From Alphaproteobacteria bacterium (lineage in GTDB: Bacteria; Pseudomonadota; Alphaproteobacteria; DSM-16000; Inquilinaceae), in NCBI GenBank assembly GCA_028281985.1, contig JANQIU010000360.1, positions 1-33,701 on the forward strand: a stretch of 33,701 nucleotides of DNA, given 5' to 3'. Positions 1 to 33,701 of the stretch are shown here, piece after piece (within the stretch, counting starts at the first letter, position 1; each line of letters begins with the position of its first letter). The position numbers were made by a program, and so were the translations under genes. The notes beneath the pieces are model-generated. The model was not told the origin of the DNA, made no database searches, and worked only from the letters and a program-made list of their open reading frames with translations.

Positions 1-1
1 C

Positions 2-52
2 GGCCGCGGCGTCGGAACCCAAGCTGGGGGCCGGCGCCGCGGCCTTTCTTTT
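2..52 (+). terminator. Rho-independent terminator of a gene left of the window
   Basis: A perfect 10-bp stem (2-11 with 35-44) continues inward through one G-T wobble and three more pairs to 15/31. It leaves a loop of about 15 nt and is followed directly by a T-rich run at 45-52. This is a textbook intrinsic terminator for plus-strand transcription, so a plus-strand gene should end just left of the window. It also insulates the pqiA-like gene that begins at 142. Confidence 0.85.
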
Positions 53-141
53 GGCATGTGGCCGGGTGACCTGGGGAATTGTCGATGATGATGGTAACGG
101 CGCCGCTGCCGGGTCCCCGGACCAGACCATAGGGGGCAACC

Positions 142-726
142 GTGTCGAGGGGCCGGCGGAGGCGGCGCGCACGCCTGTTGTGGTTCGGCAGGCCGCGGCC
201 GTTGCCGGTCGGCCTGGCGCAGCGCTGGCTGGTTGGCGGCGGCCTGTGGTTGTCGCTGGCCTTGCTGGCCGCGGGCGTCACCGTGCCGACCATGACCATC
301 GAGACGCTGCCGCTGTTTGAAGAGGATGTGTCCGTCCTCAGCGGGTTGGGCGTGCTGTGGGAAGACGGTCAATATGCCCTGTTCGCAGTCCTTCTGGTGT
401 TTTCGCTTCTGTTTCCGGCAGGGAAGCTGGTGATCGCCCTCTGGGCATGGTTCATTGCCGGCTGGCAGCCGACGCCGCCGATCCGGCCGATGCGGGTGCT
501 GGACCGACTGGCCAAATGGTCGATGCTGGATGTTTTCGTCATTGCCGTAGTAGTGGCGGCGGTCAACGTCGCCATCATCGGCGATGTCTTCGTTCAGCCA
601 GGCCTGTACTGCTTCACCGCGTCGGTGCTGCTTTCGAAGGTCCTGGTGGGCCGGATTTTGACGCTGGCGCGGCGAGCGACCCCATCCGGAACGACCGCCC
701 GGTCGGAAAGAGACCGCCCAGGATAA
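142..726 (+). CDS. PqiA-family (paraquat-inducible protein A-like) inner-membrane protein
   Basis: A 194-residue protein with an Arg-rich N-terminus (cytoplasmic by the positive-inside rule) and hydrophobic segments near 32-52, 75-105 and 125-165. The motif DRLAKWSMLDVFVIA (about residues 122-136) and the later GLYCFTASVLLS are typical of the PqiA family, whose members are linked to membrane-stress and MCE-type lipid transport systems. The usual PqiA protein has two such modules and zinc-finger-like Cys pairs. This one has a single module and no Cys pair, so it is a short-form member. The GTG start follows an AGGGGG ribosome-binding sequence. No pqiB/MCE partner is adjacent. The last roughly 18 residues are polar and low complexity, and they overlap the convergent PAS gene by 113 bp. 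Family is fairly sure; specific function unknown. Confidence 0.8.
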   Translation: MSRGRRRRRARLLWFGRPRPLPVGLAQRWLVGGGLWLSLALLAAGVTVPTMTIETLPLFEEDVSVLSGLGVLWEDGQYALFAVLLVFSLLFPAGKLVIALWAWFIAGWQPTPPIRPMRVLDRLAKWSMLDVFVIAVVVAAVNVAIIGDVFVQPGLYCFTASVLLSKVLVGRILTLARRATPSGTTARSERDRPG

Positions 727-1222
727 CTGGTTCGGCCAGTTTGCTGTCCCAGGCCGGCAGGTGGATCCCTTCGAATTCCGCCGTCGGATCGGGCCGGCTG
801 CCGATCGAGCGTCGGTCGAAACGGCCGCGGACGATGACCGGCAGACCGGTTTCGAGAACCTCGCTGTAGAACGCGGCGACCGACCGGGCCTCGGCTTCTT
901 CCTTGTACAGATCGGTAACGGCCCGGCCTGTCAGGTCCTGTCCCACCAGCTCGACGAGGCCGGTGCCGATCAAGCGATGCCGGAAGTCGCTCCGGTCCGC
1001 TGTCGGGGACAAGATGAACATCCAGGGAAGCATGGCCTTGTGCTGGGCGGGATCGAACCGGCGGCGGTCCAAACGGCCAAACCGGGGAACCTCCGCCCGC
1101 CACCAATCCAGGAACCGCTGGACCCCGGCACCGGTCGGCGAGACACCGACTTCCACGCGCCAAGCGGTGCTCAACGGCCACGGGTTCTTTGCCTCTGTTT
1201 CGGCCGGTGCTGCCGTGGACAT
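614..1222 (-). CDS. PAS_5-type PAS-domain protein
   Basis: A 202-residue soluble protein with no transmembrane segment. Its central part (about 30-165) has the pattern of the PAS_5 family common in alphaproteobacteria: an R-P-x-R-x-FDP-like opening (here RRFDPAQHKAMLPWMF), then the RLIGTGLVELVGQDLTG core and the LP-x-x-x-x-G-x-F stretch near the C-terminus (EPVILGGLFP). The family is of unknown function and is thought to sense or signal alone. I chose the ATG at 1222 because GGGAGGT lies 6-7 nt upstream; an in-frame start at 1249 has no such site. Its 3' end runs 113 bp into the convergent pqiA-like gene. Nothing nearby indicates a partner. Confidence 0.75.
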   Translation of the reverse strand: MSTAAPAETEAKNPWPLSTAWRVEVGVSPTGAGVQRFLDWWRAEVPRFGRLDRRRFDPAQHKAMLPWMFILSPTADRSDFRHRLIGTGLVELVGQDLTGRAVTDLYKEEAEARSVAAFYSEVLETGLPVIVRGRFDRRSIGSRPDPTAEFEGIHLPAWDSKLAEPVILGGLFPTGRSFRMGSLAAPASKSGPPGPSKAAPTR

Positions 1223-1489
1223 GTCGGCACCTCCCACCGTTCCTCCCACGCAGGCCGTACGGGACGACCGCGCATGCTTACCCTATAGTGGTACTCGAAA
1301 GGGATCACCAGCAAACAGCAGTGGTTCCCGGCAGGCCCGCGGATCATCATCCCATCCGGCCGCTTGCCGGCCGCGCGCCGCTCGTGTTAGGCGGGCTGCT
1401 GATCATCGCCCAGGCAGTTCCGCTCCGGGCGATGCCGTTCGGCGATGCTGCATCGACGCCAACTGCGCTAAAACCAAGAGGGTCGCCCC

Positions 1490-2140
1490 ATGCTTCTGGT
1501 CTTGCTTGGCCCCCCGGGATCCGGGAAGGGTTCCCAATCCGAGCGGCTGGTCGACGAATTCGATATGCAGCAGGTCTCCACGGGCGAGATGCTGCGCGCG
1601 GAAGTGCGCGCCGGCACCGACATCGGAAAACAGGTCGCCAGCTTGATGGATGAAGGCAAGCAGGCGCCCGACGAACTGATGGTGCGGCTGCTTGAACAGC
1701 GCCTTGCAAAGATCACCGATCAGACCGGGATCATACTCGACGGGTTTCCGCGCACCCTGAACCAGGCCCAGAAGCTGGATGAGATGCTACCCCGCCTGGG
1801 CCGGCGGGTGGATGCGGCGATCGAGATGCAGTTGCCGGAAGCGGTCTCCGTCGGCCGGATCACCGGTCGGTTCGCCTGCGCCAAATGCGGTGCCGGCTAC
1901 CATGAGCAGTTCAAGCCGACGGCAAAGCCCGGCATATGCGATGTATGCGGATCGACCGAGTTCACCCGCCGGTCCGACGATTCCGAAAGCGTCGTCAACG
2001 CCCGCCTGGACGCCTATCGTCAGCAGACGGAACCGGTGATCCCGCACTATCGCACCGTCGGGGTGCTGGTTCCGGTGGATGCCGATCGCAGCTTCGACGC
2101 GGTCTACGCCGATATTCGGGCGATCGTTCAGGGCCTTTAG
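1490..2140 (+). CDS. adk: Adenylate kinase
   Basis: Interconverts ATP + AMP and 2 ADP in the cytosol. The 216-residue length is normal for the long bacterial form. The P-loop GPPGSGKG is at residues 7-14, the AMP-binding stretch STGEMLRAEV at 30-39, and LDGFPRT at 83-89. The LID (about 120-160) carries four cysteines, C130-x2-C133 and C150-x2-C153, the zinc-binding form of the lid. A GAGGG ribosome-binding site precedes the ATG. A CapA-like gene follows 9 nt after the stop, so the two are probably co-transcribed. In many alphaproteobacteria adk lies in the ribosomal-protein operon after secY. Here it does not, so this could be a relocated gene or a second copy. Confidence 0.96.
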   Translation: MLLVLLGPPGSGKGSQSERLVDEFDMQQVSTGEMLRAEVRAGTDIGKQVASLMDEGKQAPDELMVRLLEQRLAKITDQTGIILDGFPRTLNQAQKLDEMLPRLGRRVDAAIEMQLPEAVSVGRITGRFACAKCGAGYHEQFKPTAKPGICDVCGSTEFTRRSDDSESVVNARLDAYRQQTEPVIPHYRTVGVLVPVDADRSFDAVYADIRAIVQGL

Positions 2141-2149
2141 GCGGGACCG

Positions 2150-3154
2150 GTGCCGGTGCAGGACAGTGTCACGCTGGCTTTCGTCGGCGACATCAACGTT
2201 GCAGGCGATGTCGACCGCGACCTGGACCGGCGCGGGCCGGACTGGTTCTGGGGTGACGTCCAGCCGCTGTTGCAGTCCGCCGATGCGGTGATCGCCAATC
2301 TCGAAACGCCGATCACCCGATCGACCCGGAAGTGGCCCTGGCCCAAGGCCTACAAATTCCGGGCCCGGCCAGAGACCCTGTCGATCCTGCAGGCCGCCAA
2401 TGTCCGGCTGGTGAACCTGGCTAACAACCACATGGTCGACCACGACCGTCAAGGTGTGATCGACACGCTGGAGCACCTGGACGCGGCCGGTATCGCCCAT
2501 GTGGGGGCGGGTGCCGACGCCGATGGCGCCGAGCGGACCGCGGTGATCGACGTGGCCGGGCTTCGCGTCGGGGCCTATGGGCTGACCGACAATGTATGGG
2601 AATACGCGGCCAAGCCCGGTCGGCCCGGCACCAACTTCATGTGGATCCGATCGACCCCGGCCCGGGTGGACCGCCTGCGGGCGGCGGCGGCGTCACTGGC
2701 GGCGTCACAGGTCGACCTTCGAGTGATCAGCGCCCATTGGGGCCCCAATATGCGGCTGCACCCGATCCGCCGGTTCCAACGGTTCGCCGCCGATGCCCTT
2801 GCCGCGGGCTTCGACATGCTGCACGGACATTCGGCCCATGTGGTCCAGCGGGTGGATCGGATCGACGGACGCCCGGTCTTGTACGACTGCGGCAACTTCC
2901 TGGACGACTACTGGCCGTTCCCGTTCCGGCGGACGCTCTGGTCGTTCATCTTCTTCCTTGATCTGAAGCAGGGGCGGCCCACCGCCTTGCGCCTGATGCC
3001 GGTGAAGCTGTTCTCAAACTATGTGCGCCTGGCGACAGGGGAACTTGCAGACAGGATCTGCGCCCTGATGGTCAAGCGTTGCCAGCGTGGCAATGTCGCG
3101 ATGGAGCGGACCGGAGCCGGGCTTCGAGTCGACCTGGAGCCGGTGCCCTCCTGA
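2150..3154 (+). CDS. CapA-family (PGA_cap) metallophosphatase-like protein
   Basis: A 334-residue protein with the motif series of the PGA_cap family, a calcineurin-like metallo-fold: FVGDINVAGD (11-20), ANLETPIT (49-56), VNLANNHMVD (88-97), SAHWGP, and GHSAHVVQ further on. The Asp, Glu, Asn and His residues of these motifs would bind metal. In Bacillus capA-type genes take part in poly-gamma-glutamate capsule export, but most proteobacterial members are unlinked to capB/capC, as here, and their substrate is unknown. There is no clear signal peptide. The GTG start is 9 nt after adk, consistent with translation from one mRNA. Its stop codon lies in a short inverted repeat shared with the convergent MFS gene. 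Confidence 0.82.
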   Translation: MPVQDSVTLAFVGDINVAGDVDRDLDRRGPDWFWGDVQPLLQSADAVIANLETPITRSTRKWPWPKAYKFRARPETLSILQAANVRLVNLANNHMVDHDRQGVIDTLEHLDAAGIAHVGAGADADGAERTAVIDVAGLRVGAYGLTDNVWEYAAKPGRPGTNFMWIRSTPARVDRLRAAAASLAASQVDLRVISAHWGPNMRLHPIRRFQRFAADALAAGFDMLHGHSAHVVQRVDRIDGRPVLYDCGNFLDDYWPFPFRRTLWSFIFFLDLKQGRPTALRLMPVKLFSNYVRLATGELADRICALMVKRCQRGNVAMERTGAGLRVDLEPVPS

Positions 3155-3176
3155 CGGGCCGCGCCGGGCCAGTCAG
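3151..3176. terminator. Inverted repeat between capA-like and MFS genes, possible bidirectional terminator
   Basis: CTGAC (3151-3155) pairs with GTCAG (3172-3176), and inside it GGCC (3157-3160) pairs with GGCC (3167-3170). The TGA stops of both convergent genes lie in the two outer arms. There is no T tract on either side, so termination activity is inferred only from position. Confidence 0.4.
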
Positions 3177-4363
3177 TGGCTGCCGCGTTCGCCCGCGGGC
3201 GTGGGGTGGTGGACGGCCCGGTAGACGTTGACCGCCAAGGCCAAAGCATAGGCCACGGCCATGGCGGCAACGAAGCCGTGCGGGTTCCACAGGTCCTTGG
3301 CCAGCCCCGAAGCCGGCGGTCCGGTCATGCTGCCGACCTGATACATGGCGACGAAGGCGGTATTGGCGATGCTGAGCTGGTGCACGCTGAACCTATGGCC
3401 GAGCACCGTCAGGCCCAGCGTATAGAGCGCGCCGATGGTGCCGCCCCAGACGAACACCGTGGGCCAGAGCAGCCACGGGTGGCCCAACAGGAAGGGCAGC
3501 GCGATGGTGGCGATCAGTCCCACCGCGCTGCAGCCGATCAGGACCTTCTGCCGGTCGAAATGATCCGCCAGCCAGCCGATCGGCAGCTGCATGATCACGA
3601 TCCCGGCACCGCCGGCGATCACCAGCTCCACGATGACCGGTTCCGCCAGGCCGTTGGCGATGCCGTAGACCGGAAACACGTTGAGGAGCGTGCTGCCGAC
3701 AAAGCCGCCGATGATGGCGGCCACGAAGGGGACGGGGGAGCGCAGAACGAACCGGTAGGCGCGTCCGATCGGTTGGGCCGGCATATGCGGCGCCATCCCG
3801 TGGGTGAAGATGAGCGGTGTGGATGCCACCGCAATCAGGCCGGCAAGCCAGATGAACGGCGTTGGGCCGTCGGTGCCGACGAGTCGCAGCAGGATCGGCC
3901 CCATGAGGAACCCCAGCGCCAAGGCTGCGACATAGATGCCCATCATCCGTCCGCGCTGGCGTTCGGTAACGATCGCGTTGATCCAGGTTTCGCTGACCAC
4001 CCAATGCACGCTGAGGCCGAGTCCGAAGGCGAACCGCAGCAGGAACCACCAGGGCAGGATGTCTACCCAGGGAAACAGCAGCAGGCTGCCAAGCGCCAGG
4101 GCCAGGCCCAGATACATCGAAGGCAGCGTGTGAATCGTCTGTAGAAGGCGGGGCAGAAACGGCGCCATCAGGATGGTGGCAATGCCGGACACCGAAGCGT
4201 TCAGGCCGATCACCGTGGCGTTGTAGCCGGCCTCGGCCATGGCAAAGCTGATCAGCGGCGCGGTCCCGCCGGTGATCATCCCGGCCACGGCCGCACTGGC
4301 GATCACGGCGAACAGGGTGATGATGTAGCGGAATGAACCTGGCATCCGATTGGCGTCGGGCAC
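3173..4363 (-). CDS. MFS transporter, YcaD-like
   Basis: A polytopic membrane protein of about 396 residues and 11-12 hydrophobic segments, the usual size of a 12-TM major facilitator. The first segment (FRYIITLFAVIASAAVAGM) begins about ten residues from the start. A glycine- and arginine-rich loop with the TERQRGRMMG pattern lies between the middle segments of the N-terminal half, as in the MFS inter-TM loop, and a second basic loop, WLADHFDRQKVL, lies in the C-terminal half. The open frame extends further upstream but is low in hydrophobic content there. I chose the GTG at 4363 because GAGG sits 6 nt before it. The ATG at 4345 is the alternative but lacks a ribosome-binding site. Substrate cannot be read from sequence. 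It is divergent from the histidine kinase gene. Confidence 0.8.
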   Translation of the reverse strand: MPDANRMPGSFRYIITLFAVIASAAVAGMITGGTAPLISFAMAEAGYNATVIGLNASVSGIATILMAPFLPRLLQTIHTLPSMYLGLALALGSLLLFPWVDILPWWFLLRFAFGLGLSVHWVVSETWINAIVTERQRGRMMGIYVAALALGFLMGPILLRLVGTDGPTPFIWLAGLIAVASTPLIFTHGMAPHMPAQPIGRAYRFVLRSPVPFVAAIIGGFVGSTLLNVFPVYGIANGLAEPVIVELVIAGGAGIVIMQLPIGWLADHFDRQKVLIGCSAVGLIATIALPFLLGHPWLLWPTVFVWGGTIGALYTLGLTVLGHRFSVHQLSIANTAFVAMYQVGSMTGPPASGLAKDLWNPHGFVAAMAVAYALALAVNVYRAVHHPTPAGERGSH

Positions 4364-4587
4364 GCGCGGCCTCGCACTCAAACGATAAAGGAGGGTTCGG
4401 GGCGGCGGCCCGCTGCGGGGAAGGCCGAGCCGAACGGAAGCAGGCGTCCCCGCAAGACTGACTCCTTTTAGTCGTGGTCGGAAGTCGCTGCACCGGATGC
4501 CGGACCAACGGCCGCGGCCATGCATCCCGCGCAAACATGCTTCCCGACCCTCGCAGCCCTTAGGAAACAGATTGTTAAGGGCAACCA

Positions 4588-4600
4588 TACCAGACTGGTA
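4588..4600. promoter_or_regulatory. Short dyad in the MFS / histidine kinase divergent promoter region
   Basis: TACCAG and CTGGTA are perfect inverted 6-mers around one central A, 31 bp before the kinase start. The 267-bp divergent intergenic region (4364-4630) otherwise shows no clear promoter elements. The dyad could be an operator for either gene, but a repeat this short can occur by chance. Confidence 0.25.
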
Positions 4601-4630
4601 GTCGAAACCGCGTGAACTGGAAATCTGAGC

Positions 4631-6475
4631 ATGGCCCCGGCCGACCCCACCCTGTCGGCGGATGTGGAGTCGGGCATGATGGCCGACCGGGTCCGCATGT
4701 TGGCGGATCGGGCCATCGTCGGCCTCGCCTTCAGCACCATCTGCGCCGCGTTCCTGGTGGGGGCCTATTGGGATGCCGGGAGCGCCTGGCATCTGCTGGG
4801 CTGGTTCGCGATCATGATGGCGCTGTCATCGGCGCGGCTAGTGCAGTTGCGCACGGTCAAGTCCGTGCCGGCACGACGGGCGCCGCGACGATGGGCGCAG
4901 GAGCACGCCGGGCTTTCCGTTCTTCTTGGGCTGATGTGGGGCTATGCCGGCGTGGTGCTGGCCGTGGAGCAGCCCGCGGAACTGCGCATGTTCGGGTATC
5001 TGGTGCCGGCCGGCATCTGCGCGGGCGTGCTGGCGACCTATTCCGCCTACTACCCGACCGTCGTCGGTTTCACCCTGGCGTCGATGGTGCCGATCACGAT
5101 CGGCCAGCTGTTCCAGGGATTTGCCGCCGGCCCTTCGGCGGCGGCCCTTTGCCTGCTGTTCACCGTCGTTCTGGTGCTGAATGCCGTCCGGCAGCATGGT
5201 GCCATAGGACGCGCCATCGCCCTTCGGTTCGAGAACCTGGACCTGCTGTCCGAGCAGGCGGTCGTGAACCGGCGGATGGAAACGCTGAATGGCACCCTGA
5301 CCCGCGCATTGGCCCTCGGAGAAGCGGCGGAGCAGGCGCTGGAGGAAAAGACCGCGATCCTGGAGACGACCCTGGAGCACATCAGCCAGGGCATCGTGAT
5401 GGTCAACGCCGATCACCGAATCGTCGCCCACAATGCCCGCTACACCGAGCTCCTGCAGCTGCCGGCCGATCTGCTGGCGGGTCCGGTTCCGCTCCAGGCG
5501 GTGCTGGACTTCCGCGTCCGGCGGGGCGATTTCGACGGAACCGGGACGGAGCAGCAGCAACTCTGCCGACTGGTCAGCGGTCACCATGACGACCCGGTCT
5601 CCATCGTCGAACAGCCGGGGCCGGGCGGCGTCACCTTCGAGAGCTGCGCGGTTCCCCTGCCGGACGGGGGATGGGTCCAAACCCTGTCCGATGTAACCGC
5701 CCGGCGTGCCCTGGAGTCGGCGTTGCGCAGCGCCAAGCGGGACGCCGAGCGGGCCAACCGCGCCAAGTCAGCCTTCCTGGCCAATCTAAGCCATGAGCTG
5801 CGAACGCCGCTGAACGCGATCATCGGGTTCTCGGAGATCCTGGCGGATGGGGTGCTGCCGGATTCCGAGCGACGGTCGCCGGAATACGCCAACTATATCC
5901 GCCAGTCGGGCCAACTCCTGCTGGGGTTGATCAACGAGATCCTGGACCTGTCGAAAATCGAGTCCGGTTCGTTGGAAATCGTCCGCAGCTTGCTGAACCC
6001 CGCGGACGTGCTGCGCCAGCCGATCACGTTGATGGGCGAACAGGCGCAGCGCAAAGCGATTTCCATCGAACTGCGGGTGGCGCCGGAAACGCCGGCTATC
6101 TATGCCGACGACCGGTCGTTGCGTCAGATCCTGATGAACCTGATCTCAAATGCCGTGAAGTACACCCCGGACGGCGGTGCGGTGCATGTCGGCGCGGCGT
6201 CGTCGCCCGACGGTGGGGTTGAGATCACCGTTGCCGACACCGGTGTCGGTATGCCGGAGAGCGAGATCGATCGGCTGTTCCAGCCCTTCCAGCGGCTGGA
6301 CAATCGCGTCAGCGGCAGCGGCACCGGTTTGGGCCTGGCGATCGTCCGGGCGCTGGTCAATCTGCACGACGGACATATCCACATCGACAGCCGGGAAGGC
6401 CAGGGCACCCGCTTCACGATAATTTTTCCGCCATCGCCCCAGCCGACCAAAGTCGGTGTTTTGGCGGTGAAATGA
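4631..6475 (+). CDS. Membrane PAS-domain sensor histidine kinase
   Basis: A 614-residue kinase. Residues about 28-200 form around six hydrophobic segments with short loops and no large periplasmic domain. A coiled segment follows (about 215-250, EEKTAILETTLEHI), then a PAS_7-type domain (about 250-365, core GIVMVNADHRIVAHNARY). The dimerisation/phosphoacceptor domain has H388 in SHELRTPLNAIIGFSEIL. The ATPase domain shows the N box (LMNLISNAVKYTP), G1 (DTGVGMPES) and G2 (GSGTGLGLAIV). There is no receiver domain and no response regulator beside it, so it is an orphan kinase. The phosphoacceptor helix resembles those of the PleC/DivJ/PdhS group that act through DivK, which would suit a CtrA-using organism, but that subfamily assignment is inference. 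Confidence 0.9.
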   Translation: MAPADPTLSADVESGMMADRVRMLADRAIVGLAFSTICAAFLVGAYWDAGSAWHLLGWFAIMMALSSARLVQLRTVKSVPARRAPRRWAQEHAGLSVLLGLMWGYAGVVLAVEQPAELRMFGYLVPAGICAGVLATYSAYYPTVVGFTLASMVPITIGQLFQGFAAGPSAAALCLLFTVVLVLNAVRQHGAIGRAIALRFENLDLLSEQAVVNRRMETLNGTLTRALALGEAAEQALEEKTAILETTLEHISQGIVMVNADHRIVAHNARYTELLQLPADLLAGPVPLQAVLDFRVRRGDFDGTGTEQQQLCRLVSGHHDDPVSIVEQPGPGGVTFESCAVPLPDGGWVQTLSDVTARRALESALRSAKRDAERANRAKSAFLANLSHELRTPLNAIIGFSEILADGVLPDSERRSPEYANYIRQSGQLLLGLINEILDLSKIESGSLEIVRSLLNPADVLRQPITLMGEQAQRKAISIELRVAPETPAIYADDRSLRQILMNLISNAVKYTPDGGAVHVGAASSPDGGVEITVADTGVGMPESEIDRLFQPFQRLDNRVSGSGTGLGLAIVRALVNLHDGHIHIDSREGQGTRFTIIFPPSPQPTKVGVLAVK

Positions 6476-6478
6476 GCG

Positions 6479-6519
6479 GCCAAGAGCGGTTCTCAGAACG
6501 ATCATAAAAGTCTCTTGGC
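6479..6519 (+). terminator. Hairpin directly after the histidine kinase stop
   Basis: GCCAAGAG (6479-6486) pairs perfectly with CTCTTGGC (6512-6519). The loop holds a second small dyad, GTTCT-C-AGAAC (6489-6499). It begins 3 nt after the stop codon. No T tract follows, so it may be a weak terminator or a 3' end-protecting structure. Confidence 0.35.
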
Positions 6520-6546
6520 GGTTGAGATGCTTTAGGTTGCGTCAGA

Positions 6547-6562
6547 TCAATGCGCGCATTGA
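6547..6562. promoter_or_regulatory. 16-bp perfect palindrome upstream of pckG, candidate operator
   Basis: TCAATGCGCGCATTGA is its own reverse complement. It lies about 220 bp upstream of the pckG start and 70 bp after the kinase gene. Palindromes of this size with a CG-rich centre are typical binding sites of LacI- or GntR-type dimers, which often control gluconeogenic genes. No such regulator is encoded in the window. It is not followed by a T tract, so a terminator role is unlikely. Confidence 0.4.
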
Positions 6563-6781
6563 CGTCTGCTTAACAGTGGCTGACGGTTCTCGGTAGCAGG
6601 GATCAGGGGAGGCCCCTTCCGGCACCGACCCGTGACACGGCCGTCGCGGACGGGTACCGATCTCCAGCGGAGCTGTTTCCTCTGTAGCGACCTCGCAGCC
6701 GACCGGGGCGTCTGCGCCCGATCCCTTCGTGTTGCGCACCCACCCTGACCCGTGCGTCCAACCGCCCTTCGGAGAGGCCTG

Positions 6782-8629
<1,848 letters not shown>

Positions 8630-8638
8630 TCGTCAACG

Positions 8639-8662
8639 GACCGGGCCAGCAGCGGCTCGGTC
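8639..8662. terminator. Hairpin between convergent pckG and ABC ATPase genes
   Basis: GACCGGGCC (8639-8647) pairs with GGCTCGGTC (8654-8662) with one G-T wobble and a 6-nt loop. It is 10 nt after the pckG stop. No T tract follows, so it is a likely but not classic terminator. Confidence 0.45.
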
Positions 8663-8682
8663 GGTGGACGCGCCGATCCGGT

Positions 8683-9759
8683 TCAGGCAGACGGCAGCCG
8701 CACGCGGCTGCCGTCCTTCTTGTCGAAGATGAACAGCCCGGCCGGCGCCATATCGATATCGATCTCGGCACCGAATTCCGCCTCGAAGGCCTTGTCCATT
8801 TTCACGGCGATGGTGTGGCTGGCATCGCTGTCGGCCCCGATCTGGCACATCACCAGCGTGTGGTCGCCGATCAGCTCGTGGGAGTAGACGGTAGCACGGA
8901 CCTTGCCGGCGCCGCGGGGCACGACCTGACAGTCTTCGGCCCGGATGCCGAGCACCGCGTCCCGAACGTCGAAACTGCCGCCGACGGCCAGGTCCGCCCC
9001 TGGCGCCACGAACCGGCCGGACTGCAGCGCGCCGTCGACGAAACTCATCGGCGGCGAGCCGACGAAGCCCGCGACAAACAGGTTGGCCGGGTCGCCGTAG
9101 ATCTCGCGCGGCGTTCCTAGCTGCTGGAGCCGGCCGTTGTTGAGCACCGCTACCCGGTGCGCCAGGGTCATCGCCTCGACCTGATCATGGGTCACATAGA
9201 CGGTGGTGATCCCCAGCTCGTGCTGCATGTGCTTGAGTTCGGCACGCATATGCACCCGCAGCTTGGCGTCCAGGTTGGACAGCGGCTCGTCCATCAGGAA
9301 CACGGTCGGCCGCCGGACGATGGCCCGCGCCAGCGCGACCCGCTGCCGCTGGCCGCCGGAAAGCTGACGCGGATACCGATCCAGCAACTGGTCCAGACGC
9401 ACCTGCTCGGCGACCTGCCGGACGGCCTGGTCGCGGTCCGGATCGGGCACCCGGCGCAGCTTCAACGGATAGCCGATGTTCTCGGCCACGGTCTTGTGGG
9501 GGTAGAGCGCGTAGCTCTGGAACACCATGGCGATGTCCCGGTATTTGGGCAGCACCTCGGTGACATCCCGCTCGCCGATCTGGATCGCGCCTTCCGACAC
9601 GGTTTCCAGGCCGGCCACCATGCGCAGGGCCGTCGTCTTGCCACAGCCGGACGGCCCCAGAAGCACCAGGAACTCCCCCGGCTCGATGGTCAGCGACAGG
9701 GCGTGCAACGCCGTGAAGGTGCCGAACCGCTTGGTCAGCCGGTCGAGGGTCACGCGCAT
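8683..9759 (-). CDS. ABC transporter ATPase, MalK/UgpC type (CUT1)
   Basis: A 358-residue ATPase that would power sugar or polyol uptake by the two permeases encoded upstream. Walker A GPSGCGKTT is at 35-43, the Q-loop Gln at 81, the signature LSGGQ at 133-137, Walker B FLMDEP with D157/E158, and the H-loop His at 191. Residues from about 235 to the end form the TOBE-like regulatory domain that marks MalK/UgpC/SmoK types. It is the last gene of the operon binding protein - permease - permease - ATPase, 43 bp after the second permease. Substrate cannot be told from the ATPase. Confidence 0.95.
   Translation of the reverse strand: MRVTLDRLTKRFGTFTALHALSLTIEPGEFLVLLGPSGCGKTTALRMVAGLETVSEGAIQIGERDVTEVLPKYRDIAMVFQSYALYPHKTVAENIGYPLKLRRVPDPDRDQAVRQVAEQVRLDQLLDRYPRQLSGGQRQRVALARAIVRRPTVFLMDEPLSNLDAKLRVHMRAELKHMQHELGITTVYVTHDQVEAMTLAHRVAVLNNGRLQQLGTPREIYGDPANLFVAGFVGSPPMSFVDGALQSGRFVAPGADLAVGGSFDVRDAVLGIRAEDCQVVPRGAGKVRATVYSHELIGDHTLVMCQIGADSDASHTIAVKMDKAFEAEFGAEIDIDMAPAGLFIFDKKDGSRVRLPSA
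8691..8714. terminator. Strong 10-bp hairpin within the last codons of the ABC ATPase gene
   Basis: ACGGCAGCCG (8691-8700) and CGGCTGCCGT (8705-8714) form a perfect 10-bp stem with a 4-nt loop. Read on the plus strand it is followed by CCTTCTTG, a moderately T-rich tail, so it may end pckG transcription. On the minus strand it lies inside the coding sequence just before the stop. Confidence 0.5.
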
Positions 9760-9802
9760 GAAAAGGCCCCGTGTCTTTCCAATCGAGTCCGCCGGACGTC
9801 GG

Positions 9803-10903
9803 TCATCCCTTCACCGAGCCCACCAGGAGGCCGCGGGCGATCAGCCGCTGCAGGAACAGGGCGATGGTCACCACCGGCACGATCATGATCACGATGAGCA
9901 CCGACATGTACCACCATTGCGGGCCGCGGGTGGCGTTCTGGGCCGCCACCAGGAGCGGCATGGTCTGGACGTCGGCGCCCGACAGGAACAGGGCCAGCAG
10001 GTACTCGTTCCAGGCCAGGACAAGCACCAGCAGGCCGGTCGCGGCGATGCCCGGTTTTGCCAGCGGCAACACGATGTCGAAGAAGATCCGGTAGCGGGAT
10101 GCCCCGTCGAGCTGGGCGCTCTCCTCCAGGTCGATCGGGATGGAGGCGAAGAAGTCGTGCATCAGCCAGACCACGATCGGCAGGTTGATCGTGGCATAGG
10201 TGATGATGAAGGCGGTGCGCGTGTTCAGCAGCCCCAGGTTCTGGAACATCACGTAGATCGGCAGGGCGACAACGACCGGCGGCAGGATCCGCTGGGAGAT
10301 GATCCAGAACTGGATATCGGCATTGCCCAGCCGCCGTTGGAAGCGGCGCCCGATGGCCCGTAACAGCAGCAGGAAGACGGCCACCAGGCCGACGGCGGCG
10401 ATCCACCAGGGCACGCCCGCGGCGACCACCGCGACGATCGCCGCCGCCAGGCACGCCAGGAACATCACGATGCTGCCCAGCGACGGACGGTACTCGATCC
10501 GCACCAGCGCATAGGCCGCCATCGATCCGACCAGCATGGCCAGTACGGTGCTGACCGTGGCGATGATCAGGGAATTCACATACGGGCGGAAGGTGTCGCC
10601 GCCGATATCGATGAAGACGTAGCGCCAAGCATGCGCGCTGGGCTGGAAATCGATGAAGGGCAGGTATCTCGGCCCTTCGTTGACGTCGATCGGCAGCTTC
10701 ACCGAGGTGACCAGCAACCAATAGAGCGGGAAGACGACGATCACGGTCCAGAACAGCAGCCCGCCATACACCACGAACGCGGTCATCGGAGACATCTTGC
10801 CGATGCGCCGCGGTTCGAACAGGCGGGCGATCGGCCCCGGCTGGGGCATGGTGTGGTGCGCGATCGACGTGACCGGCGTCGGGCGGCGATCGATGGTGGT
10901 CAT
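9803..10903 (-). CDS. ABC transporter permease, MalG-type, with extra membrane segments
   Basis: A 366-residue inner-membrane permease. The coupling EAA loop is clear (EESAQLDGASRYRIFFDIVL followed by PLAKPG), and the C-terminal PLLVAAQNATR region is usual for the MalG family. Typical MalG-type permeases have about 280 residues. This one has an N-terminal cytoplasmic extension of about 45 residues and an insertion at about 145-195 that is strongly hydrophobic (two additional segments) and ends in a basic stretch, RAIGRRFQRR. The insertion sits between the YALVRIEYR and ISQRILPP blocks, which are normally close together. Its ATG overlaps the stop of the upstream permease by 4 nt, indicating translational coupling, with GGGAG as ribosome-binding site. 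Confidence 0.9.
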   Translation of the reverse strand: MTTIDRRPTPVTSIAHHTMPQPGPIARLFEPRRIGKMSPMTAFVVYGGLLFWTVIVVFPLYWLLVTSVKLPIDVNEGPRYLPFIDFQPSAHAWRYVFIDIGGDTFRPYVNSLIIATVSTVLAMLVGSMAAYALVRIEYRPSLGSIVMFLACLAAAIVAVVAAGVPWWIAAVGLVAVFLLLLRAIGRRFQRRLGNADIQFWIISQRILPPVVVALPIYVMFQNLGLLNTRTAFIITYATINLPIVVWLMHDFFASIPIDLEESAQLDGASRYRIFFDIVLPLAKPGIAATGLLVLVLAWNEYLLALFLSGADVQTMPLLVAAQNATRGPQWWYMSVLIVIMIVPVVTIALFLQRLIARGLLVGSVKG

Positions 10904-12051
10904 AGGTGCTCCCGCCGCGCCCGGCGTACCACGAAATGGAAGAAGGAGACCGAGATCACCACACTGACGAACAGCAGCATGTAGGCGACGGCGGCAGACC
11001 CCCCAAGGTCCTGGGTCCGCCAGGCGAAGAACGAGTGCAGCGTCATGGACTCGGTGGCGATGCCCGGCCCGCCGTTGGTCAGCACATTCGGCAGGTCGAT
11101 GATCTTGAACGCTTCGATGATGCGGATCAGCATCACGGTGGCGGCCGTCGGCGCGATCGCCGGCCAGGAAACGTCGCGGAAGGTCTGCCAGCCCGACGCG
11201 CCGTCGAGCTGCGCGGCTTCGAGTTGTTCGCGTGGCTGATTCTCAAGCGCTGCGAGCAGCACGATGAAGATGAACGGCACCCACTGCCAACTGTCGCCGA
11301 TGACCACCACCATACGGGCAGCCCAGGGGTCGGCCGCCCAACTGAGTTCGCCGAGCCCGAAGGCGCTCCAGATCGGCGCCAGCGGCCCGCGGCTCATGTC
11401 GGCGAGCATGCGAAACGCGTAGGCGATCCCGACCGGCGTGACCATGACCGGGATGAAGAACAAGATGCGGAAGACGTTCCGGCCGACGATCGGCTGGGCG
11501 CACAGGATGGCCAGCCCCAGCCCGATCAGGAATTGCAGCGTGCAGCCGACGACGACGTAGAACAGGGTCGTCATCAGCGACCCGAACGCCCCGCCGGCCA
11601 GGGTCGTCGTCAGCGTCAAGGCCGTCAGCCCCAGGGCTACGGTGGCGGTGATCGTCCGGCCCACCTTGCCGATGACACCGGTCTTGGGATTCCGATAGGC
11701 GCGGGCCAGCCACCAGCCGAGTAGGGCGGCGACCCCGATCAGCACGGCCCATGACAGCGGACCCAGGGCCTCCAGACGGCCCAGGAAATGGAACTGCTCG
11801 CTGCCGAACAGCAGCTTGCGGAAATTGGCGAACCCGACGAAGGAGAGTTCGAACCCGCCCGGGCCCAGACGGAACCGGCTGACGGCCAGATAGGCCGACA
11901 CCAGCAGCGGGAACAACGAGAACCCCAGGATGACCAGCGTGGCCGGCAGGATGAACACCAGGCTGGCCTGGCGTTCCGCCCACTCCTCGAAACGCGCGCG
12001 CCGCCCCACGGATGGCCCAACGGTATCCCGGTCAGCCGGGGCCGCCGTCAT
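10900..12051 (-). CDS. ABC transporter permease, MalF-type, with extra membrane segments
   Basis: A 383-residue inner-membrane permease. The first membrane segment is at about 30-55. The family block FVGFANFRKLLF follows at about 71-82, and the EAA loop (EQLEAAQLDGASGWQTFRDV followed by WPAIAP) lies in the C-terminal half with the NVLTNGGPG motif after it. The usual length is about 290-310. The excess is an insertion at about 95-160 that contains two hydrophobic segments separated by a basic loop (ARAYRNPKTGVIGKVGR). The partner permease has a similar insertion. It is translationally coupled to that gene and lies 43 bp downstream of the binding-protein gene. Confidence 0.9.
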   Translation of the reverse strand: MTAAPADRDTVGPSVGRRARFEEWAERQASLVFILPATLVILGFSLFPLLVSAYLAVSRFRLGPGGFELSFVGFANFRKLLFGSEQFHFLGRLEALGPLSWAVLIGVAALLGWWLARAYRNPKTGVIGKVGRTITATVALGLTALTLTTTLAGGAFGSLMTTLFYVVVGCTLQFLIGLGLAILCAQPIVGRNVFRILFFIPVMVTPVGIAYAFRMLADMSRGPLAPIWSAFGLGELSWAADPWAARMVVVIGDSWQWVPFIFIVLLAALENQPREQLEAAQLDGASGWQTFRDVSWPAIAPTAATVMLIRIIEAFKIIDLPNVLTNGGPGIATESMTLHSFFAWRTQDLGGSAAVAYMLLFVSVVISVSFFHFVVRRARREHL

Positions 12052-12094
12052 CGGTCCGACCCGAAGGGTGGCGCGCTACGTCGCGTGCGTAAGG

Positions 12095-13579
12095 TTAGAG
12101 CCCGAGCGATGCGCGATAGGCGGCAAGCTGATCGTCCCGCCCGATCTCGTCGTTCAACTCGTCCCAACCGGCCTCGATCTGGGCCATCGCGTCATCGATG
12201 TCGATCTCGCCGGCCAGCAGCCGGGCCAGTGCCGTGTCCAGCACCACCTGCTGATAGCGCTGGTTCTGCGGGATCCGCAGATCGATGATCATGTTCGGGC
12301 TCGACAGGCTGTCGCCGATTGCCCCCAGGTAAGACGAAGCGGCTTCTTCGCTCATCCCGGCCGCCAGCCACCGGTCAAGGTTCTCGAACTGGGACACGCG
12401 GTAGGGGTTGAACCCGGTGATGCCGATGGTGACGTCCTCGTTGGAGTGCTCCGGCCGGCTCATGAAGGAGAAGAAGGCGTAGGCGGCTTCCTGGGTCCGT
12501 TCGTCGACCGCCGCGTTGATCCCCCCGGACCAGCCGCCGAAGGCAGCGAACGGGGCGCGGTTGACGCCGTTGATCGCGTAGGGGCAGGTGGCGTCGTCGC
12601 ACGGCACAAGCTCGCCCGTTGCGCGGTCCAGGACCTCGGTCGAGCCCGGCAGCATCGTCGCCCCGACCAAATCGACGACGTTGGAGTTCTCAGGATCGAT
12701 CGCCAGGGTGCCGATGTCGCCCCAATCGATGGTCAACGCGCAGCGGCCAATGGTGAACAGGCTTCGGGTGTCGCCCACATCCAGATTGATTTCGTCCGGC
12801 GGGCCGAATTCCGTCGTTGCCACATAGATCTCGAGCGCCGCCCGGAAGCCGGCGTTGTTCACCAGCGGCGCCATGGTCTCCGGATCGAAGAACGCGCCCT
12901 GCGACGTGCCCTGGGATTGCAAGAACGCGCCGGCGATCGAATGGATAGCCCAATAGGCCTGGGCATTGCGCTTCTTGGAGATGCACGAGCCGTAGTCGGG
13001 CTGGTCGTCGCCGTTCATATCCATGCCGTGGGCGGCTTCGGCGATCGCCAGGTAGTCGTCCCATGTCTCCGGCGGGTCCATGCCCAACTGGGCCAGAACA
13101 TCGGTCCGGTAGTAGGCCATCTGGAAATCGCCATCGAGCGTCAGCATGTAGGTGCGCCCGCTGAACTGCTGGCTGAACTCCCGGAAGAAGCCGGCGATGT
13201 CGTCGACTTCAAGGGCGTCGTCGGCCGCTACCCAGTCGGTGAGGTCGACCAGGAAGCCGGGTGTGATGAAGTCGACCGACCATTGCGGCGCGAACACGGC
13301 CGCATCGACGCTGTTGGTGCGGGTGGCCCAGTCTGTCAGAAGCCGGGTGTAGAGGTCCGAGAACGGCACCGTGATGACGTTGATGTCGGCACCGGTTGCC
13401 GCTTCGAAATCCGGTGCCCGCCGCTGCAGGGGCTCGGCGATCTGCGGGCCGGTGAAGGTCATGATGTTGACGGTCACGCCCGAATAGTCCTGTGCACCGG
13501 CCGTGCCGAGCGCCAGGACCGAGGTGGCCGCCGCCAGCAGGCAGACGCGTGCCGACTTCACTCCGTGGAATGCGATCAT
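12095..13579 (-). CDS. ABC transporter extracellular solute-binding protein (CUT1 type)
   Basis: A 494-residue periplasmic receptor and the first gene of the importer operon. A signal peptide is evident: basic start, hydrophobic core at about 11-25, and an AGA cleavage motif at 27-29. There is no lipobox Cys, so it should be free in the periplasm. The mature part shows the group 1 binding-protein pattern: VNIMTFTGPQ near the N-terminus, YYRTDVLAQLGMDPPETWDDYLAIA, and the GGWSGGINAAV block. The mature region has four Cys residues, two of them close together in PCDDATCP, which could form disulfides. A GGGAGG ribosome-binding site lies 6 nt before the ATG, and a 7-bp hairpin precedes it in the leader. 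The ligand is probably a carbohydrate or polyol but cannot be named. Confidence 0.92.
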   Translation of the reverse strand: MIAFHGVKSARVCLLAAATSVLALGTAGAQDYSGVTVNIMTFTGPQIAEPLQRRAPDFEAATGADINVITVPFSDLYTRLLTDWATRTNSVDAAVFAPQWSVDFITPGFLVDLTDWVAADDALEVDDIAGFFREFSQQFSGRTYMLTLDGDFQMAYYRTDVLAQLGMDPPETWDDYLAIAEAAHGMDMNGDDQPDYGSCISKKRNAQAYWAIHSIAGAFLQSQGTSQGAFFDPETMAPLVNNAGFRAALEIYVATTEFGPPDEINLDVGDTRSLFTIGRCALTIDWGDIGTLAIDPENSNVVDLVGATMLPGSTEVLDRATGELVPCDDATCPYAINGVNRAPFAAFGGWSGGINAAVDERTQEAAYAFFSFMSRPEHSNEDVTIGITGFNPYRVSQFENLDRWLAAGMSEEAASSYLGAIGDSLSSPNMIIDLRIPQNQRYQQVVLDTALARLLAGEIDIDDAMAQIEAGWDELNDEIGRDDQLAAYRASLGL

Positions 13580-13595
13580 CGTATCCTCCCATGTG

Positions 13596-13616
13596 GAGGC
13601 GCGTGTGAAGCGCCTC
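13596..13616 (-). promoter_or_regulatory. Hairpin in the 5' leader of the binding-protein gene
   Basis: GAGGCGC (13596-13602) and GCGCCTC (13610-13616) form a perfect 7-bp stem with a 7-nt loop, ending a few nt upstream of the ribosome-binding site of the minus-strand binding-protein gene. It could stabilise the mRNA or affect initiation. I see nothing that makes it a known riboswitch. Confidence 0.35.
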
Positions 13617-13814
13617 TCTTGTGATCGTCGGGCGTCGCCCGCGCGGGTGCCTTTGCGACCCCTGGATAGACCCTATCGCATGGATGGGCGTTTCTCAAAG
13701 CAGCTTCCGTTAATCGGTTTTTCAACCAGAGATCCGGCACCGGGCTTAAGGCTTGCGCTCACGCCCGGACCGGGCAGAGTCTTCTGCCCCGACCTGTCTT
13801 GATGGGCCGCGCCC

Positions 13815-14483
13815 GTGACCGATCCGATCGCCGAAACCCTGGAAGCGTGTGGCAGCAGCGCTGTCTTCGAGGTGCTGCGCGGCTTGGGGCACCAGTCGGT
13901 CGTCCTGCCCTCCGACCTGCGGCCAATCGCACGGGGCAGTGTTCTGGCCGGCCGGGTTTCGACCGTGGCCGGGCGGGCCGACACCTGGGCCGATGCGGAG
14001 CAGACGCTGGTGGCGTGGGTGTCGATGCTGTCCCAGGTTGAGCCCGGGACGGTTCTGGTTTGCCAGCCCAACGATGCCCATGTCGCGGTCATGGGTGCCT
14101 TGTCGGCGGAAACCCTGCGGCATCGTGGCATCCGAGGCTATGTCGTCGACGGCGGCTGCCGCGATGTCGAAGCGATCGCGCGGTTGGGTTTTCCGGTGTG
14201 GTGCCGGTTCGCGACGCCCCGGGGCGTCGCCGCCAGTTGGCTTCCTGGCGCCTATGGCGAACCGGTGACAATCGGCGAGGTGAAGATCGCGCCTGGCGAC
14301 TATGTCGTTGCGGATGGGGATGGCGCGGTGCTGGTGCCCGCGGCACGTGCGCACGACGTCGCCAAGGCGGCAGAATCAGCCGTGGCCGTCAAGCAGCGCA
14401 TCCGCGCCGACATCGTCGCCGGCATCGATCCGCTTGAGGCCCATTTGCGCCATCGAAGACCGCGAAACGGCGATCCGTCTTGA
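13815..14483 (+). CDS. RraA / HMG aldolase-family protein
   Basis: A 222-residue protein of the RraA-like fold, which includes 4-hydroxy-4-methyl-2-oxoglutarate / 4-carboxy-4-hydroxy-2-oxoadipate aldolases and the RNase E inhibitor RraA. The block GYVVDGGCRDVEAI (about 108-121) holds the family's D-x-x-x-R-D arrangement (D112, R116, D117); R116 would bind the substrate carboxylate and D117 the metal. MGALSAETLRHRG just before it matches the glycine-rich lid region. Family members outside enterobacteria are usually aldolases or decarboxylases. It is divergent from the ABC importer, so it may act on a compound derived from the imported solute, which is inference. The start is GTG without a strong ribosome-binding site. 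Confidence 0.85.
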   Translation: MTDPIAETLEACGSSAVFEVLRGLGHQSVVLPSDLRPIARGSVLAGRVSTVAGRADTWADAEQTLVAWVSMLSQVEPGTVLVCQPNDAHVAVMGALSAETLRHRGIRGYVVDGGCRDVEAIARLGFPVWCRFATPRGVAASWLPGAYGEPVTIGEVKIAPGDYVVADGDGAVLVPAARAHDVAKAAESAVAVKQRIRADIVAGIDPLEAHLRHRRPRNGDPS

Positions 14484-14542
14484 GCCGGCACCGTGCCGCA
14501 CGTTTCCCGGTCCAAGAACCTGTCCGATTCGAGCGGCCGTGA

Positions 14543-14734
14543 CTAAGGGCCCGGGTCATCGCCGACCATCTCCAGCGACACCACGTTGCTGTTGATGACG
14601 ACCTTGCCACGCTCAACGAAGTTTACGGTCACCCGCTCGCCGGCCACCGACTGGACCTGGCCGACGCCCCATTCCGGCAGGTCCGGATGCCGGACAAGGG
14701 CGCCTGGCACCAAAGGATCCGCAAAATCCATCAT
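14543..14734 (-). CDS. Small DUF3553-type protein
   Basis: A protein of about 63 residues with the compact pattern PGALVRHPDLPEWGVGQVQS followed by VTVNFVERGKVVIN, typical of the DUF3553 family of small alphaproteobacterial proteins. The sequence looks like an SH3-like or Tudor-like beta barrel, similar to the short KOW/CarD-type domains, but function is unknown. Two adjacent ATGs (14734 and 14731) follow GGGGGAG; an earlier in-frame ATG at 14746 lacks a ribosome-binding site. It is transcribed divergently from chpT across about 113 bp. Confidence 0.75.
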   Translation of the reverse strand: MMDFADPLVPGALVRHPDLPEWGVGQVQSVAGERVTVNFVERGKVVINSNVVSLEMVGDDPGP

Positions 14735-14847
14735 TCTCCCCCGCATTCCGGCGGCTGCCGGAAAGTTGCGTCCCCTAAAGATATGCTACAACGATATGAT
14801 CTTGGGGCAATCGCCGAGCCATACCATTACTGAAGGAGGACGACGGA

Positions 14848-15492
14848 GTGTCGTTGCCGATGGGGTCACTGCCGGTACGGGTCGCCGAGTTGATGTGTTC
14901 GCGGCTGTGCCACGACCTGATCAGTCCGGTGGGCGCCATCAACAACGGCGTCGAACTGGTCTCCGAACTGGGACCGGCCGAAACGGTCGAGGCCATGGAC
15001 CTGATCGCCGACAGCGGCCTGCGGGCCGCCGCGCGTCTGCAACTCTATCGCCTGGCCTACGGTGCCGCCGGCGGTCAGGCGGGGATCGGCCTGGACGAGG
15101 CGGCGGAGGCGGTTCGGCGCTACCTGTCCTTCACAAGGCTCACATTTGACGGGTTTCCCGCCGCCGAACGGCTTCCCGACCCCGTGCCGGCCGGAACCGC
15201 GAAGATGGTGGCCAACACCGTTCTGTTGGCGGAAGAATGCGCGCGGATCGGCGGCGAACTTTCTGTCGGCGTCGAGGGCGATACACTCCTGTTTGTTGTT
15301 CGGGGCCGAAATGCTGACCTGTCGAGCGATGCCTCGGAGGCGCTGTCGGGGAAGACGCCGCCAGAGGACCTGACGGCCCGGACGGTACAAGCTTATGTTG
15401 CCGGTCAGTTGGCGATACACTACGGATTTGCTCTGGATTGCAGTGCAAACAGTGACGGACAGGTAACTCTCTCCCTGCGTTTGAATTCCTAA
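14848..15492 (+). CDS. chpT: Histidine phosphotransferase ChpT
   Basis: A 214-residue phosphotransferase. In the alphaproteobacterial cell-cycle relay it carries phosphate from the receiver of the hybrid kinase CckA to CtrA and CpdR. The phosphorylated His is H22 in SRLCHDLISPVGAINNG, the hallmark of the ChpT family, in which the His sits on a DHp-like helix. The C-terminal half resembles a degenerate HATPase fold and shows no nucleotide-binding G boxes. The GTG start has AAGGAGG 8 nt upstream. The che operon begins about 230 bp downstream on the same strand and ctrA is 7 kb away, so two of the three relay proteins are in this window; CckA is not. Confidence 0.92.
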   Translation: MSLPMGSLPVRVAELMCSRLCHDLISPVGAINNGVELVSELGPAETVEAMDLIADSGLRAAARLQLYRLAYGAAGGQAGIGLDEAAEAVRRYLSFTRLTFDGFPAAERLPDPVPAGTAKMVANTVLLAEECARIGGELSVGVEGDTLLFVVRGRNADLSSDASEALSGKTPPEDLTARTVQAYVAGQLAIHYGFALDCSANSDGQVTLSLRLNS

Positions 15493-15593
15493 TAAAATGG
15501 TAACGGATCGATTTTGCGTGTGATCATAGCAATACATGGGTGCCTTTTGTTGAATCCGTTGGCTGATGTTCGAAAGCTCAAGCGCTGATCGCT

Positions 15594-15622
15594 TTGTCCT
15601 AGACTTTACAGGTTCTTAATCA
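15594..15622 (+). promoter_or_regulatory. Candidate sigma70-type promoter of the che operon
   Basis: TTGTCC (15594-15599), 17 nt, then TAATCA (15617-15622). A small dyad AAGCG-CTGAT-CGCTT (15580-15594) abuts the -35 element. It lies about 100 bp upstream of the cheA start. The match to consensus is moderate, so this is a suggestion. Confidence 0.3.
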
Positions 15623-15724
15623 GTTCCTGCGAGGGTCGCTCAATGGCGGCGACGGGTACCCGGCCCGCTGCCTCCCAGCGTCGGTTTTCGACTCACTATG
15701 CCACCGGTCAGCGGAGATGCCGCC

Positions 15725-18469
15725 ATGGACGACCTGCTCAGCGAATTTCTTACTGAGACTTCTGAGAACCTGTCAGTACTTGACGTTGAGCTGGTAAAGC
15801 TTGAACAGAATCCCAATGATCCTGGCCTTCTGGGCAACATCTTCCGCCTGGTGCATACCATCAAAGGGACTTGCGGTTTTCTCGGTTTGCCGCGGCTCGA
15901 GGGCGTGGCCCATGCTGCGGAGAATGTGCTCGGGAAGTTCCGCGAGGGTGAGCTTGAAGTCACCGAGAGCGCCGTCACGGTGGTTCTTGAGGCCCTGGAT
16001 CGCATCAAGCTGATCGTATCCGGGTTGGAGGCGACCGAGCAGGAACCCGATGGCGACGATGTTGATCTGATTGCCCGACTGAATGCAGTGGCCGATGGCG
16101 GGGCCTCCGATATGCCGGTCGGGGCTGGCGACGCGGTGGCAGACGAAACGGGGATCGAAGACGAAGCGGAACTGGACATGGCGGCTGCCATGGCCGCCGC
16201 CGACGATGCGGTGACCGAAGACGGGGATGTGGCGAGCCCGGCCGAAGATGATGCGGTCCCGGACGACGACGCATTCGCCGAAATGGCGCCGGCCAGCGAG
16301 CCGCCGCCGGCGCCTGAGCCGACCGCACCGTCTGCGCCGGTCGTGAAGGCGAGCCCGCCTGCGGTGGCTGAGCAGCGCGACACCAAGGATGGGCCGGTCG
16401 AAGCGGCGGAATCCGCGGTCGCCAACCAGTCGATCCGGGTCAACGTGGATCTGCTTGAAAACCTGATGACCACGGTGTCGGAGCTGGTGCTGACCCGCAA
16501 TCAGCTGCTCCAGATCCTTCGCGGCCAGAAGGAAAGCGAATTTGCCGCGCCGCTGCAGCGGTTGAACCACGTCACCTCGGAGCTGCAGGAAGGGGTGATG
16601 AAGACCCGCATGCAGCCGATCGGTAACGCGTGGGCTAAATTGCCGCGGCTGATCCGCGATCTGAGCCATGACCTCGGCAAGAAAATCGAGCTGCAGATGT
16701 TCGGCCAGGACACCGAGCTGGATCGCCAGGTGCTGGAGCTGATCAAGGATCCGCTGACCCATATGGTCCGGAATTCGGCCGACCACGGCATCGAACTCCC
16801 GGCCGACCGGATCGCCGCCGGCAAGCCGGAAACCGGCGTCGTCCGCCTGAACGCCTTCCATGAAGGCGGACACATCATCATCGAAATCACGGATGATGGT
16901 CAGGGGCTGGCATGCGAGAAGCTGAAGGCCAAAGCCGTCGCGAACGGTCTGGCGACCGAGTCCGAACTAGCGACGATGAGCGAGTCGCAGATCCAGCAGT
17001 TCATCTTCAAAGCTGGTTTCTCAACGGCGGAGAAGGTGACCAGCGTGTCGGGCCGCGGCGTCGGCATGGATGTGGTCCGAACCAACATCGAGAAGATCGG
17101 TGGCGCGATCGAGCTGAAGTCGGCGGAAGGGCGCGGGTCGACCTTCGTCATCAAGATCCCGCTGACGCTGGCCATCGTTTCGGCCCTGGTGGTGGAAGCC
17201 GCCGGCGAGCGGTTCGCCATCCCACAGATCAGCGTGGTGGAACTGGTGCGCGCAGGCGGCCATTCGGAGCATACGGTGGAGCGGCTCAACGGCGCCCGGG
17301 TGCTGCGGCTGCGGGACCGGTTGCTTCCGCTGGTCAGCCTGCGGGACCTGCTGCGGCTGAACACCTCGGATACCGAGGATCAGGAGACATTCATCGTCGT
17401 CGCCCAGGTGGGCACCTACACCTTCGGCATCGTCGTCGACCGGGTGTTCGATACCGAGGAGATCGTGGTCAAGCCGGTGGCGCCGCTGCTGCGCCATATC
17501 GAGATGTTCTCCGGCAACACCATCCTGGGTGACGGCAGCGTCATCATGATCCTGGACCCCAACGGAATCGCGTCGGCAACCGGCGAAATCACCCTGGCCG
17601 AGTCCATGGAGACGAGCACGACGGCCGAGACGCGGGCCTCTTCGGAGGACAAAGTGGCCCTTCTGCTGTTCCAGGCCGGCGGTGGTGCGCCGAAGGCCGT
17701 CCCCCTGGCACTGGTTGCCCGCCTGGAGGACATCGAACTGGCCAAAGTCGAAGCCTCCGTCGGCCAGCTTGTCGTCCAGTACCGCGGCCGCTTGATGCCG
17801 CTGGTCCCCTTCGATCCGGGGTTCATGCTGGAGCCCGAAGGACGGCGTCCGGTCCTGGTCTTCGCCGACGGCGATCAGTCGATGGGCCTGATCGTCGACG
17901 AAATCGTCGACATCGTCGAAGAGTCGCTGAACGTGGAGCTGACCGGCGAACAACATGGGCTGCTGGGCAGCGCCATCATCGCCGGCAAGGCCACCGACGT
18001 CATCGATGCCGGCACCTACCTGACCCAGGCCTATCGCGACTGGTTCGGCTCGAACAGCGAAGCCCTTGTGGACCATCGGACGCATCGGGTCCTGCTGGTC
18101 GATGACAGCCCGTTCTTCCGCAACATGCTGGTGCCGCTGTTGGGTGTTGCCGGCTACGAAGTCGTCACCGTCGGCAGCGCGGACGAGGCGCTGAAGCTGT
18201 GCGAGAATGGCGACACCTTCGATGTCATCGTCAGCGATATCGAGATGCCGGGCACCAACGGGTTCGATTTCGCCCGGATGGTGCGCGACGGCAGCCGCTG
18301 GGCGGACCTGCCGATCGTTGCGCTTTCCTCGCACGCGACGCCGGCCGATCTTGACCGCGGGCGGCAAGCCGGGTTTACCGACTACGTGGCAAAGTTCGAC
18401 CGCGAAGCGTTGCTCATGACCTTGTCGCAGACTTTGGCTGAAGCCCAGGAACACGAGGCGGCGGCCTGA
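15725..18469 (+). CDS. cheA: Hybrid chemotaxis kinase CheA (Hpt - dimerisation - HATPase - CheW - CheW - REC)
   Basis: A 914-residue chemotaxis kinase. The Hpt domain (about 1-105) has H44 in RLVHTIKGTCGF. A long acidic, Pro/Ala-rich linker (about 125-230) stands where the CheY-binding P2 domain would be, and no folded P2 is apparent. The dimerisation helices start at about 235. The ATPase domain has MVRNSADHGIE (N box) near 350, ITDDGQGL (G1) and SGRGVGMDVV (G2) near 441. A first CheW-like domain spans about 477-610 and a second about 642-780. A CheY-like receiver follows from about 788, with phosphoacceptor D838. The start at 15725 is preferred over 15698 because CGGAG precedes it. It is first in cheA-cheY-cheB-cheR. 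No separate cheW is present. Confidence 0.95.
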   Translation: MDDLLSEFLTETSENLSVLDVELVKLEQNPNDPGLLGNIFRLVHTIKGTCGFLGLPRLEGVAHAAENVLGKFREGELEVTESAVTVVLEALDRIKLIVSGLEATEQEPDGDDVDLIARLNAVADGGASDMPVGAGDAVADETGIEDEAELDMAAAMAAADDAVTEDGDVASPAEDDAVPDDDAFAEMAPASEPPPAPEPTAPSAPVVKASPPAVAEQRDTKDGPVEAAESAVANQSIRVNVDLLENLMTTVSELVLTRNQLLQILRGQKESEFAAPLQRLNHVTSELQEGVMKTRMQPIGNAWAKLPRLIRDLSHDLGKKIELQMFGQDTELDRQVLELIKDPLTHMVRNSADHGIELPADRIAAGKPETGVVRLNAFHEGGHIIIEITDDGQGLACEKLKAKAVANGLATESELATMSESQIQQFIFKAGFSTAEKVTSVSGRGVGMDVVRTNIEKIGGAIELKSAEGRGSTFVIKIPLTLAIVSALVVEAAGERFAIPQISVVELVRAGGHSEHTVERLNGARVLRLRDRLLPLVSLRDLLRLNTSDTEDQETFIVVAQVGTYTFGIVVDRVFDTEEIVVKPVAPLLRHIEMFSGNTILGDGSVIMILDPNGIASATGEITLAESMETSTTAETRASSEDKVALLLFQAGGGAPKAVPLALVARLEDIELAKVEASVGQLVVQYRGRLMPLVPFDPGFMLEPEGRRPVLVFADGDQSMGLIVDEIVDIVEESLNVELTGEQHGLLGSAIIAGKATDVIDAGTYLTQAYRDWFGSNSEALVDHRTHRVLLVDDSPFFRNMLVPLLGVAGYEVVTVGSADEALKLCENGDTFDVIVSDIEMPGTNGFDFARMVRDGSRWADLPIVALSSHATPADLDRGRQAGFTDYVAKFDREALLMTLSQTLAEAQEHEAAA

Positions 18470-18511
18470 CCGGCCGTTCGCCTTGCGTCGGTCTGGAAGG
18501 AGGCCGATACC

Positions 18512-18574
18512 GTGTCGCATGACAGCCGAACGACGATGGTAAACGGCGATGAAAACCTGCTTGGTCGTGGATGA
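18512..18574 (+). CDS. Possible 20-residue leader ORF overlapping the start of cheY
   Basis: The strongest ribosome-binding sequence ahead of cheY, GGAAGGAGG (18495-18503), is 46 nt upstream of the cheY ATG, too far to serve it. It lies 8 nt before a GTG that opens a 20-codon frame running past the cheY start (18549) and ending at TGA 18572-18574. Translation of this short frame could feed ribosomes to cheY. There is no homology to judge by, and it may be fortuitous. Confidence 0.25.
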   Translation: MSHDSRTTMVNGDENLLGRG

Positions 18575-18914
18575 CTCGCGCGTCGTCCGAAAGGTGGCGC
18601 GCAAGATCCTGGAAGACCTCGATTTCAACTGCACCGAGGCGGAGGACGGCCAGAAGGCGATGGAAGCCTGTGCCGGCAACATGCCCGACGCGGTGCTGCT
18701 GGACTGGAACATGCCGGTGATGTCCGGCATCGAGTTCCTGAGGCGATTGCGGAAGATGGCCGGCGGCGAGGCGCCCAAAGTGGTGTTCTGCACCACGGAG
18801 AACGACCTGGCGCACATACAGGAGGCGCTCAGTGCCGGGGCCAACGAGTACATCATGAAGCCCTTCGACAGCGACATCATTCAGACCAAGTTCGCCCAGG
18901 TGGGCCTGATCTGA
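18549..18914 (+). CDS. cheY: Chemotaxis response regulator CheY
   Basis: A single-domain receiver of 121 residues. The acidic pair is D8/D9, the phosphoacceptor D52 in LLDWNMPVMSG, the switch Thr about T82, and the Lys K104 in YIMKPFD. It would be phosphorylated by CheA and bind the flagellar switch (FliM; FliG and FliN are encoded at the far right of the window). No good ribosome-binding site lies directly before the ATG; the nearest strong one serves a short overlapping frame. It is 14 bp upstream of cheB. Confidence 0.95.
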   Translation: MKTCLVVDDSRVVRKVARKILEDLDFNCTEAEDGQKAMEACAGNMPDAVLLDWNMPVMSGIEFLRRLRKMAGGEAPKVVFCTTENDLAHIQEALSAGANEYIMKPFDSDIIQTKFAQVGLI

Positions 18915-18927
18915 GCAGGACCTGCAG

Positions 18928-20088
18928 ATGCTGAAACCTGCCGAAAGACCACAGAGCGCCGGAAAACCGGCCCCGGATCCCTACCGCGTCATGGTCGTCG
19001 ACGATAGCGCGGTAATCCGCGGTCTGCTGTCGCGCGCATTGGAGCAGGACCCGGACATCCGCATCGTTGCCTCCGTCGGCAACGGCGAACTGGCGGTCAG
19101 CCAGGTCAAGCGCCAGCCGATCGACGTGGTGGTGCTGGACATCGAGATGCCGGTCATGGACGGATTGACCGCGCTGCCCAAGATCATCGCCGCGTCGCCG
19201 ACGACGAAGGTGATCATGGCGTCGACGCTGACCAAGCGGAACGCCGAGATCAGCCTGCGGGCGATGTCGTTGGGGGCGGCCGACTACGTGCCGAAGCCGT
19301 CGGCCACCCGCGATATCCACGCTGGCGACGACTTCCGGCGCGAGCTGCTGACCAAGGTCAAGACGTTCGCCGCCCAGGCTGTGGCAGCCGGCGGCACGGC
19401 GCGGCGCAACGCGGGATCGACCCGGCCCCTGCCGACACGCTCGACTGCGGGCAGCGTCCGGCCGGCGGGGTCGACGAAGATCACGCTGCGGCCGATGCCG
19501 ATGCGCTTCGATCCCCGGCTGATCGCCATCGGCAGTTCGACCGGCGGGCCGCAGGCTTTGTTCGAGGTGATCGGCGGTCTGAAGGGGCTGTCGATGCCGA
19601 TCGTCATCACGCAGCACATGCCGGCCACCTTCACGACCATTCTGGCCGAACACATCACCCGGCAATGCGGCGTTCCGACGGTCGAGGCCAAAGACGGGGA
19701 CGTCCTGGTTGGCGGGCGCGCCTATGTCGCGCCGGGGGATTATCACATGACCGTTGCGAGCAACGGCGGAAGCCTGGTCCTGAAGATCAATCAACAGCCG
19801 CCGGAAAACTTCTGCCGGCCGGCCGTTGATCCGATGATGCGCAGCATCGTCGCGGCGGTCGGCGGCCGGGTCCTGGCCCTAATCCTCACGGGCATGGGGC
19901 AGGACGGCATGAAGGGATGCCGAGAGGTTGCCGCAGCCGGCGGTGTTCTGGTCGCCCAGGACGAAGCCACCAGCGTCGTCTGGGGCATGCCCGGTGCGGT
20001 TGCGGGCGACGGCACGTGCAACGCGGTGTTGCCGCTCAAGGAGATTGGCCCACACCTCCGCAAGCTTGCCATGCGGTCAGCGGCGTGA
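18928..20088 (+). CDS. cheB: Chemotaxis protein-glutamate methylesterase CheB
   Basis: Removes methyl groups from glutamates of chemoreceptors (and deamidates glutamines) during adaptation. The 386-residue protein has an N-terminal receiver (about 19-140) with phosphoacceptor D71 in VVLDIEMPVMDG. A basic, Ser/Thr-rich linker follows (about 150-190), then the CheB catalytic domain with the triad S204 (IGSSTGG), H230 (TQHMP) and D326 (LTGMGQDG). This is the normal length and order. It follows cheY by 14 bp and precedes cheR by 23 bp. Confidence 0.97.
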   Translation: MLKPAERPQSAGKPAPDPYRVMVVDDSAVIRGLLSRALEQDPDIRIVASVGNGELAVSQVKRQPIDVVVLDIEMPVMDGLTALPKIIAASPTTKVIMASTLTKRNAEISLRAMSLGAADYVPKPSATRDIHAGDDFRRELLTKVKTFAAQAVAAGGTARRNAGSTRPLPTRSTAGSVRPAGSTKITLRPMPMRFDPRLIAIGSSTGGPQALFEVIGGLKGLSMPIVITQHMPATFTTILAEHITRQCGVPTVEAKDGDVLVGGRAYVAPGDYHMTVASNGGSLVLKINQQPPENFCRPAVDPMMRSIVAAVGGRVLALILTGMGQDGMKGCREVAAAGGVLVAQDEATSVVWGMPGAVAGDGTCNAVLPLKEIGPHLRKLAMRSAA

Positions 20089-20111
20089 GGCGAGGCGACA
20101 GGGAACCGGCC

Positions 20112-21002
20112 ATGAAGCCCGATGATTTCGAAATGTTTCAGCAGCTTCTGCGCCAGCGCTCCGGCCTCGTGCTGTCGCGGGACAAGGCGTACCTGCTGGA
20201 GTCCCGGCTGCTGCCCGTTGCCCGGCGGACGGGGCTGAAAAGCCTCGACGAGCTTGCCGTCGCCGTTCGGACTAAGAAGGACGAAACCCTTCTGCGCGCC
20301 ATCACGGAAGCGATGACCACGAACGAGTCGTCATTCTTCCGCGACATGAAGCCCTTTGATCAGTTCCGTAACTTCATCCTTCCCAAGTTGCTGACCAGTC
20401 GGGCGAGCCAGAAGTCGATCCGCATCTGGAGTGCCGCCTGCTCCTCCGGTCAGGAGCCCTACTCGCTGTCGATGATCCTGAAGGACGAGGCCGCGAAACT
20501 GGCCGGGTGGCGCATCGAGATCGTGGCTACCGACCTGTCGTCGGAAATCCTGGAGAAGGCAAAGGCTGGCGTATACACCCAGTTCGAAGTGCAACGGGGC
20601 CTGCCGATCAACTATCTGGTCAAGCACTTCAAGCAGCGCGGCGATAAATGGGAGCTCAACCCCGATATCCGGCGCATGGTGACTTTCCGTGAATTCAACC
20701 TGCTGACCGATTTGTCCCCGCTGGGCAAGTTCGATGTCGTGTTTTGCCGGAACGTGCTGATCTACTTCGATCAGCAAAACAAGGCCAAGGTCCTGAACGG
20801 CATCTCAAAGCAGATCCCGCCGGACGGTGTGCTTTATCTCGGCGGTGCCGAAACGGTACTGGGCGTCACCGACAAGTTCCGTCCCGTCGAGGGTCAGCGG
20901 GGTGTCTACGAGCTGACCGCAGGCGGGGCCGGATCGGCCGCGCGACCGGCGGCGACGCCGTCCTTCGGTACCCGATCGACGCTTGCGGCCGGCGGCCGCT
21001 GA
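20112..21002 (+). CDS. cheR: Chemotaxis protein-glutamate O-methyltransferase CheR
   Basis: Methylates chemoreceptor glutamates with S-adenosylmethionine. The 296-residue protein has the N-terminal CheR helical domain with TTNESSFFRD (69-78) and the SAM-binding loop SAACSSGQEPYS (107-118). ATDLSSEIL follows, then FDVVFCRNVLIYFD (207-220). The Ala/Gly/Thr-rich C-terminus has no receptor-tethering domain. The ATG at 20112 gives the normal CheR N-terminus; the open frame extends upstream inside cheB but that part is out-of-frame coding for CheB. It is the last gene of the che operon. Confidence 0.96.
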   Translation: MKPDDFEMFQQLLRQRSGLVLSRDKAYLLESRLLPVARRTGLKSLDELAVAVRTKKDETLLRAITEAMTTNESSFFRDMKPFDQFRNFILPKLLTSRASQKSIRIWSAACSSGQEPYSLSMILKDEAAKLAGWRIEIVATDLSSEILEKAKAGVYTQFEVQRGLPINYLVKHFKQRGDKWELNPDIRRMVTFREFNLLTDLSPLGKFDVVFCRNVLIYFDQQNKAKVLNGISKQIPPDGVLYLGGAETVLGVTDKFRPVEGQRGVYELTAGGAGSAARPAATPSFGTRSTLAAGGR

Positions 21003-21054
21003 CGCCCGACAGGGCGGCGCACGGGTGCCAGCCGTCCTGAGCCGGCCGGTTCAG
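21003..21054. terminator. Dyads between cheR and the ceramidase-like gene
   Basis: CGCCC-GACA-GGGCG (21003-21016) begins at the cheR stop, and a near-perfect palindrome built around CCGGCCGG (21037-21054) reaches the stop of the convergent gene. Neither has a T tract. They are plausible end signals for the two convergent transcripts. Confidence 0.35.
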
Positions 21055-22076
21055 CCCGACTGTGCGGTCCGGGAAACGGACAAGTCCGCCGGCGGCTGAA
21101 CCGAAAGCCTGCCGGTCACCGGCGTCTCGCCCTCATAGCCCTCGAGCAGCATCGACCCATCGGCCGGGCAGGCGTCCATGGCCAGGCGCGTGCGCTCGTT
21201 CAGGATGGGCGGACGGACCCAGCCGAACCCGGGAACCTCGCTCGGTACCGTCTCGCGCATTGCCGCCAGCCGCTCCGATGAGAGGATCGAATGGGAGCGG
21301 CCCCGAAACTCGCTGTTCAGCCAATGGTTGGTCACGCACCGTGCGGGGGTGTGGACGCGGGCACGGTTGGGCATCCGTTCGATAACCGCGCTGTGGTCGG
21401 GCCGTGTTCCGACGATCGTGAAGATTACCGGAAGGGTGACCGCTGTTTCGCTCAACCACGCGCGGGCTTCGTCGAAGCCACGGCAGTGCCGGAAAACGTC
21501 CCGGAGCAGCATCACCGGTGGCCGGGCGCCCGACCGCCAGGCGATGCGGCGAGCGACCAGCCAGTCGCCGGGCAAACCAAAGCGCGTGAGCGGCCCGGGG
21601 GCCTGGTTGATGGCGATGGCGAAACGGCCGGGCGCCATGCCCTGGACGCTGCCGACAAATCCGGGCCAGGTGATGTTGAACCAGGATCCTGCCGGATCGT
21701 CGATCTCCGCCACCACCACGGCCGAACCGAGGGCCTTCAGGCCCCAATCGAGCGTGCGCAGCAGGCGTGGCCGCCCGTCCGGCCCGACATGCGCGGCCGA
21801 AGTGCAGGCCCATTCGTAGCTGAGATTGAGCATCCACGCGCCGGGCTGGCCCACGCGTCGGGCCACCTCGGCGATCTCGTCTGCTTCGGCCAGCCCGTTG
21901 CGTTGGGCCCAGTGTCGGGAAAGCCGGTCGCCAAGCGCGATGACCGGAACGGTGTAGCCGCGCCGGGCCGCCCGCAGCACGGTCGCCAACCGGTCCGGAC
22001 AGCGCGACACCAGTGTGGGCAGCCCTTCGCGCCCCAAACGGACCAATGGGATGGTCGGAAGCAGATCCTGGGTCAT
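21051..22076 (-). CDS. Acid ceramidase / NAAA-like Cys-Ntn hydrolase
   Basis: A 341-residue protein, not a standard motility gene. The block NLSYEWACTSA puts a Cys-Thr-Ser at C91. R107 and D110 follow in LLRTLDW, so the Cys-x15-Arg-x2-Asp spacing is that of the acid ceramidase / N-acylethanolamine acid amidase and C45 acyltransferase group of N-terminal nucleophile hydrolases. GTRPDHSAVIER and VTNHW (N250) are further family-like blocks. Such enzymes cleave themselves before the Cys and hydrolyse amide bonds of acylated amines. There is no signal peptide, so it should be cytosolic. The ATG at 22076 has GAGAGG upstream; a start at 22145 is less supported. It lies downstream of ctrA on the same strand with a terminator-like hairpin between them. 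Substrate unknown. Confidence 0.7.
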   Translation of the reverse strand: MTQDLLPTIPLVRLGREGLPTLVSRCPDRLATVLRAARRGYTVPVIALGDRLSRHWAQRNGLAEADEIAEVARRVGQPGAWMLNLSYEWACTSAAHVGPDGRPRLLRTLDWGLKALGSAVVVAEIDDPAGSWFNITWPGFVGSVQGMAPGRFAIAINQAPGPLTRFGLPGDWLVARRIAWRSGARPPVMLLRDVFRHCRGFDEARAWLSETAVTLPVIFTIVGTRPDHSAVIERMPNRARVHTPARCVTNHWLNSEFRGRSHSILSSERLAAMRETVPSEVPGFGWVRPPILNERTRLAMDACPADGSMLLEGYEGETPVTGRLSVQPPADLSVSRTAQSG

Positions 22077-22270
22077 GACGACGCCTCTCCGGCTCCGGCG
22101 TAGGCGCTGCGCCAGACCCGGGGGCTGGGTGGCGCCAACCGGCACGTTTCCGGGATATGGGCGTTTGCTTGATCGCAGGCAACGGCACGCCGAGCGCCAA
22201 GATCAACGCGACGGCGCAGCCGGACGGTGCCCAGGGGACCGGTGGGATCGCAGCGAACCGACGTCTGTCA

Positions 22271-22303
22271 GCGGGCGCCCAGCCCTGCGGCTGATGCGCC
22301 CGC
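22271..22303 (-). terminator. Hairpin downstream of ctrA
   Basis: GCGGGCGC (22271-22278) pairs with GCGCCCGC (22296-22303), and inside it CAGCC (22280-22284) pairs with GGCTG (22289-22293) around a 4-nt loop. It begins about 15 nt after the ctrA stop on the minus strand. The stem is very GC-rich and stable, with no T tract. It is the probable end of the ctrA transcript. The rest of the 241-bp gap (22077-22317) shows no gene. Confidence 0.55.
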
Positions 22304-22317
22304 CCGGTGCCGGGACG

Positions 22318-23016
22318 TCAGGCCGCTGCTTCGGCGGCAGCCGGCTGCGGGTCGCGCAGCACGTAGCCGCGGCCCCAGACGGTCTCGATGTAGTTCTCGC
22401 CGGCGGCAGCCGAGAGTTTCTTGCGCAGCTTGCAGACGAAAACGTCGATGATCTTCAGTTCCGGCTCGTCGATGCCGCCATAGAGATGGTTCAGGAACAT
22501 CTCCTTGGTCAGCGTCGTACCCTTGCGCAGGGACAGCAACTCGAGGATGCCGTATTCCTTGCCGGTCAGGTGCAACGGGCGGCTGTCGACTTCGACCGTG
22601 CGCGTGTCCAGGTTCACGCTCAGCCGGCCGGTCCGGATGATGCTGTCGGAATGGCCCTTGGAACGCCGGACGATGGCGTGAATGCGGGCGATCAGCTCGC
22701 GCTTGTCGAAGGGCTTGGTGACGTAGTCGTCGGCACCGAAGCCGAGTCCCTTGATCTTGGCATCGAGCTCGGTCAGGCCCGACAGGATCAGCGTCGGCGT
22801 GTCGACCCGGGCCGCCCGCAGGCGCCGCAGCACCTCGTACCCGTCGATGTCGGGCAGCATCAGGTCGAGCAGGATAATGTCATAGTCATAGAGCTTGCCG
22901 ATCTCCAGGCCGTCCTCGCCAAGATCGGTCATATCGACGACAAATCCCTCGGGCTGGAGCATCAGCTGGATGCTCTTTGCCATGGCGGTATCGTCTTCCA
23001 CAAGCAAGACGCGCAT
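22318..23016 (-). CDS. ctrA: Cell-cycle / motility response regulator CtrA
   Basis: An OmpR/PhoB-type transcription factor of 232 residues. The receiver has acidic residues E7/D8/D9 (LLVEDD), phosphoacceptor D51 in [12 protein letters not shown], and the TKPFDK loop. The DNA-binding domain is almost diagnostic for Ctr[21 protein letters not shown] and the [33 protein letters not shown] blocks. CtrA binds TTAA-N7-TTAA sites and controls flagellar, chemotaxis and, in some lineages, replication genes. The C-terminal PAAAEAAA tail resembles the Ala-ending degradation tail of Caulobacter CtrA. GGAG lies 8 nt before the ATG. It is transcribed divergently from fliI across an AT-rich region. Confidence 0.98.
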
Positions 23017-23075
23017 GGTTTTGCTCCGCGTTGAAAGGCTTTAAAGGGGGACGGTTCCGACGCCGTCAGCACCGT

Positions 23076-23107
23076 CTCTTAACTTTAATGAAGATTAACG
23101 TTAAGAG
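23076..23107. promoter_or_regulatory. Inverted repeat with CtrA-like box in the ctrA-fliI divergent region
   Basis: CTCTTAAC (23076-23083) and GTTAAGAG (23100-23107) form a perfect 8-bp inverted repeat. The 16 bp between them are TTTA-N7-TTAAC, one mismatch from the CtrA consensus TTAA-N7-TTAAC. TTAA also occurs at 23041, 23079, 23085, 23095, 23101, 23120 and 23160, in a genome where it is otherwise rare. This is a likely CtrA-bound control region for ctrA itself and for fliI-fliJ. Confidence 0.6.
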
Positions 23108-23237
23108 GTAAACACATTGTTAATGCAGATCAGTTCGTGGGGTGTGGTTTTACCGCGCCTTAACCGAGGTCTGCGATGGTGGGAACCCGAGGGGCGCGCG
23201 ATGGCGGCCCCGTTCCCCCGTCAGGTCGGAGCCAGCC

Positions 23238-24590
23238 GTGCGGGCATTGCTGCGGTCGCTGCTCGACGAAATCGAAGGCATTCAGGAGACCAAGCTGTTC
23301 GGCCGAGTAACCTCGGTTCTCGGCCTGCTGGTCGAGGTCGGCGGTGTCGAACAGTATCTCTCCATCGGTGCACGATGCGTGGTGATCGCCCGTGGCGGGC
23401 GTCGCGTGCCCTGCGAGGTCGTCGGCTTCCGGGGCGGCCGGGCGCTGCTGATGCCGCTGGGGTCTATCGACGGCGTCGGTCTTGGCTGCCGCGCCGAGGT
23501 CGGCGAGCCGCAGCCGGCGATCTATCCCACCCAGGCCTGGTTGGGCCGGGTCGTCAACGCGCTTGGCGAACCGATCGACGGCAAAGGGCCGCTGCCCCAC
23601 GGCAATCATCCCGCGCCCCTGCGCAACACGGCCCCGCCGGCCAGCCAGCGGACGCGCGTCGGATCGAAATTCGATCTGGGCATCCGGGCGCTGAACACGT
23701 TCGTGACCATGTGCCAGGGGCAGCGCATGGGTATCTTCTCCGGATCCGGCGTGGGCAAGTCGATCCTGATGTCGATGATCGCCCGCTACACTTCCGCGCA
23801 GGTCAACGTCATCGGCCTGATCGGCGAGCGCGGGCGTGAGGTTCAGGAGTTTCTGGCCGACGACCTGGGCGAAGAGGGGCTGTCCCGCAGCGTCGTGGTT
23901 ATCGCGACATCGGACGAACCCCCGCTGATGCGGCGTCAGGCTGCCTACACCACCATGGCGATTGCCGAACACTTCCGCGACCAGGGGCTGCATGTGCTGT
24001 GCATGATGGACAGCATCACCCGGTTCGCGATGGCCCAGAGGGAGATCGGCCTGTCGGCCGGTGAGCCGCCGACCAGCAAGGGCTATCCGCCGACAACCTT
24101 CAGTGAGCTGCCGCGCCTCCTGGAACGCGCCGGGCCCGGAACCGGGGGCGGCGCAATCAGCGGCATCTTCACGGTTCTGGTGGAAGGGGACGACCACAAC
24201 GAGCCGATCGCCGACGCCGTGCGCGGCATTCTGGACGGGCATATCGTCATGGAACGGTCGATCGCCGAACGCGGCCGGTACCCGGCGATCAACGTGCTGA
24301 AATCCGTGTCGCGGACCCTTCCGGGCTGCAACACGGTCGAGGAGAACACCGTGGTCCAGCGGGCCAAGCAGGTTCTCGCCACCTATGAGGACATGGCGGA
24401 GATGATCCGGCTGGGGGCCTACCGCAAGGGGACGGACGCCAGCGTCGACCAGGCCATCGGCTTCTATCCGGCGATCGAGGCGTTCCTGAAGCAGGATAAG
24501 AAGGAGCGCACGGACATCGCCACCGGCCTGGCCGCCCTGGCCAATGTTCTTGGGCTGCCCGTGCCCGGTGCGGCGGAGGCGGCGTCGTGA
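23238..24590 (+). CDS. fliI: Flagellar export ATPase FliI
   Basis: The ATPase of the flagellar type III export apparatus, related to F1 beta. The protein has 450 residues from the GTG at 23238. I chose this over the open start at 23142 because GGAG is 6 nt upstream and the encoded N-terminus ([14 protein letters not shown]) fits the family; the extra 32 residues do not. The P-loop GSGVGKS is at 169-175, GERGREV follows, and Walker B VLCMMD ends at D258. The [17 protein letters not shown] block is typical of FliI/YscN. It overlaps fliJ by 4 nt and is divergent from ctrA. Confidence 0.96.
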
Positions 24591-25018
24591 CCGATCTGCA
24601 ACCGCTGATCCGCCTGCACCGCTGGCAGCTCGACGAGAAGCGGCGCGCCCTGGCCGAGTTGGAAGCGCTGTCCGACCGCCTTCACGAACAGGTGGGGCAA
24701 CTGGATGAAGAACTGGCCCGGGAGCAGGCATTCGCGGCCCAGGCGGCCGAACCGCCCCAGGGCTTTGGCGCCTATACGCAGGCGATGCTGGACCGCAAGT
24801 CCCGGCTGAACGAGTCCATTGAGGAAGTCCGCCAGCAGATTGCTACCTCGCGGGACCAGATTGCCGAAGCGTTTCAGGAGTTGAAGCGGTTCGAACTGGT
24901 TCAGGAGGACCGGGACCGGCGGGAAGCGGCGCGCCGCAAGCGCCGCGAAACCCAGACCTATGACGAGATCGGCACGTCGCGGCACCACCGCCGCAAGGAA
25001 GCCGGCGCAACGGATTAG
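24587..25018 (+). CDS. fliJ: Flagellar export protein FliJ
   Basis: A 143-residue, highly charged, almost wholly coiled-coil protein rich in Glu, Gln and Arg. Size, character and position directly after fliI mark it as FliJ, which contacts FliI and FlhA in the export gate, in the way the gamma subunit works in F1. The GTG start overlaps the fliI stop in GTGA, so it is translationally coupled. The C-terminal quarter is strongly basic ([13 protein letters not shown]). It is convergent with the FliK-like gene, 15 bp away. Confidence 0.88.
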
Positions 25019-25033
25019 GCGGCCGACGTCCGG

Positions 25034-26584
25034 TCAGGCCGAAACGTTGGCACGCGGGCCCAGTCGTCCCTGGGTGGCCAAGTCCATCCAGAACCTTGGG
25101 CCGGACTGGAGCGTCAGCGACCCCACCAGGCCGGACGCCTGGCATGCCGCCTCGAACACCTTGACCGCCTCGGCCCGGGCTTCGCGCGGCAGGGCACGGT
25201 AGGTCCGCAAGGCCAGATCGAAGCGCTTCACGTTCATCATGCCTTCCAACTGAACCGGACCCAGTTGGCTCAGCTCCAGGTCGATCTGGAACCGTTTTCC
25301 GCGTCGCTTCCGGCGGCCGGCCGGATCATCCTGCTCGGGATCCGCCAGGATGCTGAACCGCAGGCCGTGCAGTTCCCCGCCGAACAGGAACGGGATCGTG
25401 ACCGGCCGGGCCTCGCCGGCCAGGCCTGGCGCAGCGTCGCCGCGGCCCATGGCGGCGAAATCCGCCGTCAGCCGGCCGAGCAGGTCGCCGCGGCCGGCCG
25501 CGTCGAGGGTGGCCGAGGCACGTTCACCCAGCCAGCCCCTGGAATCGCCGCCCCTGACGGCGAAGAAGAACAACAGCAGCGAGGCGGTCAGTCTGGACCC
25601 TGGTTGCGGCACCAGCGCGCGCATCACCTGGCCGGCCAGCGCATCGTTGCCCTGGGCCAGGACCTGCAGCGTCTCCGTCAGGCTGCGGAGCATGCGGGTT
25701 CCAGGCACTGACTGCTCGGCCGCGGGCAGGGCTTGCGACGTCGCCAGGAGGTGGGCGGGCGGCAAGGGGACGGCGGGTCGCGTCGATGGTGACGGCGCGG
25801 CGAGACGGTCCGCACTTGCCGCAAGGGCCGGCATACCGCCGGATGAGGACGCCGAACCGGGGGCTGCGCCCGGGCTACCGGTCCCTGTCGTCGGTGCGGC
25901 CTGGATACCCGGCGGCGCCGCGGCGGGCGCGGGCTGACCGGGCCGGGCGACCGGTGCTGTGGCGCCGGGCGACAGTTGGCCGGCGGTCGGTCCACCCGGC
26001 GCGGTCCGTTGCCCGAGCATCTGCGCGGTCAGACTTACAGAGGTGTTGCTGCCCGCTTGCCCCGTGCCGGTCGCTGGGGTGGGCGGGGAGGCCGGCGGCA
26101 AGGCTGGTTGCCCTGGGGATGCAGCGGTCGACGCCTGGGGGAGGAGCCCGCCCGGTGCGGCTGGCACCGGGGATGCTGCCGTAGGCGCGGCTGGCATCGC
26201 TGTTGGAGCCGACACCGTGCCGCCGGATGGCGGCGTCAGGATGAAGGCGGTCAGACCGCGCTGGTTGAGCTGGGCGGCCGGGTTGGCGCCGGCCGGCGGT
26301 GGGATGTGCAGGCTGATCTGCCCTTTGGCCACGACGGTCTTGCCGGCGTTCAGCAGGATCTCGCCGAGTTGGGTCCGAAGCGGAATGGTACCGTCGGGTT
26401 TGGGCTGCTGGACGGTTCCGCTGAGGATCAAGGGGCGGGCGCTGTTGATCAGCCGGGCCAGCAGGGCATCGGGAAGCCGGACGACTTCCACCCGCTCGGC
26501 CGGCGTTGCCCCATGCGCGGCGGGCGGCGCCGTCGTAGCGGTGCCGACGGGCTGGGTCGGGGGAAGTTGTGGGCTGGCGGTCAC
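25034..26584 (-). CDS. Pro/Ala-rich protein with a FliK-like C-terminal region
   Basis: A 516-residue protein in three parts: a probably ordered N-terminal part (about 25-120), a long low-complexity middle rich in Pro, Ala, Gly and Thr (about 120-300), and an ordered C-terminal part (about 310-510). The stretch GKRFQIDLELSQLGPVQLEG followed by ALRTYRA resembles the FliK/Flg_hook C-terminal domain, where beta strands carry an LxLxPLGxVxV pattern. FliK is the hook-length ruler and export-specificity switch, and a disordered middle suits that role. The GTG start overlaps the flhG stop by 4 nt, so it is the last gene of the flhA-flhF-flhG block. The assignment is tentative; divergent FliK proteins are hard to recognise. 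Confidence 0.55.
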   Translation of the reverse strand: MTASPQLPPTQPVGTATTAPPAAHGATPAERVEVVRLPDALLARLINSARPLILSGTVQQPKPDGTIPLRTQLGEILLNAGKTVVAKGQISLHIPPPAGANPAAQLNQRGLTAFILTPPSGGTVSAPTAMPAAPTAASPVPAAPGGLLPQASTAASPGQPALPPASPPTPATGTGQAGSNTSVSLTAQMLGQRTAPGGPTAGQLSPGATAPVARPGQPAPAAAPPGIQAAPTTGTGSPGAAPGSASSSGGMPALAASADRLAAPSPSTRPAVPLPPAHLLATSQALPAAEQSVPGTRMLRSLTETLQVLAQGNDALAGQVMRALVPQPGSRLTASLLLFFFAVRGGDSRGWLGERASATLDAAGRGDLLGRLTADFAAMGRGDAAPGLAGEARPVTIPFLFGGELHGLRFSILADPEQDDPAGRRKRRGKRFQIDLELSQLGPVQLEGMMNVKRFDLALRTYRALPREARAEAVKVFEAACQASGLVGSLTLQSGPRFWMDLATQGRLGPRANVSA

Positions 26585-27375
26585 CTGGGTCCCGGCGCCA
26601 GGCGCCGCGCGATGGCCATGACGTCCGTCGCCGCTTCGGTGTTCGGTGACCGCACCAGCAGGGGCGTCTGGGCGCGAATGGCCTCGCGCACCCGGCGGTC
26701 CGCGCGGACGATGCCGGCCAGCGGCGGGGCGATCTTCAGGAAGTTCTGGCAGGCATTGAGCAGCGTTCGATAGGTGCGGTCGCCGTCCGCCGGTGTCGAC
26801 GCCATATTGATGATGACGCGGACATCAAGGTCGGGGCGCTGCTGATGCATCACCTTGATGAAGGCGTAGGCGTCGGTCAGGGCGGTCGGCTCTTCGGTGG
26901 TGACGACCAGGATCTGGCTGGCCATACCGGCAAGCTGGCTGACCGACCGGTCGACGCCGGCCCCCAGATCGATCAACAACCGGTCGTAGGCGCCGCCCAG
27001 CTCGCGAAGGTCGCCCTGCAACTCCCCGAGACGGTGCGGCGATGTCCGGGCCAGGCTGCCGCTGCCGGAACGCCCCGCGATGATGTCGAAACCGCCGGCG
27101 TCGAACCGCTGGGCCGCCGCGGCCAGTCCGATGGTTCCCTCAAGCACCGCGCCAAGGTCGCGCTTGGGCATCAGCCCGAGCTGGATGTCCACATTGGCCA
27201 GCCCGATATCCCCGTCGAACAGCAGGGTCCGCTGTCCCATCTTGGCCAAAGCGTGGGCCAGCGAAATCGCCAGCCAGGTCTTGCCCACGCCGCCTTTGCC
27301 GCTGGCGATGGCCGTGATGCCGTTGGGGGCGCCGTCGGCGCCGGCGGCGATGCTGGCTTCGGTCATGGTGGACAT
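26581..27375 (-). CDS. flhG: Flagellar number regulator FlhG (MinD-like ATPase)
   Basis: A 264-residue MinD/ParA-type ATPase. The deviant Walker A motif is SGKGGVGKT (25-33), followed by the switch FDGDIGLANVDIQLGL and DLGAGVD. FlhG (also called FleN or YlxH) limits the number of flagella by acting on FlhF and, in gammaproteobacteria, on a flagellar master regulator. Its place directly after flhF (one nucleotide between stop and ATG) supports the name. The typical C-terminal amphipathic membrane-targeting helix is short here (MAIARRLAPG). Confidence 0.9.
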   Translation of the reverse strand: MSTMTEASIAAGADGAPNGITAIASGKGGVGKTWLAISLAHALAKMGQRTLLFDGDIGLANVDIQLGLMPKRDLGAVLEGTIGLAAAAQRFDAGGFDIIAGRSGSGSLARTSPHRLGELQGDLRELGGAYDRLLIDLGAGVDRSVSQLAGMASQILVVTTEEPTALTDAYAFIKVMHQQRPDLDVRVIINMASTPADGDRTYRTLLNACQNFLKIAPPLAGIVRADRRVREAIRAQTPLLVRSPNTEAATDVMAIARRLAPGPR

Positions 27376-27376
27376 A

Positions 27377-28381
27377 TCATTCGGTTCCCGTGCGTTGACT
27401 GTGCGCGGCGGCGACTGTTGGAATGAAGTGTTCGGCTAGCCCGAACGGATCGGCCGGTTGCAGACCGTCCTTGATGCGCGGCGTGTCGCCGATCTCCGCC
27501 AAGGCGAGATCCGCTGCGGCGGCCGCCGCCAGGACGGTGCCCAGCCGGCGGCTCATATCGACGCGGGTGACGATCATCCGCCGCGCGCCCAGTTCGCGGA
27601 ACACCGCGGCGATATCGGCCGCCTCCATGTGATCGATGCCGGCGGGCAGGACCAAAACCGGCTCGATCTCGGCGACCGCCACATGGCGGCCGAGTTCCGA
27701 CATCTGCGCGATGTCGAGATGGTTGCAACCGGCACTGTCGACGACGGCGCAGTCGCAGTTGCCGACGGCAAGCAGCCCGTCGACGAGATGTTGCGGGGTT
27801 TCGGCGCGGATCGGGTCGATGCGAAGCTGCCGGGCGAAGGCCGCAAGCGTCTCCGCACCGCCGGTCCGCTTGGTGTCGATCGTCAGCAATCCGGCCTTGC
27901 GGCCGTCCATGACCGTCCGTGCCGCCAGCTTCGCGGCCGTCTGCGTCTTGCCGGCCCCGGGGGGACCGACCAGCATGACCGGCGGTGCGGTGCGGCCGGG
28001 GGCGGGAAGCGGATCGAAGCGGATAAGCTCCTCCAGTGCGGCACCTAAAGCGACCGTGGCGTTGGGCCAGCGGCGACTTTCGGCGATGGCCAGGACTTCG
28101 TCGCCGATCGCGGCCGGGATGCGATGGAACCGCAGGTTCCGGTAGACCTCGTCGACGATGTCTCCGGCCGGCTCAGGCCCCCTGGCGCGACCGTTGGCCG
28201 GCGCCATCGCCAGGCTCGGCGGCCCCGGATCGACATCCGGTTCGTCGATCGCCACGGTGACCCGGACACCCCCGCCCTCGTCATCCTGGGTGGCGACGAC
28301 GATCACATCGTCGCCCAGGGTTTCCCGCACCACGTTCATGGCTTCGGTGGACGTGGGGGCGGTGAACGATCTCAGACGCAC
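27377..28381 (-). CDS. flhF: Flagellar SRP-like GTPase FlhF, divergent G motifs
   Basis: A 334-residue member of the SRP GTPase group that sets the place of the polar flagellum. The N-terminal part starts MRLRSFTAPTSTEAMNVVRE, as in FlhF. G1 is GPPGAGKT (139-146). G2 is DTKRTGGAE (169-177) where DTYRxxAxE is usual, G3 is DSAG (215-218) where DTAG is usual, and G4 is TRVD (272-275) where TKxD is usual. It is shorter than most FlhF proteins because the basic linker is reduced. It starts at GTG and is followed by flhG after 1 nt. Identity is strong; whether it still hydrolyses GTP normally is uncertain. Confidence 0.88.
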   Translation of the reverse strand: MRLRSFTAPTSTEAMNVVRETLGDDVIVVATQDDEGGGVRVTVAIDEPDVDPGPPSLAMAPANGRARGPEPAGDIVDEVYRNLRFHRIPAAIGDEVLAIAESRRWPNATVALGAALEELIRFDPLPAPGRTAPPVMLVGPPGAGKTQTAAKLAARTVMDGRKAGLLTIDTKRTGGAETLAAFARQLRIDPIRAETPQHLVDGLLAVGNCDCAVVDSAGCNHLDIAQMSELGRHVAVAEIEPVLVLPAGIDHMEAADIAAVFRELGARRMIVTRVDMSRRLGTVLAAAAAADLALAEIGDTPRIKDGLQPADPFGLAEHFIPTVAAAHSQRTGTE

Positions 28382-28408
28382 GGCTGCATGCCTTCCAGGA
28401 GACCCACG

Positions 28409-30547
28409 CTAGACCTGACCCAGGGTCTTGATCTTGGCCTTGGGATGGATCTCGTTCTGCGACATCACGACCGTTGAGGGGCGGAACCGCTCAACGATGG
28501 AACGGACATAGGCGCGGATTGCCGGGCTGGTCAGCAGCACCGGGCTTTCGCCCATCATCGCATGGCGCTCGAAAGTCTGGCGAACCAGGGTGATGAACTC
28601 CTGAAGCCGGCTGGGCGCCATCGCCAGCTGCCGGTCTTCCCCGTCGCCGATGATGGCTTCGGCAAACGCCTGTTCCCATTGCGGCGACAGGGTGATCAGC
28701 GGAATGAAGCCGGACTCGTTGGTGCTGGCGGAGGAAAGCTGCCGCGCCAGGCGGGCGCGCACATGCTCGGTGATCGTGCTGATGTTGCGGGTGTACCCGC
28801 AGGCCTCGGCGATGCCTTCCAGGATGCCCGGCAGGTCGCGGATCGAGATCCGTTCGCCCAGGAGGTTCTGCAGCACCCGCTGCAGGCCGCCGACGGTGAT
28901 CTGGCCGGGGATGACATCGGCCACCAGCTTCTGGTGGTCCTTGTCCATCTCGTCCAGCAGCTTCTGGGTCTCCGCGTAGGACAGCAGCTCGGACATGTGC
29001 TCCTTGACCATCTCGGTCAGGTGCGTGGTGATCACCGTCTGGGGGTCGACCACCGTGTAGCCCTTGAACATCGCCTCTTCGCGGTTGCCGGCGTCGATCC
29101 ACATGGCCGGCAGGCCGAAGGTCGGCTCGACGGTCTGCTCGCCGGGCAGGGTGATGGCATCGCCCCGCGGATCCATGACCAGCAGCATGTTCGGGCGAAC
29201 GTCGCCGTCGCCGGCCATGATCTCCTTGATACGCAGGGAGTAGGCGTTGGCGCCGAGCTGCAGGTTGTCCTGAATCCTGACCGACGGCATCACGAAGCCG
29301 AGTTCCGCGGCGATCTGCCGGCGCAGTCCCTTGATCTGGTCGGTCAGGCGGTGCCCGCCTTCGCCGTTGATCAGCGGCAGCAGCCCGTATCCCAGCTCCA
29401 ACCGGATCTGGTCGATCGCCAGGGACGACGAGATCGGTTCTTCGGAAACGGGTGCGGGGGCCTGGCTGGCGATCTCCGCCAGGGCTTCCTCCTCGGCCAC
29501 CGAAGCCTGTGTCCGCTGGACCCGATAGGTCATGTAGCCCATCAGCCCGGCCAGGGTCAGGAAGGGCAGCATGGGGATGCCGGGCAGCAGGGCCAGGCAG
29601 ACCAGCAGAAACGCGCTGAGCCCCATGGCCTTGGGATAATGTCCAAGCTGGCCCACGACAGCCCGGTCGGTGCTGCCGCGCATGCCACCCTTGGACACCA
29701 GCAGGCCGGCGCCGACGGAGACGATCAGAGCGGGGATCTGGCTCACCAGGCCGTCGCCGACGGTCAGCAGGGTGAAGCTCTGCGCCGCCGCGCCGATCGA
29801 CATCTCGTGCTGGGTCGTGCCGATGATGATGCCGCCGACCACGTTGATGAACGTGATCATGATCCCGGCGATGGCATCGCCGCGGACGAACTTGGCCGCG
29901 CCGTCCATGGCGCCGAAAAAGTTGCTCTCGTCCTCCAGGTCCTGCCGGCGGGTCCGGGCTTCCTTCTCGTCGATCAGGCCGGACGAAAGATCGGCGTCGA
30001 TGGCCATCTGCTTGCCCGGCATCGCGTCCAGGTTGAACCGGGCCGAGACCTCGGCGATGCGGCCCGAACCCTTGGTGATGACCACGAAGTTCACGATCAC
30101 CAGGATGCCGAACACGATCAGGCCGATGACGAAGTTGCCGCTCATCACGAACGCGCCGAAGGCTTCGATGACGTGTCCGGCGGCGTCCGGCCCGGTGTGC
30201 CCTTCGGCCAGGATCAGCCGTGTGGAGGCCAGGTTGAGGGCCAGCCGCATCATGGTGGCGATCAGCAGGATCGTCGGGAAGGAGCTGAAGTCGAGCGGCC
30301 GCTGCAACATCAGCACCGTCATCAGGATCAAGACCGAGAAGGTCATCGACACCGTCAGGGCGATGTCCAGCATCCAGGCCGGCATCGGCAGGATGAGCAC
30401 GACCAGGATGGCGACGATGCCCAGCGCCATCGCCGTATCGCTGCGGCGGATCGTGTCCAGGAGCTGGCGGCCGATATTGGCCAGGGCATCGGCCCCGCCG
30501 CCGCCCGCGTCCGGTCCGGACTGTGCTGCGTCGCTCTGGTCAGACAT
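28409..30547 (-). CDS. flhA: Flagellar export gate protein FlhA
   Basis: An inner-membrane component of the flagellar type III export gate, 712 residues, the normal length being about 690-710. An acidic/Gly N-terminal tail of about 35 residues precedes eight or so hydrophobic segments within about 40-330. The cytoplasmic loop RFNLDAMPGKQMAIDADL (about 177-194) is the conserved FHIPEP signature. The C-terminal cytoplasmic domain (about 365-712) binds FliJ and export chaperones. It lies between flbD and flhF on the minus strand. Confidence 0.97.
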   Translation of the reverse strand: MSDQSDAAQSGPDAGGGGADALANIGRQLLDTIRRSDTAMALGIVAILVVLILPMPAWMLDIALTVSMTFSVLILMTVLMLQRPLDFSSFPTILLIATMMRLALNLASTRLILAEGHTGPDAAGHVIEAFGAFVMSGNFVIGLIVFGILVIVNFVVITKGSGRIAEVSARFNLDAMPGKQMAIDADLSSGLIDEKEARTRRQDLEDESNFFGAMDGAAKFVRGDAIAGIMITFINVVGGIIIGTTQHEMSIGAAAQSFTLLTVGDGLVSQIPALIVSVGAGLLVSKGGMRGSTDRAVVGQLGHYPKAMGLSAFLLVCLALLPGIPMLPFLTLAGLMGYMTYRVQRTQASVAEEEALAEIASQAPAPVSEEPISSSLAIDQIRLELGYGLLPLINGEGGHRLTDQIKGLRRQIAAELGFVMPSVRIQDNLQLGANAYSLRIKEIMAGDGDVRPNMLLVMDPRGDAITLPGEQTVEPTFGLPAMWIDAGNREEAMFKGYTVVDPQTVITTHLTEMVKEHMSELLSYAETQKLLDEMDKDHQKLVADVIPGQITVGGLQRVLQNLLGERISIRDLPGILEGIAEACGYTRNISTITEHVRARLARQLSSASTNESGFIPLITLSPQWEQAFAEAIIGDGEDRQLAMAPSRLQEFITLVRQTFERHAMMGESPVLLTSPAIRAYVRSIVERFRPSTVVMSQNEIHPKAKIKTLGQV

Positions 30548-30588
30548 CGCCTTGCCTGCCGATCGGCATCAGGGACGAAGGGGGCGCG

Positions 30589-31989
<1,401 letters not shown>

Positions 31990-32029
31990 CTCTAAACTCT
32001 CCCACTGCAATCCAGCGTCGGCGCGGGCT

Positions 32030-32362
32030 TCAGGCCCGGTCTGACTTGATGATTTCCGTCATGGTCACGCCCAGCCGGTCTTCGACGACGACGACTTCGC
32101 CGCGGGCGACCAGCCGGTTATTGACGTAGATGTCGATCGCCTCGCCGACCCGGCGATCCAGCTCCACGACGGCCCCGCGACCCAGCTTCAGGAGCTGGTT
32201 CACCTGCATCGTGGTCTTGCCCAGGACCGCGGAGATCTGGACCGGGATGTCGTAGATCGCCTCGAGTTCCTTGGTGATCTGGCCGGGCGGCATGTCTTCC
32301 TGGTCGGCCAGCGGTGCCGGGGTCTCCAGGTCGTCAAGGTCCAAGTTTTCGGTGCTGGTCAT
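32030..32362 (-). CDS. fliN: Flagellar motor switch protein FliN
   Basis: A component of the C-ring where CheY-P reverses rotation, and a docking point for FliH. The 110-residue protein has an acidic N-terminal tail (about 1-30) and a SpoA/C-ring domain (about 35-105) with DIPVQISAVLGKTTMQVNQ and LGRGAVVELDR, followed by GEAIDIYVNNRLVARGEVVV, the usual FliN blocks. AGGAGAG is a good ribosome-binding site. It lies between fliH and flbD. Confidence 0.96.
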   Translation of the reverse strand: MTSTENLDLDDLETPAPLADQEDMPPGQITKELEAIYDIPVQISAVLGKTTMQVNQLLKLGRGAVVELDRRVGEAIDIYVNNRLVARGEVVVVEDRLGVTMTEIIKSDRA

Positions 32363-32432
32363 CAGAACTCTCCTACCCGCAGGCGCATCTCGGTTTGGTG
32401 GGGGCGTGGCCGGGCTGACCGGTCATGCGTGT

Positions 32433-33203
32433 TCATGTCGGGTCCCCGGGCGGTGTCGGCGGCATGGCCGGCGCGCCGTCGTCAAAGGCCCGCTTCACCG
32501 CGGCGTCGATGTCGTCCCAGACATTTCGGGCGATGCGTTCGGCGCCGCCGTCGGCCCAATCGACGCGGCAGTCGGCAGGACCCATGTCGGGATCCGACAG
32601 CAGCACGACGGATCCCTGGAACCCCAGCCGCTGGCCGATGGCGTCGATGCGGGCACGCAGGTCGTCCAGCACGCTGTCGGCAACGCGGATCACCACCCGC
32701 GGTTCGTCCAGCATGCCGCCCAGGATCTCGCGCACCATGTCCTCGATTTCCATCAGGCCGCCGCGCCGTGCCATCTGCGGCAGGCATTTGCGGGCCGTGG
32801 CGATGGCGATCTCGACGGATTGCCGGGCCAGGTCGCCATCGGCGTCGCGCTGCCGGGCGACCAGGTCGTTGATCTGGGCGAGCAGCGCTTCCAACAGCCG
32901 GTTGGCCTGGGCGTCGAACGCCTCCGCGGCGATCTGCCGTCCGGCTTCTTCGCCCTCCGCCCGGGCGGCAGCGCAGGCCTGGACGAGGTCGTCCTCGCTG
33001 AAGGTCGCCGGTGGAATGGGCGGCGGCCCTTCGGGCTCCGGCGCGGCGTCGGCCACCGGCGCCGGCGGTTCGTCGCCTGCCGGGTCGGCCTCGCCGTCGA
33101 AAGAAACCTCGAAGAGGTATTTCGTGGACGGCGCGGGCGCCTTGCCCTTGCGCCTGCCGCCAGCCTGGCCGCGATCCGTCGGCATGTCAGTAGACAAGCT
33201 CAT
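32433..33203 (-). CDS. fliH: Flagellar assembly protein FliH
   Basis: A protein of about 256 residues that binds FliI and holds it at the C-ring through FliN. The N-terminal half is basic and then acidic/Pro-rich, and a helical stretch rich in Ala, Glu and Gln lies at about 75-125. The C-terminal half (about 130-250) has the FliH/V-ATPase E-subunit pattern ([14 protein letters not shown] near the middle, later DVWIRV-like strands [12 protein letters not shown]). Possible starts are GTG 33209, ATG 33203 and ATG 33185. I chose 33203, which has AAGG upstream and overlaps fliG by 17 nt; the 33185 ATG directly follows the fliG stop. FliI and FliJ are encoded elsewhere in the window on the other strand. 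Confidence 0.88.
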
Positions 33204-33701
33204 CTTCACCCTTGCCCTCGGAGATCACGATCTCGCCCCGGGCGGCGAGGTCTTTTGCCAGCTGCACCATGTGCATTTGCGCGTCGTCGACATCCTTGAG
33301 GCGGACCGGACCCATGGCCTGCATCTCGTCGCGCAGGATCTTGCCGGCGCGTTCCGACATGTTGCTGAAGAACAGCTCGCGCAGGCTTTCCGACGCGCCT
33401 TTCAGCGCGATCGACAGCTTGTCCTTCTCGGCCACGCGCAGCATCGTCTGGACGGCGGTGGGATCCAATTGCGCCAGGTCCTCGAAGGTGAACATCAACG
33501 CCTTGATCCGCTCCGCGGCGTCGCGGTTGCGCTCTTCCAGGGCCGCCAGGAACTTGCTCTCCGTCGCCCGATCGAGGTTGTTGAAGATCTCGGCCATCAG
33601 CTCGTGGCTGTCGCGGCGGTTGGTGCGGGCGAGGTTCGACATGAACTCGGTCCGCAGCGTGCGCTCGACGTCGTCCAGCACTTCCTTCTGGACCGATTCC
33701 A
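33187..33701 (-). CDS. fliG: Flagellar motor switch protein FliG (C-terminal part)
   Basis: The gene runs off the right edge; the frame stays open to 33701, so only about the last 171 residues are seen. FliG is the rotor protein that meets MotA and carries torque. The visible part holds middle and C-terminal domain patterns: [40 protein letters not shown], the [20 protein letters not shown] block with charged torque-helix residues, and [21 protein letters not shown]. It is followed by fliH with overlap or one-nucleotide spacing. Confidence 0.95.

Follow-up and report, generated by a model that had tools for sequence, protein, structure and literature searches.

The ctrA–fliI locus and its TTAA cluster

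The window, that is the whole 33,701-nucleotide stretch of DNA analysed here, carries ctrA in divergent orientation to the flagellar genes fliI and fliJ (Table 1). CtrA (4qpj) is the top PDB match of the ctrA product, which has orthologues at 81–89% identity in the family. The fliI reading frame is open already from 23142, and its start is most likely the GTG at 23238, a placement based on the sequence, with GGAG upstream, and on where homology begins, so that the intergenic region measures about 221 bp. The gene chpT (14848–15492) lies in the same window, and the SciP and GcrA families are both encoded in the genome. The SciP family (DUF1153) is represented there by two genes (G000, contigs C267 and C211), and two such genes are also found in each of G007, G009, G010 and G015. 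The CheA protein encoded at 15698–18469 has a C-terminal receiver domain and is thus a CheA–receiver hybrid. Between a cheR-like gene and ctrA, an ORF of 364 aa (21051–22145) has no Pfam match; its product presumably looks, by sequence, like a penicillin-acylase-type amide hydrolase. Rfam gave no RNA element in the window.

The region between ctrA and fliI is marked by a cluster of TTAA words, at 23041, 23079, 23085, 23095, 23101, 23120 and 23160. The seven tetramers in about 120 bp described in the initial annotation are all present, and these 123 bp (23041–23163) hold 7 of the 12 TTAA words of the window. A count of 1.3 is expected after dinucleotide shuffling and 0.7 after base shuffling, and none of 5000 shuffles reached 7, which rules out chance or AT-richness as the sole cause. 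Within the cluster lie two CtrA-like pairs that had not been singled out, at 23109–23123 and 23149–23163. From the sequence the cluster looks like two separate CtrA promoters placed back to back, one reading into fliI on the plus strand and one into ctrA on the minus strand; the former would be an ordinary CtrA-type promoter and the latter one of somewhat new layout. Scans of the region for sigma-70 consensus promoters and for terminators returned no matches, and the -10 elements were consequently inferred from conserved spacing.

Table 1. Genes and predicted regulatory features of the window (. = no strand assigned)
Feature	Position	Strand	Remarks
CtrA box upstream of cheA, TTTAC-AGGTTC-TTAA	15605..15619	+	-10 GAGGGT at 15631-15636
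ctrA, response regulator with OmpR-type DNA-binding domain, 232 aa	22318..23016	-	Pfam Response_reg + Trans_reg_C
Dyad	23076..23107	.	Arms 23076-23089 / 23094-23107, 13/14 paired, loop GAAG, 32 bp
Extra flanking half-site, 6 bp from -4 half-site	23079..23082	.	Not at that position in relatives
-14/-4 half-site pair, TTAA-TCTTCA-TTAA (N6)	23085..23098	-	Over ctrA -10 and predicted start
Predicted -10 of ctrA, TAATCT	23092..23097	-	Follows the A27 + T31 rule
Extra flanking half-site, 6 bp from -14 half-site	23101..23104	.	Not at that position in relatives
CtrA box of ctrA promoter, TTAAC-AATGTG-TTTA	23109..23123	-	5' base at -39 of predicted start
CtrA box of fliI promoter, TTTAC-CGCGCC-TTAA(C)	23149..23163	+	5' base at -39 of predicted start
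Predicted -10 of fliI, GATGGT	23175..23180	+	Offset +26..+31 from box
fliI, flagellar export ATPase	23238..24590	+	Pfam ATP-synt_ab + T3SS_ATPase_C
fliJ	24587..25018	+	Pfam FliJ

Two predicted CtrA-type promoters and their conservation

Of 146 collected alphaproteobacterial ctrA loci, 94 show the divergent order of ctrA and fliI, and in 90 the two genes lie within 600 bp. It is seen as well in each of the eight family genomes whose neighbouring sequence is readable; the ninth CtrA-bearing family genome has only 241 bp of contig upstream of ctrA. The 90 closely spaced regions contain 407 TTAA words against 122 expected, a 3.3-fold enrichment among related genomes that are not phylogenetically independent. 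Start-to-start distances between these words peak at 10 and 11 bp (31 and 28 against 6.6), with further peaks at 13/14 and 23–25 bp. The distance of 11 corresponds to the canonical CtrA box and that of 10 to an N6 pair, the spacing of Caulobacter ctrA P2 (PMC3751295), which has also been noted in Magnetospirillum (PMC6180460). The distance of 6, which makes the dyad discussed below, shows no enrichment across the class (10 against 6.8).

On the fliI side the box TTTACCGCGCCTTAAC has one mismatch to TTAA-N7-TTAA(C) and is found in all nine CtrA-bearing family genomes. Its half-sites are 95% identical among eight of these, as opposed to 37% for their surroundings. Among fliI-strand N7 boxes of the class, an A at +27 occurs together with a T at +31 in 30/68, against a background of 7% (z=12), and boxes of the TTTAC type carry both bases in 20/33, a signal that places the -10 hexamer at +26 to +31 from the box. 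In the window GATGGT stands at this fixed spacing, from which a transcription start is predicted near 23188 and the 5' base of the box falls at -39, the reported place of an activating CtrA box in Caulobacter (PMC4287350). Activation of fliI by CtrA through this box would be expected.

The same geometry recurs in the genome of the window, whose regulon was sampled by pattern searches. TTAA-N7-TTAAC occurs 12 times, against four for the reversed control pattern, and 9 of the 17 oriented TTWAC-N6-TTAA sites have the -10 spacing seen at fliI. The genes adjoining such sites include cheA, fliI, an MCP gene (MCPsignal and HAMP), a dCache-HAMP chemoreceptor-like gene and flgI, as well as genes of Tad-pilus-like and GtrA-like type; in the case of flgI, the strand with the matching -10 is the one that points away from the gene. 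The cheA box with its correctly spaced -10 (15605–15636) is located directly after chpT.

The ctrA side is more elaborate. Its box TTAACAATGTGTTTA (23123–23109) has one mismatch and occupies offsets 0 and 11 of a family array in which ctrA-strand half-sites are placed at 0, 11, 25 and 35 bp. Six of the nine family genomes match this array at 15–16 of 16 positions and a seventh at 13. The array in the window scores 15/16, a value reached in none of 1000 reinsertion shuffles; since the offsets were read off the family sequences and then scored on them, P values within the family are descriptive. The half-site at offset 25 (23098–23095 in the window) is present in 7/9 family genomes, a conservation that could partly be for the -10 itself (TTAAnnT) because the two overlap, and the half-site at offset 35 in 6/9; two of the family genomes (L014 and L019) keep the box without the +25 half-site. 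Identity across the array is 80% for the half-sites and 38% for the spacers, so the half-sites have been kept while the DNA between them drifted. Conservation of the TTAA spacing in relatives, one of the tests set by the initial annotation, is borne out. The -10 rule (A at 27, T at 31) holds in 7/9 family ctrA arrays, ctrA-strand N7 boxes of the class give z=6.4 at the -10 offset, and a ctrA transcription start is predicted near 23084, relative to which the half-sites at offsets 25 and 35 would fall at -14 and -4.

More independent tests of the array are provided by counts outside the family and by the other sites of the window's genome. Beyond the family, enrichment is seen for half-sites at offset 34/35 (15 against 2.9 expected, null maximum 8) and, weakly, for those at offset 25 (6 against 1.3 expected, null maximum 7); neither offset is enriched when these boxes are read on the fliI strand. 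Nine further CtrA-type sites of the genome were inspected and none carries TTAA at -14 and -4, so the arrangement looks specific to ctrA. At Caulobacter ctrA promoters, full CtrA boxes at -39 activate and a TTAA at -14 represses (PMC4287350).

The inverted repeat and the proposed control of ctrA

An inverted repeat of 8 bp enclosing a CtrA-like box had been reported between the two genes. The repeats CTCTTAAC (23076–23083) and GTTAAGAG (23100–23107) do enclose TTTAATGAAGATTAAC (23084–23099), but the symmetry is longer than claimed, with arms of 14 nt. The core of this dyad is a perfect TTAA-N6-TTAA (23085–23098), so that a one-mismatch N7 reading is not needed. The probability of such symmetry by chance is approximately 0.003 when half-sites are re-placed at random and 0.01 when they are held fixed. 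None of the eight CtrA-bearing relatives has the dyad, their best 14-nt repeats pairing at 9–11 of 14 positions. A conserved dyad operator is thereby rejected; the symmetry is private to this genome and results from the conserved -14/-4 pair plus two flanking half-sites that are likewise private. The centres of the dyad and the fliI box are about 65 bp apart. Read on the fliI strand the dyad has no matching -10, with no T at +31, and its box is separated from the predicted fliI start by about 100 bp; activation of fliI from there is therefore not to be expected. It does cover the predicted -10 and start of ctrA, where bound CtrA should block transcription. Most likely, then, the dyad would belong to ctrA autoregulation as a repressor site, with no role in switching fliI.

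A pair of back-to-back CtrA-dependent promoters, of which the one for ctrA is self-limiting, is a reading that we hold to be rather probable; it builds on the positions of the sites, their conservation, the -10 geometry and the specificity of the array to ctrA. In the scheme proposed, which predicts CtrA binding, the two start positions and whether each site activates or represses, CtrA~P on the plus strand would occupy TTTAC-N6-TTAAC at -39 and recruit RNA polymerase to the -10, turning on fliI-fliJ. On the minus strand, CtrA~P at the -39 box of ctrA would raise its own transcription. At higher occupancy it would also fill the N6 pair at -14/-4, covering the -10 and the start, and thus turn ctrA off. 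In the window's genome the two further half-sites make this pair a 32-bp dyad, probably a stronger brake. The fuller version, in which ctrA throughout the family has a single promoter that is CtrA-activated at -39 and CtrA-blocked at -14/-4, with a four-half-site dyad as the blocking site in this genome, is put forward tentatively, at slightly less than an even chance.

Other readings differ in the sign or the target that they give to the ctrA sites. The -39 box and the -14/-4 pair could together purely repress ctrA, since a two-site layout of this kind, with cooperative binding of CtrA at a -35 and a -10 site, has been described for Caulobacter hemE Ps (PMC11264516) and the half-sites do cover the -10. 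This is unlikely, as activator-type boxes at fliI, cheA and other sites of the genome have the same -39 place, and hemE Ps itself is derepressed by partial CtrA depletion and less active on deeper depletion (PMC11264516), so that even this precedent has both signs. An equally minor prospect is that the N6 pair acts as in Caulobacter P2, being the -35 activator of a second, downstream ctrA promoter and the repressor of the upstream one. P2 is indeed a TTAA-N6-TTAA accompanied, at 1 bp, by an extra half-site (PMC3751295), a single motif in Caulobacter serves as the -39 of P2 and the -14 of P3 (PMC4287350), and N6 pairs on the ctrA strand of the class have a weak -10 signal at +26 (8/33). At the expected -10 position, however, the window reads GGTGCT, which lacks an A at the second base, and no common downstream -10 is seen in the family ctrA arrays.

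The two remaining readings centre on the dyad. In the initial annotation it was a single site of cooperative CtrA binding that would control ctrA and fliI jointly. Its wider idea of a CtrA-type cluster that serves ctrA, by feedback, as well as fliI finds support, and the dyad exceeds chance (P 0.003–0.01) with both genes within range. A single shared switch is nevertheless very improbable, given that relatives are without the dyad, that its box has the distance and missing T at +31 noted above, and that fliI has a box and a correctly placed -10 of its own. CtrA binds direct repeats, and symmetry as nearly perfect as this is commoner at the sites of homodimeric repressors, which would favour an operator for another regulator, for example MucR, which shares many CtrA promoters in Caulobacter, or a palindrome-binding repressor. 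Little credence is given to this, as the inner half-sites of the dyad belong to the conserved family CtrA array and the symmetry is kept in no relative.

Related systems and absence of CtrA

The arrangement can be compared with several characterised promoters. Caulobacter crescentus ctrA P1/P2/P3 likewise combine a CtrA site at -39 for activation with one at -14 for repression (PMC4287350), and P2 shares the TTAA-N6-TTAA with an extra neighbouring half-site (PMC3751295), but in Caulobacter activation and repression fall on separate promoters whereas here one predicted promoter carries both the -39 box and the -14/-4 pair. Rhodobacter sphaeroides flgB2p–fliI2p is also a divergent CtrA promoter pair whose two sites are independent, one of them serving fliI; its partner gene is flgB rather than ctrA, and no autoregulation is involved (PMC6180460). 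The fliI and cheA boxes share the box-to-start geometry of CtrA-activated full-site promoters (TTAA-N7-TTAA near -35); a difference is that most family members have TTTAC as the first half-site. Caulobacter hemE Ps has CtrA sites at -35 and -10 of one promoter, although the second is of N7 type (TTAA-N7-CTAA) and the gene served is hemE rather than ctrA (PMC11264516). The -39 activator, the -14 repressor and the N6 spacing are therefore already known from Caulobacter; what looks new is a predicted ctrA promoter that unites a -39 box with a -14/-4 pair, as a design shared across the family.

CtrA is absent from 8 of the 17 family genomes (G001–G007 and G013), and none of these eight has a FliI of the family type. 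One of them has a FliI at 54%, with a single TTAA and no 11-bp pair in the DNA upstream. ChpT and SciP are absent from seven of the eight, the exception being G007, and the joint absence of CtrA, family-type FliI and, mostly, ChpT and SciP suggests joint loss with the flagellum. In G007, ChpT and two SciP-like genes are present with no CtrA or FliI found, perhaps reflecting an assembly gap over the ctrA–fliI locus. Motility has been proposed as the original role of CtrA (PMC8116508, citing Greene et al. 2012). The ctrA–fliI promoter pair at most sampled alphaproteobacterial ctrA loci, and the shared absence of CtrA and the flagellar ATPase in part of the family, both fit such a motility-first role.

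No GANTC lies between ctrA and fliI in the window, in contrast to Caulobacter crescentus P1, which has a GANTC site, and methylation control as at P1 is therefore not expected. A ctrA promoter with a -39 box and a -14/-4 pair would be a simple, testable design for setting the CtrA level without GANTC methylation. If true, this would be a single-promoter ctrA homeostat, in place of the two or three promoters and the methylation used by Caulobacter. Across the window (1–33701) GANTC is about four-fold depleted, with 38 occurrences against 155 expected and all 100 shuffles higher, as expected of a genome with CcrM-type methylation.
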